Below are positions 1 to 64,000 of a stretch of DNA of 64,000 bases, one piece after another. The DNA comes from Seleniivibrio woodruffii (GTDB taxonomy: Bacteria > Chrysiogenota > Deferribacteres > Deferribacterales > Geovibrionaceae), in contig NZ_SMGG01000003.1 in assembly GCF_004339245.1 (NCBI RefSeq), positions 806,770 to 870,769 on the forward strand, in the 5' to 3' direction. Position 1 is the first letter of the stretch; each line of letters starts with the position of its first letter. The translations under genes were made by a program, and so were the position numbers. A model generated the notes under the pieces. That model had not been told where the DNA came from and searched no databases. It was given only the letters and a program-made list of their open reading frames with translations.

Positions 1-723
1 CATCTCGGTCTCAAGCTCTTTTATGGTCTTCAGCTTCTCTCTCCACGAGGCATAGACCTCCCGGCGTGAAAGGGTGATAAGCCTTATCACCATAGCCGTT
101 GCCATCATATATGCCAGAATGGTGAGTATCGTGAATATGAAATGTTTGTTATGTTCCGCCGTAACGGGGAAAGTGATGCTGATTGCGCCTCTTACGTCAC
201 CTATCTTGTAATCGGCGTACTGATGGCAACGTTTGCAGGTCTCGTCCACAATGAACGGGCTCATATACTGGAAGTAAATGGCGTCCTTGCTCTTAAAGTC
301 CAGCCTGTGATATTCCTGCTGTCCGTCGTATATCCTGTGAAGTCCCTTGACCTCCCATCCTTTCGGCAGGTTGTTTCCGTTTACGGGTTTCCTGCTTATC
401 AGATGGATGTGTATGTCGCTGTTCATGCCCTTTGCGGCGAGGTTCATCATGTAAACGGGGTTAACTCTGGACAGGCTGTTTCCGCTTTCGTCCTGAGCCT
501 TTTCAGCGTCCGGTGCGGTTTCGTCCGGTCTGACCAGTTCCGAGGGAACGTAAATCCTTCCCAGTTCGGAGCTCCATTTGCCGAAAGCCTTGCTGATTCC
601 GGCTATATCTCTGGATTTATTAAGCATTGTGTTTGTGAAATGTGAATATCCCTGATACAGCTCATAGAGTGAGAGCAGAACGAAAAAAGAAAGGGTGATC
701 AGGACAAATGGGTACCTGTTCAT
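1..723 (-). CDS. DUF3365 (Tll0287-like) heme-binding membrane sensor, 3' end cut by window edge
   Basis: The reading frame is open from an ATG at 723 to the window edge, giving 241 residues with no stop. It starts with a hydrophobic segment (about residues 5-22), followed by a periplasmic domain carrying one heme c motif, CKRCH, at 163-167. A second membrane segment lies at about 194-215, and a charged, helical cytoplasmic stretch runs into the edge. This is the DUF3365/Tll0287-like layout, which usually sits in front of HAMP, histidine kinase, GGDEF or MCP output modules. The output module here is outside the window. The gene at 21915-23639 has the same input domain, with its heme motif at the same residue number. 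Redox or gas sensing through the heme is inferred from the family. Confidence 0.8.
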   Translation of the reverse strand, partial: MNRYPFVLITLSFFVLLSLYELYQGYSHFTNTMLNKSRDIAGISKAFGKWSSELGRIYVPSELVRPDETAPDAEKAQDESGNSLSRVNPVYMMNLAAKGMNSDIHIHLISRKPVNGNNLPKGWEVKGLHRIYDGQQEYHRLDFKSKDAIYFQYMSPFIVDETCKRCHQYADYKIGDVRGAISITFPVTAEHNKHFIFTILTILAYMMATAMVIRLITLSRREVYASWREKLKTIKELETEM

Positions 724-845
724 GTTTGTTTAGTGTATCCCCTGAAACGGGATACAGCTTCCCGTTATCAATAATTTCTATAAATATATTTTATTTTCGC
801 TTCTAAATCAATGCACTTTTTGCTGTCATGTGTGCAGAATAACAG

Positions 846-876
846 TTGCTCCACGAATTAAACACAATCGGAGCAA
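846..876. promoter_or_regulatory. 7-bp inverted repeat in divergent intergenic region
   Basis: TTGCTCC at 846-852 is mirrored by GGAGCAA at 870-876. It lies in the 234-bp space between the divergent heme sensor and the EF-hand gene. It could be an operator. No consensus was recognised, and the match is short enough to be chance. Confidence 0.2.
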
Positions 877-957
877 ATCTTTCACACAGATGTGGAGTAC
901 CATTCTACAGCACAAACCCGCCGATCAATTCCTATCTGAAGAATGGAGGGAACAAAC

Positions 958-1554
958 ATGAGTATCAGCGGTGTTAACAGCGCATCCCAGTACCTGTATC
1001 AGTACGGTCAGAACAAAGTTTCAGGCTCGAAACAGCAGGGCGGTGCGGATGCGTTTTTCAGCAAGGTCGACACAAGTCAGGACGGGACAGTAGACAAGAG
1101 TGAACTCCTTGCGCTGGTTGACGAAATTACGTCTCAGACAGGGCAGTCGGTTGACACGGAATCTCTCTTTGCCGAGTTCGATACAGACGGAAACGGCACT
1201 TACAGCGATGATGAGCTTCGCAGTTTCATGCAGTCAAACGACATACGCCCAAAAGGCGGTCCGGGAGGACCCCCGCCCTCGAAAGGGGAGGAGGGGAGCG
1301 ATTCGGAATATAATTCGTCCGAGCAGATAATAAGCCTGCTCACATCGATTCAGGACAGCCTGAACAGTCTGCTGGCGCAGAGCGGCAGCAGTTCGTCGGA
1401 AACATCCGGCGATGACGGTTCAGACCAGACAGATTATGTGAGCCAGCTTCAGACGGCCAGGACAAAATCATCCGATAATGCTTCGGCCTATTTTCAGAGT
1501 TCCATAGACAGGCTCATGCAGGGTCTGTATTCACAGTATTCGGCTGAGGCGTAA
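958..1554 (+). CDS. EF-hand calcium-binding protein
   Basis: 198-residue protein with two well-formed EF-hand loops near the N-terminus. One is DTSQDGTVDKSE (about residue 38) and the other DTDGNGTYSDDE (about residue 75). Both have acidic residues at loop positions 1, 3, 5 and 12 and glycine at 6. A Pro/Gly-rich and then Ser-rich linker follows, and the C-terminus is helical. There is no signal peptide or membrane segment. I use the ATG at 958 because GGAGGG lies 8 nt upstream; the in-frame ATG at 943 overlaps that ribosome site. Calcium binding is supported by the motif. The role is unknown. The gene stands alone and is closed by a strong terminator. Confidence 0.8.
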   Translation: MSISGVNSASQYLYQYGQNKVSGSKQQGGADAFFSKVDTSQDGTVDKSELLALVDEITSQTGQSVDTESLFAEFDTDGNGTYSDDELRSFMQSNDIRPKGGPGGPPPSKGEEGSDSEYNSSEQIISLLTSIQDSLNSLLAQSGSSSSETSGDDGSDQTDYVSQLQTARTKSSDNASAYFQSSIDRLMQGLYSQYSAEA

Positions 1555-1604
1555 CAGTCAGTTCAGCAGAATGAGCGGGTTGGTGCCGAATAGTTTCAGC
1601 AATA

Positions 1605-1632
1605 GAAAAAGCGGCTGAAAAGCCGCTTTTTC
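1605..1632 (+). terminator. Rho-independent terminator after EF-hand gene
   Basis: Perfect 12-bp stem (GAAAAAGCGGCT / AGCCGCTTTTTC) with a GAAA tetraloop. The stem itself supplies the T-tract, about 50 nt after the stop codon. Confidence 0.85.
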
Positions 1633-1662
1633 AAAGGCGTGCAAGGAGTACTTTTAAAGAGG

Positions 1663-1692
1663 TTGTCAGGTTTTTAACCTTTCTCTTATAAG
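1663..1692 (+). promoter_or_regulatory. Candidate sigma-70 promoter for the kinase/regulator pair
   Basis: TTGTCA (1663-1668), an 18-nt spacer, then TATAAG (1687-1692). It lies just behind the preceding terminator and about 115 nt upstream of the kinase start. Confidence 0.4.
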
Positions 1693-1808
1693 TATCCTAA
1701 CGTATGATTGTGTAGATAATATGGTTGAATTATGTTTTTAAACGCATGCTTAAACAAAACCTGTGGAATAATATGCCTTAGGGTCTTATTCTGAGGTTCA
1801 GAGGCAAA

Positions 1809-3317
1809 ATGAGAGTCAGACTGTTTTACAAAATCTTTGCGCTTGCTCTGTTCTCCGTGGTGGTGAGTATTTCCGTAATGCTCCTCACGGTGGGCTATTT
1901 CGGATATTTCAACTTTCAGGACTATCTGGTTAAAAGCAAGATACACGAACTTTCGTGGCTGACGGATAAACTCGGTGAGTATTATAAGGAAAACGGCAGT
2001 TTTGAAGCCATAAGACTGTCGGCAGAGGAGCGTATGCCTTTTTCCGAACCTTTAGGGATGAAGCCCTTTGGAAAGGGCGATGGCGGAAACCGCAGGCCTG
2101 ATATGTTTCCCGGCGGCGTTGCAGACGGCAGGATACGCCCGCTCAAGGAAAAAGATTATGAACCGTTCGGAAGGCTGAAAGAAGATATGCTGACAGCTGA
2201 CGGTAAGCTGAATGTAATGGCTTTTGTACACTTCAGACATTTTATAATGCTTCAGGATGCCGATAAGAAAATTGTGATCGGTGTGGGAAATGTGAACGAA
2301 TTCCATTTCATATCGATCATTTCCGACGGAGCAACTGTTGGCTATCTGGGCATAAGGAAACCGCCGAAAATGACACAGCCCATGGCGGCTGAGTTTGTCA
2401 GGGAACAGGTGGAGATAACCCTTGTCAGCGCAGTGATAATAATAGCCATCACCGGACTTTTGACATGGTTTTTCACTAAACGCCTGCTGGCTCCGGTTCC
2501 GCCGCTGATAATTGCAACCAGAAAGCTGGCATCCAGAGATTTCAGCGTTGAGATACGGGATATGTCGAACGACGAACTGGGCGACCTTGCGGCAAACTTC
2601 CGCAAGATGGCTTATGATCTCAGCATGTACGAACAGAAGCAGAACAGGTGGATATCGGACATATCCCATGAACTGCGCACGCCGCTTTCGGTTCTTCTGG
2701 GCAATATTGAGGCCATGCAGGATGGTGTGAGAAACATAAACTCCGACTCGCTGAACATTCTCCACGTTGAGGTTTCCCGACTTATAAAGCTGGTCAACGA
2801 ACTCCATGAGATGACAATGGTCGATTCGGATAACATGCGGTTCAGCTTCGGCTCGGTTCAGATATGCAGAATAGCGGAGGATGCCGTCGAGCTTTACAGA
2901 AGCCGGGCGGAGGAGTTCGGGTTCCAGATACGCACAATGATACACAACGGCGAGACGAAGGTCAGAGGCGACGTTTACAGGCTGAGGCAGGTGTTTATAA
3001 ACCTTATAGAGAATGCACTGCGCCACAGCAAAAGCCCCGGCGTGATATTCATATCATGCTCGGAGCAGAACGGGTCGGTGCTGGTGACAGTGGAAGACAC
3101 CGGACCGGGAGTTCCGGAGAAGAGTCTGGGAATGCTTTTTGACAGGCTCTATCGTGCGGACATCTCCAGAAGCAGAGAGACAGGCGGCAGCGGCCTCGGC
3201 CTTGCCATCTGCAAATATATAGTTGAAAAACATAACGGAACTATCCGTGCCGTATGCGGAAGCATGGGCGGACTGAGAATCGAGATAGAACTTCCGGCAG
3301 AGGGAGAAAATGAATAG
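1809..3317 (+). CDS. Two-component sensor histidine kinase, BaeS-like layout
   Basis: 502 residues. A first membrane segment at about 10-33 is followed by a periplasmic domain (about 40-200). A second membrane segment lies at about 202-222, then HAMP (LLAPVPPLIIATRKLASRDF) and a HisKA helix with SHELRTPL, the phosphorylated His being at 287. The HATPase domain shows the N-box NLIENALRH, the G1 box DTGPGVP, an FDRLYR F-box and the GGSGLGL G2 box. The start has GAGG 5 nt upstream. The stop overlaps the downstream regulator by 8 nt, so the two are co-translated. The domain order and DRLYR motif resemble BaeS/CpxA envelope-stress kinases. The signal is unknown; the periplasmic region is rich in Gly, Pro and Lys and has no recognisable ligand fold. 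Confidence 0.9.
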   Translation: MRVRLFYKIFALALFSVVVSISVMLLTVGYFGYFNFQDYLVKSKIHELSWLTDKLGEYYKENGSFEAIRLSAEERMPFSEPLGMKPFGKGDGGNRRPDMFPGGVADGRIRPLKEKDYEPFGRLKEDMLTADGKLNVMAFVHFRHFIMLQDADKKIVIGVGNVNEFHFISIISDGATVGYLGIRKPPKMTQPMAAEFVREQVEITLVSAVIIIAITGLLTWFFTKRLLAPVPPLIIATRKLASRDFSVEIRDMSNDELGDLAANFRKMAYDLSMYEQKQNRWISDISHELRTPLSVLLGNIEAMQDGVRNINSDSLNILHVEVSRLIKLVNELHEMTMVDSDNMRFSFGSVQICRIAEDAVELYRSRAEEFGFQIRTMIHNGETKVRGDVYRLRQVFINLIENALRHSKSPGVIFISCSEQNGSVLVTVEDTGPGVPEKSLGMLFDRLYRADISRSRETGGSGLGLAICKYIVEKHNGTIRAVCGSMGGLRIEIELPAEGENE

Positions 3318-3987
3318 GAAAATACTTGTAATCGAAGACGAAACACAAATATCATCAATACTTAAGGATTATCTCCAGCAGTCAGGTTTCGAGGTGTTCA
3401 CCCTCGACACTGGTGCAGGGGCAGTTGAGACCATCAGAAAAATGGTTCCCGATGCGGTGATCCTCGACCTTATGCTTCCCGACACCGACGGGCTTGAGAT
3501 ATGCAGACAGGTTCGCAAGTTTTCAAACGTGCCCATTCTCATAGCCACGGCAAAGGTTGAGGAGATTGACAGGCTCATTGGCCTTGAGCTGGGAGCGGAT
3601 GATTACATATGCAAGCCGTTCAGCCCCAGAGAGGTTGTGGCAAGGGTCAAAGCTGTGCTTCGCAGGCTGTCTCCGGAGACGGCGGAGGATGTGCTTACGG
3701 CGGGTCCGGTCACCATTCAGCCGTCAAAATATCAGGTGAATGTGAACGGAAACGACCTTACGCTGACCAGAAGCGAGTTCGAACTGCTCTACATAATGGC
3801 GAAGAACCCCGGCAGGGTCTTTTCCAGAACAGACCTGATAGCCAACGTACACGGATATGAGTTTGAGGGATACGAAAGAACCATCGACAGCCATGTTAAA
3901 AACCTGCGGAAGAAGCTGGCAGGTGCTGTTGACGGCAAGGAACTGATCCAGACGGTATACGGGGTCGGATACAAGTTCGATATGTAA
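3310..3987 (+). CDS. OmpR-family response regulator (BaeR-like)
   Basis: 225 residues. The receiver domain has the acidic pocket ED at 9-10, phosphoacceptor D53 (LDLMLPDTDG), T80 and K102 (CKPF). The C-terminal OmpR/PhoB winged helix includes TRSEFELL and the recognition-helix segment YERTIDSHVKNLRKK. The ATG lies inside the end of the kinase gene with an 8-nt overlap. A hairpin terminator follows the stop. It is the cognate regulator of the kinase at 1809-3317. Targets cannot be read from the window. Confidence 0.92.
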   Translation: MNRKILVIEDETQISSILKDYLQQSGFEVFTLDTGAGAVETIRKMVPDAVILDLMLPDTDGLEICRQVRKFSNVPILIATAKVEEIDRLIGLELGADDYICKPFSPREVVARVKAVLRRLSPETAEDVLTAGPVTIQPSKYQVNVNGNDLTLTRSEFELLYIMAKNPGRVFSRTDLIANVHGYEFEGYERTIDSHVKNLRKKLAGAVDGKELIQTVYGVGYKFDM

Positions 3988-3998
3988 AAATAAAAAGG

Positions 3999-4020
3999 GC
4001 GGAGGAAAAACCTCCGCTTC
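3999..4020 (+). terminator. Terminator after the response regulator
   Basis: GCGGAGG / CCTCCGC stem with an AAAAA loop. The downstream T-run is weak. The same hairpin core recurs at 4178-4198 for the converging gene. Confidence 0.6.
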
Positions 4021-4061
4021 AAGTTGTTAATAACAAACTATAGTTTTGCTTTATTTAACCC

Positions 4062-4144
4062 TCCTTTGGGAAAGGAGGGCAGGGTGGATTTCCCTGTTAA
4101 TAAAAGAAAATCCCTCCAAACCTCCCTTTGATAAAGGGAGGCTT
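4062..4144. repeat. Dispersed palindromic repeat, family 3 (CCTCCTTTG type)
   Basis: Two back-to-back palindromes. CCTCCTTTGGGAAAGGAGG is followed by the box AGGGTGGATTT, and CCTCCCTTTGATAAAGGGAGG lies at about 4123-4143. The same combination of a CTCCTTT(A)TCAAAGG palindrome and AGGGTGGATTT occurs at 40118-40160. It sits in the intergenic space between converging transcripts. Confidence 0.7.
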
Positions 4145-4177
4145 AAGAGTAAAAAGCAAATTTTGTCAACAACCAGG

Positions 4178-4206
4178 GGCGGAGGAAAAACCTCCGCCTT
4201 ATTTTT
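4178..4206 (-). terminator. Terminator of the Fe-S/MFS operon
   Basis: GGCGGAGG / CCTCCGCC stem with an AAAAA loop. It lies at the stop codon of the minus-strand Fe-S gene and probably works in both directions. Confidence 0.55.
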
Positions 4207-5476
4207 TCTCCTGTATCAGTCTGTAAAGATATCGTGATTTCACCTGTTCGCCGGCCATCCAGCGTTTAATCGGCGGCATTTTCAGAATAGCCCCGATAAT
4301 GGCGGCCATGGCTCTGTGGGAGAACAAAGCTCTGTTATCGAATATCAGATGCTCCAGCCCGCCCCGTTCAACAGCCATCATGACCACCTTATGCACCCCT
4401 GTTTCTGGGGTTATAACCCTTTTTTCACGGGTATTGAGTTTCAGCGCATCCACTTTGCACCCTCTCAGGCACACGGCGCATCCCAGACAGATCCTTTCGT
4501 CCAGCTTCGCCAGTTTTTTCTTAGGTTTTTGCGGGTCGTTGGCGGAGACCATCATCATGGCCTCAACCGGGCAGAGTTCAGCACATTTTCCGCATCCTGT
4601 GCATTTATCCGCATCTATCTCCGGCAGGAAATAGGATGTGTGTACGGGGTTCATTATGCCGAATTTGCGGGCGGCTATCATTGCCTCACAGCAGCATCCG
4701 CAGCAGTTGCAGATGAAGCTGACCTCGGTCTTTGAGTTTTCGCCGAACTGCACCAGATTGTGGTCATAGGCCTGATCCAGCAGATCCATGCATTCGGAAA
4801 CGTCTATCTGCCTTGCGTAGCCGTGTCGTATGAGTGAACTGCCGACGTTGTTGAACGTCATGCAGATATCCATGGGCGCATCGCAGGCCGTTCCTGCGTG
4901 CTCCATCTTATGACGGCAGTAGCACATGCTTACGCCTATGTGGCTTGCGGTCTTTATTACCTCGGTGGCACGTTCGTAGTCCAGAACATAGAGGTTATTA
5001 TCCTCGGACAGCATGGATTCGTTCACAAAAACACGTCCGAGCTGGGTTTCGCCGTTCACAAAGAGGTTCTTTATAAAGTCCTCTTCAACGTTAAGGTATT
5101 GATAATAAAGCTGTCCCAGCAATGCCTGATCGATATCGCCTCTGGTGCGCATCATTGAAAATTCGAAAAAGCCCGCCATAGGTGGCGGCAGAACGTAGGT
5201 CATCTGTCCGTTTTCGATGATATCCAGCAGAAGTGCCCTGTCGCAAAGTGCATCCAGCTGATTTCTGGCCTCGGTGACGCTCACCTTCCAGATATCCGCC
5301 GCAGTCTCCGCTCGGAAAGGCTTGATGGGAAGCTGTGCGATAAGCCCCGCCTCCTTCTCCGACATGAGTATTGACAGTATCTTATAGAGTGATTCTGATG
5401 GCGGTGCGCCGAGGGGGAACCTGTTCAGCCTCTCTGCGAGACTGCTGTATCCGTGTTTTGCGGTATGGTGTGCCAT
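4199..5476 (-). CDS. 4Fe-4S ferredoxin-domain protein with extra cysteine clusters
   Basis: 425 residues. The N-terminal 100 or so are helical, with no clear domain. The middle has a cysteine-rich stretch (CYCRHKMEHAGTACDAP, about residues 185-205, and CNCCGCCC, about 265-272). The C-terminal half has two 4Fe-4S motifs, CTGCGKCAELCPVEA and CLGCAVCLRGCKVDA. There is no signal peptide, so it is likely a cytoplasmic electron-transfer protein. The CxCR...CdxPxxxC pattern recurs in an uncharacterised ferredoxin-like family of anaerobes that I recognise but cannot name. It lies 45 bp downstream of the MFS gene on the same strand and is probably co-transcribed. The substrate is unknown. Confidence 0.75.
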   Translation of the reverse strand: MAHHTAKHGYSSLAERLNRFPLGAPPSESLYKILSILMSEKEAGLIAQLPIKPFRAETAADIWKVSVTEARNQLDALCDRALLLDIIENGQMTYVLPPPMAGFFEFSMMRTRGDIDQALLGQLYYQYLNVEEDFIKNLFVNGETQLGRVFVNESMLSEDNNLYVLDYERATEVIKTASHIGVSMCYCRHKMEHAGTACDAPMDICMTFNNVGSSLIRHGYARQIDVSECMDLLDQAYDHNLVQFGENSKTEVSFICNCCGCCCEAMIAARKFGIMNPVHTSYFLPEIDADKCTGCGKCAELCPVEAMMMVSANDPQKPKKKLAKLDERICLGCAVCLRGCKVDALKLNTREKRVITPETGVHKVVMMAVERGGLEHLIFDNRALFSHRAMAAIIGAILKMPPIKRWMAGEQVKSRYLYRLIQEKK

Positions 5477-5521
5477 GACGTAACCTCTGCCCTGATTATA
5501 GCAGAAAAGGTGGTGAGGATA

Positions 5522-6739
5522 CTAACTGATTTTGAAGTTTTTGTAACGGATAATGTAATACAGACCTGCGGCGGCGGCAAGAAGACCCGATGCCGCACCG
5601 ACGCTGAGGCTCCAGCGTGCGCCGAAGATATCAGCCACCCGTCCGACTATGGGTGCGCCTATGACCGTTCCGCCCCATGAGATTGCAAACAGGATGGCAA
5701 GGACTCGTCCGCGCATATTTGCCTCTGTGAGCAGCTGAACTGCGCTGAGTGCCGTTGTTGTGAAGGTCTGGGCGGATATGCCTATGATGGCAAGGGCAAG
5801 GCCGAAGAGCAGATAATGGGGCATGAAAGCCGCCAGAATGAAACCCGCACCGAAAACGAACGTGCCGAGAAAAAGAAATCCAGCACGGGGTACGTCCCGC
5901 CCTGCGGAGAGCAGAGCGCCGGTGACAGAGCCTATTGCCATCATGGAGGTCAGGATTCCGTATTGGTGAGCATTGGCATGGAAGACGGACACTGCCATTG
6001 TTGAGATGAATATGGGGAAGTTCAGGCCGAAGGTTCCTATCAGAAAGAACATCAGCAGAATTGTTTTGAGGTCGGGTCTGCCTGCGATATAGCGGAAACC
6101 ATCCGCCAGACCGCTTCTGGAGAATTTTACCTTGTCTCTGAGATGCAGCTGACCCTTTTTTATCATCATCAGCGACAGAAGCACAGCCCCGAAAGACACA
6201 GCGTTTATCATGAAAACCCATCCCGTGCCTATGGTTCCTATGAGCACTCCGGACACGGCGGGGCCTATCATCCGTGCGGTGTTGAAAGATGTTGAGTTCA
6301 GGGCGACTGCGTTTGAAATATCTTTTTCGCTGACCAGTTCCGAAACGAAGGTCTGTCTTGCGGGTGTGTCAAAGGCTGTGACACAGCCGAAAAGCAGAGC
6401 GAACACATAAACATGCCACAGCTTTGCGGCATCGAACAGAACCAGAAGCCCAAGCCCCAGAGCCAGAAGCCCCATGGAGGCCTGAGTGGCTATCAGCAGT
6501 TTTCTGCGGTCGAAATAGTCTGCGGCGAAGCCGTTCACCGGAAGCAGAAAGAACTGGGGGCCGAACTGCAAAGCCATGACTATTCCCAGCGCAGTGGCAT
6601 TGTTGTTTGTCAGGTGGGTCAGCACCAGCCAGTCCTGCGCCGTCCGCTGCATCCATGTGCCTATGTTGGATACTATTGCGCCCGATGCCCACATTCTGTA
6701 GTTGTAGATGCTCAGTGACCTGAAAGTTCCTTTAAACAT
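5522..6739 (-). CDS. MFS transporter, EntS/DHA3-like exporter
   Basis: 405 residues with about 12 hydrophobic segments. It has the EntS/MFS_3 opening (RMWASGAIVSNIGTWMQRTA), the loop 2-3 motif GFAADYFDRRKLL (motif A: G-x3-D-x2-GRRK type) and the TPARQTF segment typical of this group. I start at the ATG at 6739, with AAAGGA 7 nt upstream; an earlier in-frame ATG at 6805 has no ribosome site. Relatives include the enterobactin exporter EntS and various drug exporters. The substrate cannot be told from sequence. It is the first gene of a two-gene unit with the Fe-S protein. Confidence 0.85.
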   Translation of the reverse strand: MFKGTFRSLSIYNYRMWASGAIVSNIGTWMQRTAQDWLVLTHLTNNNATALGIVMALQFGPQFFLLPVNGFAADYFDRRKLLIATQASMGLLALGLGLLVLFDAAKLWHVYVFALLFGCVTAFDTPARQTFVSELVSEKDISNAVALNSTSFNTARMIGPAVSGVLIGTIGTGWVFMINAVSFGAVLLSLMMIKKGQLHLRDKVKFSRSGLADGFRYIAGRPDLKTILLMFFLIGTFGLNFPIFISTMAVSVFHANAHQYGILTSMMAIGSVTGALLSAGRDVPRAGFLFLGTFVFGAGFILAAFMPHYLLFGLALAIIGISAQTFTTTALSAVQLLTEANMRGRVLAILFAISWGGTVIGAPIVGRVADIFGARWSLSVGAASGLLAAAAGLYYIIRYKNFKIS

Positions 6740-6900
6740 TGTAAATCCTTTATATACCAACGTGCGGAAAACAGCAAAGGCATTGTTGGAAAGTTTATCA
6801 AACATTAATTGATAATTTTTCTAAATTAAATATCACATTTTCTGCATATTACTCGGACAGCCGGATATTACACTCTGTTAAAATTCCGGAGGTTTATCGA

Positions 6901-8727
6901 ATGAGAAAGTTCAAACAGTTAGCGGCTGCGGCGGCACTCTCCGCCGTAATGGCAGTCTCAATGGTCGCCTGCTCAGACAGCGACAGCGATTCCGACACCC
7001 CCACGATATCTTTTAAAGGGGTAAAAGCTCCCGAAACTGAAACTGAGAAAAGGAGCATCCTCGTTTCCGACAAGGCCACCATCAACGGAAAAGAGTACTC
7101 CATCGGCTACCACACGATACTCAGAAGCGGCGACAAGCCCAGCAGTGATTCCGAGGTTTTCGGTCAGCTCTATGACATGAACGGAAATAAGGTGCTCAAC
7201 CCCACCGACAGCTCCGAGTATGTCTCATCCGACAACGACTTCTCCTCGCTTCTGACAGGTATGGACGGGAACATGTATATGATCTCCCATTTCGAATCAG
7301 TACCCGCAGGGATGTATCTGACAAAACTTAACCAGAACACAAGCGGCGTGCTTACTGCCGAAAAGACCCGCCACATCGACTTCTCAGGCGTAAAAGGCGG
7401 CTGGGTTCATTGTGCGGGCAGTGTCACCCCCTGGGGAACGCATCTGGGTTCAGAGGAATACGAGCCCAACGCAAAGCTTGTTGACGCAACAACAGGCAAG
7501 TTCAACGACACATACGGAAACAGAATGGCTCTGTATTTCGGGCTGGCCACAAACCTGACAACGGCAGGCGCATACGCCTCAATGAATATCTACGACTACG
7601 GCTGGCAGACAGAGCTTGCCGTGCAGAACTACAGCAACGTGACAGTGACCAAGCACTACACCATGGGCAGGGTTGCACACGAGCTTGCATACGTTATGCC
7701 CGACAAAAAGACGGCCTACATATCTGACGACGGCACCAACGTCGGTCTGTTCAGATTTGTTGCCGACACGGCGGCAGACCTCTCTTCCGGCACTCTCTAC
7801 GCCGCAAAATGGAACCAGACCTCAGCGGCTGGCGCAGGCTCGGCCGATCTGACATGGATAAGCCTCGGACATGCCACAAATGCCGAGGTGAAAGCTATGC
7901 TGAACGCAAAAGTGAAATACACGGACATCTTTGACGAGGTTGACCTTACGGTGAGCGGCGCAACCTGCCCCACAACCCACAAAGAGATAAACACCACATA
8001 CGGACGTCAGTGTCTGATGGTTAAAACAGGCATGGAAAAGGCCGCTTCAAGACTTGAAACACGCCGCTATGCCGCAATGCTCGGCGCAACCACAGAGTTC
8101 CGCAAGATGGAGGGCATCACTCACGACCCCGCTAAGAACGTGATGTATCTCGCACTGTCTGAGATAGGCAACGGAATGCTCGACAACGGTTCCAACGATG
8201 CGGGCGGCCCCAACCACATAAAAGTGGCAAAAAACACCTGCGGTGCTGTTTACGCCCTCGACCTTGATGCTAGCTATGTTGCCAAGAACATGTACCCCGT
8301 CATAGCGGGCAAACCTCTGACAACAGACTACGGCGCAGCCGACAACTCACAGGCATACCCTTCAACAAGTGCATTCGTGAACAACAAATGTAATCTGGAC
8401 GGCATTGCAAACCCCGACAACCTGACCTTTATGCCCGGATATAAAACACTCATCATCGGTGAGGACACGGGCGAAGGCCACGAGAACGACATGATCTGGT
8501 CGTACAACATTGAGACAAAAGCTCTTACACGCATACAGACCACGCCCTTCGGTTCCGAAACCACCTCTCCCTACTTCTATCCCAACTACCATGGTTTCGC
8601 ATACCTGATGAGCGTTATCCAGCACCCCTACGGTGAAGCAACGGCAGGAATGCCCGCTGCCAACAGTGCGGCAGACCGCAGAGCCTATACAGGCTTCGTA
8701 GGCCCCTTCCCCGCAATGAGCAAATAA
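6901..8727 (+). CDS. PhoX-family (DUF839) alkaline phosphatase-like lipoprotein
   Basis: 608 residues. The N-terminal signal sequence ends in a lipobox-like VSMVAC, followed by an Asp/Ser repeat, as in a lipoprotein anchored to the envelope. Hallmarks of the DUF839/PhoX beta-propeller family are visible: TPWGTHLGSEE (about residue 175), MGRVAHELA (about 255), YISDDG and MEGITHDPAKNVMYLALSE (about 400-420). In characterised PhoX enzymes these acidic residues bind the Fe/Ca cofactor cluster. GGAGGT lies 7 nt before the ATG, and the gene ends at a terminator. Phosphomonoesterase activity is inferred from the family. No Pho box was recognised upstream. Confidence 0.85.
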   Translation: MRKFKQLAAAAALSAVMAVSMVACSDSDSDSDTPTISFKGVKAPETETEKRSILVSDKATINGKEYSIGYHTILRSGDKPSSDSEVFGQLYDMNGNKVLNPTDSSEYVSSDNDFSSLLTGMDGNMYMISHFESVPAGMYLTKLNQNTSGVLTAEKTRHIDFSGVKGGWVHCAGSVTPWGTHLGSEEYEPNAKLVDATTGKFNDTYGNRMALYFGLATNLTTAGAYASMNIYDYGWQTELAVQNYSNVTVTKHYTMGRVAHELAYVMPDKKTAYISDDGTNVGLFRFVADTAADLSSGTLYAAKWNQTSAAGAGSADLTWISLGHATNAEVKAMLNAKVKYTDIFDEVDLTVSGATCPTTHKEINTTYGRQCLMVKTGMEKAASRLETRRYAAMLGATTEFRKMEGITHDPAKNVMYLALSEIGNGMLDNGSNDAGGPNHIKVAKNTCGAVYALDLDASYVAKNMYPVIAGKPLTTDYGAADNSQAYPSTSAFVNNKCNLDGIANPDNLTFMPGYKTLIIGEDTGEGHENDMIWSYNIETKALTRIQTTPFGSETTSPYFYPNYHGFAYLMSVIQHPYGEATAGMPAANSAADRRAYTGFVGPFPAMSK

Positions 8728-8743
8728 GCTCTTCTCAGGAAAG

Positions 8744-8771
8744 CTCCCCGTTATCCGGCGGGGAGTTTTTT
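8744..8771 (+). terminator. Terminator after the PhoX-like gene
   Basis: CTCCCCG / CGGGGAG stem, 8-nt loop, then TTTTTT. Confidence 0.85.
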
Positions 8772-8790
8772 ATTTTAACATAAGGAGAAT

Positions 8791-10515
8791 ATGACGATGA
8801 AAAGACCCGGTGTTATGGTGATGATAGGTGCGGCGGTCATGGCTTTTGCGGTGGCCTGCGGCGGGGGCGGTTCCTCCTCTGCCGAAAATGAAACGGCAAG
8901 CAAGTACCCTCTGCTTACAAAGGCGATGCAGAACAGGGCGGCCTATATTCCCTCCCAGTGCTACACCATCACCGAAGGGGAGGCGGGGCAGAAGTTCAAC
9001 CCCTGCTACAGCTGCCACAAAAACTCGGCGGAGCCTAACTACAACAACGACGACGACCTGCAGGAGGCATACACCTTTGCGGAATATGCCAACACCAACC
9101 GCTGGACAAACCTGTTCAAAGACCGGACAGCGGCCGTTGCCGCACAGAGCGACAGCGATATTCTGGCCTATATCAGGCAGGATAACTACAAAAGCACAGA
9201 CGGCAGAATAATTCTTGCGGAAAAACTGAAAAGCGTCCCTGCGGAATGGGACTTTGACGGGGATAAAAAATGGGACGGGTATACTCCGGACTGTAACTTC
9301 AGCTTTGACAGCGAAGGGTTCGACCGCACGTCCTCAAACGGCTACACCGGCTGGAGAGCCTATGGCTATGCGCCCTTTCTGGGAACCTTCTGGCCGACGA
9401 ACGGCTCCACTGACGACGTTCTCATAAGACTGGCTGAGATCTTCCGTCAGGATGAGAACGGAAATTTCAGTGCGGCGGTCTATAAAATAAATCTGGCAAT
9501 TGTTGAATCACTCATAAAAAAGAAAGATATAGCCATCGATGCCGTAAACGAAACCCTCTACGGGGTGGATCTTGACAAGAACGGAAGTCTCGGCACGGCG
9601 GCAATTATAAAATATGACTGGCTGCCCTCCGCAGGGAAGTACATGAGCTACGTAGGCAGGGCGAAGGCGGAGCTGGCGGCAGGCAGGGTGCATCTGGCGG
9701 GAGGACTTTTTCCCGAAGGGACAGAGTTTCTGCACTCGGTCAGATACATAGATGTGAACGGCGGAGAGATATCCATGTCCGCCAGAATGAAGGAACTGAG
9801 ATACGCAAAAAAGATGGGCTGGTATACCTACAGCGATCTGGAGAACGCCGCATATGCCGAGCTGAAAGAGGAATATGACTTCCCCACAAGGCTCTCTGTA
9901 TATTACGGCGATATCGAGTCCGGTCTCAGCAACACAACCGGATGGATATATCAGGGCTTCATAGAGGATGCGGCGGGCGACCTGCGGCCTCAGACATACG
10001 AGGAGACTGTGTTCTGCATGGGCTGCCACACAAGGCTGGGCGCAACGTCGGACAGCCTCTTCACCTACGGCAGAAAATATGAGGATGCATCGAAGAAGGG
10101 ATGGTATCACTGGACTCAGAAGAGCATAAAAGGCACTCCGGAGCATCAGGCTGCCTATGACGGCAAGGGTGTTCAGTATGAATATGAGATGTATCTGAAA
10201 CAGAATCTGGCAGGGGATGAGTTCAGGGAGAACGAAGAGCTTAAAGCGAAGTTTTTCAATGCCGACGGCAGTCTGAAAACGGATGCGGTCAACGCCATGC
10301 GGTCGGATATCTCGGTTCTGCTGTTTCCCTCTTCATCAAGGGCGCTTATGCTGAACAAGGCTTATCGGGTCATTGTGAAGGAGCAGTCGTATATTTACGG
10401 ACGGGATGCGAACGTCAAGGCGGTGACCAACGTCCACAAGACGGTCTCTCCGCAGGACAAACCCACAGGGATAACGGATTTCATCCTTTCCACTGCCTCT
10501 TCGCTGATATTCTGA
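8791..10515 (+). CDS. Diheme c-type lipoprotein of unknown role
   Basis: 574 residues. A lipoprotein signal ends at AVAC, followed by a GGGGSSS linker. Two heme c motifs are present: CYSCH near residue 71 (NPCYSCHKN) and CMGCH near residue 409. The region between them is soluble and rich in aromatic and acidic residues, and includes Asp/Gly loops (DFDGDKKWDG) that could bind calcium. AAGGAG lies 5 nt before the ATG at 8791; a second ATG at 8797 would also work. It follows the PhoX-like gene but has a terminator between, so it may be separately transcribed. A periplasmic or outer-membrane electron-transfer role is likely. I do not recognise the family. Confidence 0.75.
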   Translation: MTMKRPGVMVMIGAAVMAFAVACGGGGSSSAENETASKYPLLTKAMQNRAAYIPSQCYTITEGEAGQKFNPCYSCHKNSAEPNYNNDDDLQEAYTFAEYANTNRWTNLFKDRTAAVAAQSDSDILAYIRQDNYKSTDGRIILAEKLKSVPAEWDFDGDKKWDGYTPDCNFSFDSEGFDRTSSNGYTGWRAYGYAPFLGTFWPTNGSTDDVLIRLAEIFRQDENGNFSAAVYKINLAIVESLIKKKDIAIDAVNETLYGVDLDKNGSLGTAAIIKYDWLPSAGKYMSYVGRAKAELAAGRVHLAGGLFPEGTEFLHSVRYIDVNGGEISMSARMKELRYAKKMGWYTYSDLENAAYAELKEEYDFPTRLSVYYGDIESGLSNTTGWIYQGFIEDAAGDLRPQTYEETVFCMGCHTRLGATSDSLFTYGRKYEDASKKGWYHWTQKSIKGTPEHQAAYDGKGVQYEYEMYLKQNLAGDEFRENEELKAKFFNADGSLKTDAVNAMRSDISVLLFPSSSRALMLNKAYRVIVKEQSYIYGRDANVKAVTNVHKTVSPQDKPTGITDFILSTASSLIF

Positions 10516-10524
10516 AGATAAAAA

Positions 10525-10549
10525 AAGGGCGGTCGAACTGACCGCCCTT
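10525..10549. terminator. Bidirectional terminator between converging genes
   Basis: AAGGGCGGTC / GACCGCCCTT stem with a GAACT loop. A-tracts on the plus strand give a U-tract for the minus-strand gene. Confidence 0.8.
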
Positions 10550-10563
10550 AATGTTTGGATTGA

Positions 10564-11988
10564 TTACGCCTTGCCGGGCGCAGTGTCGTGCAGAAGTATC
10601 TCGATAATTTCGGCAGCAGAGATGCTCTCCTTGCCGTCTTTGATGAACTCACGCACTTTTTTGAGGGTCTCGCCTGCCGTAACAAGATACTGCTCGATAT
10701 AGCCGTTCTTGTATACAGTGGGGAGGCCTATGTTTGCCACCAGAGCGTTGCAGAGGCATTTTCTGCCCTCAGTCTCCTCTCTCAGGCCGCCTTTGCTGAC
10801 ATATGCGTCCTCCGGCTCTGCCGCACAGCGGTAGCCTATGGTTCCGTCAGCTTTTTTATAGAGCGAACGCAGGTAGCCGAGGTTGCAGATTCTGGGTCTT
10901 TTCAGATATGTTTCAAGCTCTGAAAGGGTGTCATGAAGGCTGACAACCTTGAAGGGGAATCCTGTGGGGGATGCCTTGGGGTCTGTGAATACCTCGGGAA
11001 TGCGTTCGATGATGGCTTTTTTTATGCTGTCCACAAATCCGGATTCCTTGCAGAATGCGAATATCGTGCCCACCTGAATACCCTGCGCACCTGCGGCTAT
11101 GGCCGCTTTCAGTTTGCCGGGTTCGCCCCATGAACCGCCCAGCCAGAAAGGAACGCCGAGGGATTTTACCTTGTCCAGTTCAACCTCGTCCTTATCTGTG
11201 TATATGGGTTCGCCTTTTGCGTCCAGCTCCATTCCGCCTCTGGGGGGAGCGTTGTGACCGCCTGCGGAGCTATGTTCGATAACCAGTCCGTCAACGGCGG
11301 GTTTCGTCTTTTTGACCATTGTTGTGGCCAGAATGTTTGACGAAACGATGGCGTAGAATTTCGGTCTTTTAAGTTCGGTCAGATATTCGCCCATGATCTC
11401 TCTGGGGCTGAATGTTATCTTATATTCTTCGTCCTTTTCGGCTCCGGCAACGGAAAGACGCAGTGACGCATCCTCACCTGTCGCATAGCTGTCCAGAACT
11501 GCGGGTATTTCTCTGGGGATTCCTGCTCCCATGACGATGTAGTCCACTCCGGCCAGCATCGCTCCGTAGATTGATGCGAGGTTGGGGAGAATGACCTTTT
11601 CCATCAGGTTTATGCCGATGGGGTTGCTGTGACCCTCCTTCGCAAGGAAAACCTCGCAGAAGTTAGCCGCAACAGTAAGCTCCTGAAGCTCTTTGGAAGG
11701 TGTCATGGTATACATTTCAATCTGTTTGTAGGGAGCGTTTTCCGCTTTTCCGCCTTCGATGAAGTATGTTTTAATGATCCTTTCAGCGATCTCTCTGGCG
11801 GGGAAGGCAGCCAGTGCTTTGCGCATCTGTCCGTCCTTGTCGCCGTTCTGAAGTCTGCGTGCCAAAATAACGTCCATAGCGGTTCCGGACACAACTCCGA
11901 TCTCTCCGCTTTCCCCGACAGCGCGAGCAAGACGCCAATCGGAAACTCCTGCGCCCATACCGCCCTGTAAAATTCTGTACTCTTTCAT
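10564..11988 (-). CDS. Nitronate monooxygenase-like flavin enzyme (YrpB/NPD family)
   Basis: 474 residues from the ATG at 11988, which has GAGG just upstream; the longer frame to 12072 lacks a ribosome site. The opening QGGMGAGVS is the FMN-binding start of 2-nitropropane dioxygenase-type TIM barrels. VIEHSSAGGHNAPPRGG and the phosphate-binding stretch AAIAAGAQGIQVGT are also family features. It is longer than typical YrpB (about 320-360) and has a C-terminal extension with cysteines (NLGYLRSLYK, CLCNALVANIG). The longer branch includes FabK-like or PfaD-like relatives, so the substrate is uncertain. It appears monocistronic and is closed by a shared terminator. Confidence 0.75.
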   Translation of the reverse strand: MKEYRILQGGMGAGVSDWRLARAVGESGEIGVVSGTAMDVILARRLQNGDKDGQMRKALAAFPAREIAERIIKTYFIEGGKAENAPYKQIEMYTMTPSKELQELTVAANFCEVFLAKEGHSNPIGINLMEKVILPNLASIYGAMLAGVDYIVMGAGIPREIPAVLDSYATGEDASLRLSVAGAEKDEEYKITFSPREIMGEYLTELKRPKFYAIVSSNILATTMVKKTKPAVDGLVIEHSSAGGHNAPPRGGMELDAKGEPIYTDKDEVELDKVKSLGVPFWLGGSWGEPGKLKAAIAAGAQGIQVGTIFAFCKESGFVDSIKKAIIERIPEVFTDPKASPTGFPFKVVSLHDTLSELETYLKRPRICNLGYLRSLYKKADGTIGYRCAAEPEDAYVSKGGLREETEGRKCLCNALVANIGLPTVYKNGYIEQYLVTAGETLKKVREFIKDGKESISAAEIIEILLHDTAPGKA

Positions 11989-12180
11989 CCTTGCCTCATA
12001 TGTTAAGCAGCAGTGATGCGCTGCCGTATTTCCAAGCATTATAAGATTATCGCAACGAAGCCCCACATGCAAGAGTGTATTTAAACTAATTTAAAAATAA
12101 TTTGTTTTACGTACTATTTAAGGTCTGTATTTTTGCAGGGATTGAGATATAATGCAATATCTGAGACAGAGGTCAATGTT

Positions 12181-12681
12181 ATGCAGGTTAATCTGGAAGA
12201 GAGCAACAATATCACCATTGAGCGGGAGGGAACTTCCGACAGTTTTGTTATGTGTATAGATTCAAGGGTGACCGTCAGGCTTTCAAAATCTGAAATGAGA
12301 CTGATGCACGCTCTCATCGGGGCGCAGCTTCAGGACAACCCCAAGATGGGCAGGGATGCGCTGAAAAAAGTGATGGCCGATACCCTTGTTTCCCACAAGC
12401 CGAAGGTGCAGGAGGTTCTGCGCCGGATGAAGAAAGAGGACATCGCATTTGTGATCTGGTATATGGGCGATCTGCGCATGGGGCACGAGATTCTGAACAA
12501 CATGTCGAAACGTTCCGCAGAAGACGTTCAGGAGACAGTGCGGGAGGCCATCGAAAGACGCATCCGCAAAGAGCGCTCAACAGGCAACACTACCTTTGAG
12601 GTGCAGATGACCGAATACGGCAAAGCCGCCGTGACGGCATTTCTGAAGCAGGTGTTCGATACCGACACCATTCCTATTTAA
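12181..12681 (+). CDS. Small FliG middle-domain-like protein
   Basis: 166 residues from the ATG at 12181, with GAGGT 7 nt upstream; a TTG at 12133 is the only longer start. Residues 76-125 (VQEVLRRM, then DIAFVIWYMGD, ILNNMSKRSAE) follow the FliG middle-domain pattern. In FliG the same segment reads roughly IQ-LLREV, DLA-ALKGA, IL-NMSKRAAE. FliG is normally about 330 residues with three armadillo-like domains. Here one such unit stands alone, preceded by a 70-residue helical N-terminus. The neighbours are not flagellar. It shares its stop region with the converging regulator gene (TTAA overlap). It could be a FliG paralogue interacting with the motor or an adaptor built from the same fold; this is inference from local similarity. 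Confidence 0.6.
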   Translation: MQVNLEESNNITIEREGTSDSFVMCIDSRVTVRLSKSEMRLMHALIGAQLQDNPKMGRDALKKVMADTLVSHKPKVQEVLRRMKKEDIAFVIWYMGDLRMGHEILNNMSKRSAEDVQETVREAIERRIRKERSTGNTTFEVQMTEYGKAAVTAFLKQVFDTDTIPI

Positions 12682-15600
12682 AAAGAATCTGCTGATTTTA
12701 TGAGATAAATAAGCTCGGCGGCCTCCTGGCCGCTGTAGCCCTCTTTTGCCAGATAGCTGCTGTATGTGTTTATCAGCTCTCTGCATTTCTGTGTTTTTCC
12801 CTTTCTGGCGTAATATCTGTAAGCAAGTATCACCATGTCGTTCTCATGCATGTACATGTCCAGACAGCGGGCGAAAAATATCTCCGGATTGAACGCATCG
12901 GGCATGAAAGACCCCAGCCCCGTCATTATTCGGAGCATTGAGATGAACGCCACGTCGACCTCACGCCTTTTGTGCTCCACAACGGACACCGAGTTAAGCC
13001 CGGGGAAGAATCTGCCTGTAAAGAGAAGCTCCGCTTCGGATATGTATGATGCGCAGAGGACGTATTCTCCCCTGCCGTAGCAGTCGGATGCGGATTTCAT
13101 TACTGTGCAGAACCGCTCTGCATCGCAGCTTATGTTCGACAGTCTCAGCATTCCGTTCTGGAGGGTTATGTAGTTTTTTGCATCAAGTCCGCCGAAGGTG
13201 TCGGATATCATTTTTCTGAATCTGGACAGCAGGTTGTCAAAACTTCTGCGTGCGTTTTCCCTGCTGCTCTCCGGCCACAGATAGGCCTGAATCTGCTCCT
13301 GATCTATGGTGAACCCCGGACTTGAAAGGATGACCGCCAGCATTATGCGGAAATGGCCGCTTATGTCGGTGCAGTCCAGAGAGAACGAGCCTACGGAAAT
13401 GGATATGTTATCCAGCGTTTTGACGTGCATAACGGGTATGGGGCGCAGGTGTTTGTCGAACGCTATGTCCAGTCTGCTGAACGCCGTTTCGGTGACAAAC
13501 CCTGTCAGAAGAGGTTCGGAGACCGTGTAGGAAAAAACGTTGTGCATCACCTCCGGCAGAACCGAGCTGAGGTGCAGATATCCGGTCTTTTTCATCAGCC
13601 GCACGGCGAAAACTGCGTGTTCCCTGGCTTTGACCCTGTCCCCTATGTTGTTGTGGAGATAGGAGAGGTATGCGTGCGCACCTGCGGCGGCGTTGTCGTT
13701 TATGGGATGTCGCTCCTGATTTGCGGCCTTTATGAGATGCTGCATGGCCTTTTTATAGTTGCCCAGCAGTGTGTAGGCTCCTCCGGCAGCCAGCTCGGAG
13801 AAGGCGGGGAAGAAGCTGTTTATTTCCGAAGTCTGACGTATCTTTATGGACATTTCGGCGGCGGCGGCCGCAGAGTCGTCACATTCGTAGGCCAGAGTGA
13901 TGGCTTTCATGCTCAGAATAACGGACGAGGCATGCTCGGGAAGGTTATCCAGAATGCTTTCGCTGTATTTTTTCAGAATGCGCTTTGCGTAGTCCATTTT
14001 TCCGCACCCCAAAGCATATTCCAGTTCGCATACGTCGGCAAACGCCAGCAGGCGGGGGCTGTTTTCCAGATGGAGGCGGAATTTCTTCCGGATTATGCTC
14101 ATGATGGTGTGCAGGGCGGCGAACTGGCCTGTCAGAGCGAAGAAATAGAGCATTGCGCTCACCAGCCACAGCTTGAAAAAAGCTCCGTCCCTGTCGCTTC
14201 CCAGTTTCAGAATTATCATGTTGCAGTATTTTTCGGCCATTTTCCTGTCGCAAAGGGTCAGGTATGCGGAGACGTACAGGGTGTATATGAAAGTTCTGTA
14301 AGGTTCGATGTGATATTTTTCGGCGATGCTCAGTGCACGGTTCAGGTATTCTATTGCGGTGTTACCGTCTGCAAAATATACGCATCCCTGTGCGTATGTT
14401 GCGCAGACGGTCATTTTAACGGGTTCGCTCAGCTCGTCGCATGCATCGCTCATCATGGTGCGCACCGAGCCGAAATAACGCTCGGCCTCTTTCAGGTTGC
14501 CGTCGATTCCGCAGTAGAAGCTCAGCAGGCCGCATGCGGAGATTATACTGCCGACCCTGCTGCCGTATGCCGTAAAGGTATCCAGCGTCTGAAGAAAAAT
14601 GTCCCTTGTTTTGTCGGGGCTGACCGACAGCAGGACGTGCCCGAAGGCCAGAGGGAGCCATGCCTTGTTTCTGTATACGTCCGCAGGAACGCCGGCGAGT
14701 ATGTCAGAAATGCCGGATTTTGATTCGGCCAGTATTACATCCTGAAAATTCTTCTGAATGTAGTCCTCCAGACGGTCATAGTTTTCCGCCTGAATAAGGT
14801 ATTCCGCAACTGCGGAGAGGTTCTTCTTTTCAGCCTCCAGGTCCGCCGCCGTTTCATAAAACTTTTTCCGTTCGGCTTCGGAAAGTCTTGCCGAGGCCTC
14901 GGCTTTCAGCCATTCACGAAAAAGTCCGTGGAACCTGAACTGGTTTTCCCTGCTTTTATAAAGGAAAAGATTCTCCGAAAGCATCTGCTGAATTACCTTG
15001 TCCGTTCTCCCTGTGGGGTCGGTTTTAGCCGTCAGCTGAGGGCTGAAGGAGGGTATCAGGGAGAGAGCAAGAACGTTGTGGAAATCTTTGTTTATGTGAT
15101 GGTTTATGGCTGACGAGAAGAGGGCGTCGCATGCGCCTGCGGCAAATGTGTCAGAGTAGGTGCTCCTGCTGTCCGAAGTTCTCATTGCGTTCAGCACGGC
15201 GACAATACAGCCGATGTGTCCTTCTGCGGCGGTGCGGAGTCTCTCAAGACCCATAAAAACATCCCTGTCTTCAAGCATCTGTGCCGAAAGTGCACGGAAT
15301 TCCTCTCCGGATAGTTTCAGATAGTCCTCATCAATAACGTGGGAGCTTTTCAGGAGTTTTCCTTTAACGGGCTGGAAGCCACTGTTTCTGGTGCTGCACA
15401 GCGCAAAGGAGAGCAGGCCGCCTGCGGCGGACAGCATCGATGTTATGCCCAGAGCGGTCACGCCTATTGAGGGCAGAATATGTATATCATCCAGAATTAT
15501 CAGCTTGCGGTATCTGATGGCCTTTTTATATTCCCTCAGCATGTCGTTCAGCAGGGTTTCCGTTTCCAGAGGATCGATTCCCCCTGAAAGTGCTTTTTCA

Positions 15601-15872
15601 GCGGATTCGGATGTGAACTTCGGTGAGGAGCGTTTCAGTTCGCCGTAGAAATTGCGGCAGAAGTCCGCAGGATTTTTGTCTGCGGCGGTGATTCGGTATG
15701 TTATAACCCTGTCGAAGCAGACACGGCCGAACTCACCTGCAAACCATGTTTTTCCGCATCCGGGCGGGCCTGTCAGTATGAAAATGTTCTTAGACTGAAC
15801 CCTCGGAACGAGTGCGGAAATTTTGGCTTCTCTGGGGTGGAAATAATGACCGGACTGAATTTGTGATTCCAT
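12678..15872 (-). CDS. MalT-like STAND ATPase with C-terminal winged helix and BTAD domain
   Basis: 1064 residues. The Walker A motif GPPGCGKT is at 35-42 and a Walker B-like LIILDDIH near 125. A helical winged-helix/sensor section follows, then a long TPR-like helical array (about 330-830). The C-terminus (about 850-1064) has an OmpR-type winged helix (IQAYLWPESSRENARRSFDN) and a bacterial transcriptional activator (BTAD) segment. In SARP regulators the DNA-binding plus BTAD part is N-terminal; here the order is reversed, with the NTPase first. This is a large signal-integrating activator with unknown ligand and target. Its stop codon interlocks with that of the converging FliG-like gene. 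Confidence 0.8.
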   Translation of the reverse strand: MESQIQSGHYFHPREAKISALVPRVQSKNIFILTGPPGCGKTWFAGEFGRVCFDRVITYRITAADKNPADFCRNFYGELKRSSPKFTSESAEKALSGGIDPLETETLLNDMLREYKKAIRYRKLIILDDIHILPSIGVTALGITSMLSAAGGLLSFALCSTRNSGFQPVKGKLLKSSHVIDEDYLKLSGEEFRALSAQMLEDRDVFMGLERLRTAAEGHIGCIVAVLNAMRTSDSRSTYSDTFAAGACDALFSSAINHHINKDFHNVLALSLIPSFSPQLTAKTDPTGRTDKVIQQMLSENLFLYKSRENQFRFHGLFREWLKAEASARLSEAERKKFYETAADLEAEKKNLSAVAEYLIQAENYDRLEDYIQKNFQDVILAESKSGISDILAGVPADVYRNKAWLPLAFGHVLLSVSPDKTRDIFLQTLDTFTAYGSRVGSIISACGLLSFYCGIDGNLKEAERYFGSVRTMMSDACDELSEPVKMTVCATYAQGCVYFADGNTAIEYLNRALSIAEKYHIEPYRTFIYTLYVSAYLTLCDRKMAEKYCNMIILKLGSDRDGAFFKLWLVSAMLYFFALTGQFAALHTIMSIIRKKFRLHLENSPRLLAFADVCELEYALGCGKMDYAKRILKKYSESILDNLPEHASSVILSMKAITLAYECDDSAAAAAEMSIKIRQTSEINSFFPAFSELAAGGAYTLLGNYKKAMQHLIKAANQERHPINDNAAAGAHAYLSYLHNNIGDRVKAREHAVFAVRLMKKTGYLHLSSVLPEVMHNVFSYTVSEPLLTGFVTETAFSRLDIAFDKHLRPIPVMHVKTLDNISISVGSFSLDCTDISGHFRIMLAVILSSPGFTIDQEQIQAYLWPESSRENARRSFDNLLSRFRKMISDTFGGLDAKNYITLQNGMLRLSNISCDAERFCTVMKSASDCYGRGEYVLCASYISEAELLFTGRFFPGLNSVSVVEHKRREVDVAFISMLRIMTGLGSFMPDAFNPEIFFARCLDMYMHENDMVILAYRYYARKGKTQKCRELINTYSSYLAKEGYSGQEAAELIYLIKSADSF

Positions 15873-16046
15873 GAATAATTAATAACAAAAGAAGTTCACC
15901 GGCGCAACCGTTCTTTTAAGATAAATTTAAGATGTCTGTGTTAAGGTTACGACAAGATAATAACCGGAGTAATTGCAGGTATTCCGGCATTGACCTATTT
16001 GGTCTATTATCCCTGAATTCAACTCCTATCTTGTTTCCATTTTTTT

Positions 16047-16082
16047 AAAACCCCTCCGTACCACCCCTTCGGAGGGGTTTTT
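16047..16082 (+). terminator. Strong terminator with no obvious upstream plus-strand gene
   Basis: AAAACCCCTCCG / CGGAGGGGTTTT stem with an 11-nt loop and a T5 tail. The only sequence between the divergent regulator start (15872) and this hairpin is about 175 bp without an ORF. It may end a small RNA or insulate the riboswitch promoter that follows. Confidence 0.75.
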
Positions 16083-16099
16083 CATTGCCCTAAACTTTC

Positions 16100-16128
16100 T
16101 TGACAGATTCCGATTTATCGTTCAAAAT
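16100..16128 (+). promoter_or_regulatory. Sigma-70 promoter of the cobalamin operon
   Basis: Perfect -35 TTGACA (16100-16105), 17-nt spacer, -10 CAAAAT (16123-16128). It is placed so that transcription would begin at the 5' edge of the riboswitch. Confidence 0.7.
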
Positions 16129-16135
16129 CCCATCA

Positions 16136-16290
16136 AAGCCTGACAAGGGTGCAGGCGGAATAAGGGAAACCGGTTCAAATCCGGTGCTGTCCCGCAGCTG
16201 TAAGCCGGACGAAACCCCGAAAATTGTCACTGATCAGGATGATCGGGAAGGCAGGGGAACTAGGACGAAGGCAAGCCAGAATACCTTATC
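16136..16290 (+). promoter_or_regulatory. Cobalamin (B12) riboswitch
   Basis: Conserved cobalamin aptamer segments appear in order: AAGGGAAACCGGT, AAATCCGGTGCTGTCCCGCA (the B12 box), GCTGTAAGCCGGA and finally AAGCCAGAATACC. Downstream, CCCGTT (16321-16326) can pair with AACGGG (16364-16369), which abuts the cbiK ribosome site GGGAGG. This suggests translational shut-off when cobalamin is bound. The aptamer assignment is from motif recognition. The expression platform is inferred from complementarity. Confidence 0.93.
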
Positions 16291-16377
16291 TGCCCATGAA
16301 CTTTACGAGGATAGAGGAACCCCGTTCCACGTTCAAGAACACCCTGAAAAGCATAATATTTTTAACGGGAGGCGTGT

Positions 16378-17346
16378 ATGCGTACTTTGTTTACGTCCGT
16401 ACTTATGCTCCTCTTCGCCGCTACAGGTGTTTTTGCATCGGAGGTGGAGATGGAAAAGGACAAAACGGCAGTGGTCATAGCCGCATTCGGCACCACTTAT
16501 GAATCCTCACTGGATTCACTGCTTAAGATCGAAAAGGACGTTAAGGCGGCGGTGGGCGAAAATGTGCCCGTCCGCATGGCGTTCACATCGAACATCATCA
16601 GAAAGGTATGGCACAAAAGACAGGACGATGCCGGATATAAGGCGTCGCACAAAGGCAAAGTGCCCGACTATCTTTATGATGTCAAAAACGTTCTGGGAAC
16701 AATGGCCGATCTTCAGAACGAAGGCTACCGCAATATTGTGGTTCAGCCGACATATCTGACCGCCGGAGAGGAATATGCCGATCTGGTGGCCTATGTTGAA
16801 GGTCTCGGCGGAATAAAGACCATGAAGGACAGATGGAAACCCTTCAATCACCTTGCGGTGGGCGATCCCATTATGGGCAGCTACGACTACAGGGGGAATC
16901 TGGAATCGCTGGCAAAGGCTCTGAAAAAGGATATAGATGCGGCAGCGGCCTCGTCTTCCGCCCTTGTTTACATGGGGCATGGGAACGAACACCTTTCCAC
17001 AGGGGTCTATTACGAGCTTGAAAGACTGCTCAACCAGACCTACCCCAGCGTAAAAAGCTACATAGGGGTTGTGGAGGGGCATCCGGAGCTTGACGAAGTG
17101 GTTGAGAAACTGAAAAGGGATAAAGTTAAAAAAGTTCTGCTTAAGCCGTTGATGATAGTTGCGGGCGACCACGCCAACAACGATATGGCGGGTGATGAGG
17201 ATGATTCATGGAAAGTTGTTCTCACCAAGGCAGGAATAAAGGTCAATCCGGTTCTGGAAGGGCTTGGCGACAATTCCGAAGTTCGCGGGATAATCGTTGA
17301 CAACCTGCTGAAAGCGGCCAAAGAAGCGGATATAGAGCTTAAATAA
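16378..17346 (+). CDS. cbiK: Sirohydrochlorin cobaltochelatase CbiK, exported form
   Basis: 322 residues. A clear signal peptide (about residues 1-20, cleavage after VFA) precedes the CbiK chelatase fold. Family signatures are AAFGTTY (35-41), QPTYLTAGEEY (about 123-133), YMGHGNEH (198-205) and VEGHPE (232-237). His201 and His235 are the likely metal-binding pair. CbiK inserts Co2+ into sirohydrochlorin in anaerobic B12 synthesis. Most CbiK proteins are cytoplasmic. A periplasmic form, CbiKP, is known from Desulfovibrio and has been linked to heme or iron handling. GGGAGG lies 5 nt before the ATG. It is the first gene behind the cobalamin riboswitch, which supports a B12 or corrinoid role. 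Confidence 0.9.
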   Translation: MRTLFTSVLMLLFAATGVFASEVEMEKDKTAVVIAAFGTTYESSLDSLLKIEKDVKAAVGENVPVRMAFTSNIIRKVWHKRQDDAGYKASHKGKVPDYLYDVKNVLGTMADLQNEGYRNIVVQPTYLTAGEEYADLVAYVEGLGGIKTMKDRWKPFNHLAVGDPIMGSYDYRGNLESLAKALKKDIDAAAASSSALVYMGHGNEHLSTGVYYELERLLNQTYPSVKSYIGVVEGHPELDEVVEKLKRDKVKKVLLKPLMIVAGDHANNDMAGDEDDSWKVVLTKAGIKVNPVLEGLGDNSEVRGIIVDNLLKAAKEADIELK

Positions 17347-17355
17347 CAACTAACT

Positions 17356-17390
17356 GTGTCGGAGTGACCTCACACTCCGGCACGTTTTTT
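17356..17390 (+). terminator. Terminator between cbiK and cobA
   Basis: GTGTCGGAGTG / CACTCCGGCAC stem (11 bp including one G-U), 6-nt loop, then GTTTTTT. Partial read-through would be needed for cobA to share the riboswitch transcript. Confidence 0.8.
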
Positions 17391-17401
17391 AAGAGATAAA
17401 G

Positions 17402-18112
17402 ATGAAGAGTGAACTGATAATAATCGGAGCCGGGCTGGGCGCAAAATCCATCACACTGGAAGGTGTCGAAGCTCTGAAAAGTGCTGACAGTGTGCTTTAC
17501 GACAGACTGGTGCATCCGGATGTGATAGATATGATCCCCGATACGGCCGAGGCTGTCAGCGTGGGCAAGAATCCCTATGCGAAAAACTGCATCCGTCAGG
17601 AGGAGATAAACTCCGCCATTGAGGAGCATCTTAAAAGGCACAGACGGGTGGTCAGGCTCAAAGGCGGCGACAGCACACTGTTTGCCCGTTCCCTTGAGGA
17701 GACTGAAACTGCGGAAAAGTGCGGGGCTTCATCAAAGATAATTCCGGGTGTGACATCGGCATCAACCCTTGCGGCGAAGATGTCTCAGGCGCTCACCGAC
17801 AGAAGAACCGTTTCCGGCTGTGTGTTCATCACAGGACACTCAAAGAACGGCGACTGTCCGTACAGCTTTAAGGCTCTGGCGGAACTGGGACTGACCATCG
17901 TAGTTTACATGGGTGTCAGGAACGGCGGATATATCGCCTCGGAGCTGATTAAGCACGGGATGAGCGGAAACACTCAGGTGCTTATAGGCAGTAAGCTGGA
18001 ATCACCGGAGGAGAGACTCTGCGTGACCACACTTGCTTCGCTTGGTGACGTTCTGGCCACAGGGGACTATGACCATCCTGCCACCATCATCATTGGTGAC
18101 GTTACGGGGTAG
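17402..18112 (+). CDS. cobA: Uroporphyrinogen-III C-methyltransferase (SUMT)
   Basis: 236 residues, single methylase domain without the CysG N-terminal oxidase part. Visible signatures are the N-terminal SAM loop IIGAGLGAKSITLEG, the LYDRLVHPDV segment, VVRLKGGDSTLFARS with the GGD dipeptide site, and IPGVTSASTLAAK. It makes precorrin-2 from uroporphyrinogen III, the entry point to siroheme and cobalamin, and so feeds the CbiK substrate. It lies 55 bp after cbiK with a terminator between them. It ends 4 bp from the converging DUF2023 gene with no terminator visible. Confidence 0.92.
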   Translation: MKSELIIIGAGLGAKSITLEGVEALKSADSVLYDRLVHPDVIDMIPDTAEAVSVGKNPYAKNCIRQEEINSAIEEHLKRHRRVVRLKGGDSTLFARSLEETETAEKCGASSKIIPGVTSASTLAAKMSQALTDRRTVSGCVFITGHSKNGDCPYSFKALAELGLTIVVYMGVRNGGYIASELIKHGMSGNTQVLIGSKLESPEERLCVTTLASLGDVLATGDYDHPATIIIGDVTG

Positions 18113-18116
18113 TCAA

Positions 18117-18473
18117 TTATCCGCAGCAGGCTGCACAGAACTGTTTTTCTATATTTCCGAGATATCTTTCGCACTGTTTGGTTATGTCATAACCGAGCAG
18201 AACGCCGAGAATGAAATCCTCTTTTTCGTCAAAACCGTTCAGCGGCTTGTCACCGAAGCTTTTTACAATGCTGATGCAGGGGCAGTCGCCGAAGAAAAAG
18301 TTTATACGACCCTCTTTAGCAGGCGTTTCGTGCCATGTTATATTTCCGCGTCTAAGTTTCCCGCGGCAGGCCTCCGCATCCGATTCTCTCGCTGTGTAGA
18401 GAACCAGACGGCGGATACCCTTCTTATATTCATAAAGCAGATGGGAAAAGAGTCTGTTGTCAGCCTGTCCCAT
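18117..18473 (-). CDS. DUF2023-family protein
   Basis: 118 residues. The opening HLLYEYKKGIRRLVLYTA matches what I remember of DUF2023 (about 100-120 residues, dimeric in a Helicobacter structure). It also has RINFFFGDCPCI in the middle and a cysteine-rich tail CAACCG. It has no signal peptide. The start ATG overlaps the DUF2325 stop (TGATG), so the two are translationally coupled. A Fur-box-like operator precedes the pair. This, with my recollection that such pairs accompany iron-regulated flavodoxin or Feo loci in anaerobes, points to iron homeostasis. The biochemical role is unknown. Confidence 0.7.
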   Translation of the reverse strand: MGQADNRLFSHLLYEYKKGIRRLVLYTARESDAEACRGKLRRGNITWHETPAKEGRINFFFGDCPCISIVKSFGDKPLNGFDEKEDFILGVLLGYDITKQCERYLGNIEKQFCAACCG

Positions 18474-18808
18474 CAGTTGGCCTTTCTGCCTTCAGCGTGA
18501 AGCAGGCAGCCTTTGCAGTTCTCTTTGCACTCCATAGCTTCTCTGATCATTCCGCTTACGGATTCGGGGCTTGTTTTGTCTGTGCAGATGAACGGGATGT
18601 CGTGTCTGCGGCAGATATTTTTTGCTTTATTTATCATGTTGTGGCTGGACAGTGTTGTCAGGAAAACCACGCAGTTTGTGCATTTTATGCTGTTTTCGAA
18701 AGAGCTGTTCATTTCGTTGAACACTTTCGCTTTATATCCCATCTGTTTGCATGCTGAAAGATATTCGTTTTCTCTTCTCTGCAGGCCGCCTATTATGCAT
18801 ACTTTCAT
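18473..18808 (-). CDS. DUF2325-family protein
   Basis: 111 residues. It starts MKVCIIGGLQRRENEYLSAC, then NCVVFLTTLSSHNMINKAKN and HDIPFICTD, the pattern of the small DUF2325 fold (a Rossmann-like half with GG and SH motifs). The C-terminus has CKENCKGC, a possible metal site. AGGAGG lies 8 nt before the ATG. It is the first gene of a two-gene unit with DUF2023, with a 19-bp Fur-box-like palindrome 29-47 bp upstream. The function is unknown. An iron-responsive role is inferred from the operator. Confidence 0.7.
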   Translation of the reverse strand: MKVCIIGGLQRRENEYLSACKQMGYKAKVFNEMNSSFENSIKCTNCVVFLTTLSSHNMINKAKNICRRHDIPFICTDKTSPESVSGMIREAMECKENCKGCLLHAEGRKAN

Positions 18809-18836
18809 AAATTTAGCCTCCTATGTGCTGAATAAT

Positions 18837-18855
18837 GATATTGATTCTTAATATC
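18837..18855 (-). promoter_or_regulatory. Candidate Fur box
   Basis: Read on the minus strand, GATATTAAGAATCAATATC matches the 19-bp Fur consensus GATAATGATAATCATTATC at 15 of 19 positions, with 6-bp perfect arms. It sits just upstream of the DUF2325 start and could also affect the divergent nitroreductase. Confidence 0.65.
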
Positions 18856-18945
18856 AATAAGAGTAAAAGTCAACAGGTTTTTTCTATTTATTTTGAGATT
18901 CAGCAGGATTAGAATAAAATTTAACAATTTCATAAGAGGGACAGA

Positions 18946-19521
18946 ATGCTTGAACTTATAAAAAAGACCCGTTCATACAGAAGGTTTGACCATTCCAGAA
19001 AGCTGGATGACGCTTTTCTGGCGGAACTTGTGGATGCGGCCAGACTGGCGCAGAGTGCGGCCAATGCACAGCCCCTCAGATATGTCACCGTGAACAGCCC
19101 TGAGTATGTTGATAAGATATTTCCGCACCTGCGCTGGGCGGGCAAGCTGAAAGACTGGGACGGTCCAGTCGAGTCGGAACGCCCGGTGGCCTATATTGCA
19201 GTGTACGGCGACAGCGAGGCCAAGCCATCGTCCTTCGCACAGGTGGATTCGGGAATTGCCATGCAGAACATCTGCCTGACAGCCATGAGCAAAGGGGTGG
19301 GCAGCTGTATGTTCGGCAGTATCATAAAGAATGAAATTAACCGGATTCTGGGTGTCACGGATGAACGTTACAGCCTTTTGTGGGTGATTGCTCTGGGATA
19401 TCCTGTTGAGAATGTAGTGCTGGTTGATAATACGGGCGATCTTTCATACTACAGAGATGCGGACGGCAACCACTATGTGCCGAAACACAGGCACGATGAG
19501 GTTCTGCTGGGGAAGTTTTGA
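18946..19521 (+). CDS. Nitroreductase-family flavoprotein
   Basis: 191 residues. The N-terminus KKTRSYRRFD is the FMN-phosphate-binding start of nitroreductases. AQSAANAQPLRYV and the later SGIAMQNICLTAMSKGVGSCMFGS helix are further family marks, as is IALGYP. The length is typical of the short single-domain group. GAGGG lies 5 nt before the ATG. It is monocistronic, divergent from the DUF2325-DUF2023 unit and shares its regulatory region. The substrate is unknown; the family reduces nitro compounds, quinones or flavins with NAD(P)H. Confidence 0.85.
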   Translation: MLELIKKTRSYRRFDHSRKLDDAFLAELVDAARLAQSAANAQPLRYVTVNSPEYVDKIFPHLRWAGKLKDWDGPVESERPVAYIAVYGDSEAKPSSFAQVDSGIAMQNICLTAMSKGVGSCMFGSIIKNEINRILGVTDERYSLLWVIALGYPVENVVLVDNTGDLSYYRDADGNHYVPKHRHDEVLLGKF

Positions 19522-19564
19522 GTGATGATGTAAAATATCCTTCTCTGTGAGGGCTTTAGCCCGT

Positions 19565-19780
19565 GGCAGTCTTCCATATTCGGGCAGACCGCCGCTTAAT
19601 CGCATCTGTATTTGGAAGATTGCTTCGTTATTACATTCCTCGCAATGACGCAAAATCTCCGTCACTCTATTCGACAATTAATTAATATGGACTCATACAG
19701 CCTTCGGCTAGTGAACGGAGTGAAGAGTCTCAGCAGAAGAGAGATTCTTCGGTTGAAGCCTCAGAATGACGGGCTAATAG
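19565..19780. repeat. Mosaic of dispersed intergenic repeats (families 1 and 2)
   Basis: This 283-bp gene gap (19522-19804) is mostly repeat. About 19573-19650 holds CAGTCTTCCA ... TTGGAAGATTGCTTCG and ends in CCTCGCAATGACG, the family 2 element. About 19716-19772 reads, on the minus strand, CGTCATTCTGAG ... CCGAAGAATCTC ... GACTCTTCACTCCGTTCA, the family 1 element also found at 54.5 kb. No ORF is supported here. Confidence 0.75.
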
Positions 19781-19804
19781 CCGAATAGAATGACCTATAA
19801 AAAA

Positions 19805-20383
19805 CTACTGTGAAAGTTCCTTGAGTGCCAGCCTGAACAGTTCCTCGAAAGGTGTTCCGGGTTTATAAATCTTGGTAACGGCCTTGCGGCAGTCGTTTGC
19901 GGAATAGCCGAGGTTTGAAAGCGCACTGACGAGGTCTTCCGTTCCCCCTGCGGCCTGCGAGCCTTCGGACTGAACTGCAAGCTGACCGAATTTGTCTTTC
20001 AGCTCAACGATTATACGTTCAGCGGACTTGCGGCCTATGCCGGGGATTGTGGCTATCAGCGTTATGTCGTTCTGAACAACAGCGTTCATGAACTTTTTAG
20101 CTTCCATTGCCGAAAGGATTGCCAGTGCTATCTTCGGACCTATCTTTGAAATGGTGTTCAGCAGAAGGAAGAGTTTTTTCTCCTCAATGGTGGCGAACCC
20201 GTAAAGAGCCACCGCATCCTCACGCATTACGAAGTGTGTGAAGAGTCCGGCCTTTTCGCCTATGCTCGGCAGTGTGCGGTAGGTTGCGGCTGAAATTGAT
20301 ATTTCATATGCCACAGAACCTGTGTCGATCACCGCCGTTGCGGGGAGCTTTTCAGCCAGAATACCTTTTACGCTGTATATCAT
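19805..20383 (-). CDS. ruvA: Holliday junction branch-migration protein RuvA
   Basis: 192 residues. The N-terminal OB-fold (MIYSVKGILAEKLPA, then FVMREDAVALYGFA) is followed by two helix-hairpin-helix motifs (TISKIGPKIALAIL and IPGIGRKSAERIIVELKDK) and a C-terminal RuvB-contacting three-helix domain. RuvA tetramers bind four-way junctions and load the RuvB motor. It overlaps ruvC by 4 nt. No ruvB follows; it must lie elsewhere. Confidence 0.97.
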   Translation of the reverse strand: MIYSVKGILAEKLPATAVIDTGSVAYEISISAATYRTLPSIGEKAGLFTHFVMREDAVALYGFATIEEKKLFLLLNTISKIGPKIALAILSAMEAKKFMNAVVQNDITLIATIPGIGRKSAERIIVELKDKFGQLAVQSEGSQAAGGTEDLVSALSNLGYSANDCRKAVTKIYKPGTPFEELFRLALKELSQ

Positions 20384-20871
20384 GATACGAACCTCCCCGT
20401 AAGATTGAGTCCAAGACAGATCCCGCAGGCCAGTGCATCCGTTGCATCCATGGGCACGTTGCCTATTTTGCGCCCCAGAAGTATCTCAACCATATGCTTT
20501 ACCTGCGCCTTGTCGGCCTTTCCGTAGCCCACAACCGCCTTTTTTATCTGCAAAGCGGTGAACTCCCGCACCTCAAGGCCGCTGGAGAGCAGGGTGGCTA
20601 TTATCGCACCCCTGGTTTGTCCCAGAAGCATGGCACTTTTAACGTTCACCGAATAGAAAACATCCTCGACAGCCGAATATGAGGGTTTGAACTCGTCCAC
20701 AGCCTCACGCACTCCCTGACAAATGACAGCCAGCCTCTGGGGCAGGGTCTCTTTTGAGTCGGTGCGAACGACTTTGTGGGCAACGTATTCGACCTTGCCG
20801 GGCCATACCTGCACAATACCTATTCCCGTGCAGTTAAGCCCGGGGTCAACCCCCATTACAATTGCAGGCAT
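20380..20871 (-). CDS. ruvC: Crossover junction endodeoxyribonuclease RuvC
   Basis: 163 residues with the RNase H-like resolvase fold. Catalytic acidic residues appear in GVDPGLNCTG (Asp near 8), VEDVFYS (Glu) and DATDALACGIC near the C-terminus. The substrate-contacting QTRGAI segment is also present. It resolves Holliday junctions together with RuvAB. Its ATG overlaps the yebC stop and its own stop overlaps the ruvA start, giving a tight yebC-ruvC-ruvA operon, a common arrangement in many phyla. Confidence 0.97.
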   Translation of the reverse strand: MPAIVMGVDPGLNCTGIGIVQVWPGKVEYVAHKVVRTDSKETLPQRLAVICQGVREAVDEFKPSYSAVEDVFYSVNVKSAMLLGQTRGAIIATLLSSGLEVREFTALQIKKAVVGYGKADKAQVKHMVEILLGRKIGNVPMDATDALACGICLGLNLTGRFVS

Positions 20872-21620
20872 TATTCGTCCATCGCCGCCATTGTGGCTTC
20901 GTCTGCGTCAAAGTTGGAGAAAACCTCCTGAACGTCGTCAAGGTCCTCCAGTGCATCAGTGATGGTGAACAGTTTTTTAAGGTCTTCAACACCCAGAGAG
21001 ATGGTGTTCTTGGGTTTCATGGTGACCTCGGAATAATTTATGTCGTATTTCTTTTCTTCCAGAGCAGTTTTAACTGAGAAATAGCTGCTGACTTCGGTTA
21101 CAACCTGAAAAACGTCGCCTTCGTCCTTAACGTCCTCTGCGCCAAGCTCAAGGGCGAGTTCGAAAAGTGTCTCCTCGTCTGCCTTCTCTTTTGAAATTTC
21201 TATGATGCCTTTGGTTTCAAATATCCATGCGACGCATCCTGCTTCGCCCATGTTTCCGCCCTTTTTGTTCATTGTGCTGCGAACTTCCGCAACAGTTCTG
21301 TTTCTGTTGTCTGTCAGGGCTTTTATAAGGATAGCCACGCCGCCGGGGCCGTAGCCTTCGTATGTTATTTCTTCGTAAGCGTTTTCGTTGCCTTCGCCGC
21401 TTCCTTTTTTGATAGCTCTTTCGATGTTGTCTTTGGGCAGGTTGCACTCTTTCGCCTTATCTAGAGCCAGACGCAGACGTGAGTTCATCACGGGGTCGGC
21501 TCCGCCCTCTTTAGCGGCGACGGCTATCTCTTTTGCCACCTTTGTGAAAGCCTTTCCCTTCTTTGCGTCCTGCGCCGCTTTGCGGTGCTTAATGTTTGCC
21601 CATTTGCTATGTCCGGCCAT
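20871..21620 (-). CDS. yebC: YebC/PmpR-family protein (TACO1 family)
   Basis: 249 residues from MAGHSKWANIKHRKAAQDAKKG, the invariant YebC start, with GGAGG 6 nt upstream. The longer frame to 21683 has no support. Conserved blocks include YGPGGVAILI, TDNRNRT, MNKKGGNMGEAGCV and DLDDVQEVFSNFD. Family members act as transcriptional regulators or as translation factors that relieve ribosome stalling at polyproline. It is the first gene of the ruvCA operon. Confidence 0.95.
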   Translation of the reverse strand: MAGHSKWANIKHRKAAQDAKKGKAFTKVAKEIAVAAKEGGADPVMNSRLRLALDKAKECNLPKDNIERAIKKGSGEGNENAYEEITYEGYGPGGVAILIKALTDNRNRTVAEVRSTMNKKGGNMGEAGCVAWIFETKGIIEISKEKADEETLFELALELGAEDVKDEGDVFQVVTEVSSYFSVKTALEEKKYDINYSEVTMKPKNTISLGVEDLKKLFTITDALEDLDDVQEVFSNFDADEATMAAMDE

Positions 21621-21762
21621 TGAAACCTCCGAGTCTTTATATACAATTATTATATTAATTTTTGGGAAACGAATTATAACCAAAAAAAAGGGGATAAGTA
21701 AATTTTAAAATTGAGCGTAAAAATAAAAAAGGCGGAGATTTTTCGCCACTGAGACCTGTAAT

Positions 21763-21875
21763 CCGTCTTCGCGAGCCGGAGGCGCGGCGACCTTCCACGC
21801 ACAGATGTATCCGAAATAAGCATTACATGGAAGACTGCTTCGGGCATCAGCCCTTGCAGAGACAGTCTGTACTAT
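21763..21875. repeat. Dispersed intergenic repeat, family 2 variant
   Basis: CGTCTTCGCGAGCCGGAGGC ... CCTTCCACGCACAGATGTAT ... ACATGGAAGACTGCTTCG. It shares the CTTCCA / TGGAAG arms, the CAGATGTAT core and the CTGCTTCG end with the copy at 19.6 kb. It sits in the 290-bp gap upstream of yebC. Confidence 0.65.
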
Positions 21876-21880
21876 GTCAG

Positions 21881-21906
21881 AAAAAAGGCGGAGATTTCTC
21901 TCCGCC
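21881..21906 (-). terminator. Terminator of the heme-MCP gene
   Basis: GGCGGAGA / TCTCCGCC stem with a TTTC loop. Six A's on the plus strand form the U-tract for the minus-strand gene. Confidence 0.8.
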
Positions 21907-21914
21907 CGTTATGG

Positions 21915-23639
21915 CTATTTGCCTGTTTTGAATCTGTGGATGAGCCCCTGAAGGTCGTTGGCCAGATGGCTGAGCTGTTCGACAGCCTTCGCCGTCTCCT
22001 GCGATGCTACAGAGTTTTCGCTGGTGACATGTGAAATGTTCTCAATGCTCTGCGCCATCATTTCTGTGGCGGAAGCCTGTTCCTCTGTTGCACGGGCTAT
22101 CATGCCCACCTCGTTGGAAACGTTCTGAACGTTCATTTTTATCACGTCCAGCGCCTCTTTGGCTTCTTCGGCCTTGGTCTTTCCGTTTTCAACCTGCATA
22201 ACGCCTTCGTGCATTCCGGCCACTGCGCCGCCTGTATCGGCCTGAATGGACTGGATCATGTCGGCGATCTCCTGAGTTGCCTTGACGGTCTTTTCGGCCA
22301 GTTTGCGAACCTCGTCTGCAACGACTGCGAAACCTCTGCCGTGTTCTCCGGCTCTTGCGGCTTCTATTGCGGCGTTGAGAGCCAGCAGGTTCGTCTGGTC
22401 GGCGATGTCGTCGATAACCTGAATTATCTGACCGATCTGTTCGCTGCTTTCGCCCAGTTTGCGCACGGTGACTGCGGAATCTGAAACCGACGTAGCTATC
22501 TGCTCCATCATGTTTCTGGTCTCCTCAACCAGTCTGTGTCCCTGTGCAACTGAGTTGCTTGCGTCCTCGGCACTCTTCGAAACGTTGGAGGCGTTCTGCG
22601 CAACCTCAATAACTGTTGAGTTGACCTCTTCAACAGCGGAAGCCGTTGCCGCCACCTGTCCGGACTGTTCCATTGCTCCGTGGGCTATTGTCTCAGCATT
22701 GCTGGAGAGTTCCGCCGCTGTGGAGGCTATGGACGATATGGAGTCGGTCACAACCATAAGGGCATCGTTGACGTCTGCGGTCATTTTGTTGGTGGCTTTT
22801 ACGAGGTCACCAATCTCATCGTCATGGGTCACCTGCATGCGCACGGTGAAATCGCCTGCGGCAATTTTGCTCAGCGCATCTCCGACCTCCTGGACTCTGT
22901 TGAATATGTATCTGCTGTTAATGAGATACAGGATTATCAGAATCACTATGGTGACGGGCAGGAACACGAGGAACGATACCATCAGGTTTTTATAGATTGC
23001 GGCGTAGACTGGTGCTGTGGGCAGATATACCTCGAAAGCACCGTGCAGTTCTCCCGCTCTCCAGTTCTCCATTTTGACCCCTGTGGGATCTTTGCCTTCG
23101 GAGTTGCCCCAGAGAGCCTGCGAAGTGGCAGGATCTCCGTGGCATTTCTCACAAACTTCCGAAAGCCTGATGGCTTTATAATATCTTAACTGTTCATTCT
23201 CTTTATCGTGATACACAAACTCGGGGCTGGTTTTGGCCTGTGCGCCCTGATCCAGCTTGTCAAGCTCCTTGAGAGCCATGAGGTCTGTTTCATCCGGTTC
23301 GTTGATCGGGTTTCTGGGTGAAATCTTGGGAACCTTGAACTTAAGTCCCGCTTCTTCCGATTTCAGCTCCATGGTTTTCATAGCGCCAACGATGGGCACT
23401 GTGAGCAGAAGCCTGTTGATGTCGTGAACCAGCTCGTCTGTTTTGTAAACGTCCGCTGCCGACGCCAGACCCATAAACTCCCGGACACCTTCTGCCGCAA
23501 GAACAAAGCTTCTTGCCTTCGCAACTTCCGCGCTGAACATGTTTTTCTTCAGCGTAAAGAAGTTGACGGTAAACAGCACTCCCATGCCAATCAAAACCGT
23601 TACTGCTACATAAAGCAGAATCCTGACCTTTAGTTTCAT
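21915..23639 (-). CDS. Methyl-accepting chemotaxis protein with DUF3365 heme-binding sensor domain
   Basis: 574 residues. A first membrane segment at about 8-28 is followed by a periplasmic DUF3365/Tll0287-like domain with the heme c motif CEKCHGDP (163-170). A second membrane segment lies at about 223-243, then HAMP, and an MCP signalling domain with the hairpin tip around [19 protein letters not shown]. Heme-bearing DUF3365 receptors in anaerobes are thought to read redox state or diatomic ligands; that is family knowledge. It appears monocistronic, with its own terminator. The truncated gene at 1-723 has the same input domain. Confidence 0.9.
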
Positions 23640-23742
23640 TGTACCACCGTATATAAAAATACTTTCACCGATGTGGAATTATTATATACCTATTATCCGG
23701 TTATACAAGCACCATCTAATCTTTAGCGGTATAAACAGGCGA

Positions 23743-25302
23743 TTAAATTCCGCCTTCCACCTTCGGAGCAAGTTTCGACTCTCTTCTCGTAATGTACTTA
23801 TTCAGAGCGTCAAGATAAGCCTTTGCGCTGGCAACCACAACGTCGGTGTCGGCTCCTCTGCCCTTAACGACGTAGCCGCATTTTTCAAACTCTGCGGAGA
23901 GGGTCACTTCGCCCTGAGCATCCTTGCCCTCGGTAAGGGCTTTGATGTCGTAGCTTTTCAGTCTGCCCTGAATACCCGCTATCCTCTCAATGGCTTTAAG
24001 AGCCGCATCCACGGGGCCGTCGCCGATTGAAGCATCGGTGATGAACTCGTTATCTGCGTTTTTAAGCCTTACAGTGGCAGTGGGTATCGCAGTGTTGCCG
24101 CTGAACATGTTTATTCTGTCCAGATCAAAGTGCTTTGTGGTCTGCGCTGTCTGGTTCAGAACAATATTCTCAATGTCCTCGTCGAACACTTCCTTCTTCT
24201 TATCGGCCAAAATTTTGAAAGCATCAAATGCGGCCTGCATAGCTTCGTCGGAAATCTCGAAGCCCAGAGCTTTAAGTCTCTGAACAAATGCGTGGCGGCC
24301 GGAGTGTTTGCCCAGCACAAGGCTGTTTGCGGGGTAGCCGACGCTTTCGGGAGTCATGATCTCATAGGTTATTCTGTTTTTCAGCACGCCGTCCTGATGG
24401 ATCCCGGCTTCGTGTGCGAATGCGTTCTTGCCGACGATGGCCTTGTTGGGCTGAACGTTTACGCCTGTTATGGCTGTCAGCATTTTGCTTGAGCGGTAGA
24501 TCTCTTTGGTGTTAACGCCGAACTCTATCTCATCGAACAGGTCTTTTCTGACTGTCATGGCCATTATTACCTCTTCCAGAGATGTGTTGCCCGCTCTTTC
24601 GCCGATTCCGTTTATTGTGCACTCCACCTGACTTGCGCCTGCTTTGACGGCGGCCAGAGAGTTTGCGGAGGCGAGGCCGAGGTCGTTGTGGCAGTGAACG
24701 CTTATTCTTGCCTTGTCAACGTTGGGCACTCTGTTCATGATCGCACTGATTATCTTTTCATATTCCATCGGCACTGTGTAGCCCACTGTGTCGGGGATGT
24801 TCACTGTTTTTGCGCCTGCGGCGATTACAGCTTCAACAACACGGCACAGGTAGTCAACGTCGCTTCTGGTTGCGTCTTCTGCGCTGAACTCAACGTCATC
24901 GCAGAGGTTTCTGGCGAATTTTACAGCGTCAATGGCTATCTGGAGTGTCTCCTCTCTGGTCTTTTTCAGTTTGTACTGAAGGTGTATGTCGCTGGTGGCT
25001 ATGAAAGTGTGGATGCGGGGACGAACAGCACCTTTCAGAGCTTCCCAGCCCACTTCTATATCTTTTTTGTTGGCACGGCAGAGACCTGCCACGCCGCAGT
25101 TTTTGATTACGGCGGCAACACGGCTCACAGCCTCAAAGTCGCCGGGGGATGAGATGGGGAAGCCTGCTTCCATAACGTCAACGCCCATTTTTTCAATCTG
25201 GAGTGCCAGCTGGATTTTCTCTTCGGTGTTCATGGAAAATCCGGGTGCCTGCTCGCCGTCTCTGAGTGTTGTGTCGAAAATCATGATCTTTCTTTTTGAC
25301 AT
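23743..25302 (-). CDS. leuA: 2-isopropylmalate synthase
   Basis: 519 residues. The HMGL-like TIM barrel shows TTLRDGEQAPGFSM at the N-terminus (catalytic Arg and Asp), metal-site HCHNDLGLASAN (HxH type) and GIGERAGNTSLEE. The C-terminal LeuA allosteric domain (about 390-510) binds leucine for feedback inhibition. It condenses acetyl-CoA with 2-oxoisovalerate in leucine synthesis. GAAGGAGAAGG precedes the ATG. A short leucine-containing leader peptide and a hairpin followed by a U-tract lie just upstream, so transcription attenuation by leucine supply is likely. Confidence 0.96.
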   Translation of the reverse strand: MSKRKIMIFDTTLRDGEQAPGFSMNTEEKIQLALQIEKMGVDVMEAGFPISSPGDFEAVSRVAAVIKNCGVAGLCRANKKDIEVGWEALKGAVRPRIHTFIATSDIHLQYKLKKTREETLQIAIDAVKFARNLCDDVEFSAEDATRSDVDYLCRVVEAVIAAGAKTVNIPDTVGYTVPMEYEKIISAIMNRVPNVDKARISVHCHNDLGLASANSLAAVKAGASQVECTINGIGERAGNTSLEEVIMAMTVRKDLFDEIEFGVNTKEIYRSSKMLTAITGVNVQPNKAIVGKNAFAHEAGIHQDGVLKNRITYEIMTPESVGYPANSLVLGKHSGRHAFVQRLKALGFEISDEAMQAAFDAFKILADKKKEVFDEDIENIVLNQTAQTTKHFDLDRINMFSGNTAIPTATVRLKNADNEFITDASIGDGPVDAALKAIERIAGIQGRLKSYDIKALTEGKDAQGEVTLSAEFEKCGYVVKGRGADTDVVVASAKAYLDALNKYITRRESKLAPKVEGGI

Positions 25303-25380
25303 TGTTCCTTCTCCTTCTTATTTTATCAGTTTTTTCAGTTTATATCTGTTTTTGTCAAACTTCTCCGTGGCTGAGCACGG

Positions 25381-25408
25381 AAAAAATACCCAACCCGCAT
25401 TTCGGGTT
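25381..25408 (-). terminator. Attenuator hairpin in the leuA leader
   Basis: On the minus strand, AACCCG / CGGGTT with an AAATG loop is followed four bases later by TTTTTT. An alternative pairing, CCGCA (plus 25415-25419) with TGCGG (plus 25395-25399), would break the terminator and act as an antiterminator. The switch is inferred. Confidence 0.6.
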
Positions 25409-25425
25409 TACCTGTGCGGTTCTTT

Positions 25426-25449
25426 TTATGTTCCTAGTCCTGATAGCAT
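25426..25449 (-). CDS. Putative leucine leader peptide MLSGLGT
   Basis: Seven-codon ORF with an ideal ribosome site: AGGAGG at 25457-25462 and a 7-nt spacer. Both leucine codons are CTA, a codon that looks rare in the surrounding genes and is also the codon used in the E. coli leuL control region. It ends 18 nt before the 5' arm of the attenuator. Slow translation at CTA when leucyl-tRNA is scarce would favour the antiterminator pairing. The coding assignment rests on position and ribosome site only. Confidence 0.55.
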   Translation of the reverse strand: MLSGLGT

Positions 25450-25473
25450 TGTCGTTCCTCCTGATACAGATTC

Positions 25474-25509
25474 AAAAAAAAAGCCCCAACCCGTAAGGGC
25501 TGAGGCTTT
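25474..25509 (-). terminator. Terminator after pssA
   Basis: Stem AAAGCC-CA-CCC / GGG-TG-GGCTTT with a four-base loop and one or two mismatches, followed on the minus strand by a run of nine T. It leaves almost no room for a separate leuA promoter before the leader peptide. The leuA transcript may start inside pssA or pass this hairpin. Confidence 0.7.
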
Positions 25510-25529
25510 GGTTTAACATGCATGTGTTC

Positions 25530-26276
25530 TCACACTTCTGTTCCGAAAGGTTCCTCAGTTTGCCCCGCAGGGTGTCTTAGACGTTTGTACGCAAATAGCA
25601 GCAGGCCGCTGAGAGCGTAGCCGACGGATAGAACAAATAGCGCAAGTTCGGGGATGAGACCTATTACGAAAATGGCAAGTACGAACATTACCAGTACGTT
25701 ATAGGACTTGTGCTGAGACATTGTCTTTCCGCTGAAATATTTGACATTGCTGACCATGAGGAAAGCAAGGATGTATATTGTGAAAGTGAACCAGACGGGA
25801 AGGGTTATGTCGGCAGGGTTGCCTATATATTCCTTCACGAAGAGCACGCTGGATGCTATCACTCCTGCGGCAGCGGGAATGGGCAGTCCGATGAAGTATC
25901 TGGGATCGATTTTTTTGGTCATGACGTTGAAGCGGGCAAGGCGCAGAGCACCGCACGCAACAAAAAGGAAAGCGGCCATCCAGCCCAGTCTGCCGTAGGG
26001 CTCCAGAGCCCATCTGTAGACAAGGATTGCGGGAGCCACACCGAAAGACACAAGGTCGCTCAATGAGTCCAGCTGAATTCCGAAGTCGCTTGTGGCGTTC
26101 ATGAGGCGTGCTATCTTTCCGTCAAGCCCGTCGAAAACGAAGGCAACCAGTGTCGCACTGGCGGCAAGGGTATATTGTCCGTTGAGTGAGGCTATGATGG
26201 AATAGAAACCGCAAAAGAGACTCATGATGGTCACGAGGTTCGGCAGAACATAATTTTTGTTCTGAACAGCGTTCAT
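25530..26276 (-). CDS. pssA: CDP-diacylglycerol--serine O-phosphatidyltransferase
   Basis: 248 residues, a multi-pass membrane protein. The CDP-alcohol phosphatidyltransferase signature DG-x2-AR-x8-G-x3-D-x3-D is seen in FDGLDGKIARL followed by FGIQLDSLSD (about residues 47-72). The hydrophobicity gives about 7-8 membrane segments. It makes phosphatidylserine, the substrate of the psd product immediately upstream (3-nt gap), so the two genes form the phosphatidylethanolamine pathway. A terminator follows. Confidence 0.95.
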   Translation of the reverse strand: MNAVQNKNYVLPNLVTIMSLFCGFYSIIASLNGQYTLAASATLVAFVFDGLDGKIARLMNATSDFGIQLDSLSDLVSFGVAPAILVYRWALEPYGRLGWMAAFLFVACGALRLARFNVMTKKIDPRYFIGLPIPAAAGVIASSVLFVKEYIGNPADITLPVWFTFTIYILAFLMVSNVKYFSGKTMSQHKSYNVLVMFVLAIFVIGLIPELALFVLSVGYALSGLLLFAYKRLRHPAGQTEEPFGTEV

Positions 26277-26279
26277 TTG

Positions 26280-26909
26280 TTAAGCACCTGCATATTTGGC
26301 GATAATTGATTCGCCTGCTTTAACAATATCACCGTTTTTAAGCGAAATGTCAAACCCTTTCGGGACGAACACTTCCAGTCTGGAGGAGAATTTGATTATC
26401 CCCAGTCTGTCGCCGATGGGCAGCAGTTCGCCCTCTTTGGCATAGCAGACGGTTCTGCGGGCGATGAGACCTGCTATCTGTTTAACGGTAATATTACCGT
26501 ATTCGCTTTCGATCTCTATTATGTTCTGTTCGTTTTCATACGATGCCTCGGGTTTGTCGGCGGGAAGGAATTTTCCGTCCATATGTCTGACGGAGAGTAT
26601 TTTTCCCGTGATGGGCATACGGTTTACGTGTACGTTGAAAACGTTCATGAATATACTGATTTTTGTTACGGTCTCGCCATTGTGTTCAATGGGGAACACT
26701 TCGATTACCTTGCCGTCGGCAGGGGAGACTATCACATCCTTAAACGGCGGGATGCTGCGCTCGGGGTCGCGGAAAAACCACATGCAGAATGCACAGAAAA
26801 CGGCTACCACGACAATAATAAGTTTGACCGGAAAGATCACCAGCACAAGAAAAACAGCAAGCGATCCGAGTACAAAGGGGAAACCCTCTTTAGCTATCAA
26901 CCTTTTCAC
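26280..26909 (-). CDS. psd: Phosphatidylserine decarboxylase proenzyme, short type
   Basis: 209 residues, the length of short (archaeal/Bacillus-like) Psd. An N-terminal hydrophobic hairpin (about 12-45) is followed by WFFRDPERSIP, SPADGKV, the FMNVFNVHVNRMP block and IARRTVC. The self-cleavage region usually reads RFGSR; here it reads KFSSR (codons TTC TCC TCC AGA). The Ser that becomes the pyruvoyl group is kept, but the residue before it is Ser instead of Gly. GAGGTGAAA precedes the ATG. It is the first gene of the psd-pssA unit. Confidence 0.92.
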   Translation of the reverse strand: MKRLIAKEGFPFVLGSLAVFLVLVIFPVKLIIVVVAVFCAFCMWFFRDPERSIPPFKDVIVSPADGKVIEVFPIEHNGETVTKISIFMNVFNVHVNRMPITGKILSVRHMDGKFLPADKPEASYENEQNIIEIESEYGNITVKQIAGLIARRTVCYAKEGELLPIGDRLGIIKFSSRLEVFVPKGFDISLKNGDIVKAGESIIAKYAGA

Positions 26910-27012
26910 CTCATGTATTTGGTATGGTCATAAAATACCCTGCTATTGCACTGTTTGCAAGAAATAGATTTCCGGCACAGTGTAAATCCTTACGGCATCA
27001 GGGCGAAAACTC

Positions 27013-27792
27013 TTATCCGAGGGTCTGTTTAAGCTCGATCTGCCTCTTGAAAACATACTTTATTATGAAGTTCCTGTCGGATTCCTTTGTAAAATCGAAA
27101 CGGAAGCTGACCTCTGTGCGCTCCTGAATCCTGCGGACACGAACCGCAGTGCAGGGTGCGCTGTCCAGCTCGCCTATGGCTTCTGAAAGATCCAGCAGAA
27201 ACGGCTGGTTCTGCTCGAACCATTGCGAGGTTATAAACTTTCCGCCGCCGCCTGAGAGATCCAGCACAACGCAGTCAACGCTCTTGTGGGGTATCTTCAT
27301 GTTCTTATCGGGCACTGCTGCATAAAACAGCTTTGCCTTGCCCTTTATGTTGGTGTCAACCCGATAAAACTCACGCAGCTGATTTCTGGTGATGACTTTC
27401 GGCTTTTCCAGTTCCACAAGGGTAACGTTGCCCTGGGACTGTCTTCCGGTCACTGTGGTTGCAAAACGGTAACGACCGTTGTTGCTCACAAATTCTATTT
27501 CTGCCGCTGTTCCCGGAACCATCGGAACAGGTACACCGTCAGCCGAGGGCTGGGAGATGTATATGCTGTTTCCGCCGAAATCCTCAACACGGGAATCATA
27601 AACGCCCTGATATCTGGCGTTTTTAATTGCCACTGTGACGCGGGTGTTCACCGACAGGTATTCCTCTATGTTTTTAACAGCTTCTTTTTGCATTACGTCA
27701 TTCTCCGCAAAAACAATATATAGCGATTCATCCTCGGATGCTTTATACATATTTATATAGTCCGACATTTTGCTCCGCACAAGGCTAAACAT
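27013..27792 (-). CDS. PilZ-domain protein with YcgR-like N-terminal domain
   Basis: 259 residues. The N-terminal beta-rich domain (about 30-135) resembles the flagellar-brake domain of YcgR. The PilZ domain follows, with the c-di-GMP motif R-x3-R in RNQLREFYRVD (about 137-147) and DLSGGGGKF (about 178-186), close to the D/N-x-S-x2-G element. GGAG lies 7 nt before the ATG. Family members bind c-di-GMP and alter flagellar motor behaviour or secretion. The HD-GYP protein at 60425 in this window is a potential source of c-di-GMP turnover. It is divergent from the unknown gene at 27960. Confidence 0.85.
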   Translation of the reverse strand: MFSLVRSKMSDYINMYKASEDESLYIVFAENDVMQKEAVKNIEEYLSVNTRVTVAIKNARYQGVYDSRVEDFGGNSIYISQPSADGVPVPMVPGTAAEIEFVSNNGRYRFATTVTGRQSQGNVTLVELEKPKVITRNQLREFYRVDTNIKGKAKLFYAAVPDKNMKIPHKSVDCVVLDLSGGGGKFITSQWFEQNQPFLLDLSEAIGELDSAPCTAVRVRRIQERTEVSFRFDFTKESDRNFIIKYVFKRQIELKQTLG

Positions 27793-27959
27793 ATTTTACT
27801 CCTGTCCCTAAATTACCTGTATAAAAGTATAAATCGTTCAGATTACGCCGATTATTAGCGGGAAATTTAAAATTGTTAAAATGCTTTTCTAAAATCACAG
27901 TTTGAGTTATATTGCCTTGTACCGATATAACTACATATCGAACAAGCGGGAGTTTATGA

Positions 27960-28526
27960 ATGGAATGGGATATTACTGCAGACCAGATTAACGATGGTGA
28001 GCTGACATTCAGCCTTACGGAGTTCACCAATAAGATGTTCAAGATGGTCAGTGCGGAAGTGGCCGAATCGCAGCAGGCGCCAGAGGGCGCAGGAAACGAG
28101 CCGGACGCTGTCGAAAATTATTTTGTTCAGTACTATGCATGTTTTTATAACTATATGCTCTGCCTGGCCACCGACAGATCCAGATGGGGCTTTGTCTCAC
28201 ACACAAAACGCCTGACTATCCATCAGGATATCAGGAAGAAGTTTATTGATAAAAAGTATCTTATCCTGCTGGCGGAGGAACAGAAGGAGACAGTGGATAT
28301 ATTCAAAGCCGTGCTGAAAAGATTCGTTTCAGACCTCATAGAGGCCGGAGTCAGCACAAACAGACTGCCGCAGATGATCTATATGCAGCAGCTCAACTCT
28401 TTTTCCTCAATCATCCCCAGCATCATGAAAAATGAAAAAGGAAGGAAACTGCTCATCCGTATAGAGTTTCACAACAGCTTTTTCGGAAGTCTGAAGAGTC
28501 TTTTTAAACTGCCAATAGGTGGATGA
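27960..28526 (+). CDS. Unknown helical protein, first of a two-gene unit
   Basis: 188 residues, not recognised. It has no signal peptide or membrane segment. The sequence is mostly alpha-helical, with aromatic-rich stretches (YFVQYYACFYNYM), a basic central part and a hydrophobic C-terminal end. GGGAG lies 7 nt before the ATG. Its stop overlaps the start of the next gene (ATGA), indicating tight coupling. It is divergent from the PilZ gene. Physical interaction with its partner is a reasonable guess; no function can be assigned. Confidence 0.7.
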   Translation: MEWDITADQINDGELTFSLTEFTNKMFKMVSAEVAESQQAPEGAGNEPDAVENYFVQYYACFYNYMLCLATDRSRWGFVSHTKRLTIHQDIRKKFIDKKYLILLAEEQKETVDIFKAVLKRFVSDLIEAGVSTNRLPQMIYMQQLNSFSSIIPSIMKNEKGRKLLIRIEFHNSFFGSLKSLFKLPIGG

Positions 28527-29305
28527 TGTCCAAAGAAAAAAACAGCGATATCAGGCTGCTCAAACTGATAAACAAGGTCGGTGATACCAGAAAGATCACG
28601 ATGGGGTATATGCTCTATCAGTCCGAAGTGATTCGCACGAATACCGAAGTGACATATAACATCACATTTCAGCCCATAGCAAGAACAGGCCCCGAAGGGG
28701 AAGCGGAGCAGATGCCCGAGATCTCCGAGGTCAGCAGCGGACTGGAAAACGAGTTTAAAAAGGACAACCGCCTTACGGCAATTGCGGATCTTCTGACCCG
28801 CACCATCCGTTTTCCCCATATCAACCGTTTCAAACTCTCCCCCGCATACAGGGGCTACGGTCTGGGAACTTATGCCATGAACGAGCTGGCTTCACAGCTC
28901 AAAGGCAGTTTTCCGGATTTCGCAGTGGAATCGGTATATTTCTATTTCGATTCCAAGCGTGAGGATGACGACAGAGGCTCTTTCTTCTCATTTATGGAGA
29001 AGTTCGGCTTCACCTTCAGCTTTGACGATGAGAACAACAATAAAGGCCTGCTGAACATGACAAAAGCGGAGGATTTCCGCATAAGCGTCAGAAAGGACAA
29101 GTGTGTGGAGATCGAGCTTGCGCCCTTCATCCGCACAATATTCAGAGAGAGGGACGAGTTCAGGCAGGAGCTTGGAAGGATCAAAGCCGAATATAAAAAG
29201 AACAACACTTTCATGAACAAATTCGAGAAGGATCAGGCTATAAAATTTCTTACCAACGTTATCATAGCGCTGGTTCTGCTGCTCATCATGTTCTTCTTCA
29301 TATAG
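28523..29305 (+). CDS. Tail-anchored protein with GNAT-like acetyltransferase core
   Basis: 260 residues. The segment FKLSPAYRGYGLGTYAMNEL (about 112-131) fits GNAT motif A, with the acetyl-CoA pyrophosphate loop R-G-Y-G-L-G. The flanking strands and helices are consistent with a small GNAT fold. A charged helix follows, and a single hydrophobic segment forms the very C-terminus (about 239-260, ALVLLLIMFFFI). No other membrane segment exists, so it would be tail-anchored with the catalytic part in the cytoplasm. The first 100 residues have no clear counterpart. It overlaps the upstream unknown gene by 4 nt. The acceptor substrate is unknown. Confidence 0.65.
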   Translation: MMSKEKNSDIRLLKLINKVGDTRKITMGYMLYQSEVIRTNTEVTYNITFQPIARTGPEGEAEQMPEISEVSSGLENEFKKDNRLTAIADLLTRTIRFPHINRFKLSPAYRGYGLGTYAMNELASQLKGSFPDFAVESVYFYFDSKREDDDRGSFFSFMEKFGFTFSFDDENNNKGLLNMTKAEDFRISVRKDKCVEIELAPFIRTIFRERDEFRQELGRIKAEYKKNNTFMNKFEKDQAIKFLTNVIIALVLLLIMFFFI

Positions 29306-29332
29306 TTTTCCGGCGGTCACAGCACAAAAAAA

Positions 29333-29354
29333 ATCCCCCTCGGCTGAGGGGGAT
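29333..29354. terminator. Bidirectional terminator between converging genes
   Basis: Perfect 9-bp stem ATCCCCCTC / GAGGGGGAT with a GGCT loop. The A-run before it gives a strong U-tract for the minus-strand MCP gene. Confidence 0.85.
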
Positions 29355-29381
29355 CTCATATAGTCATGCTTTAAGCAATTC

Positions 29382-31196
29382 TTAATAATCAAGAACCTTT
29401 TTGGCGGATTCAATGATGGTTCTGGGGTCAAAACCGATTCTGAATGCACCCCAGTGCTTGCCGTTGACAATGATAGGCATGCTGATGTCGTTCACCACCT
29501 CTCCGGTGTCTCTGGAATAGGTCTGAATGAGGAACGTCTGGGTGTTCTTCGCCGCACGGAGACCCGTGTGGTCGTTGAATATGCGTTTGTCTCTGCTGTG
29601 GATGGTATCCTGTTCCCTGTTGCCTGTGGGTTTTGCGCTGAACCTTCTGTTGTGGGTGGGCGCATAGCCGTTTGTGTCCACGCAGAGAGCGAAGATTATG
29701 CCCGCCTGCTCGGAGAGAGCCTTGTCATAAAGGGGCTGGAACAGTGATTCAACTTTCGAATCGTATTTGGTGTTGTATTTTGCGGGGAAAGAGTTCGGTA
29801 TCTGTCTGTACTGTTTGTCGAAAACATCAACGTTCTTGGAGGCAAGGTCTGCCAGTATCTCTTCAAATTTTGCCTTGTAGTTTTCAGCAATGCCGAGAAT
29901 TTTCTCCATCTCGCCCATGCCTATTTTAAACTTGGCAACGTTGTCCTGAATATCTTCTATGTGTGCGTTCAGGGTTATGGTGTTCTTCTGTGATTCCTGC
30001 ATCATGTGGTCAACAAGATATGCAGCATCCTTGATGGCTGTGATGTTGGAGTGTATTTCGACGTTGTTGTCGGTGAATCCGTCCAGCGATGCGGTGATCT
30101 CCTGAATTCCGTGTCCGGTCTGTTCGAAATCGTGCACCATGTTGGAAAAGTTGGAGGATGTCTTGTCCACAACGTGTTTGGTGTCCGTTATGTACTGGTT
30201 GATCTTTTCCGTCTGCTCGGATGTGTGGCGGACGTCGCCGATCATCTGGTTTATGTTTGAAGATATCTCTTCTGTGGCAGACTTGACCCTTTCGGCCAGC
30301 TTGCGCACCTCGTCGGCAACAACAGCGAATCCCCGTCCGGCCTCTCCGGCTCTGGCGGCTTCTATTGCGGCGTTAAGTGCGAGTAGGTTTGTCTGGTCTG
30401 ATATGTCTTCTATGAGTGAAACTATGTCTCTGATGGTTTCGGAGTTTTTTGTAAGGTTGCCCACGGTGTTCTGGAACTCGCCAAGCATCCCGCTGATGGC
30501 ATCCATGTTGCAGGTGAGTGCCTCCATTTCGTTCTTGGAGTTCACCGCCTTGGCGATGTTGTCCTCAGCCGCCATGCTTATGCTGGTGGAGTGTCCTCTG
30601 ACGGATTCCACAGCCGCAGTTGAGCGGGAGCTGACCTCGAATATCCTTTCGGAAAGCTCTGTCTGGTTGTTCACCTCGACAAAGGTTCTGTTGGTGTTGT
30701 GCACCACCTGTGCGGATTCAACTCCGATGCTGATGCTTATCATTCTTATCTTAAGTATCAGTTTACGCAGTTTAAGCATAAAGAGGTTATACCCCTCTGC
30801 TAGATCACGCATTTCATCGTATGTGAGCAGTGGCATGTCCGTTGAAAGGTCGTTGCCGCCTGTGCCTATTTCCTTAAAGAGCAGAGCCATCCTTCTGATG
30901 GGGTGTACTATAAGAATGTAGAAGAAACCGAGGATGAAAAACAGTGCGAGGATGGTCAGGAACATGGCGGACAGGGCCAGACCGTATCCGTGTGAGCAGA
31001 CCTCGATTATCTGCTGCTTAAGTGCCGGATCGATGTTAAGGGCAGATACTTTTTCGATAATGTTGTTCTTGTAGGACATGAACGAAATGATTGCAATCAC
31101 CTGAATGGTTGTGACAAACAGGATGTTTCCGAGCAGCTTCTTGGCAAGAGAATTAAAAACTTCTTTTTCTAGGGCTTTGTATATTTTCATAAACAT
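29382..31196 (-). CDS. Methyl-accepting chemotaxis protein with C-terminal sensory domain
   Basis: 604 residues from the ATG at 31196 (GGAG 7 nt upstream; the frame extends to 31232). Two membrane segments at about 22-44 and 70-98 enclose only a short periplasmic loop, so the outside is hardly sampled. HAMP follows, then the MCP hairpin ([19 protein letters not shown] at about 275-295). The C-terminus (about 470-604) is an extra PAS/Cache-like domain with the family blocks [17 protein letters not shown] and [17 protein letters not shown]. Receptors with this tail sense cytoplasmic ligands or metabolic state. A terminator follows. Confidence 0.88.
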
Positions 31197-31313
31197 CACA
31201 TTGCTCCGTTTGCAATAGGTTATAAAAACCACTGTCTAATTTAGCACATTAGTTAACTTTTGCAACCAGAAAAAGCCTATGTTATAAAAATGTTTTATGA
31301 GTGTAAATTGTTG

Positions 31314-31571
31314 TTATAAATGATATTTAAGCCCTTTGGTCTGCTTTATCTTAGTATATATATGTTGCATTTCATCAAAATCATTTACGGACACCGTAAC
31401 GGATATAGCCGTGTAAGTTCCTTTTGTGCTTACGTTTTCCGTTATGGCTTCGACAGAGTGCACGCTGAACACTTCTTTTATGTTATTTCTGAAATCGTCA
31501 GTGTTGTCCCCCATGGCCTTAAATGTGAATATAGTGGGGAATTCTATCAGTTCTTTCATGGAATTAGTCAT
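31314..31571 (-). CDS. DUF493 (YbeD-like) small protein
   Basis: 85 residues. It opens EFPTIFTFKAMG and ends with a strand-turn-helix TYTAISVTVSVNDFDEMQHIYTKI. This is the DUF493/YbeD ferredoxin-like alpha-beta fold, related to the ACT-type regulatory fold. The ATG lies inside the end of nfeD (8-nt overlap) and uses GGAGGAG as ribosome site. It is the last gene of trmB-nfeD-DUF493. Function is unknown; YbeD was proposed to be allosteric or regulatory. Confidence 0.82.
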   Translation of the reverse strand: MTNSMKELIEFPTIFTFKAMGDNTDDFRNNIKEVFSVHSVEAITENVSTKGTYTAISVTVSVNDFDEMQHIYTKIKQTKGLKYHL

Positions 31572-32808
31572 TTTTCTCCTCCTCCAGAATAAGTATCATT
31601 CCGCTGACCTCTTTGACCTTTGCGGAATCGTTTTTATTAAAACTAATCGGGCTTTTTGCTTTCCAAAGTTCACCATGAATAAAAATATGCCCATGTCCGT
31701 CAGCCCAGTCCGATATGGTTCCGACCTTGCCCACCATGCCTTCCGAACCCGTTACGGTCTGCTTTTTATGGTCTTTCATAAGCAGTCTGCCCAGCAGTAT
31801 CACCAGTGCGGCAATGGTTCCGATTACTCCGAAAATAAGCCAGAATGACACACCTATACCCATGTTGCCCTCTCTTGAAAACATAAGATACATGCCGAAT
31901 CCCATACACGCAACTGCGGCCAGAGTCAGAAGTCCGAAACTGGGTATGAAAACCTCGGCCACCAGCAGCCCCAGGCCTGCAAGGATGAGCAGCAGAGCAA
32001 GGGTGTTCACGGGGATGATGTTTATTCCCGCCATGAACAGCACCAGAGCCACTATGCCTATTCCTGCGAAAACGAAGGTTCCGGGCATCTTGAATTCAAG
32101 GAATATAGCCGCAACCCCTATGAACAGCAAGAGGATAAGTATGTTGGGGTCGCTGAGGAAAAATGCCGTCTTCTGCATCGGCGTGGGTTTCAGCGTGGTT
32201 ATTCCGCCCGCTTCGAATCCCAGTTTTGCGGCGGCCAGTTTGACCACTTCGGGGTTGGTGTTCGCCACTGCGTCTATCAGCCCATTTTCCAGAGCTTCTT
32301 TTGCCGTGTAGCTCACGGAATCGGTCACTGTGGCCACTGCGGCCTCGGCATTTCTGCCCCGCTTCTCTGCAATGGATTTTATGAACGCCACAGTGTCGTT
32401 CTCTATCTTCTGCGCCATCTCACCCTGAATATCCTTTCCGGATATGTCCACAGGGTGCGCCGCTCCGATGTTCGAGCCTTCCGCCATTGCGGCGTAGTTA
32501 GCCGACAGCGTTATAAAAGTTCCCGCCGAACCTGCCCTCGCTCCCTGAGGCGCAACAAAGACTATGACCGGTGTCTTCGTCTCCAGAAACATCTGGACTA
32601 TCTTTCTGGTGGAATCCAGAAGCCCGCCGGGGGTATCTATACGCACCAGAAGTGCGGCATCCTCATCCGTGGCCTTTTGCAGAGCCTCTTTCAGATAGTT
32701 GTGGGTATACCCGCTGATTATGCCCTTCACATCCACAACAAGTATCTCTTTTGCCTGTGCGGAGGCGAAAACTGTCAGCAGAAGCAGGGACAAAAGCAGT
32801 TTTTTCAT
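31564..32808 (-). CDS. nfeD: NfeD-type membrane-bound serine protease (ClpP class)
   Basis: 414 residues. Signal peptide (1-19), then a ClpP-like periplasmic protease domain with RIDTPGGLLDSTR and the nucleophile region QGARAGSAGTF (Ser94). Four to five membrane segments follow (about 210-320), and a C-terminal OB-fold NfeD domain (GKVGTISDWADGHGHIFIHG). The long form normally cooperates with a stomatin/SPFH protein encoded next to it. None is present here, where the neighbours are trmB and a DUF493 gene. It may act in membrane quality control. It starts one base after the trmB stop. Confidence 0.9.
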   Translation of the reverse strand: MKKLLLSLLLLTVFASAQAKEILVVDVKGIISGYTHNYLKEALQKATDEDAALLVRIDTPGGLLDSTRKIVQMFLETKTPVIVFVAPQGARAGSAGTFITLSANYAAMAEGSNIGAAHPVDISGKDIQGEMAQKIENDTVAFIKSIAEKRGRNAEAAVATVTDSVSYTAKEALENGLIDAVANTNPEVVKLAAAKLGFEAGGITTLKPTPMQKTAFFLSDPNILILLLFIGVAAIFLEFKMPGTFVFAGIGIVALVLFMAGINIIPVNTLALLLILAGLGLLVAEVFIPSFGLLTLAAVACMGFGMYLMFSREGNMGIGVSFWLIFGVIGTIAALVILLGRLLMKDHKKQTVTGSEGMVGKVGTISDWADGHGHIFIHGELWKAKSPISFNKNDSAKVKEVSGMILILEEEKND

Positions 32809-32809
32809 T

Positions 32810-33499
32810 TTATTTCCCGTCGGTTTTTTTCAGGCGGAAGAAACTTACACCCAGTTCGGGCACGAACTTTCTGTAATATTTAGTAGGCAGATAGTCGTCC
32901 AGCCTGTCTATGTATACAGTATTGTACACACTTTTCAAATCTTCAACAGGTTTCAGGTTTTCGGCTATCTCAAGAGCATAGTCTATCTGGTCGGTGGCCA
33001 TGCACAGAGTGCCGCCGGGCTTGAGTTTTCTTGCCATCAGCTGAATAAACTCGGTTTTCAGCAGTCTGCGTTTCAGGTGTTTTTTCTTGGGCCAGGGGTC
33101 GGGGAAGTTCACATAAAAGTTGTCCACACAGCCGTCCTCAAGGATGGAAACTATAAATGTTGCGTCGAAATGCATCAGGCGGATGTTGTTATTCTTTATC
33201 TGTCTGGACTTGGTTATCGCACGGTTGAAGATCCGTTTCATAACCTCAAACCCCAGATAGTTCTGGTCGGGGTTCGCCTTGGCATATTCCGAGAGAAACT
33301 CGCCGTTGCCTATACCTATCTCAACGTTAAAGGGTCTGTCCGTGTCGAAAAAGTCTTTAGGTGTGAGACGCTCATATGCAGAGTATTCGCCGCCGTGGCT
33401 GAACTTCTGTATCTTTTCTATCTGCGGATAGAGTGCTTCGGAATAGAGAAATAAGTCGTTCTGAAAATTTAGCTGGATTTTAATTCGGTCTTCTGTCAT
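32810..33499 (-). CDS. trmB: tRNA (guanine-N7-)-methyltransferase
   Basis: 229 residues. The SAM-binding motif EIGIGNGEFL (about 60-69), LGFEVMKRIFNRA and the catalytic block VNFPDPWPKKKHLKRRLL (about 128-146) are diagnostic. The C-terminal part is longer and more basic than in E. coli TrmB, as in many thermophile and delta-group enzymes. It makes m7G46 in the tRNA variable loop. First gene of a three-gene operon with nfeD and the DUF493 gene; divergent from rpmB. Confidence 0.95.
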   Translation of the reverse strand: MTEDRIKIQLNFQNDLFLYSEALYPQIEKIQKFSHGGEYSAYERLTPKDFFDTDRPFNVEIGIGNGEFLSEYAKANPDQNYLGFEVMKRIFNRAITKSRQIKNNNIRLMHFDATFIVSILEDGCVDNFYVNFPDPWPKKKHLKRRLLKTEFIQLMARKLKPGGTLCMATDQIDYALEIAENLKPVEDLKSVYNTVYIDRLDDYLPTKYYRKFVPELGVSFFRLKKTDGK

Positions 33500-33598
33500 T
33501 GTGTTCTTCCTTTGTTATAACATATGCAAAAAAGTGCTTGTTTGAATGCGGAAGTTATGCTAGCATTTTAAGCTCTTGAAATCAAGGAGGTAGGTAAG

Positions 33599-33787
33599 AT
33601 GGCCAGAAGATGTGAAATCTGCGGTAAAGGCCCCATGTTCGGTCACCAGATCAGCCACGCTCATAATGTATCAAGAAGGGTGTTCTATCCCAATGTACAT
33701 AAAATCAGAGTTGTTGTGGACGGTGAAGTAGTGCGTAAAACTGTATGCACTAAATGCATGAAAGCGGGCAAAGTTCAGAAAGCGTAA
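33599..33787 (+). CDS. rpmB: 50S ribosomal protein L28
   Basis: 62 residues. It begins MARRCEICGKGP and continues through HAHNVSRRVFYPNVHKIR, the usual L28 core. Two Cys pairs (C5/C8 and C50/C53) make this the zinc-ribbon C+ form; genomes often also carry a C- paralogue induced by zinc shortage. AAGGAGG lies 8 nt before the ATG. Monocistronic, with its own terminator. Confidence 0.97.
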   Translation: MARRCEICGKGPMFGHQISHAHNVSRRVFYPNVHKIRVVVDGEVVRKTVCTKCMKAGKVQKA

Positions 33788-33836
33788 GTTTCTGTATCTG
33801 CCTCGTTTAAAGTTCTTTACTTAATGAAATGAAAAT

Positions 33837-33863
33837 AAAAGCCTGCAATCTGCGGGCTTTTTT
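33837..33863 (+). terminator. Terminator after rpmB
   Basis: AGCCTGCA / TGCGGGCT stem with a 3-nt loop, flanked by AAAA and TTTTTTT. Confidence 0.85.
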
Positions 33864-33935
33864 TCGTGGTCTTTCTCTGCGGTCAGGTGCCTGAAAAATT
33901 CGCCGTTTAATTCTTTTAATTTTTTGTTGATTTCT

Positions 33936-33964
33936 TTGACAAGACTATTTTTGTCTGTTAAAAT
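33936..33964 (+). promoter_or_regulatory. Sigma-70 promoter
   Basis: Perfect TTGACA (33936-33941), 17-nt spacer, TAAAAT (33959-33964). It would give a leader of about 160 nt before the gene at 34130, with a small hairpin GATCTG-TTG-CAGATC inside. The rest of the 342-bp gap (33788-34129) shows nothing else. Confidence 0.75.
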
Positions 33965-34129
33965 TACTACTGAATTGATATTATTTGTTTTTTATTTTAC
34001 GGGGAGAGCTGGATCTGTTGCAGATCTTATCGGTCTGCTGTCTGCTTATTTAGGGCTTTTGCGGATGAATGGTCATAACCCGTTTTTTGAATTTTAGGCA
34101 GGATGATCTGTCTGATAGAGGGAGGGATT

Positions 34130-34465
34130 ATGATATCTTTTACTACTGTTGCAGTGTTTGAGTTTGTTCATGTGCTGGCTTTTCTTTTGTTGGGCGATAT
34201 AGTTTTTTTCGGTGAACCGGGAATCTGGCTTGCCTACAACATCGCCATGGCAATCTACGTCTGTATCCTTATCTTTCTGGTCATAATCAACAGAGGTGAT
34301 GAGCCTGAGATAAGCCCTGTGCCTTCCATTGCGAGCATGGACAAGGCTCTTTTCGAGTTCAGCAGGGACAACAAGGGGACATATCTCACAATATATGTCG
34401 TTCTGTTTGTCAGCATGCTCGGTCTGGGCAAGTTTGTTATCCGTGCCGGCGGGCTTCACCTGTAG
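34130..34465 (+). CDS. Small three-helix membrane protein, unknown
   Basis: 111 residues from the ATG at 34130 (GGGAGGG just upstream; an earlier ATG at 34103 has none). Three hydrophobic segments lie at about 6-26, 33-54 and 91-110. A hydrophilic loop (RGDEPEISPVPSIASMDKALFEFSRDN) separates the second and third. Family not recognised. It is followed 12 bp later by a DUF805 gene, and the strong promoter at 33936 probably drives both. Confidence 0.7.
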   Translation: MISFTTVAVFEFVHVLAFLLLGDIVFFGEPGIWLAYNIAMAIYVCILIFLVIINRGDEPEISPVPSIASMDKALFEFSRDNKGTYLTIYVVLFVSMLGLGKFVIRAGGLHL

Positions 34466-34477
34466 GGGAGTTTTGAA

Positions 34478-34828
34478 ATGCAGTGGTATCTGAAAGCATG
34501 GAAAAACTGGTCGGATTTTAAAGGCAGAGCAACCCGCACTGAATACTGGATGTTCACCCTGTTCAACTTTGCGGCATACGCAGTTCTGGGATTTCTGGAT
34601 TTTTTCGCCGGACTCTCTCTTCTTGATGCGCTCTATTCTCTTGCTGTGCTTATTCCCCTTCTGGCGGTGACAGTGCGCAGACTCCACGACACAGACCGTT
34701 CCGGCTTCTGGATATTTATCCTGCTGGTTCCTTTCATAGGTCTGATAGTGCTGATAGTTTTTCTGGCGCAGGAAAGCCGCACGGACAACAGATACGGAAC
34801 AAATCCCAAAAAGACCGCCGAATACTGA
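34478..34828 (+). CDS. DUF805 membrane protein
   Basis: 116 residues. The DUF805 pattern is clear: WKNWSDFKGRATRTEYWMF at the N-terminus, VRRLHDTDRSGFWIF in the middle and the polar tail DNRYGTNP. Three to four membrane segments. The family is widespread inner-membrane protein of unknown role. Probably co-transcribed with the small membrane protein before it. Confidence 0.88.
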   Translation: MQWYLKAWKNWSDFKGRATRTEYWMFTLFNFAAYAVLGFLDFFAGLSLLDALYSLAVLIPLLAVTVRRLHDTDRSGFWIFILLVPFIGLIVLIVFLAQESRTDNRYGTNPKKTAEY

Positions 34829-34867
34829 TCACTTGCGGAAACAATATTTAAATTGTAATATCCGCAT

Positions 34868-36697
34868 ATGATAAAACGTCTGGCTCTTTTCATCAGCATT
34901 CTTGTTGCTCTCGTTCTGCTCATCACCACGGGCATATACTTCTCACAGTCTAAAAAACTCATAACAGAGGACATGAACGCTCAGGCGGATATCATTCTGC
35001 GCCTGAAAAAGAACGGAATCGACGATTTCCTCGTCCGTATGCGCTATGTCATGCTTGCGCTGGCGGAGAACACCGCTTTCAAGGACTATTTCTCCGGCAG
35101 AACCGACAGGCAGACGATAGAAAAGCTGTTCAGCGGCTATGCATCCCGTATGCCCGATATTCAGGCCATGAGGCTGATTGACCTGAACGGAAATATTCTG
35201 GTGTTTTTCCGTGAGGGAGAACTGGTTTCGGCAAAGCCTGACTACAAACCTATAAATGTCGGCGACAAAGAGTTTTTTCATCGAGTCAGCCAAAATCCCA
35301 CAAGGGAGCCTGCTTTTTCGGACTTCGAGAGGGGACATCTGCCCGATGCTGTTTCTTTCTGCCCTTCAATGATACGCACAATGCTCCCTGTTTATGAAGG
35401 CGAAAGGGTTGCTGGCTACCTGATAGTGAATTTCTGGGGCAGAAGACTGGGCGAGACTGCCAGTCAGCTTGATGCGAAAAGGGGGTATTCGTTCATCGCC
35501 GAGGTGAACGAGCGTGCGCCGGAGCGTGACGGCATTTTCCTGTTCCACCCCGACCACAAATACGAGTTTGCAAATCAGTTCGGCACGTCATATTTCTTTG
35601 ATACTGTCTATGGCGCAAAGGATTTCTCAACTCTAAAAAACAACGAACAGGGCATGATACCCATGAAAGAGGGATTCATGTTCTACTCAACCTACTACCC
35701 GTACGGTGACAAAAAGCAGGCATGGAAGATATGCACCGTTCTTTATAAAGACTTCTTTTTCCAGTCGCTGACAGCTCTGCGCCATGAGTTTCTGGCGGTG
35801 ATGCTCTTCTGCATAATTCTCAGCATACTGACTGCGGCGGTTTTCAGTAGATATTTCATGAAGCCGTTCGCCGATATAAAAAAGGCCGTGACCGCCTACA
35901 GCAGAGGCGATTTCGACTATCCGCTTGACGGGAAATACACAGGTGAGATAGACGAAATAGCCAAGAGCATCAGGTCGATGGCGGACAGCCTGAAAGTGTA
36001 TATCGAGAACATAAAGAACACCCAGATGCGTCTGGAACTGATGAACCGCATATCAGCTCTCGGGGTCATGGCGGGCGGAATTGCCCACGAGCTGAATACG
36101 CCGCTTAACTCCATAATAATTCTTACGAAACTGCTGAAACAGGAGACAGGGGAGAGTGAAGACCTGAACACCATCGAGCATGAGGCCAAGCGTTGCGTGG
36201 ATATCATCGAGAACCTGCGTAAACTCGCCCCCGACAAAGAGGGCGACGGCGAGCCGCAGTCTGTTCGCCTTAAAGAAGTCATTGAAAAAACGCTGAAATA
36301 TATCAACTCCGATGCAAAAATTGAGACCGATCTTGCGGACGTTTCCGTGTCCGGCTATCCGACCCTTCTTCAGCAGATGATTCTGAATCTTGTGCAGAAC
36401 GCTCAGGACGCACTGGGCGAGAACGGTGTGATACGGATAACCCTGACCAAGTCCGGAAGCAGTGTTCTGCTGAAGATTGCCGACAACGGATGCGGGATAC
36501 CGGAGGACGAGATAGACCGTATATTCGACCCGTTCCACACCACAAAAGGCCCCGGAAAAGGAATGGGGCTGGGGCTGTCGCTGGTGCACAAGATCGTGAA
36601 GCGTCACGGCGGCCGTATCGAGGTGAACAGCCGTGATGGCGGGGGAACGGAGTTTATAATTTTACTGGAGCCGGCTGATGAAAGCAGTTCTGATTGA
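34868..36697 (+). CDS. Sensor histidine kinase with periplasmic double-Cache domain (DctB/NtrB-like)
   Basis: 609 residues. Membrane segments at about 5-25 and 308-328 flank a large periplasmic region (about 30-300) with Cache-type features (PDIQAMRLIDLNGNILVFF, then DKEFFHRVSQNP). A HAMP domain, HisKA with GGIAHELNTPLNS (His407) and a HATPase with NLVQNAQDAL, DNGCGIP, FDPFHTTK and GMGLGLSL follow. This is the DctB/NtrB subgroup that works with sigma-54 activators. Its stop overlaps the activator gene by 20 nt. The likely output is the cytochrome gene behind them. The ligand is unknown; Cache domains usually bind small carboxylates or amino acids. Confidence 0.92.
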   Translation: MIKRLALFISILVALVLLITTGIYFSQSKKLITEDMNAQADIILRLKKNGIDDFLVRMRYVMLALAENTAFKDYFSGRTDRQTIEKLFSGYASRMPDIQAMRLIDLNGNILVFFREGELVSAKPDYKPINVGDKEFFHRVSQNPTREPAFSDFERGHLPDAVSFCPSMIRTMLPVYEGERVAGYLIVNFWGRRLGETASQLDAKRGYSFIAEVNERAPERDGIFLFHPDHKYEFANQFGTSYFFDTVYGAKDFSTLKNNEQGMIPMKEGFMFYSTYYPYGDKKQAWKICTVLYKDFFFQSLTALRHEFLAVMLFCIILSILTAAVFSRYFMKPFADIKKAVTAYSRGDFDYPLDGKYTGEIDEIAKSIRSMADSLKVYIENIKNTQMRLELMNRISALGVMAGGIAHELNTPLNSIIILTKLLKQETGESEDLNTIEHEAKRCVDIIENLRKLAPDKEGDGEPQSVRLKEVIEKTLKYINSDAKIETDLADVSVSGYPTLLQQMILNLVQNAQDALGENGVIRITLTKSGSSVLLKIADNGCGIPEDEIDRIFDPFHTTKGPGKGMGLGLSLVHKIVKRHGGRIEVNSRDGGGTEFIILLEPADESSSD

Positions 36698-37967
36698 AGA
36701 CGATGCGGTGCTTAACCGCACACTGAAAAGAGTTATAGAGAAGCACTACAATGTAATGGCGTTCACGTCCCCCGTGTCCGCCGTCGAATATATAGCCCAG
36801 AGCGGTGCTGACGTTGTCGTGTCCGATATCCGCATGCCGGATATGAGCGGTTTCGACGTTCTGGAACGGTTGAAAACCCTTTCACCCGATACGGCAGTGA
36901 TACTGATGACAGGGCAGGGGAGCATTGACGAATCTGTGAGGGCGATCAAGTCCGGCGCATTCGACTATATTCCGAAGCCCGTCGAAACTGAGCTGCTGAT
37001 ATATAAACTGGACGTGGTGAACGAGAAACTTGCGCTTAAGGCTCTGGCAGATACTGCCGCAGGCAAGAGCGGAGTGGTGGCGGTTTCGGCAAAGATGGAA
37101 GCAATACTGAACACCGCCTCAAGGGTGGCGAAGACTGGTTCGAACGTGCTCATCACGGGCGAAACAGGCACGGGCAAAGAGGTTCTGGCCAGATATATCC
37201 ACGAGAACAGCGAACGGAGCAGGCGGCCATTCGCCGCTATAAACTGCTGTAACCTCCAGCAGCATCTTTTCGAAAGTGAGCTTTTCGGTCACAAAAAGGG
37301 TGCTTTCACAGGGGCGGACAGCGACAGAAAGGGCATAATACAGTCCGCATACGGCGGCTCGCTGTTTCTGGACGAGATAGGCGAAATGCCCCTCGACCTC
37401 CAGCCGAAATTCCTCAGATTTCTGGAGACAAAAAGTTTCTATCCGGTTGGCTGTCCCGTTCAGGAGCAGGCGGACGTGCGCATAATCGCCGCAACAAACC
37501 GTGACCTGAGCGTGCTTTCGGACAAAGGAGGCTTCCGTCAGGATCTTTTCTACAGGCTGAACGTTATCAATATAGAGCTTCCGCCGCTGAGGGAGCGCAG
37601 GGAGGATATTCTTCCGCTGGCGCATCACTTCATGGAAAAATTCAAGCATATCAATACACAGGTGAAAGGAATCCACCAGTCTGCGCTGCTGTGTCTGCAA
37701 AGCTACGACTACCCCGGCAACATCAGGGAGCTTTCCAATATAATCGAAAGAGCCATGATCCTTGAACAGGGCGATACTCTGGGCTGTGAGTCTCTGAATC
37801 TGGGGTGCCCCGTTGAGGCGGACACCCTGAGTCTGGATTCCGTGATGAAACGGCACATTCTGAAGGTTCTGGACATAGCCGGAGGCAACCGCCAGAAAGC
37901 CGCCGAGATTCTGGGCGTGGACGCATCCACAGTCTACCGCAAACTGAAGGAATACGGCATCGGCTGA
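36678..37967 (+). CDS. NtrC-class sigma-54-dependent response regulator
   Basis: 429 residues in the order receiver, AAA+, Fis-type HTH. The phosphoacceptor is D50 (SDIRMPDMSG), and K100 sits in IPKP. The Walker A is GETGTGKE (161-168) and the sigma-54 contact loop is GAFTGA (208-213). Walker B is GGSLFLDEIGEMP, and the arginine finger region FRQDLFYRLNV. The C-terminal HTH is NRQKAAEILGVDASTVYRKL. It overlaps the kinase gene by 20 nt. Within 150 bp of its stop are two matching palindromes and a sigma-54 promoter serving the multiheme cytochrome, which makes that gene its best candidate target. Confidence 0.95.
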   Translation: MKAVLIEDDAVLNRTLKRVIEKHYNVMAFTSPVSAVEYIAQSGADVVVSDIRMPDMSGFDVLERLKTLSPDTAVILMTGQGSIDESVRAIKSGAFDYIPKPVETELLIYKLDVVNEKLALKALADTAAGKSGVVAVSAKMEAILNTASRVAKTGSNVLITGETGTGKEVLARYIHENSERSRRPFAAINCCNLQQHLFESELFGHKKGAFTGADSDRKGIIQSAYGGSLFLDEIGEMPLDLQPKFLRFLETKSFYPVGCPVQEQADVRIIAATNRDLSVLSDKGGFRQDLFYRLNVINIELPPLRERREDILPLAHHFMEKFKHINTQVKGIHQSALLCLQSYDYPGNIRELSNIIERAMILEQGDTLGCESLNLGCPVEADTLSLDSVMKRHILKVLDIAGGNRQKAAEILGVDASTVYRKLKEYGIG

Positions 37968-37977
37968 TATAAATTAC

Positions 37978-38011
37978 GGTCATCCTGAGCACCAGCGAAG
38001 AATCCCTTCTT
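37978..38011. repeat. Dispersed intergenic repeat, family 1 fragment
   Basis: GTCATCCTGAG ... AGCGAAGAATC, one degenerate copy of the GTCATTCTGAG-(N)-CGAAGAATCTC element also seen at 19.7 and 54.5 kb. Confidence 0.6.
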
Positions 38012-38020
38012 CGTCAATTC

Positions 38021-38060
38021 GCATTCTGCACATCTGATAATTCATATTTTCGCATTTTGC
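38021..38060. promoter_or_regulatory. Paired palindromes, candidate activator (UAS) sites
   Basis: TTCGCATTCTGCA and TTCGCATTTTGCA each contain a GCA-N3-TGC palindrome (38021-38029 and 38052-38060). The two starts are 31 bp apart, close to three helical turns. They lie 43-82 bp upstream of the -24 element, a usual place for NtrC-type enhancer sites. Confidence 0.5.
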
Positions 38061-38101
38061 AAAAAGTGTGACGTAAACTGCGGCTTTCATCGCTTGTTTT
38101 C

Positions 38102-38117
38102 GGGCACATATGTTGCA
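38102..38117 (+). promoter_or_regulatory. Sigma-54 promoter of the multiheme cytochrome gene
   Basis: GGGCAC-ATATG-TTGCA against the consensus TGGCAC-N5-TTGCA: only the first base differs. The GG (-24) and GC (-12) have the required 10-nt separation. Transcription would start near 38128, just before the GGAGG ribosome site of the cytochrome. Confidence 0.8.
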
Positions 38118-38145
38118 TTTAAATCTTCAACTATGGAGGTGTGAA

Positions 38146-40065
38146 ATGCGTTTTGCATTTATCTTTATTTTAGCGGCTCTCTTTGCTGTGCCCACTTTCG
38201 CCTTTGATGCGAACTCATCCTGCGTCAAATGCCACGGCGACAAAGAGACACTCACAAAACTCGGCTATCCCCAGATGTATCTCGACCCCGCAGAGGTGGA
38301 CAAAGAGGTGAACATGGGCGGAGCGGCCTGCGAAGCCTGCCACCTTGGCAACCCCGCATCAATGGACAGGGAAGAGGCGCACAAAGGCATGCCCAGACCT
38401 TTTTATGCGGCTGTCGGTCCGAAATATAAATATCAGGCTGTGGGAAGGGAGATTACCAACTTCGAATCCATCCAGCCCAAAGGCAAAGACAGAACAAAAC
38501 TGCTGAACGCCAAACCCGCAGACCCCAAAAAGGCTGAGGAAATGGGCATAAAGAACCTTGTTCAGCTGAACTATCACGATCACGACCCCAAAACAATGGC
38601 ATACAGCCCCGAAATCGCAATGAAAACCTGCGGTCAGTGCCACGAAAACGAGGTTAAAGACTACAATAAGGCCGGAATGGGGCTTAACAAGACCCAGAGA
38701 GGCTTTAAAACATGGTCAGCCGACAAACCCGGCCCCCAGAACTGCGGCCCTTGGTTCGGCGACAACTATGAAGAGCTGAAAGGCGAATGCGCAAGGGGCG
38801 AGGGTTTTACAAAGGCTATGTCCGCAGGACTGGACAGAGGCTGCAACAAATGCCACGCCAGCTGCAACGACTGCCACTATGAAGGCCATAAAGCCTCCAA
38901 GGCACGCCACACTTTCACCAAAAAACCTGAAACACTCACCTGCTACGGCGGCGGCAGAGGCACAATATGCCATGCAGGCCCCATGGACAGAAGAAGAGGC
39001 GCAGGCTACATGCGTCAGGAATTTGCGTTCCCCGTGAACGAGCTTCATGACGACGTGCATTTTGCGAAAGGTGTTCAGTGTACGGACTGCCACGAGTCAA
39101 AGAACCACTCATACGGTCACATCGGCTCGGCAGATGCCAGAAAATCATGCCAGAAATGTCATACAGAGGTTTATGATGCCGCTCAGAAGAGCGAACACGG
39201 CAACGTCGACTGCTCGTCATGCCACGTTAAGGCTGTTGGCGCATACCAGTTTACCTTCTGGGGACCCGGTAAATCTGAAGGCATGCCCAACCTCTATACG
39301 AAATATAAGGAATACTACGGCACAAGAGACCTGCCCACAATCGTAAAACAGCCCGCAACAGGTCTTTGGATTCCGCTGAAACCCTATCCCATGGGCACAA
39401 TGAACATCAACAAAAAGCCGAAAAGCGTCGGCAAACTGATGCTTCGTGACATTCAGAAGACTACCGTTAAGGGCAACACCGCAATAGGTCAGCCCGAGAG
39501 CTTCGAGGTTGAGAGAAAGGCTGACGAAGTGAACGATATGTACATCATCACAGGGCTTTACGGCGGCTATAAAACCAACGATAAGATGCTTGCATGGATT
39601 CAGATGGACAAGATGTCACACTCCATAGGCGAGGCCAGAGACTGCGCAAGCTGCCACTCATCACACGAGCAGAAAGCGACCTCATGGTATACGTTCGACA
39701 TCCCCGGCGTGGTCAAAAAGCCTTTCAACGGCTCATACACCATGACAGCTGGCAAAAAAGGCATCAGATTTGAGAACATGACGAACACCGAAATACTTAC
39801 GGCTGAGGGTGTGGATTCCGAGGATTTCGCTCCCTTCCTTAAGAACCCCGAGGCATGGAACGTTAAGGGAATCGACTTTGAAATGAAGTTCGACGACAAG
39901 AAATATGCCGCCGGATTCGGTCAGTATCAGAACCTGTATGCGGAACTGCACAACAGGATCAGCTCTGAAAAGGACAAAGTGAAGCTGGAACAGCTTAAGA
40001 AGATAAAGGCTGTTCTGCCCCATAACGTGGCCTATGCGGCCGAGATGCTGAAAAACCTGAAATAG
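38146..40065 (+). CDS. Periplasmic multiheme c-type cytochrome (nine CxxCH plus one C-x8-CH)
   Basis: 639 residues from the ATG at 38146 (GGAGG 7 nt upstream). An ATG 36 nt earlier lies inside the sigma-54 promoter. Signal peptide 1-19; no other membrane segment. CxxCH motifs start at residues 26, 62, 162, 233, 240, 312, 335, 356 and 500. An unusual C266-x8-C275-H276 lies between the fifth and sixth, in a Gly-rich loop. It may be a tenth heme with a long Cys-Cys spacing. Many additional His residues could be distal ligands. The size and heme number recall the nitrite reductase/HAO/octaheme group, but I cannot place it in a named subfamily. Control by the upstream kinase/activator is inferred from promoter and position. 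A terminator follows. Confidence 0.9.
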   Translation: MRFAFIFILAALFAVPTFAFDANSSCVKCHGDKETLTKLGYPQMYLDPAEVDKEVNMGGAACEACHLGNPASMDREEAHKGMPRPFYAAVGPKYKYQAVGREITNFESIQPKGKDRTKLLNAKPADPKKAEEMGIKNLVQLNYHDHDPKTMAYSPEIAMKTCGQCHENEVKDYNKAGMGLNKTQRGFKTWSADKPGPQNCGPWFGDNYEELKGECARGEGFTKAMSAGLDRGCNKCHASCNDCHYEGHKASKARHTFTKKPETLTCYGGGRGTICHAGPMDRRRGAGYMRQEFAFPVNELHDDVHFAKGVQCTDCHESKNHSYGHIGSADARKSCQKCHTEVYDAAQKSEHGNVDCSSCHVKAVGAYQFTFWGPGKSEGMPNLYTKYKEYYGTRDLPTIVKQPATGLWIPLKPYPMGTMNINKKPKSVGKLMLRDIQKTTVKGNTAIGQPESFEVERKADEVNDMYIITGLYGGYKTNDKMLAWIQMDKMSHSIGEARDCASCHSSHEQKATSWYTFDIPGVVKKPFNGSYTMTAGKKGIRFENMTNTEILTAEGVDSEDFAPFLKNPEAWNVKGIDFEMKFDDKKYAAGFGQYQNLYAELHNRISSEKDKVKLEQLKKIKAVLPHNVAYAAEMLKNLK

Positions 40066-40081
40066 GTTACTATTTTTTTGA

Positions 40082-40110
40082 GGGTCTTCGGAAACGGAGA
40101 CCCTTTTTTT
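40082..40110 (+). terminator. Terminator after the multiheme cytochrome
   Basis: GGGTCTTCG / CGGAGACCC stem (one T-G pair), GAAA loop, then seven T. Confidence 0.9.
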
Positions 40111-40117
40111 ATCTTTC

Positions 40118-40162
40118 TTTCTCCTTTATCAAAGGCGGTAGGGTGGATTTACATCCCTCATT
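40118..40162. repeat. Dispersed palindromic repeat, family 3
   Basis: CTCCTTTATCAAAGGCGG followed by AGGGTGGATTT and CATCCCTC. Same arrangement as at 4062-4144. Confidence 0.6.
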
Positions 40163-40249
40163 TTAAATAATACTTGCAAAATAAACAGGATGGAGTATTC
40201 TTTTTTACTCTTCCGCAGATAAATCCGAACTGCGGATTTGGGTTATTGG

Positions 40250-40283
40250 CGTCATTGCGAAGCCCGCAGGGCTGTGGCAATCT
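40250..40283. repeat. Dispersed intergenic repeat, family 2
   Basis: CGTCATTGCGAAGCCCGCAG followed by GGCAATCT, the compact form of the CGTCATTGCGAGG ... GCAATCT element. It lies 22 bp upstream of the tRNA gene. Confidence 0.65.
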
Positions 40284-40304
40284 CTCCGATATTCTGTGGT
40301 TATA

Positions 40305-40378
40305 CGGGATGTAGCGCAGCTTGGTAGCGCACTGGTTTCGGGTTCCAGGGGTCGGAAGTTCAAATCTTCTCATCCCGA
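40305..40378 (+). tRNA. tRNA-Pro (anticodon CGG)
   Basis: 74-nt cloverleaf. The acceptor is CGGGATG / CATCCCG with discriminator A. The D arm is GCGC-AGCTTGGTA-GCGC and the anticodon loop TTCGGGT (CGG). The T arm is GGAAG-TTCAAAT-CTTCT. It closely parallels E. coli proK (same D arm and TTCGGG loop). The last anticodon-stem pair appears to be T-T. CCA is not encoded. A strong terminator follows at once. Confidence 0.93.
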
Positions 40379-40389
40379 TTTGAAAAAAA

Positions 40390-40421
40390 GGGCATTGGTC
40401 TTTAGACCGATGCCCTTTTTT
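40390..40421 (+). terminator. Terminator of tRNA-Pro
   Basis: GGGCATTGGTC / GACCGATGCCC stem (11 bp, one T-G pair), TTTA loop, then TTTTTT. Confidence 0.9.
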
Positions 40422-40432
40422 AATAGGGTGAT

Positions 40433-40562
40433 GAGAAGATTTGGCGAACTTGTTTCGCCATCAATCGCACTCACCCCAATCCGCAGGATATATTATCAGC
40501 TTATGACCGATGCATTTACAGAATGATAAGATGAGGCCGAAACAAGTTCGCCCCAACTTCTC
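40433..40562. repeat. 130-bp inverted-repeat element next to tRNA-Pro
   Basis: Arms at 40433-40457 and 40538-40562 are inverted copies (22 of 25 positions; shared core GGCGAACTTGTTTCG) around an 80-bp centre with no ORF. The outer end of the left arm, GATGAGAAGATTTG (40430-40443), is the exact reverse complement of tRNA-Pro positions 40361-40374. It looks like a small non-autonomous element or a remnant left by recombination at the tRNA. The remainder of the 359-bp gene-free stretch (40379-40737) is the tRNA terminator and AT-rich sequence. Confidence 0.65.
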
Positions 40563-40737
40563 GTTTTTATTCAGCTTAGTCTTAAAAAACAATAGTTTAG
40601 CGGTTGGCTTTCTTAATTTGGCACACTTTTGAGTTTTAGTTGCAAATATAACTAATTTGTATTTTATAAATCATGTATGATTAAATGACTTATGATATAT
40701 TTAATAATGTCTTTAAATTAGTAAATTAGAGTGTGCT

Positions 40738-41355
40738 ATGTTAAAGGGTTATATTGTTTTTACAGTGATGTTAAGCATTTTATTAATTTCTGAATTGGTG
40801 TTAATCAATTCTTATAATTGTGATTCAGAATTTCCATGGATTGCGTTATCGGCTTTTATTGCTTCTTTTGTTCCTCTTTATGGTTCTCTTGCCTATTTTA
40901 AGAAAGCAATCAGAGATACTAGTAAAATGAAAAAAGATGCAGAACTATTTAAAGAATTAGTAGAAGTCTTGCCGCCAGAGAAAACAATTTCATTTTTCAA
41001 GCATACAGATTTTCATGAGAGTGTTTTGCGTAGTGAGCTTGATGGTTTAAGGCAATTTAGAGCATGCTGGAGCAGTGTTGATAAGGAGTTTTTCGATAAG
41101 AAGATAGAGACTGGCAAGAAAAAGATTTACTCAGCAATAGATACATTTATGGCGAAATATTCAACATATACTGCTCCTATAGGGGATGGTGATTTTGCAT
41201 CTGTATTCCCAGATTCAATACATAATGTCATTCTCTCAGAAACAAGAGTAAATAGCTTGAGAGAGCAAGCCGATGAGTTAAATAGTCTTGCTGATAATCT
41301 TGCAAACCAATATGAAGTTTTTGTTAGAGAATCAAGAAATAAGCTGATCATTTGA
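40738..41355 (+). CDS. Unknown two-helix membrane protein, AT-rich
   Basis: 205 residues. Two hydrophobic segments at about 6-24 and 35-54 are followed by about 150 residues of charged, helical cytoplasmic sequence ending in a likely coiled coil (SLREQADELNSLADNLANQY). Not recognised. Base composition is clearly more AT-rich than the neighbouring chromosome, and codon endings favour A and T, consistent with acquisition by transfer. It is alone in its transcription unit, behind the tRNA-Pro and the inverted-repeat element. Confidence 0.65.
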   Translation: MLKGYIVFTVMLSILLISELVLINSYNCDSEFPWIALSAFIASFVPLYGSLAYFKKAIRDTSKMKKDAELFKELVEVLPPEKTISFFKHTDFHESVLRSELDGLRQFRACWSSVDKEFFDKKIETGKKKIYSAIDTFMAKYSTYTAPIGDGDFASVFPDSIHNVILSETRVNSLREQADELNSLADNLANQYEVFVRESRNKLII

Positions 41356-41376
41356 TATTAAGCATCTTTAATATGT

Positions 41377-41400
41377 GTCCCATGTCCCGGGATATGGGAC
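41377..41400. repeat. 24-bp near-perfect palindrome
   Basis: GTCCCATGTCCC / GGGATATGGGAC, paired throughout if one G-T is allowed. It lies between the unknown membrane gene and the antitoxin-like gene. There is no T-run, so it may be an operator for the downstream pair as well as a hairpin. Confidence 0.5.
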
Positions 41401-41456
41401 GCTCTTTACAATCAATAGTTTATGTGATTTAATATTGGAAAAATATTTGGTGATAT

Positions 41457-41966
41457 ATGAAAGAAGCAGATATATATGTTCTTTTAAGCTTTCTTGTAAA
41501 AAAGAACAGTAATAAAGAGACTATCAGAGACTGGCAGGAGAGAAGCGGGCTAAGCAAAGCTGTGCTTGGCAGAAGTATGAAGTTTCTAAAGACTGCAAAA
41601 CTTGTTGCTGACGATGAGCCTGTTTATCGCAATATCGAAGAATTTTTGGTTCACGGTTTTCCTTATGTGTTTCCGATAGAAAAGGGCAGAGTTACCAGAG
41701 GTTTTATTAGTGGTATAGATGCGACAACGCTCAAAGGAGACTTCGTGGACAATGAATACCCTATTGTCTGGGCGCATCCTGAAGGCAATGTAAAAGGCTT
41801 TTCTGTGCCACCGCTCCACAAAGCTATTCCGGAAATGATTGCTCAAAACAGGCTGGAACAGAAGGTTTATGAGATGCTAGCTCTTCTGGATGTTCTGCGT
41901 GTCGGACAGCGCAGAGAGATTGAAGCGGCAAAGAAACGCCTGAAAGAGCTTTTGAACGATGAATAA
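41457..41966 (+). CDS. HTH regulator/antitoxin-like protein paired with a nucleotidyltransferase toxin remnant
   Basis: 169 residues. The N-terminal winged helix (ADIYVLLSFLV, then IRDWQERSGLSKAVLGRSMK) is followed by a domain with FLVHGFPYVFPIEKGRVTRG, PIVWAHPEG and a C-terminal LLALLDVLRVGQRREIE. I recognise this layout from small regulators that sit directly upstream of AbiEii-like nucleotidyltransferase genes and act as their antitoxin or repressor. It overlaps the downstream toxin remnant by 8 nt. The partner is broken, so this gene may persist without a target. Confidence 0.6.
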   Translation: MKEADIYVLLSFLVKKNSNKETIRDWQERSGLSKAVLGRSMKFLKTAKLVADDEPVYRNIEEFLVHGFPYVFPIEKGRVTRGFISGIDATTLKGDFVDNEYPIVWAHPEGNVKGFSVPPLHKAIPEMIAQNRLEQKVYEMLALLDVLRVGQRREIEAAKKRLKELLNDE

Positions 41967-42199
41967 TAAACAACTTATGATAGGCATGGCAAAGGCATTA
42001 AAGCCGATGCTTGATAGATTTGTGTTTGTTGGCGGCTGTGCAGTGGACTACCTGATAGACGATTCTGCTGTCACATCCACAAGGGTGACGGGCGATGTTG
42101 AGAGGATTCAAAAGTGACTATATCGCAGGAAATCTAGTCGGCGAACCAGCCGGAAGATCTGATATAGTCTATCAGCGTATTCTGGATATTTGCCTTTAA
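41959..42199 (+). pseudogene. Internally deleted AbiEii/MNT-type nucleotidyltransferase
   Basis: The N-terminal part reads FVFVGGCAVDYLIDD then TRVTGDVE, the nucleotidyltransferase GG motif and the start of the T-x-D-V-D catalytic strand. After about 45 residues the frame runs into a stop at 42115-42117. A second frame continues at about 42102 with DYIAGNLVGEPAGRSDI and YQRILDIC, stopping at 42197-42199. This resembles the C-terminus of the same family. The middle of the gene, roughly 150 residues in intact relatives, is missing, and the parts are out of frame. It is probably inactive. Confidence 0.6.
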
Positions 42200-42378
42200 T
42201 ATCTTTTCAGAATCATTTCCAGCTATCTTGTGTCTGATTTAAAGGGAGGACGTCATCGAAAATTTCATTATTCTGTTTAACTATCTTTAATTCTGTGGTT
42301 TCGTTGATTGTGAAATTTAAATAATTTATTATCAGAGTGAATGCATCGGTGACGCTGGATTCTCCGGAGGTGCGCAAA

Positions 42379-43593
42379 ATGACGGCCGCGGCTGGTAAGA
42401 TCAACGAATATAAATGTCTGACAATCTTTATGGTTTTTGCTTTATGTTTTGTTTTTATAACCTTTTTTCCTTTGGAGGCAAAGGCGGCGAAAAAGGATGT
42501 TGTTGTTTTCGGCACGCTTATGTGGCAGGACAACGATGCCGCAAAGACCGTTAAAAGAGACTGGCGGGGTGCAATCAGATATTGCGAGGAGCTTAACTAT
42601 AAAGGGTTCAGCGACTGGCGGCTCCCGACAAAGGACGAGTTGGAATCCATTGTTGATAAAGGCAGAAAACCTTCGATTTATAAATCTTTTAAAAATACCT
42701 CACGGTCAGGTTACTGGTCATCTTCTCCTTATTATTCGGTAAGTTCATCTCTTGCATGGGTTGTCGGTTTTGAGTCGGGCGGTTCTGAAACCGACTCCAA
42801 AACCTCTGAGGGCAGTGTTCGTTGTGTCCGCAGAAGATATGCATCGGATATGTATGTTGAGCTGGAGAGGCTCAATAGTGAAAGTGTTGTGATCGACAGG
42901 GAGAACGACCTTGTCTGGCTGGATACAGAATCTGTAACGACAATGCCGTTGAACTGGTACGATGCAAAAAAATATTGTGATAACTTGGGACCAAAATGGT
43001 ACTGGAGACTCCCTTCGCCCGATGAGTTGGGGTCCATCGTCAACGCCGGAAATCGTCCAACAGTTAAAAAAGAGTTCAAATACGCTCTGCCGGAAGCATA
43101 CTGGACATCATACATGGACATTGAAAATGCACAGGCAGCCGCAGTTTCATTTTATGACGGAAGAGCATTTATGGGCGATGCATCAAGCGGTGCATATGTA
43201 AGGTGTATACGGAGCCTTCACCGGACATTAAGGGATGATAAAAATAATCTTGTTTATAATACTGAAACAAAACTGCTCTGGCAGGACAATTCTGATGTCA
43301 GGACTCTGAAACTTGATAATGCCGGGGCAAAAAAATACTGCGGAAACCTTTCGCTGGCAGGGTTAAACGACTGGCGTCTGCCAAGCAGCGATGAGCTGAA
43401 AACGATAATCGACAGTAGATTCAATCCGGCGGTGAAGCATGAGTTCGTCAATATTATACCGAAGGAATACTGGACATCAACTTCCGAAAGACAGGGCTTT
43501 TTCTTCTTTGTAGACTTTAAGAACGGGCAGGATTTGGTAACCGGTGCGGGCAGTGAGATGAACGTTATTTGTGTGCGGGATCATTCTGAGTAA
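42379..43593 (+). CDS. Exported protein with three DUF1566 (Lcl) repeats
   Basis: 404 residues from the ATG at 42379 (GGAGG 8 nt upstream). A basic N-terminus and a hydrophobic segment (about 13-34, ending EAKA) act as signal or anchor. Three successive domains each have the DUF1566 signature: a W-rich opening (LMWQDN, LVWLD, LLWQDN), W-A/D-A-x-x-YC, WRLP-x-x-DEL and YWTS or YWSSS, then V-R/I-C-V/I-R. Domain boundaries are about 45-165, 180-285 and 290-404. The family is related to C-type lectin-like or formylglycine-enzyme-like folds, often on the cell surface. Binding role unknown. Confidence 0.82.
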   Translation: MTAAAGKINEYKCLTIFMVFALCFVFITFFPLEAKAAKKDVVVFGTLMWQDNDAAKTVKRDWRGAIRYCEELNYKGFSDWRLPTKDELESIVDKGRKPSIYKSFKNTSRSGYWSSSPYYSVSSSLAWVVGFESGGSETDSKTSEGSVRCVRRRYASDMYVELERLNSESVVIDRENDLVWLDTESVTTMPLNWYDAKKYCDNLGPKWYWRLPSPDELGSIVNAGNRPTVKKEFKYALPEAYWTSYMDIENAQAAAVSFYDGRAFMGDASSGAYVRCIRSLHRTLRDDKNNLVYNTETKLLWQDNSDVRTLKLDNAGAKKYCGNLSLAGLNDWRLPSSDELKTIIDSRFNPAVKHEFVNIIPKEYWTSTSERQGFFFFVDFKNGQDLVTGAGSEMNVICVRDHSE

Positions 43594-43603
43594 TGAGAAT
43601 GCT

Positions 43604-44089
43604 TCAGAGTCCGAAAAGTGTGTTTGGCAAAGCGGAAAGAATAAAATAGAGTTCCGATAAAAAGGCCAGAAAGAAGCCCTTTCCGTAACCGATTCCGATA
43701 CCCTTATCAGGACTGCATATTTTGTTCGAATAGCTGTAGGTCTTAAGTGAGATGGAGACTATAAGATACGCCGCAGCGGCGGCTTTTAAGTTGAAATCGG
43801 ATGCAAACATGAAAGTAAGTCCTATGGTGGCGGCGGTGAGAGAAGGAACCAGTGTTGCCCTGAAAGCCATTATGTATTCAGTTTTAAAGCCTGCCAGAGG
43901 AATGGTAAGGTAGCGTATGGCAAAAGGAAAGAGCAGAATAAAGAAAACCGCCCACATAATTATGCCGATTATCAGAAAAAGGTAGGCAAGAACCATCAGC
44001 TCATCCTTTTTTATATTGAGCATAGCATAAATAAACCCGCTCTGCGGTGAGTTTTGAAATATACCCGAGGTGTTTATGTCTTTGGTCAT
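43604..44089 (-). CDS. Unknown membrane protein
   Basis: Up to 161 residues with four hydrophobic segments (roughly 32-55, 68-90, 95-120 and 135-158). The pattern is reminiscent of Yip1-type proteins, but I cannot assign a family. The start is unsure. The ATG at 44089 overlaps the divergent gene by 14 bp, and its best ribosome site (GGAAG) is very close. An internal ATG at 44023 lacks one. It is divergent from the helical protein at 44076. Confidence 0.55.
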   Translation of the reverse strand: MTKDINTSGIFQNSPQSGFIYAMLNIKKDELMVLAYLFLIIGIIMWAVFFILLFPFAIRYLTIPLAGFKTEYIMAFRATLVPSLTAATIGLTFMFASDFNLKAAAAAYLIVSISLKTYSYSNKICSPDKGIGIGYGKGFFLAFLSELYFILSALPNTLFGL

Positions 44090-44672
44090 TCTTCCGCACT
44101 ATTACCCTGAATATAACACATGGCTTATGAAGCAGGAGGAATTGTTCATTCCTTCTCTGGTCTATTCTCTGGGCGGCAATGCAGATCCGGCAGAGATAGT
44201 TAACAGGCTTGCGAAAAAATTCCGCTGTAAGGATGAAACCGCCAGATATGAGTTGGATGAATTTGTAACAGGCTGCATGAGGGGCATGAGCGAGTTTCTG
44301 GATTCGGAAAATTATGATGATTATATAGAGAATTGCGTAAAAACAATATCATATATGGTGAGCAGTATCAGCCGCAGAAAGGGCGTCAGGGGACTTTTGC
44401 GCTTTGTTGAGGAATCCGCAGAACTTCTTGCTTTTTTGCTGGAAAAATACGGCACACATTTTTCTGATATCCCTTTAACCGGTGACGTTGAAGGAAAAGA
44501 GGACATGGACAACTATGAAAAGATGTGCCGTGTTGTGCTGGGGCTGAGCGAAAGGCTTTGTGATGAACTGAAAACAGGAGAGCCTGATATTCAGGAGAAT
44601 GAAAACAGCGTATACCTGCTGGGCATGAACGTCATGATTCTTGCCCATGCCGCAAAACCGGCCGCAGGGTGA
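44076..44672 (+). CDS. Unknown helical cytoplasmic protein
   Basis: 198 residues from the ATG at 44076 (GAGG 5 nt upstream). All-helical, acidic, with no signal or membrane segments. It includes FLLEKYGTHFSDIPLTGDV and a final hydrophobic stretch YLLGMNVMILAHAAKPA. The general look recalls TorD-like redox-enzyme chaperones, but no diagnostic motif is seen, so no function is given. About 70 bp upstream of the DUF4139 gene and possibly co-transcribed. Confidence 0.6.
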   Translation: MSLVILPHYYPEYNTWLMKQEELFIPSLVYSLGGNADPAEIVNRLAKKFRCKDETARYELDEFVTGCMRGMSEFLDSENYDDYIENCVKTISYMVSSISRRKGVRGLLRFVEESAELLAFLLEKYGTHFSDIPLTGDVEGKEDMDNYEKMCRVVLGLSERLCDELKTGEPDIQENENSVYLLGMNVMILAHAAKPAAG

Positions 44673-44743
44673 CTTTTCACATCGCAAGCGGAGTTTATTA
44701 TCCATTTATATGGTATAGTCGATTAACTATTTCGGAGGTGCGT

Positions 44744-46324
44744 ATGACCAGAATCATACTGTCGCTTATCTCATTGTTATTTTTTTCGGTCTCCTTTGCC
44801 TATGAAACGGACGGAGGGGATATCAGGTCTGTATCGGTTTACCGCACCGGAGCCATTGTTAAACGTGAATTCAGGGCTCAGCTTAAAAAGGGTGAAAACA
44901 CTGTTATCGTAAAAGGGCTTCCTGCTTCGGTGTATTCAAACACCTTCCGGGCAAATCCGAAAGCCGTCGGGGCAGTACGTGTTACAGATATTGAGACCGA
45001 AACGACATATCTGAATAAGACTGCCACAGACAAGCTGGCAGAACTGGAAGGCAGGCTCGATAAGGTTGTACAGCAGATAAGAAAGAACAAGGACGAAAGG
45101 GAGGTTCTCGTTGCCTCCAGAATCCTTTTAAAAGAGATATCCCCGTTTTCACGGAACCAGAAGGCCACAATGGCTGAAATCGAGGAATATCTGAAATACA
45201 CCGAGAAGACACTGGCCGCAAAGAGCGAGCGTATCGCCGCCATAGACGTGACTCTCGCCGCACTTGAAAAGCAGAAAGAGAGTATTTCAAAAGAGATGGA
45301 AAAACTCGGCTCAGAAAGCGGAGAGACAAAAAATTTCCGTCTGTCCGTGCTTTCCTCCGCCGAAACAGAGGCCGATTTTGAGATCAGCTATATGGTTTCG
45401 GGTGCAGGCTGGTCGCCTCTTTATGAAATCAGAGCCAATTCTGCCGGAAACTCAGCAGAGTTCAGCGCATATGCAAACATAAGACAAAATACGGGCGAAG
45501 ACTGGAAAAACGTCAGTATTGAGATATCAACAATTTCTCCTGTGTTTGAGACAGCTCCAGTTGTCAAGCCGTGGTACATGGACATCTATAAGGCAGACTA
45601 TGAGCGTTCGGTATCGTCGTTCATGATGCCGAAGGCCGTCATGGCCGCCCCGATGATGGAGATGGATGCAGCCGCTCCTGAGAGGGAAGTGGTGAGCACC
45701 GAAGAGATGTCATCCTTCACCTTTGCAGTTGATAAAAAGGTCAGCATCAACTCCGACGGTCAGCCCCGCCGTGTATTTCTGCAAAGCGAAACCGCATCGG
45801 CAGTATTTGCATATTATGCAGTTCCCAAAGCCGTGGAAAAGGTTTTCCTGACGGCGGATGCAAAAAATCCGTTTGCATTTCCCATGTTCGCAGGCAAAAT
45901 GAACATATACCTTGACGACAGGCTCGTAACCTCAACAGACAGAAGCGGCAGTCTTGCGTCGGATGAGAACATAAGCCTTTCTCTGGGTGCGGATGATTCG
46001 GTGACTGTGGAGAGAAAGCTTAAGAACAAAAAAACATCCGGCTCCGGTGTTTTCGGCGGCAACACTCAGATCGCATACGAATATGAAATAATCCTGCGCA
46101 ATGCGAAGAAACGGGAAATCACTCTGGATGTTAAAGAACCCGCTCCGGTCTCCAGAAACGAAAAACTGAAGATCGAAACTGACTACACCAGAGAATCTTC
46201 GGAGATGGGCGAGGACGGAATAATAAAATGGAGCCTCAGGCTGAAACCCGGCGAAAAGAGGATTCTTACTGTTAAGCATAAAGTTGAATATCCGAAGGAC
46301 TCAAGGGTCACCGGACTGGAATAA
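44744..46324 (+). CDS. DUF4140/DUF4139 mucoidy-inhibitor-like exported protein
   Basis: 526 residues from the ATG at 44744 (GGAGG 5 nt upstream; the frame extends to 44669). A signal peptide ends near SFAYE. The N-terminal DUF4140 block has SVYRTGAIVKREF and KGENTVIVKGLP. A coiled coil follows (about 100-190), then the DUF4139 domain with SYMVSGAGWSPLYEIRA, IRQNTGEDWKNV and YEYEIILRNAKKREI. Fungal and bacterial relatives are called mucoidy inhibitor A-like. The role is unknown, probably in the periplasm or at the envelope. Confidence 0.85.
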   Translation: MTRIILSLISLLFFSVSFAYETDGGDIRSVSVYRTGAIVKREFRAQLKKGENTVIVKGLPASVYSNTFRANPKAVGAVRVTDIETETTYLNKTATDKLAELEGRLDKVVQQIRKNKDEREVLVASRILLKEISPFSRNQKATMAEIEEYLKYTEKTLAAKSERIAAIDVTLAALEKQKESISKEMEKLGSESGETKNFRLSVLSSAETEADFEISYMVSGAGWSPLYEIRANSAGNSAEFSAYANIRQNTGEDWKNVSIEISTISPVFETAPVVKPWYMDIYKADYERSVSSFMMPKAVMAAPMMEMDAAAPEREVVSTEEMSSFTFAVDKKVSINSDGQPRRVFLQSETASAVFAYYAVPKAVEKVFLTADAKNPFAFPMFAGKMNIYLDDRLVTSTDRSGSLASDENISLSLGADDSVTVERKLKNKKTSGSGVFGGNTQIAYEYEIILRNAKKREITLDVKEPAPVSRNEKLKIETDYTRESSEMGEDGIIKWSLRLKPGEKRILTVKHKVEYPKDSRVTGLE

Positions 46325-46334
46325 GAGTTTTTGC

Positions 46335-46373
46335 GCCGCTTCCGAGGTTCAGATAAGCTTCGGGAGCGGCTTT
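46335..46373. terminator. Bidirectional terminator between converging genes
   Basis: GCCGCTTCCGA / TCGGGAGCGGC stem (one T-G pair), 14-nt loop, short T-run. It serves the DUF4139 gene and possibly mprF. Confidence 0.6.
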
Positions 46374-46395
46374 CTCGGCGGAAGACCGCTAGTCC

Positions 46396-48966
46396 TCACT
46401 TCCCGAATATCCCGCCTGTTCCTCCGCTTATGAGTGCCGCAACACCTCTGAGGGCGGACGGAAGAGCGAAAAAGCTCTCCACTGCGATATATTTAGGTTT
46501 CCACTGCGGGTTGAACTTGTCCTTATAGCTCCGCAGGCCTTTGAAGTTGTAGAACCTTTCCCCGTGGTTGAACAATGCTCCGGCTATCCTGTTCCAGAAT
46601 GGCGAGAACGAGTGGGTGTCCATGCCCGAAAGGGGAGCCATGCCGAGATTAAAGTATTCGTATCCCGTCTCTTTCGCATAAAGCATCAGCCTTACGAAAA
46701 GAAATTCCATAACCCCTTTGGGCGCAGCTTCCGCATAGCGCATGAGGTCGATTGATATTTCATTTTTTCCCGAACTGAGCCAGAGGTTTGCAAACGCCAG
46801 AATCTCTTCGCCCCTGCGAACCACAGCCACAGGCATCAGTTTTATATAGTTTTCGTCGAAACAGCCCAGAGAGAACCGTTTTTCACGGGTATTTTTGTTT
46901 TCCAGCCAGTCGTCGGATATCTCTTTCAGTCGAGGCAGAATCTCTTCAACCCTTTCTGCGGGGACTATCTCCATGACACAGCCGTCCTTTTCCAGCTTGT
47001 TTATGTTGTTGCGTGTGGTCGCCCAGTGCTTTCCTTCAACGCTGAACGTATCCAGAAGAACCCGTGCCTCCTCGCCAATCTTGTAAATTCTGAATCCGGC
47101 GTCGATATAGTGTGGGATGTTCTCTGTGCCCACCTCATAGAACACCGCACCGCATCCGTGGTGGCGGCTGAGTTTGCGGAAATTCAGTATCAGCTCTTCG
47201 ATCTCGTCGTCGTCCTCAGTTGCGCTGACCGGATCGCCCATGCTGATGAAGTTGCGCCCCTCCACTCCGTACATGATAAATGCGGAGCTTTTGTTTCCGG
47301 TGAGAAATTTTTTGTCAGGCAGAAGAGCCAGATATGACGATGCGTCCCTGCTCTTTTTTACTATCCCCAGAATCTCATCCTGCGAAAGGTTTGTGTCGTC
47401 CTGAACCCTTTTTGAAGGGAGCATGAACTTATAGAGGAGCAATGCCAGCGAAAAGGTGAAAATGCCCACCATTGTCCGCAGGAATCTGGGAGCCTCATCG
47501 TTGACGGTGAACGTCCACCAGAGGTCGTTTCTGTATTCCACATGTTTGTAGGAGAAGAAGCCGAGCCACACGAATATGGCTATTATTGCGAAGACGGCGG
47601 CAAGCCATTCCTTTGTCAGAACCTCGTCAAAGAAAGGACTGCGTCTGTCGAAAAGGCCTTTTGCGGGTATCATTGCAATTGCGATGGCTATGGCGAACAG
47701 TGCCGTCTCCACCTCCGCACCTTTCAGCAGGCCGAACACCGTGCCCGCCGCCAAAAGAGCCAGAGTAAGCTGATATGCAAGGTCTATCCTCAGCTTCAGC
47801 CCTCTTGATATTATGAGAAGTCCCACCCCTGTCAGGCTTCCGAAAAAGTGCGATGTCTCCACCACGGCCAGAGGGAGAACGTTTTCAACGAATCCGAATC
47901 TGGCGGGATTGATGGGTGTCGCTCCGCCCAGAAGCATATATGCGCCGATTATAAAGACTATGACAGACAGAAGGTTGGGGATAACGGCGATGTATATTCT
48001 GTTCAGATAGCTTAAATATGAGACGAACTTCTGCCGCTGGCGGTAGCCTTCGGATATACCCAGAATGCATGCCGCAACAAGCAGAGGCAGAACGTAATAT
48101 GTTACCCTGTATACGAGAATTGAGCCTATCATGGCGGGAATGGCCGCCGGAGGGAAAAATGCCAGCAGAACCGTTTCGAAGACAACAACGCCGCCGGGCA
48201 GGTTGCTCACAAGGCCGATGGTCTGCGCCAGCATGAATATGCCCACGAACTGCACAAAGCCTATCTGCACCTGTGCGGGTATAAGCACATAAAGAACCGC
48301 CGCCGCCAGCACCCATTCGATGGCACCTGCGGCTATCTGGGTCAGGCCGAGCATGGGCGAGGGAAGTGTGATGGTCTGTCCGAGCAGGTTAAAGGGTTTC
48401 TGAACGAAAACCAGCATAAAGTAATATGCGGCCGCAATCATCAGAAGCAGGACACCAAGGGCATGGAGGCTGAAATACATGTGCAGCTGATCCGGCATGT
48501 CTATCATGGGAGCCAGAACAAGTGCACCGCCCGCCGCTGCCAGAACACCCAGCCAGAGTGTTGCCGAGGTGAAGATGACCATCTTTGTTATCTCGCTGAA
48601 ACTTAAGCCCCACGATGCGTAATATCTGTAGCGCAGTGAACCTGAAGCCAGAATGGACAGCCCCACCGAGTTGCTGAATGCGTAGCTGAGAAAAGATGCC
48701 AGAACGACCTTTTTTGCCGCAAGCTTTTTCCCGAGATAGCGCAGTCCCAGAAAATCGTAGGTGGTCATGAAGAGATAGTTGGCGGCCATGAAAACCAGAG
48801 CCAGAATTTTATTTTTAAGGGGGATGTTGTCCAGATCTTCTATGATCTCGTGCAGGCTGTATTTGTGCAGGAACTTGTGAATGAATATGCCTGCGAGAAT
48901 AAGCACAATAGTCATAATGGCATAGGACACCATCTGACGTGTTTTAGGTTGCATGTTAAATTTCAT
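46396..48966 (-). CDS. mprF: MprF-type bifunctional phosphatidylglycerol aminoacyltransferase/flippase
   Basis: 856 residues. The N-terminal two thirds hold about 13-14 membrane segments, with the UPF0104 flippase features (FLSYAFSNSVGLSILASGSLRYRYY, SNLPGGVVVFE). The C-terminal cytoplasmic DUF2156 domain (about 530-850) has ISMGDPV, GCGAVFYEVG, FSLGCFDE and FNLGMAPLSGM, as in lysyl- or alanyl-phosphatidylglycerol synthases. It adds an amino acid from aminoacyl-tRNA to phosphatidylglycerol and moves the lipid outward, lowering surface charge. Which amino acid is used cannot be told from sequence. Monocistronic; divergent from the RND operon. Confidence 0.92.
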   Translation of the reverse strand: MKFNMQPKTRQMVSYAIMTIVLILAGIFIHKFLHKYSLHEIIEDLDNIPLKNKILALVFMAANYLFMTTYDFLGLRYLGKKLAAKKVVLASFLSYAFSNSVGLSILASGSLRYRYYASWGLSFSEITKMVIFTSATLWLGVLAAAGGALVLAPMIDMPDQLHMYFSLHALGVLLLMIAAAYYFMLVFVQKPFNLLGQTITLPSPMLGLTQIAAGAIEWVLAAAVLYVLIPAQVQIGFVQFVGIFMLAQTIGLVSNLPGGVVVFETVLLAFFPPAAIPAMIGSILVYRVTYYVLPLLVAACILGISEGYRQRQKFVSYLSYLNRIYIAVIPNLLSVIVFIIGAYMLLGGATPINPARFGFVENVLPLAVVETSHFFGSLTGVGLLIISRGLKLRIDLAYQLTLALLAAGTVFGLLKGAEVETALFAIAIAIAMIPAKGLFDRRSPFFDEVLTKEWLAAVFAIIAIFVWLGFFSYKHVEYRNDLWWTFTVNDEAPRFLRTMVGIFTFSLALLLYKFMLPSKRVQDDTNLSQDEILGIVKKSRDASSYLALLPDKKFLTGNKSSAFIMYGVEGRNFISMGDPVSATEDDDEIEELILNFRKLSRHHGCGAVFYEVGTENIPHYIDAGFRIYKIGEEARVLLDTFSVEGKHWATTRNNINKLEKDGCVMEIVPAERVEEILPRLKEISDDWLENKNTREKRFSLGCFDENYIKLMPVAVVRRGEEILAFANLWLSSGKNEISIDLMRYAEAAPKGVMEFLFVRLMLYAKETGYEYFNLGMAPLSGMDTHSFSPFWNRIAGALFNHGERFYNFKGLRSYKDKFNPQWKPKYIAVESFFALPSALRGVAALISGGTGGIFGK

Positions 48967-49119
48967 ATCTCATTATTACATAAATCTTAAAAACGGGGAA
49001 TATTTTTCAAAGTCATTTTTGTACATAAAATTATGTAATCCGTTCAATTTATGATTAAGCTATGAATTTTCTTGCCCTTTGGCTATCATAATTATTACTA
49101 CTGATCAGAGGTTATTGTT

Positions 49120-50229
49120 ATGAGCGGAGATAAGAGAATTTCTTCCGGCTGGAAGAACCCCGGACTCGTTAAAACCATTCTTGGGGCTGTTGCTGTTGCG
49201 GCTGCCTGCGCTGCTTTCTTTTTTCCCGGCGCAAAGGTGCAGGGAGAGCAGAAAGACGCACAGAAATCAGCCGAAAAGAAACAGCCGGCAGCAGTTGAAA
49301 CAGCCTCTCCGTCATACCGTGAGATAAGGGATACCCTGACTGCGGTGGGCACACTGCTTTCAAACGAATCCGTGGTGATAACCTCTGAAAGAGCAGGCAA
49401 GATAACCGGAATATTTTTCGGCGAGGGACAGGATGTGAAGGCCGGACAGGTGCTTGTGCGGCTGGATGATTCAACCCTGAAAGCCGAGCTGGACAAGGCC
49501 GAGACCGACAGAGCCCTTAACGAGGCAAATTTCCGCAGGGCTGACGAACTGAGCCGTGTCGATGCCGTTTCAAAACAGGACAGGGATTCTGCATATGCCG
49601 ACTGGCAGCGCAGTGAGGCGGCTGTCAGGCTGGCAAAGGCTGAGCTTGACAAAACAGCCATAAAAGCCCCTTTCAGCGGAACGGCGGGACTGAGACAGGT
49701 GAGCGCCGGACATTACATTCAGCCGGGCGGAGCCATTGTCAACCTTGAGGACATATCAAAGCTGAAAATTCAGTTCAACATACCCCAGACGGAAGCACCG
49801 AAGATAAAGCCTTCACAGAGATTCACCCTTAAAACAGACGCATATCCCGACAGAGAGTTCTCCGGAAGAATATATGCCATAGATCCCGCCATAGATACGG
49901 CAAGCCGGAGCCTTACGGTCAGAGGGCTGGTGGACAACTCCGGCAGATTTCTCCGCCCCGGTCAGTTCGTACAGCTTACGATAGCTTCGGGTGCTCCCGA
50001 AAAGGCGATGGTTATCCCCGAATCGGCCATAATGACCTCCGCATCCGGCAAGAGCGTAATGCTTGATGTTGACGGGAAGGCCAGACCTGCCGCCGTCACC
50101 ACCGGAAGGCGTACCGCCGGATGGGTCGAGATTGTTTCAGGCCTTAAAGGGAACGAGAAGGTGGTTGTAAAAGGTCAGGACAGGCTGAGACCCGATGCGG
50201 AAATTAAAGCCGCCGATAAATCCAACTAG
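49120..50229 (+). CDS. RND efflux periplasmic adaptor subunit (membrane fusion protein)
   Basis: 369 residues. One N-terminal membrane anchor (about 20-36). The biotinyl-lipoyl half motif GKITGIFFGEGQDVKAGQVLV and its partner AIKAPFSGTAGLRQVSAGHYI flank an unusually short helical hairpin (about 115-170). Beta-barrel and membrane-proximal domains follow (VIPESAIMTSASGKSVMLDV, VEIVSGLKGNEKVVVKGQDR). The short hairpin is typical of adaptors related to MexH and heavy-metal-independent HAE1 pumps. It lies 11 bp before the pump gene; no outer-membrane channel gene is present. Confidence 0.93.
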   Translation: MSGDKRISSGWKNPGLVKTILGAVAVAAACAAFFFPGAKVQGEQKDAQKSAEKKQPAAVETASPSYREIRDTLTAVGTLLSNESVVITSERAGKITGIFFGEGQDVKAGQVLVRLDDSTLKAELDKAETDRALNEANFRRADELSRVDAVSKQDRDSAYADWQRSEAAVRLAKAELDKTAIKAPFSGTAGLRQVSAGHYIQPGGAIVNLEDISKLKIQFNIPQTEAPKIKPSQRFTLKTDAYPDREFSGRIYAIDPAIDTASRSLTVRGLVDNSGRFLRPGQFVQLTIASGAPEKAMVIPESAIMTSASGKSVMLDVDGKARPAAVTTGRRTAGWVEIVSGLKGNEKVVVKGQDRLRPDAEIKAADKSN

Positions 50230-50240
50230 GCGGCATCTAC

Positions 50241-53200
50241 ATGAAATTATCCGAAATATCAGTCAGAAAACCCGTTCTCGCAACGGTGATGAGTCTTCTT
50301 ATCATCCTGATAGGCCTTGTAGCCTACTATGAACTGCCCATCAGGGAATATCCGAACATAGACGAGCCGACCGTATCAATATCCACCGACTACACAGGGG
50401 CAAGCCCCGATATTATAGAGAGCCGTGTTACTAAGGTAATAGAGGATCGTATATCGGGCATCGACGGCATAAAGAGCATAACCTCACAGAGCAGGCAGGA
50501 GCGGAGCAACATCACCGTTACGTTCAACATGAACGTTGACCCGGGTGATGCCGCTGCGGACATTCGTGACAGGGTGGGGCGTGTCAGGGGATCTCTGCCG
50601 GACGAGGCCGACGAACCCGTCATCACCAAGGTGGAATCGGACGCATCCCCCATCATATTCATGACGGTGACCAGCACAAAGCATACTCCCGCAGAGATAT
50701 CGGACTATATCAGCAGAAACCTTGTTAAGCGTATAGAGCTTATCTCCGGTGTGGCCATGGTGAACATTTTCGGTGAACGCCGCTACACCATGCGGATATG
50801 GCTGGATCCCGATAAGCTGGCGGCAAACGCCGTGACTGTTCAGGATGTGAGAAATGCGGTTTCCGCTCAGAACCTTGAGGTTCCAGGCGGACGGGTGGAG
50901 GGCAAAGAGCGTGAGTTCTCCGTTCTGGCGGAGACGGGGCTGAGCAGTCCGGAGCAGTTCGCAAACGTCATTATTGCACAGCGGAACGGATATCTTCTGC
51001 GGGTTAAAGACGTTGGCAGGGTCGAACTGGGCACGACAGATCAGCGGAGCACATACAGACTGAACGGAGAGAACGCAATAGGCATGGGGCTTGTGAAGCA
51101 GAGCACCGCAAACCCTCTGGATATCTCCAGAGACCTGAAAAAGGTTTCAGAGGAGATAAACACAAATCTGCCCGACGGCATGAAGTTTCTTATAACCTAC
51201 GACTCTTCGGTTTTCATTGACCATTCTATATCAAACGTTTACAGCGCAATCACAGAGGCTGTGCTTCTGGTTGTGATAATCATATTCCTTTTCCTGCGCA
51301 ACCTGCGCTCAACGATAATTCCGCTGGTGACCATCCCTGTGTCGCTGGTGGGTGCGTTCGCAATAATGTGGGCGCTGGGATTCTCAATCAACACCCTGAC
51401 ACTGCTTGCGTTCGTGCTTGCGGTGGGTCTGGTGGTGGACGATGCAATCGTTGTTCTTGAGAACATCCACAGGCACATAGAGAACGGCAAAAAGCCTCTG
51501 AACGCCGCCCTGACAGGCATGAAGGAGATATCTCTCCCCATCATAGCCATGACAATGACCCTTGCGGCAGTGTATATTCCCGTTGCCCTCACACAGGGCA
51601 GAACGGGGAAACTGTTCACTGAGTTCGCAATAACCCTTGCGGGTGCGGTTGTGGTTTCGGGTTTTGTTGCCCTGACGCTGACACCCATGATGTGTTCGAA
51701 AATGCTGAAAGAGGAACATCATAAGAACCGGTTCAACCGGATGATGGACGGCTTTTTCGACTGGGTTGACGCCATGTACAGAAAGGTTCTTTCTGCATCC
51801 ATCCGCTCATGGATCCCCGGCGCACTGGTAATGATGGCCGTTCTGGCGGGCGGCTGGTATCTTCTGAAAGGACTGCCTAAGGAACTGGCTCCACTTGAGG
51901 ACAGAAGCGTAATATTCGGCATATATTCAGGCCCCGATGGTGCAACTCCTGCGTATTCTATGGAGGCGGCGAAAAAGCTTGAAGCGATATATCAGACCAT
52001 TCCCGAAAGAACAGCCGTTCAGACCCGTGTGGGAACACCCGTTGTGCCCGACGGCATATCGGTTCTCAGGCTTAAGCTCTGGGATGAGAGGGAGAGAACA
52101 CAGCAGGAGATAGCGGCGGAACTTGCCCCAAAAATGGCGGCGATACCCGATGTCCGTGCGTTTCCCGTAAACCCGCCCTCCCTTGGGCTTTCGGCCTCCC
52201 GTCAGCCTGTGCGGTTCGTAATAAAGACCACCGCATCCTATGGGGAACTGAACGACATGGCAAACAGGTTCATTCAGGAAGTAGGGCAAAGCCCCATGCT
52301 CTCATCCGTCCGTTCCGACCTGCGCCTGAGCACACCTGAGCTTAAGGTGGCTGTGGACAGGGACAAGGCCGCAGACATGGGGGTAAGCGTTGAGGACGTT
52401 AACCGCGCCATTGAGACCATGTTCGGCGGAAGCACCACAACAAAGTTCAAAATGGACAGCGAACAGTATGACGTTATCGTTAAGACCGAGGACAGCATGC
52501 GCACAGTTCCGCAGGATCTGGACAGGCTCTACGTCCGTTCGGGTTCCGGTGCTATGATCCCGCTTTCAAACCTCATAACCATAAATGAAGGGGTGACTGC
52601 GCAGTCGCTGAACCACTTCGACCGGGCACGCTCGGCCATAATCAGCGGAAGTCTTAACCCCGGCTACACTCTGGGCGAGGCTCTGGACTATCTGGATGCA
52701 ACTGCGGCAAAGATGTTCCCCGATAACTATTCTGTGGACTATGACGGCGAATCGAGGGAGTTCAGGGAGTCCAGCGGCGGTCTGGTGCTGACATTCATCC
52801 TTGCCATACTTTTTATATACCTGATGCTTTCGGCACAGTTCGAAAGTTTTGTTGATCCGCTTATCATCATGTTCACTGTTCCCCTGTCAATGGCGGGTGC
52901 GCTTCTGGCACTGAAGCTGACGGGAAACACTCTGAACATTTACAGCCAGATAGGGCTAATAACCCTGATAGGGCTTATAACCAAACACGGGATACTTATC
53001 GTTGAGTTTGCCAATCAGCTCCAGCTGACGGGACTGAGCAAGGCGGAGGCTGTTGTTGAAGCGGCCACACTGAGGCTCAGGCCTATTCTTATGACTACTT
53101 CGGCAATGGTTCTGGGTTCCGTGCCTCTGGCGCTTGCCACAGGCGCAGGAGCGGAGAGCCGCCACCAGATAGGCTGGGTGATCGTTGGCGGGATGCTTTT

Positions 53201-53297
53201 CGGAACCGTTCTGACCCTGCTGATAGTCCCTCTTGCCTACAAACTGTTCGCCACGGTCAAACACAGGGAAGAGGATGCGGAAGCCGAGCAGGGATGA
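50241..53297 (+). CDS. HAE1-family RND multidrug efflux permease
   Basis: 1018 residues with the two-fold RND layout. Each half has one membrane segment, a large periplasmic loop and five further segments. SEISVRKPVLATVMSLLIIL opens the protein. The proton-relay Asp pair sits in AVGLVVDDAIVVLENIHRH (about residue 400). The second-half counterpart is LITLIGLITKHGILIVEFAN, with the relay Lys. The substrate range cannot be read. It forms an operon with the adaptor; the missing TolC-like partner must be encoded elsewhere. It is followed by only weak AT-rich hairpins. Confidence 0.95.
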   Translation: MKLSEISVRKPVLATVMSLLIILIGLVAYYELPIREYPNIDEPTVSISTDYTGASPDIIESRVTKVIEDRISGIDGIKSITSQSRQERSNITVTFNMNVDPGDAAADIRDRVGRVRGSLPDEADEPVITKVESDASPIIFMTVTSTKHTPAEISDYISRNLVKRIELISGVAMVNIFGERRYTMRIWLDPDKLAANAVTVQDVRNAVSAQNLEVPGGRVEGKEREFSVLAETGLSSPEQFANVIIAQRNGYLLRVKDVGRVELGTTDQRSTYRLNGENAIGMGLVKQSTANPLDISRDLKKVSEEINTNLPDGMKFLITYDSSVFIDHSISNVYSAITEAVLLVVIIIFLFLRNLRSTIIPLVTIPVSLVGAFAIMWALGFSINTLTLLAFVLAVGLVVDDAIVVLENIHRHIENGKKPLNAALTGMKEISLPIIAMTMTLAAVYIPVALTQGRTGKLFTEFAITLAGAVVVSGFVALTLTPMMCSKMLKEEHHKNRFNRMMDGFFDWVDAMYRKVLSASIRSWIPGALVMMAVLAGGWYLLKGLPKELAPLEDRSVIFGIYSGPDGATPAYSMEAAKKLEAIYQTIPERTAVQTRVGTPVVPDGISVLRLKLWDERERTQQEIAAELAPKMAAIPDVRAFPVNPPSLGLSASRQPVRFVIKTTASYGELNDMANRFIQEVGQSPMLSSVRSDLRLSTPELKVAVDRDKAADMGVSVEDVNRAIETMFGGSTTTKFKMDSEQYDVIVKTEDSMRTVPQDLDRLYVRSGSGAMIPLSNLITINEGVTAQSLNHFDRARSAIISGSLNPGYTLGEALDYLDATAAKMFPDNYSVDYDGESREFRESSGGLVLTFILAILFIYLMLSAQFESFVDPLIIMFTVPLSMAGALLALKLTGNTLNIYSQIGLITLIGLITKHGILIVEFANQLQLTGLSKAEAVVEAATLRLRPILMTTSAMVLGSVPLALATGAGAESRHQIGWVIVGGMLFGTVLTLLIVPLAYKLFATVKHREEDAEAEQG

Positions 53298-53400
53298 TGG
53301 ATTTATTATGTTTATCAACACAATAATTACACAGTGTTTTTCTTAAGGTGCTGTTGAGTAATCATTTCCGGAACCGATATATAGTTCATGGAGGCACTCT

Positions 53401-53622
53401 ATGGACCTGACTACACTTGCAATGGCGGGAACGGTGGTTTCGGCCGGAAAGATTCTTTATGAGGTCGGCTCAAAAGTGGCCGATCTGTTATCCGACGATG
53501 AACCGCAGGAAGTTCAGGAATATCAGCCTGCCCCTTCCGTTCTTGCCGGTCTTACCCCCGAAGGGGTGAACAACGCCGTGGAGGGTGCTTCCACAGGCTC
53601 CACCATAGACTTCAGCGCCTGA
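53401..53622 (+). CDS. Small hypothetical protein upstream of flgH
   Basis: 73 residues with GGAGG 6 nt before the ATG. A short hydrophobic N-terminal helix (TLAMAGTVVSAGKILYEV) is followed by an acidic, Pro-rich middle and the tail GSTIDFSA. Not recognised. It may belong with the flagellar genes by position, but its transcript appears separate from flgH, which has its own promoter-like element. Confidence 0.55.
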   Translation: MDLTTLAMAGTVVSAGKILYEVGSKVADLLSDDEPQEVQEYQPAPSVLAGLTPEGVNNAVEGASTGSTIDFSA

Positions 53623-53655
53623 GTACACAAACAAAACACATTTCAAAAGGCCGTT

Positions 53656-53671
53656 TAGGCACGATTATTGA
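53656..53671 (+). promoter_or_regulatory. Sigma-54-like promoter before flgH
   Basis: TAGGCAC-GATTA-TTGA: the -24 GG (53658-53659) and the -12 position (GA in place of GC, 53670-53671) keep the correct 10-nt separation. It is weaker than the copy at 54778 because the -12 C is replaced. Transcription would start near 53683, 25 nt before the flgH ATG. Confidence 0.4.
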
Positions 53672-53707
53672 TACTCTCCGTATTCAGAAACGATACGGAG
53701 CTGGGCA

Positions 53708-54394
53708 ATGAAAAAACATGGATTAATTGTGATGATGTCTGCGGTTCTGGCAATGGCAGGATGCGCAACAGGTCCGACACTCAACAACGATGCAATCAAC
53801 AAAAGCTACAAAAAAGAGGTTGAGGAATACAGGAAGGATTCGGAGGCGAAAAAGCTGAACTCCACACCCTCGCTCTGGACAGGTGGCGGCTCGAACAGCA
53901 GTCTCTTTCTGGACTATAAGAACAGAAGCATAGGCGAGATAGTCACCATTAATATTATGGAATCCTCATTCTCCACCAACTCGGTTAACACTGACACCAC
54001 CAAGGAGAGCTCCTCCAACAGCGTTGCAAACTCCATCTTCGGAATACCCCTGAGCAAATACAACACGAACGCCAAATCCTCCAGCAACTTTAAGGGCGGC
54101 GGAAAAAGGAGCAAAAGGGACACTGTGACAGGAACCATGTCCGCAAGGGTGGTTGAGGTCATGCCGTCGGGCAACGTTGTTCTGGAAGGGCACAAGGAGA
54201 TTCTGGTGGACAACGAAAAGCAGGTGATAACCCTCAGCGGCATAGCCCGCCTGCGTGATATAAATCTGGAGAATACCATCAACTCAACTGATCTGGCCGA
54301 TACTAAGATATCCTACAACGGAAAAGGCCAGCTGACCCTTGCCAGCATACCGGGATGGCTCCTGTCCATTCTGGGCTGGATATCGCCTTTATAA
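53708..54394 (+). CDS. flgH: Flagellar L-ring lipoprotein FlgH
   Basis: 228 residues. The lipoprotein signal ends LAMAGC. The mature part has SLWTGGGSNSSLFLDYKNRSIGEIVTI (the FlgH SL(W)-LF-D-RA-x-VGDI-type block), a Ser/Asn-rich region, then GTMSARVVEVMPSGNVVLEGHKEI and the VSGIARLRDI-type block (LSGIARLRDINLENTI). FlgH forms the outer-membrane ring of the flagellar basal body. GGAG lies 7 nt before the ATG. It is separated from flgG by a terminator, repeats and a new promoter, unlike the usual flgFGHI order. Confidence 0.95.
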   Translation: MKKHGLIVMMSAVLAMAGCATGPTLNNDAINKSYKKEVEEYRKDSEAKKLNSTPSLWTGGGSNSSLFLDYKNRSIGEIVTINIMESSFSTNSVNTDTTKESSSNSVANSIFGIPLSKYNTNAKSSSNFKGGGKRSKRDTVTGTMSARVVEVMPSGNVVLEGHKEILVDNEKQVITLSGIARLRDINLENTINSTDLADTKISYNGKGQLTLASIPGWLLSILGWISPL

Positions 54395-54428
54395 TATATT
54401 TCGCCACCCGTCCGGCGGATACTCATGA

Positions 54429-54463
54429 GCCTGACAGGCGTTCTGCCTGTCGGGCTTTTTTTT
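54429..54463 (+). terminator. Terminator after flgH
   Basis: GCCTGACAGGC / GCCTGTCGGGC stem (11 bp, one T-G), GTTCT loop, then eight T. Confidence 0.9.
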
Positions 54464-54467
54464 GTTA

Positions 54468-54618
54468 CAGGGTGACGTGTGGGCTTTGGTGGCGAGCACT
54501 TCGTCATTCTGAGTGCAACGAAGAATCTCATTTGATGAGACCCTTCACTTACGTTCAGGGTGACATGGGGGCTTGGGCGGTGAGCATTCCGTCATTCTGA
54601 GTGTAGCGAAGAATCTCA
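54468..54618. repeat. Tandem copies of the family 1 intergenic repeat
   Basis: Two copies, 88 bp apart, of a unit with CAGGGTGAC ... CGTCATTCTGAGTG ... CGAAGAATCTCA (54468 and 54556 onward). Copy one also has the inverted tail GATGAGACCCTTCACTTACG. This accounts for much of the 505-bp gene-free gap 54395-54899. The rest is the flgH terminator, about 150 bp with no recognisable feature, and the sigma-54 promoter. Confidence 0.75.
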
Positions 54619-54777
54619 GCTTACCGAAGCTCTTGAAATAATCCAAATGTGTAGAAATGATGTAAACTACTCATGTATGTAGAAAATATGATGAAATTGC
54701 GGAGGTCATTTTTTCCGCACGAAGGTAAATTTTTCCTGAAAAAACTGCCGCCTGACATCGGTCGGAAAATATGAAAA

Positions 54778-54793
54778 TGGCACGGATGTTGCT
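54778..54793 (+). promoter_or_regulatory. Sigma-54 promoter of the flgG-flgA-flgI unit
   Basis: TGGCAC-GGATG-TTGCT, a full match to the sigma-54 consensus TGGCAC-N5-TTGCW with correct GG/GC spacing. Transcription would start near 54804, about 96 nt before the small ORF at 54900. Confidence 0.85.
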
Positions 54794-54899
54794 CTTTATA
54801 TATGCGTAAGGCATGTGATAAGTGATTGTGTAGAAAGAATGTATTCTCTTTGAGCAAGAGATGTGCATATAAAAAAGACCACCCCAGACGGAGGAAAAC

Positions 54900-55064
54900 A
54901 TGAAGGTAGCAAATTCGTTACAGCCAACACAGGTCAATTCGGTTCAGAATAAACCCAGTGTGAAAACAGCACCTGCTCAGGCGGAACCCCAGCAGAGCTA
55001 TGACAAGGTGACACTGTCCGACAGTGCAAAGGCTCTTATGGCCGCCTCTCAGAAGACGTCTTAG
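54900..55064 (+). CDS. Small ORF (54 aa) leading the flgG operon
   Basis: 54 residues, GGAGG 5 nt before the ATG, directly behind the sigma-54 promoter. Low-complexity, Gln/Pro/Ala-rich N-terminus and a C-terminal YDKVTLSDSAKALMAA. The DKVTLS-x-AKAL phrase recurs in small flagellar-associated proteins and FlgM-like N-termini, so a flagellar role is plausible, but I cannot assign it. It has no signal peptide. Confidence 0.6.
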   Translation: MKVANSLQPTQVNSVQNKPSVKTAPAQAEPQQSYDKVTLSDSAKALMAASQKTS

Positions 55065-55146
55065 ATCTTAACGGAAAAAGACGCATAAAAGCATAATCGG
55101 AACAAAATGCCGACGCTTTTCTGCGGCAGAGTAAAAGGGAAACAGA

Positions 55147-55183
55147 CCGCCGGATAACCGGAGAATATCCGTGCATCCGGCGG
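55147..55183 (+). promoter_or_regulatory. Structured leader hairpin before flgG
   Basis: CCGCCGGAT (55147-55155) pairs with ATCCGGCGG (55175-55183). A symmetric 3x3 internal loop is followed by CGGA / TCCG with a GAATA loop. There is no T-run, so this is not a terminator. It lies in the 193-bp gap between the small ORF and flgG. Function unknown. Confidence 0.45.
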
Positions 55184-55257
55184 CGGAAACCCTGATTCAA
55201 TTCCCTAAAGCGGGGCACAGTGAAGGTGTGTCCTGCGGCAGAAGACAAGGAGAAGAC

Positions 55258-56046
55258 ATGCAGAGATCATTATGGTCGGCCGCTTCGGGCATGACGGCAC
55301 AGCAGATGAACATAGATGTGCTCTCGAACAACCTGTCAAACGTGAACACCATGGGGTTCAAAAAATCCAGAGCATTCTTTGAAGACCTTATGTATCAGGA
55401 GTTGAAAGCCGCCGGAAGCTATTCGGCCGCCGGACTTTCTCATCCCACCGGCATTCAGGTGGGTCTGGGTACAAAGATTGCCGCAGTGGAAAAGGTGCAT
55501 ACTCAGGGCAGCCTCCAGACAACGGAGGTTCAGACAGATCTTGCGATTCAGGGTGCAGGATATTTTCAGTTCACCCTGCCAAACGGCGACATAGGCTATA
55601 CCCGCTCCGGCTCCTTAAAGATAGATGCCAACGGCAACCTGACCAACGAGAACGGCTACCTGCTGGAACCGGCGGTGACAATTCCTGACAACACATCCTC
55701 AATAGCCATAGGCGAGGACGGCACAATAAGCGTCACCATCAACGGTGAGAATCAGCCGCAGGAGGTCGGCCAGATAGAACTGGCAACGTTCATCAACCCG
55801 TCGGGGCTTAAGTCCATCGGCAAGAACTTCTATACGCCCACAGGGGCCAGCGGCGAGGCGGTCACGGGAACCCCCGGCGAAGGGAATCTGGGCACTGTGG
55901 AGCAGGGAACCCTTGAGATGTCCAACGTCAGCGTTGTCGAGGACATGGTGAACATGATAACCGCACAGCGGGCTTATGAGATAAACTCCAAGGCAATCCA
56001 GACCTCGGACGAGATGCTCCAGATACTTAATAACTTAAAAAGGTAA
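55258..56046 (+). CDS. flgG: Flagellar distal rod protein FlgG
   Basis: 262 residues from MQRSLWSAASGMTAQQMNIDVLSNNLSNVNT, the FlgG start, with AAGGAG 5 nt upstream; a longer frame to 55171 is not supported. Conserved GAGYFQ, GYTRSGSLKIDANGNLTNENGYLLEP and the C-terminal VEDMVNMITAQRAYEINSKAIQTSDEMLQ are diagnostic. The length fits FlgG, not FlgF, and no flgF is next to it. It builds the distal rod that passes through the L and P rings. Confidence 0.97.
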   Translation: MQRSLWSAASGMTAQQMNIDVLSNNLSNVNTMGFKKSRAFFEDLMYQELKAAGSYSAAGLSHPTGIQVGLGTKIAAVEKVHTQGSLQTTEVQTDLAIQGAGYFQFTLPNGDIGYTRSGSLKIDANGNLTNENGYLLEPAVTIPDNTSSIAIGEDGTISVTINGENQPQEVGQIELATFINPSGLKSIGKNFYTPTGASGEAVTGTPGEGNLGTVEQGTLEMSNVSVVEDMVNMITAQRAYEINSKAIQTSDEMLQILNNLKR

Positions 56047-56050
56047 GGCA

Positions 56051-56911
56051 ATGGTAAGGCTTCTGTTTCTTTTCTCCGCAATGGTCATTTTCAGCGGATT
56101 CACATACATCGGCAACGAGATAGTCATAGAGAAGGACTGCATCGCCGTTTCGGACGTGTTTGAAGGCACGGACATAGAGGAGGATGTGGTCTGCGGGCTG
56201 GACTACGGGCAGGTGAAGATAATCAACAGGCTCATGAGCCAGACCCTTATCTCGAAATACGGTCTCAAGGGCGAACAGCCCCGTGAGATGATATTCAAGC
56301 GCAAGGGTGTGCTTCTCACAGCCGAAAGGCTTAAGGCCGACATGAAGAACCTGCTGACCATAATGTATCCGGAGATGGAGATTGAGATAGACGCCATAAG
56401 GATGGGCAGAGCGTATTATCTGCCGGAAAACATGCAGTATAGCATAGATATACCCGGAAACAGATTCGGCGATATCTCCGTTACGCTGGACAATGGCGTG
56501 CGCAAATATACCTACAGCGTATCCATAACGGCATATGCCATGTCATATGTGGCCGTTAAGCAGATAGAGAGGGGCGAACCGTTGACGGATGAGAATGTGA
56601 AACTGAAAAAAGTGGATCTTTCCAGAGCCAGAGGCGGGCTTCTCCACGGCATCGACGGCTATTTTGCCAGAGTTACAATAGCCGCCGGAAGGATTGTAAC
56701 GGAGAATCTGGCGGACAGAAGGCCGGATGCGGCGAAAGGCTCTCCGGTGTTTCTGATGAACGATGAGAAGGACGAACCGAAGAATATGACAGGAACGCTC
56801 CTTGAGGATGCATACCTTAACAAAAAAGTGAAGGTGCTGAACATTCAGAGCGGAATGATACTCACGGGAACCTACATGCAGAACAGGCGGGTTCTGCTGG
56901 AAAAGCAATGA
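56051..56911 (+). CDS. flgA: Flagellar P-ring assembly protein FlgA
   Basis: 286 residues. Signal peptide (about 1-19). The N-terminal half is poorly conserved. The C-terminal SAF and FlgA-specific domains are recognisable: VAVKQIERGEPLTDENVKL, GRIVTENLADRRPDAAKGSPVFL and the final GMILTGTYMQNRRV. FlgA is the periplasmic chaperone that helps FlgI form the P ring. It starts 4 bp after flgG and precedes flgI by 10 bp. Confidence 0.9.
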   Translation: MVRLLFLFSAMVIFSGFTYIGNEIVIEKDCIAVSDVFEGTDIEEDVVCGLDYGQVKIINRLMSQTLISKYGLKGEQPREMIFKRKGVLLTAERLKADMKNLLTIMYPEMEIEIDAIRMGRAYYLPENMQYSIDIPGNRFGDISVTLDNGVRKYTYSVSITAYAMSYVAVKQIERGEPLTDENVKLKKVDLSRARGGLLHGIDGYFARVTIAAGRIVTENLADRRPDAAKGSPVFLMNDEKDEPKNMTGTLLEDAYLNKKVKVLNIQSGMILTGTYMQNRRVLLEKQ

Positions 56912-56921
56912 GGAGGCTGAT

Positions 56922-57986
56922 ATGAAAAGATTTATACTGGTGCTTCTTGCGGTTCTGTTTGCGCAGAATGCACACTCGCTGGTGAAAGTGCGGGATATAA
57001 CCAACGTTGAGGGCATAAGGGACAACCAGCTCATAGGCTACGGTCTCGTGGTGGGGCTGAACGGAACGGGCGACAAGAGCGGCAGTTCATTTACGATCCA
57101 GTCACTTGCTAACATGATGGAGCGCATGGGTGTTTCCGTGTCCAAAGACTCGATGAAGGTTAAGAACGTTGCGGCGGTGATGGTCACCGCCAGACTGATG
57201 CCCTTCGCAAGGACGGGTTCAAGGATGGATGTGATAGTATCCTCCGTTGGCGATTCCAAAAGCCTTGAGGGCGGCACACTGCTGATGACCCCCCTCAGCG
57301 CATCAAACGGCACGGTATACGCAGTGGCTCAGGGGGCTATATCCGTCGGCGGAATGAACGTTTCCTCTTCGGGTGCAGGTGCGGTCAAAAACCATCCCAC
57401 TGTGGGCACAATACCCAACGGAGCCATAATTGAGCAGGAGGTTCAGTTCGAAATGGACAGAAAGAACATTGTGCTCAACTTTAAAGAGAACAATCTGGCG
57501 AATCTGGTGAAGGCCAGAAACGCCATTAACACCGCCGCAGGAACGGCCGTTGCAGACATATCATCCCCCTCGACAATAACCATAACCGTTCCCGAAGCTC
57601 AGAAAGCCAACTATTTTGCCTTTATGGACAAGGTGTTGAATACAGAGATTGAGCCTGCCGACCTTGCACGAGTAATCATAGACGAAAGGACGGGAACCAT
57701 AGTAATGGGTGCGGACGTGCGCATAAACACGGTTGCGGTATCCCACGGCGGCCTCACCATCACAATAAAATCCACAATTGAAACGGAACAGGAGAAGAAG
57801 ACCGAACAGACCGCAATCGGGGTTAAAGAGGAGAATGCACAGCTTATGATAATTCCCGAAGCCCTCAGCATCAGCGATCTGGTGAAGGCGCTCAACTCTG
57901 TGGGAGTCACCCCCAGAGACATGATCTCCATACTTCAGGCTATCAAGGCCGCAGGAGCACTTCACGGGGAACTGCAGGTGATATAA
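56922..57986 (+). CDS. flgI: Flagellar P-ring protein FlgI
   Basis: 354 residues. The signal peptide ends near HSLVK. The mature start VKVRDITNVEGIRDNQLIGYGLVVGLNGTGD is the FlgI hallmark. QSLANMMERMGV, NVAAVMVTA and the C-terminal ISDLVKALNSVGVTPRDMISILQAIKAAGALHGELQ are also conserved. It forms the periplasmic ring around the rod. GAGGAGG precedes the ATG and overlaps the flgA stop. The expected flgJ does not follow; an AT-rich spacer and a DUF3015 gene do. Confidence 0.97.
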   Translation: MKRFILVLLAVLFAQNAHSLVKVRDITNVEGIRDNQLIGYGLVVGLNGTGDKSGSSFTIQSLANMMERMGVSVSKDSMKVKNVAAVMVTARLMPFARTGSRMDVIVSSVGDSKSLEGGTLLMTPLSASNGTVYAVAQGAISVGGMNVSSSGAGAVKNHPTVGTIPNGAIIEQEVQFEMDRKNIVLNFKENNLANLVKARNAINTAAGTAVADISSPSTITITVPEAQKANYFAFMDKVLNTEIEPADLARVIIDERTGTIVMGADVRINTVAVSHGGLTITIKSTIETEQEKKTEQTAIGVKEENAQLMIIPEALSISDLVKALNSVGVTPRDMISILQAIKAAGALHGELQVI

Positions 57987-58041
57987 TATTCCTGGATATA
58001 TGATAATAAAAAGTTTTTATTAATTTTTTTTATTAGTTTCC

Positions 58042-58069
58042 TTGACAAGTATTTTCAATGTGTAATACT
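58042..58069 (+). promoter_or_regulatory. Candidate sigma-70 promoter before the DUF3015 gene
   Basis: Perfect TTGACA at 58042-58047 followed by TAATAC at 58063-58068 (15-nt spacer, shorter than ideal). A T-rich stretch upstream may act as an UP element. Confidence 0.5.
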
Positions 58070-58085
58070 GCAGCAGGAGGTAATA

Positions 58086-58523
58086 ATGAAAAAAATATTA
58101 ACCCTTACTGCTGCGGCTCTTTTTGTCGCTAACTTCGCTTATGCAGACAACGTTGGCTGTGGTCTTGGAACTCAGATCATCACTGAAAAGGACACTGTCC
58201 TTATGCAGGTGTTCGCTGTTACGACCAACGGCACATCCGGTAACCAGACTTTCGGTATCACATCCGGAACACTGGGCTGCAAAAAGCCCGCTAAATTCGC
58301 TTCCAGCGAAAAAGTAAACATTTTCGTCCAGTCAAACATGGACAGCCTCGCTTTTGACATCGCTAAAGGTCAGGGCGAAACCCTCGACACACTGGCAAGC
58401 CTTATGGGTGTTGAAGACACAACAGCTTTCGGTCAGAAACTCCAGGCAAAATTCGATTCCATCTACTCCTCAGCTGACGTTGAGTATGCAGATGTTGTCG
58501 ATGCCATCTATGCTGAAATCTAA
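58086..58523 (+). CDS. DUF3015 periplasmic protein
   Basis: 145 residues. A signal peptide ends at AYA. The mature start NVGCGLGTQII and the phrase TTNGTSGNQTFGITSGTLGC are the DUF3015 signature, with two Cys that could form a disulfide. A strong ribosome site (AGGAGG, 5-nt spacer) suggests high expression. Function of the family is unknown. The next gene begins 25 bp after its stop, and DUF3015 and DUF4105 genes are often neighbours in my recollection. Confidence 0.9.
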   Translation: MKKILTLTAAALFVANFAYADNVGCGLGTQIITEKDTVLMQVFAVTTNGTSGNQTFGITSGTLGCKKPAKFASSEKVNIFVQSNMDSLAFDIAKGQGETLDTLASLMGVEDTTAFGQKLQAKFDSIYSSADVEYADVVDAIYAEI

Positions 58524-58548
58524 GACTGTAACATTCGGGTGCGCAGCA

Positions 58549-60342
58549 ATGCGTACCCTTTTGTTTCTATCTGTTTTTTTTCTTCCCTTTTTCAGTTCAC
58601 ATGCACAGGACGATCTGAAAAGAATCTCAGAACTCAGGGAGTGGTCGGTGCTTCTGCACTATAACTCCGGCTGGCTTTCTGACAGAAGTCTTGTTGACGA
58701 TGAGACCTTTTTTCTTTCGCCTGAGGGCAAACACGACCGCTATGCGGAACTTAAAGAGCTTTACAGACAGCTTTATGAAAACAAAGACGGCGAAAACGTC
58801 GCCTGCCGCTTTCCGGCAAGGGCACTTTTTCTGTCGGAACAGCTTGGCAGGCCTGCGGACGAACTGCGGCTTGACGAATGTTCTGAGCTGAACGAATTTC
58901 TTCAGCAGGTGGGAACCGACAAAGTCAGCATAATATTTCCTTTCTACCAGATGAACGGTCCCGCATCCATGTTCGGCCATACCCTTCTCAGGTTCGATTC
59001 CGCAGAGGACACCAGTCTGGTTTCGTCCGCTGTAACCTATGCCGCAGACTACAACAAAAACGACAACGGAATAGAATATGCCGTGAAGGGGCTTACGGGG
59101 CTTTATGCCGGCCGGACGCAGATTCTGGCATATCACGAGAAGATAAAGGAATATGACAACAAGAATCAGAGGGACATCTGGGAATATCAGCTGAATCTGA
59201 CACCTCAGGAGACGAGAAAAGCTGTTCTGCACGTATACGAGATAAAGGGAATATGGTCACGCTATTACTTTTTCGATGAGAACTGCTCCTACAACCTCCT
59301 GTTTATAATAGAGGCCGCAAGGCCTGATGTGCACCTGACAGATCAGTTTCTCTGGGTCATCCCCATCGACACCATACTGCTTCTGAAAGAGAACGGACTG
59401 CTGGGCGATATGACGTTCAGACCTTCGCAGTCGGCCAGAATGCTTAATATTCTGAAAGATAAAGAAAGCCCTGTGTATGCGGCGGCAGTTGAGTCGCTGA
59501 AAAAGGGCGAGCTTGTTGACTACAGCGGATTGAACGACAGTGACAAGGCAAAGCTGCTGGATTTCTGGACGGAATACACCATTTTCACCAACAGGAATCT
59601 TGAGGATAGGAAACTCTATTCCGCAAAACTGATTTCCGTTCTTAAAAAGCGTGCGGCAATAAAAGAGAAATATGACAATGTTGTTCCCGTGCCTGTTGAG
59701 CCTTTGCTGGGGCACAAAACGGCAAGGCTTAAGCTGGGCGTCGGGTCAACTGACGACGGGGTGTTTCAGGAGATAAACTGGCATCCGGCCATACACATGC
59801 CCGAAGACAGCGACGAGGGCTACCTGCAGGGTTCGACCCTTGCATTCTTCGATTTCACTGCCAGACACTATAAAAATAAAACGGTTCTCAGCAGGCTGAG
59901 CTTGGTTGACATCTATTCCCTTGCGCCCGTTAACGAGCTTTTCAATCCCGTTTCGTGGCGGGTTAACTTCGGGCTGGAATATTCTGACGAAACGGACAGC
60001 ATGTCCGCATTTTTCAGACCTTCTTCAGGCAAGGCATACAGGGTTTTAGGCGGACTTGTTTATGGGCTGGCCGGGCTGAAACTGCAGTATAATCCTGATT
60101 TTGAGGATGATCATTCCGCCGCATTTGAGATTGAGGCCGGATATATGGTTCAGAAGGGCCGGACAAAGCTGCTGCTGAAAGCCGACCACTACGACACCCT
60201 TTCGGGAGAGCTGAACCGTGACGGCGAACTTTCATCTCAGCTTATCAGATACACAGGCAAGGACAGCGCAGTATCGGCCACCTATTCAAAACAGATCAGA
60301 GGGGAGGACAGTTTCAGGCTGGCTTATCACATCTATTATTAA
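58549..60342 (+). CDS. DUF4105 outer-envelope protein
   Basis: 597 residues from the ATG at 58549, which gives a clean signal peptide (MRTLLFLSVFFLPFFSSHA). The frame stays open upstream through the DUF3015 gene, and an ATG at 58510 is an alternative. The DUF4105 core shows SIIFPFYQMNGPASMFGHTLLRFD and YYFFDENCSYNLLFIIEAARP, a Cys/His pattern like papain-type lipoprotein N-acyl or NlpC-like enzymes. The C-terminal 200 residues look like amphipathic beta strands and end in an aromatic (AYHIYY), as in outer-membrane barrels. Family function is unknown. Translational coupling to the DUF3015 gene is likely. Confidence 0.85.
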   Translation: MRTLLFLSVFFLPFFSSHAQDDLKRISELREWSVLLHYNSGWLSDRSLVDDETFFLSPEGKHDRYAELKELYRQLYENKDGENVACRFPARALFLSEQLGRPADELRLDECSELNEFLQQVGTDKVSIIFPFYQMNGPASMFGHTLLRFDSAEDTSLVSSAVTYAADYNKNDNGIEYAVKGLTGLYAGRTQILAYHEKIKEYDNKNQRDIWEYQLNLTPQETRKAVLHVYEIKGIWSRYYFFDENCSYNLLFIIEAARPDVHLTDQFLWVIPIDTILLLKENGLLGDMTFRPSQSARMLNILKDKESPVYAAAVESLKKGELVDYSGLNDSDKAKLLDFWTEYTIFTNRNLEDRKLYSAKLISVLKKRAAIKEKYDNVVPVPVEPLLGHKTARLKLGVGSTDDGVFQEINWHPAIHMPEDSDEGYLQGSTLAFFDFTARHYKNKTVLSRLSLVDIYSLAPVNELFNPVSWRVNFGLEYSDETDSMSAFFRPSSGKAYRVLGGLVYGLAGLKLQYNPDFEDDHSAAFEIEAGYMVQKGRTKLLLKADHYDTLSGELNRDGELSSQLIRYTGKDSAVSATYSKQIRGEDSFRLAYHIYY

Positions 60343-60424
60343 CGCCGATTTATTTGAGCGGCGTATCCCATTTGTGCTATAATTTTACATATTCAAAATT
60401 TTCAGGTTTATTCAGGAGCACAAT

Positions 60425-61675
60425 ATGGATAAAATATCCCTTAAAGAGCTCGCATTTCCCATCATAAAAGCCATCGACAGTTTTAATTATCTTCTGAAAT
60501 CCCACCAGAGAAGGACAGCCGTAATTTCATATCACATAGGCAAAGAGCTTGGGCTTCCCTGCGGCGACATAGCCGAGCTGGTTGTTGCGGCGGCAATGCA
60601 CGACATCGGCGCTCTGTCCGTTCAGGAGCGGGACACTCTCATCAAAGAGGATGTGGAGAATCCGTCGCCACATTGCCTGATGGGCTATAAGATGCTGTCC
60701 ATGTTCGACATATTCTCCGGAATAGCAAAAATAATCCGACACCACCACATCCGCTATGAAGATGCGGGCAAATATAACGAGGAGATACGCTTCCAGAGCC
60801 ATATAATCCACCTTGCCGACAGAGTGGACATTTATCTGTCACCGGATCAGTTCATTCTGAACCAGAAGGCTAGGGTTACGGCATCTATACTGGAAAAGAA
60901 GGGGACAGTGTTTCATCCGGACGTTTGCGATGCTTTCGAGAGGGTCTCCAGAGCTGATATCTTCTGGATCGAGATAAATAACCTGACCATGGAACAGCTG
61001 TTTTCCCGGATGAATTTCCTTAGCTCCATAGAGCTTAACAGGGAACAGATCGATCAGTTTGCACTGACAATCTCAAGGATAATCGACTTCAGAAGCAGAT
61101 TCACCGCCGGACATGCGTACACTGTGGGGCGGCTGGCGCAGTTCATAGGGCAGGTTCTGGGACTGGATGATGATATGTGCGAAAAACTGCTCATAGCGGG
61201 CTATTTCCACGACATAGGCAAGATAGGCATCGACACAGCGTATATAGAAAAATGCGGGCAGCTCACCGACGAGGAATATAACATGGTGAAGCTCCACTGC
61301 TACTATTCCGGCCAGATACTGAGCGAGCTTAATTCGTCGGAGTGGTTCAGAGACGTTGTTAAATGGTCTCAACACCACCACGAAAGACTGACAGGTAACG
61401 GATATCCCTTTGCCATTAAGGGAGAGGAGATAGACACCGGAACAAAGATAATCGCTTTTTCGGATATGATCTCAGCCCTGATGGAAGACAGACCCTACCG
61501 AAAACGAATGAGCATCGACACGGCGTTCGATATCATCGACCGATATGCCGCAGAGAACATCGATCCTGATATGATCAAGATAATAGACAGATATAAGGCT
61601 GAGATCGAAACAATTGTGGATCAGTGCAAACAGAGAGCCGAAAGCTGCTACGACGAATCGGTGGAGTATGCCTAG
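60425..61675 (+). CDS. Dual HD-domain protein with C-terminal HD-GYP phosphodiesterase
   Basis: 416 residues, soluble. The N-terminal HD domain has AAAMHDIGALS (H59, D60) and RHHHIRYE (105-112) but lacks the GYP part. The C-terminal HD-GYP domain (about 210-400) has GYFHDIGKIGI (H262, D263), HHHERLTGNGYPF (318-329) and FSDMISALMEDRPYR. HD-GYP enzymes hydrolyse c-di-GMP, often to GMP; the metal ligands appear intact. There is no receiver domain. The N-terminal HD unit may be a degenerate sensor. The PilZ protein at 27013 suggests c-di-GMP control of motility in this organism. Confidence 0.92.
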   Translation: MDKISLKELAFPIIKAIDSFNYLLKSHQRRTAVISYHIGKELGLPCGDIAELVVAAAMHDIGALSVQERDTLIKEDVENPSPHCLMGYKMLSMFDIFSGIAKIIRHHHIRYEDAGKYNEEIRFQSHIIHLADRVDIYLSPDQFILNQKARVTASILEKKGTVFHPDVCDAFERVSRADIFWIEINNLTMEQLFSRMNFLSSIELNREQIDQFALTISRIIDFRSRFTAGHAYTVGRLAQFIGQVLGLDDDMCEKLLIAGYFHDIGKIGIDTAYIEKCGQLTDEEYNMVKLHCYYSGQILSELNSSEWFRDVVKWSQHHHERLTGNGYPFAIKGEEIDTGTKIIAFSDMISALMEDRPYRKRMSIDTAFDIIDRYAAENIDPDMIKIIDRYKAEIETIVDQCKQRAESCYDESVEYA

Positions 61676-61856
61676 ACTGTCTGTTAGTTAGTTTAAAGTT
61701 AAGAATTGTTAATAGCTATAGTGGCGGATTCCTGTATGCATCTTAAAAATTACTGATAAATTTCAGACAGCAGTTTAGGCGTTGCTATTTTGCATCAGTT
61801 ACTGCAATAATACAAATACGATAGCTTGATTGTGTTATTCAGGACGGAGCGAACTG

Positions 61857-62594
61857 ATGATTCGTATTGCGATCTGTGATGATATGCCGGACGATCTGCA
61901 AAATATGACTTCACTGACCGATCAGTTTCTGGCCGAAAACGGTCTTGATGCCGAACTGACGGAGTTTTCCCATCCGGATGCCCTGCTGACCGCCATTGAG
62001 CGTGACAGCTTCCATCTTTACATACTGGACATCGTTATGCCTATGGTCAGCGGGCTGGAACTGGGCAAAGAGATCCGCCGCCTCGACAGCGAGGCTCAGA
62101 TCATTTATGCCACAACAGAACCCCAGTTTGCCCTGCAGGCATATGCCGCAAGCCCCATCAACTATCTTCTCAAACCAGTGTACAGACAGCAGCTTTTCGA
62201 CACTCTTAAGCTGGCTGTCTCAAAAGCTGACCTTTCCTGTGATCAGACCTTTACAGTGAAAACCTCCGGCAGTCTGCGTGTTATCAGAATGTCTGACATA
62301 GTTTGCTGTGAATACAGCAGCCACGCCGCCATTTTTACCCTGACAAACGGGGAACAGATATTCAGCCGGACATTCAGAGAGAATTTTTCAGAATACTGTT
62401 CGCCTGTGCTCAGCAACAGGTGTTTTCTGCAATGCCACACCTCTTTTGTGATAAATATGCGCAGGGTTGAGCGTTTTGCCAAAGACAGCTTCACGCTTTG
62501 CGGCGGCAGGAATGTGCCCATTGCCGCAAAGAGATATCCGGCCGTCAGAGATGCCTATATGGACTATCTTGCGGCAAGGGGAAAAATCAGATGA
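61857..62594 (+). CDS. LytTR-family response regulator (AgrA/LytR-like)
   Basis: 245 residues from the ATG at 61857 (GGAG 7 nt upstream). Receiver domain with acidic pocket CDD (7-9), phosphoacceptor D58 (LDIVMP) and K near 107 (LLKP). The LytTR DNA-binding domain (about 140-240) has SGSLRVIRMSDIVCCEYSSH and FLQCHTSFVINMRRV. LytTR proteins bind pairs of 9-bp direct repeats about 21 bp apart; such repeats exist at 63890-63921 in front of the gene at the right edge. Its stop overlaps the kinase start (ATGA). Confidence 0.92.
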   Translation: MIRIAICDDMPDDLQNMTSLTDQFLAENGLDAELTEFSHPDALLTAIERDSFHLYILDIVMPMVSGLELGKEIRRLDSEAQIIYATTEPQFALQAYAASPINYLLKPVYRQQLFDTLKLAVSKADLSCDQTFTVKTSGSLRVIRMSDIVCCEYSSHAAIFTLTNGEQIFSRTFRENFSEYCSPVLSNRCFLQCHTSFVINMRRVERFAKDSFTLCGGRNVPIAAKRYPAVRDAYMDYLAARGKIR

Positions 62595-63877
62595 TGCAGT
62601 ATTTTCCTGACATACTACGGTCTGTGACCACCGACATAATGCTGGTGTTTCTGCTCTGGACCATGGCTATGCCGAAATATAAAAGCAGAGCCGTGTATAT
62701 TGTCGCCACGGCATTGATAATTGCGGTGAACCTTAGTGCAAACTACTACTTTTATCTGTCAGAGGATTACACTTCGGTATTTTATGTAAATCTTGCGATG
62801 CTGCTGTTCATCGGGATTGTCATGAAGCCGCTTTTTACCGATAAGATAATGCAGTGGTGTTTCAGCTACATCACAATGCTTAATATACACGCCGCAATTG
62901 TATTTTTAAGCTTCACTCTCAGTCGTGCGTTTCCTTATCCCAAATACGGCCATATAGTTTTGCGGCTGATACTGTTTTCGATTACCATTTTTGTTTTCCA
63001 TAAATGGGTTTCAAAACTGTACCGGAAAGTGCTGGATTACTGGCACATATATATGTTTCCCATCGTTGCTCTTTTCGCATGTTTTCTCAGTTATTTTTTC
63101 GGCGGCGATATCAAAGACACACTGATGAACAATTACGTTCAGCTGCTTCTTCTAATCCTTCTGGGGTTGTCGGTTTATGTAACCATCATTCATTCGCTGA
63201 AAACCATCACGAAGCAGTATGAAATGCGTGAGGAGAATCAGTCCATTCAGACGGAGAGAGAATATCTTCAGCTGGCGGCAGACGGAATGTCGGAAAGGCT
63301 TAAGCTGATGGAAGAGGTTGCAGCGCAGAACAGCCGCACCGCCCATGACAGAAGGCATTTCAACAACGTTCTTCTTGAACTTCTGGAACAGGGGCAGACC
63401 TCGGAGGCCGCCACACTTCTGCAAAGTCAGAATCAGTCTGTACCGAAGATCGGCAGGGTCTTCTGCGAAAACCCCGCAGTTAATGCCGCAGTATGCCACT
63501 ATACGGCCATTGCGGAACAGAGGGGCATTCCGGCGGAGGTCACTCTGGATATCCCGGCTGCGCTCAGTGTTGATGGGCTGGAGCTTTCCATGGTGGTTTC
63601 AAACCTTATGGAGAACGCCATCCATTCCTGCGAAAGCCTGCCAATAGGCAGAGAGCCTTATATCCGCTTTATCTGCCGCAGTGCCGGCCGTCTTCTGCTG
63701 GAGATTGAAAACCCATGCACAGGTGATATTGCTCTTGATGAGGAAGGATATCCGATAGCAGGCAGGGAAGGGCACGGCATCGGAACCAAAAGCGTTGCCG
63801 CCTTTGCAAAGAAGTATGACGGCGAAGTTGTGTACAGGATAGAAAACGGCGTTTTCCGTGTCCGCCTTCTGGTGTGA
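62591..63877 (+). CDS. GHKL-type sensor histidine kinase (AgrC-like)
   Basis: 428 residues. About six to seven membrane segments fill residues 10-205. A dimerisation helix with AHDRRHFNNVLLELLEQG (likely phospho-His 252) and a GHKL ATPase domain follow, with SNLMENAIHSCE (N-box) and GHGIGTKSVAAFAKKY (G box). Multi-pass input without an extracellular domain, plus a LytTR partner, is the AgrC/ComD style typical of Firmicutes peptide sensing. It can also read membrane-soluble signals. Translationally coupled to the regulator. No peptide precursor gene is visible in the window. Confidence 0.9.
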   Translation: MMQYFPDILRSVTTDIMLVFLLWTMAMPKYKSRAVYIVATALIIAVNLSANYYFYLSEDYTSVFYVNLAMLLFIGIVMKPLFTDKIMQWCFSYITMLNIHAAIVFLSFTLSRAFPYPKYGHIVLRLILFSITIFVFHKWVSKLYRKVLDYWHIYMFPIVALFACFLSYFFGGDIKDTLMNNYVQLLLLILLGLSVYVTIIHSLKTITKQYEMREENQSIQTEREYLQLAADGMSERLKLMEEVAAQNSRTAHDRRHFNNVLLELLEQGQTSEAATLLQSQNQSVPKIGRVFCENPAVNAAVCHYTAIAEQRGIPAEVTLDIPAALSVDGLELSMVVSNLMENAIHSCESLPIGREPYIRFICRSAGRLLLEIENPCTGDIALDEEGYPIAGREGHGIGTKSVAAFAKKYDGEVVYRIENGVFRVRLLV

Positions 63878-63889
63878 ACCTGCATAAAT

Positions 63890-63950
63890 TTTTAAGCGCA
63901 AAAAAGGGTCTTTTAAGTGCAGGTGCACATTTTTTCCATTTTTAAGGTTA
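63890..63950 (+). promoter_or_regulatory. LytTR-type direct repeats before the right-edge gene
   Basis: TTTTAAGCGCA (63890-63900) and TTTTAAGTGCA (63911-63921) are direct repeats exactly 21 bp apart. A weaker third copy, TTTTAAGGTTA (63940-63950), overlaps where a -35 box would be. A -10-like TATTAT sits at 63968-63973. The spacing equals that of AgrA/LytR sites. Confidence 0.6.
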
Positions 63951-63989
63951 ATATCCGGGTTCCTACTTATTATTTTGCGGAGGCCCGGA

Positions 63990-64000
63990 ATGAGTTTTTC
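63990..64000 (+). CDS. 5' end of a gene cut by the right edge
   Basis: ATG at 63990 with GGAGG 7 nt upstream; only MSF can be read. Its leader holds the LytTR-type repeats, so it is the likely target of the regulator at 61857. Confidence 0.5.

Follow-up and report, generated by a model that had tools for sequence, protein, structure and literature searches.

The 3′ end of pssA as a proposed leucine-responsive leader for leuA in Seleniivibrio woodruffii

The window, a 64,000-nucleotide stretch of Seleniivibrio woodruffii DNA, contains a pssA–leuA junction at which leuA is very probably under leucine-specific, ribosome-mediated transcription attenuation, with the last ~36–40 codons of pssA serving as the leader peptide. 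This proposal is built on codon clustering, a terminator, an alternative pairing, conservation, controls and the joint presence or absence of these features, all read from sequence; from these we infer ribosome stalling, antitermination and the direction of the response. Beyond this species, it appears likely that in at least two phyla (Deferribacterota and Desulfobacterota) the last 20–40 codons of pssA, a working phospholipid gene, act as a leucine-starvation sensor for leuA, forming an amino-acid attenuator that would lack its own leader peptide. The outputs would differ, with an intrinsic terminator in some lineages and another output in Desulfovibrionales, and one family would add a CTA-bearing mini-ORF. 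An earlier note on this DNA had placed leucine attenuation ahead of leuA; that idea is strongly supported, but the conserved leader and attenuator are the pssA 3′ end and the terminator behind it, upstream of the mini-ORF that the note described.

Locus layout and the CTA cluster in pssA

The minus strand of the locus reads, in order, pssA, a terminator hairpin, an AGGAGG with a short upstream ORF (uORF), a second hairpin, and leuA. The gene pssA (25530–26276, minus strand) encodes CDP-diacylglycerol--serine O-phosphatidyltransferase, scoring 144 bits against TIGR00473 with a cut-off of 107, and is preceded at a distance of 3 nt by psd, whose product Psd is supported by an NCBIfam model. The proposed controlled gene leuA (23743–25302, minus strand) encodes 2-isopropylmalate synthase, with a TIGR00973 score of 740.9 bits, above the cut-off. 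No match to the T-box model (RF00230), for which Geobacter-type loci served as positive control, was found within the window, whose only Rfam elements are one tRNA and a cobalamin riboswitch at 16125–16306 on the plus strand (RF00174, 95.6 bits).

The control-codon region lies within pssA (25578–25640, minus strand), with CTA at 25640–25638, 25631–25629, 25598–25596 and 25580–25578. In the last 45 codons of pssA, CTA accounts for four of the nine Leu codons, compared with 0/24 in the rest of the gene and 0/32 in leuA. The rarity of CTA, on which the earlier note had made its reading depend, is borne out by the codon count: in the 1.66 of 2.9 Mb sampled from this genome for the codon and ORF statistics, no sense codon is rarer than CTA, which has a frequency of 1.35 per thousand and makes up 1.5% of Leu codons. 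Among ~1,425 sampled ORFs, four CTA codons in the tail are found only in pssA and in one ORF inside a CRISPR array. The latter (L290) was discarded as a candidate, being part of the array and not a gene; the array itself (L290:3387–3723 and downstream, outside the window) has the repeat TTTCTAAGCTGCCTATGCGGCAGTGAAC, is type I-F-like, and had been called as a CTA-rich ORF.

The same cluster recurs in other lineages. In 25 Deferribacterota genomes, a set defined by a terminator at the pssA–leuA junction, CTA makes up 89 of the 194 Leu codons located 10–39 codons before the pssA stop and 4 of the 520 beyond 50 codons, while in 87 Desulfovibrionales genomes it makes up 190/357 Leu codons within 20 codons of the pssA stop versus 23/2516 upstream; the genomes in these counts are related, and nominal p-values overstate their independence. 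The persuasive part is the sharp step, together with a position that is specific to each group (10–39 versus 0–19 codons from the stop), and both features suggest that the Deferribacterota and Desulfovibrionales clusters are of separate origin. Four Tharpella-like Desulfobacterota show the same design in unrelated sequence, with 4–5 CTA and a different terminator. Control codons of the kind expected for a ribosome-mediated attenuator are accordingly present as a CTA cluster in the 25 Deferribacterota and in many Desulfovibrionales genomes. Exceptions exist. Two Calditerrivibrio-type genomes (L015 and L016) have a single CTA far from the stop, and enrichment in their family, f2, is weak; in genus g15 of family f6 (L040, L041 and L043), a short pssA/leuA terminator is found with no CTA enrichment, reflecting either decay or a different control.

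Terminator and competing pairing at the junction

An intrinsic terminator is predicted at the pssA/leuA junction (25480–25509, minus strand), with a 13-bp stem followed by U9, and we propose it as the attenuator. It folds with a predicted energy of −21.9 kcal/mol, corresponding to a z of −4.72 against shuffled sequences. The terminator is kept within the genus, and other families have one with another sequence; a terminator, as a ribosome-mediated attenuator calls for, is found across Deferribacterota families and is missing in most Desulfovibrionales. Neither this stronger terminator nor the upstream CTA cluster in pssA had been mentioned in the earlier note.

Inside the coding end of pssA, CGGGGCAAACTGAGGAACCTTTCGGA (25542–25567, minus strand) forms the predicted 5′ strand of an antiterminator. 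Its duplex with the terminator's 5′ arm has a predicted energy of −17.3 kcal/mol, a value reached by 31–33 of 2000 synonymous-codon shuffles. Nested within the antiterminator fold predicted for the window is a further small hairpin, at the stop codon. Measured from the first base of the last CTA, pairing begins 14 nt downstream in the window and at a median of 26.5 nt across genomes, compatible with the front edge of a ribosome. When a ribosome is placed at the last CTA and the RNA that it frees is folded, the antiterminator is predicted to form before the 3′ arm of the terminator exists in nearly all of these genomes. Other families pair different segments, such as CTGGAGGAAGAGGCTC with AGGTCTCACCCTTCAG or TTCTGAGTCTGGGACC with GGGCCCCGACTTAGAA.

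Synonymous recoding with the Leu codons held fixed weakens the pairing in 9/9 clades (Stouffer z of −5.25 computed over clade means), though in some genera the pairing is only mildly better than synonymous shuffles, at a z of roughly −0.5 to −1. Tails exchanged among clades often paired equally well, a control that does not discriminate because GAGG and CCUC are generic. Computationally, an antiterminator that excludes the terminator is present, modestly so in some genera. Predicted folds of the full-length RNA favour the terminator over the antiterminator, so that antitermination must be kinetic.

The junction also bears on where leuA mRNA comes from. On the minus strand between pssA and leuA, a scan for promoters of the sigma-70-like type found none; in several families the pssA–leuA gap is just 69–95 nt and mostly consists of the terminator and the ribosome-binding site, and in families other than that of S. 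woodruffii the T run ends about 25–40 nt before leuA. With no such promoter here and hardly any room elsewhere, leuA mRNA is likely to arise by read-through.

According to our model, RNA polymerase would transcribe psd–pssA and then meet the strong terminator ahead of leuA. When leucyl-tRNA is ample, the ribosome would clear the CTA codons and cover the end of pssA at the stop codon, allowing the terminator to form. When leucyl-tRNA is short, the ribosome would instead stall at the CTA codons, some 15 to 35 codons short of the stop, and the exposed last codons of pssA could then pair with the terminator's 5′ arm; this would block the terminator and let leuA be transcribed. In the family of S. 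woodruffii, the second set of CTA codons, in the mini-ORF past the terminator, would probably add a further stall-dependent step.

The mini-ORF, alternative outputs and controls

Intrinsic terminators that beat shuffles are found at 7 of the 87 Desulfovibrionales junctions. Since most Desulfovibrionales have the CTA cluster but no recognisable terminator, the output must differ there, and Rho is a candidate. A related explanation holds that the CTA tail and the mini-ORF sense leucine through Rho-dependent polarity or RNase access, with no antiterminator switch. It would account for the CTA tails without an intrinsic terminator in most Desulfovibrionales and for the Deferribacterota uORF, which often has no hairpin behind it, yet the CTA-tailed Deferribacterota and the Tharpella-like genomes have a strong terminator whose 5′ arm pairs with the tail, and we regard this explanation as unlikely.

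The mini-ORF that the earlier note had singled out lies on the minus strand (the note gave no strand) at 25426–25449. The elements described for it are all in place: AGGAGG at 25462–25457, a 7-nt spacer, and ATG CTA TCA GGA CTA GGA ACA TAA at 25449–25426, that is, ATGCTATCAGGACTAGGAACATAA, which translates to MLSGLGT and in which both Leu codons are CTA. It is alone among 182 intergenic ORFs of 4–30 codons preceded by a Shine-Dalgarno (SD) sequence (1.66 Mb) in having at least two CTA; with its uniqueness among these ORFs and its use of the rarest codon, the mini-ORF is a real feature whose CTA codons are not there by chance. The comparison with related genomes that the earlier note had called for came out in favour of the leader ORF, with a CTA-bearing uORF at the same place in 11/11 genomes of genera g1, g3 and g4, all of one family. 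These uORFs are SD-preceded, span 5–25 codons and contain two or three CTA, which account for 24/30 of their Leu codons over the three genera. Both CTA codons and the mini-ORF are kept in four congeneric species, in two of which almost no sequence separates the mini-ORF from leuA. At three loci of genus g3 in family f1 (L009, L011 and L012), a longer leader-like ORF (MIGKNHPKRKTTVL...) is seen, with a conserved basic N-terminus and CTA near its end.

The attenuator that the earlier note had drawn behind this ORF fares differently. A weak hairpin followed by GGGTATTTTTT does exist at 25392–25408 on the minus strand, in this species only; it reads AACCCG-AAATG-CGGGTT at 25408–25392, then TATTTTTT, and the alternative pairing CCGCA/TGCGG can likewise be found in the sequence. 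However, the hairpin has a 6-bp stem ending five bases before the T run, and its folding is no better than that of shuffled sequences (z −0.31 over the whole leader, and −0.80 when the hairpin is taken together with its tail). Neither the pairing nor the hairpin is conserved, both being missing in 4/4 congeners. Because the codons are conserved and the hairpin is not, conservation backs the CTA codons and not the proposed pairing, and together with the shuffle tests it led us to reject this hairpin as the main attenuator.

A self-contained minimal leader, in which the seven-codon uORF would work with its own attenuator hairpin directly behind it, is improbable. The parts it needs (SD, start codon, both CTA, hairpin and T run) are all present, and the uORF with its CTA codons is kept in related genera, but the hairpin fails as described above and the uORF is itself preceded by a strong terminator. 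The mini-ORF is downstream of the conserved terminator and is transcribed after the decision there, so it cannot act through that terminator. A ribosome stall simulated on the uORF caused no consistent change in the accessibility of the leuA SD in predicted folds, and translational control by the uORF via that SD was rejected on these grounds. Our best guess is that the mini-ORF recruits a ribosome that would stall when leucine is short and so shield exposed RNA against Rho or RNases; a weak second attenuator may also be driven by it, though in this species alone. The mini-ORF thus appears to be a side element, the conserved leucine sensor being the pssA tail.

Another explanation treats the terminator as an ordinary end-of-operon element, has leuA transcribed from a separate promoter within or close to the intergenic region, and lets the uORF act through Rho-dependent or translational control. 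The strength of the terminator would suit it, as would the retention of the uORF in three genera even with no hairpin behind it. We give it little credence: the want of a sigma-70-like site on the minus strand, within the limits of the scan given above, led us to reject a leuA promoter of this type, the short distance between T run and leuA elsewhere speaks against it, the predicted uORF stall had no consistent effect on the leuA SD, and both the CTA cluster of pssA and its pairing with the terminator arm would be left unexplained.

Attenuation through the pssA tail also makes sense of the controls, in which the CTA cluster tracks gene arrangement and is absent where it is not needed. Where leuA abuts or overlaps pssA, CTA is unenriched (4/62, without a T run, and 6/57); where leuA is out of view, CTA in the tail stands at 9/160 versus 51/1004 elsewhere; and in Geobacter-type genomes, with a T-box at the junction, tail CTA is 1/36. 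That the cluster serves PssA itself, its slow codons aiding membrane insertion or folding of the last helix and leuA control being incidental, is highly improbable, for although the cluster overlaps C-terminal hydrophobic segments, there is little or no enrichment when leuA does not follow pssA or overlaps it, T-box junctions lack the cluster, and the Desulfovibrionales cluster, at codons 0–20 from the stop, falls in another part of the protein.

Relation to known systems and parallel cases

In classical leu, trp and his attenuators (E. coli leuL and others), the ribosome stalls at codons for the end product, antiterminator and terminator structures compete, and a biosynthetic gene lies downstream. 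The pssA–leuA junction resembles them in its end-product control codons, in its predicted stalling and competing structures, and in the biosynthetic gene that follows; unlike them, it has no dedicated leader peptide, its control codons being in a ~248-codon enzyme gene of another pathway. A short dedicated ORF whose product has no other role, the hallmark of a classical leader, is not what carries the main control codons here, since these sit in the enzyme gene pssA, and the dedicated mini-ORF sits beyond the conserved terminator.

In logic, the closest precedent would be E. coli rph–pyrE, where a terminator ahead of pyrE responds to UTP through translation of the rph end (Bonekamp et al. 1984, as cited in PMC2784333). 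In both cases an intergenic terminator comes under the control of a ribosome on the 3′ end of an upstream enzyme gene, by prediction in the case of pssA–leuA. At rph–pyrE, the UTP signal passes through RNA polymerase speed and ribosome coupling, whereas pssA–leuA would use rare CTA Leu codons, together with an antiterminator that lies in the coding tail and excludes the terminator. The rph–pyrE type of architecture is present at pssA–leuA, and the codon signature points to leucine, not to a nucleotide.

Two further systems control leuA by other means. The Geobacter leuA T-box (RF00230; PMC2700814) occupies the same pssA–leuA junction, takes uncharged leucine tRNA as its signal and controls a terminator, as proposed here; it differs in sensing tRNA directly by RNA, with no translation, and the Geobacter-type genomes lack the CTA tail. 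The actinobacterial LEU element (PMC1262725) shares with this locus a Leu-codon uORF ahead of leuA, for which its authors suggest an origin from an older coding sequence (a transposase); its pseudoknot is thought to act on the leuA Shine-Dalgarno, and no intact upstream enzyme gene serves as leader (PMC1262725). Literature searches, which reached few subscription papers, turned up no account of a pssA tail acting as leader for leuA, a weak absence given that coverage; neither leuA nor leader peptides appear in Rodionov 2004, which deals with delta-proteobacteria.

If the proposal holds, an amino-acid attenuator can do without a dedicated leader peptide, and synonymous codons could tune the end of any translated gene that lies ahead of a biosynthetic gene into a sensor. 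Searches restricted to short leader ORFs would overlook such sensors, although their signature, in which a gene tail with rare cognate codons is followed by a terminator and a biosynthetic gene, lends itself to scans of all genomes. Synonymous recoding of pssA would, by the same reasoning, alter leucine synthesis.

Among the Desulfovibrionales loci (L158–L246), several have C-rich tracts past the stop codon and a small hairpin that extends across the final codons. In one genus of this order (L225), a second, longer leader-like ORF, MDSVDVSTKMTRRKTEYRPYGPLLCTLLAN, with the pattern CTA CTA ... CTA CTA, lies between a strong terminator and leuA. It parallels the mini-ORF of S. woodruffii in another phylum, so the two-step arrangement seems to be of multiple origin.
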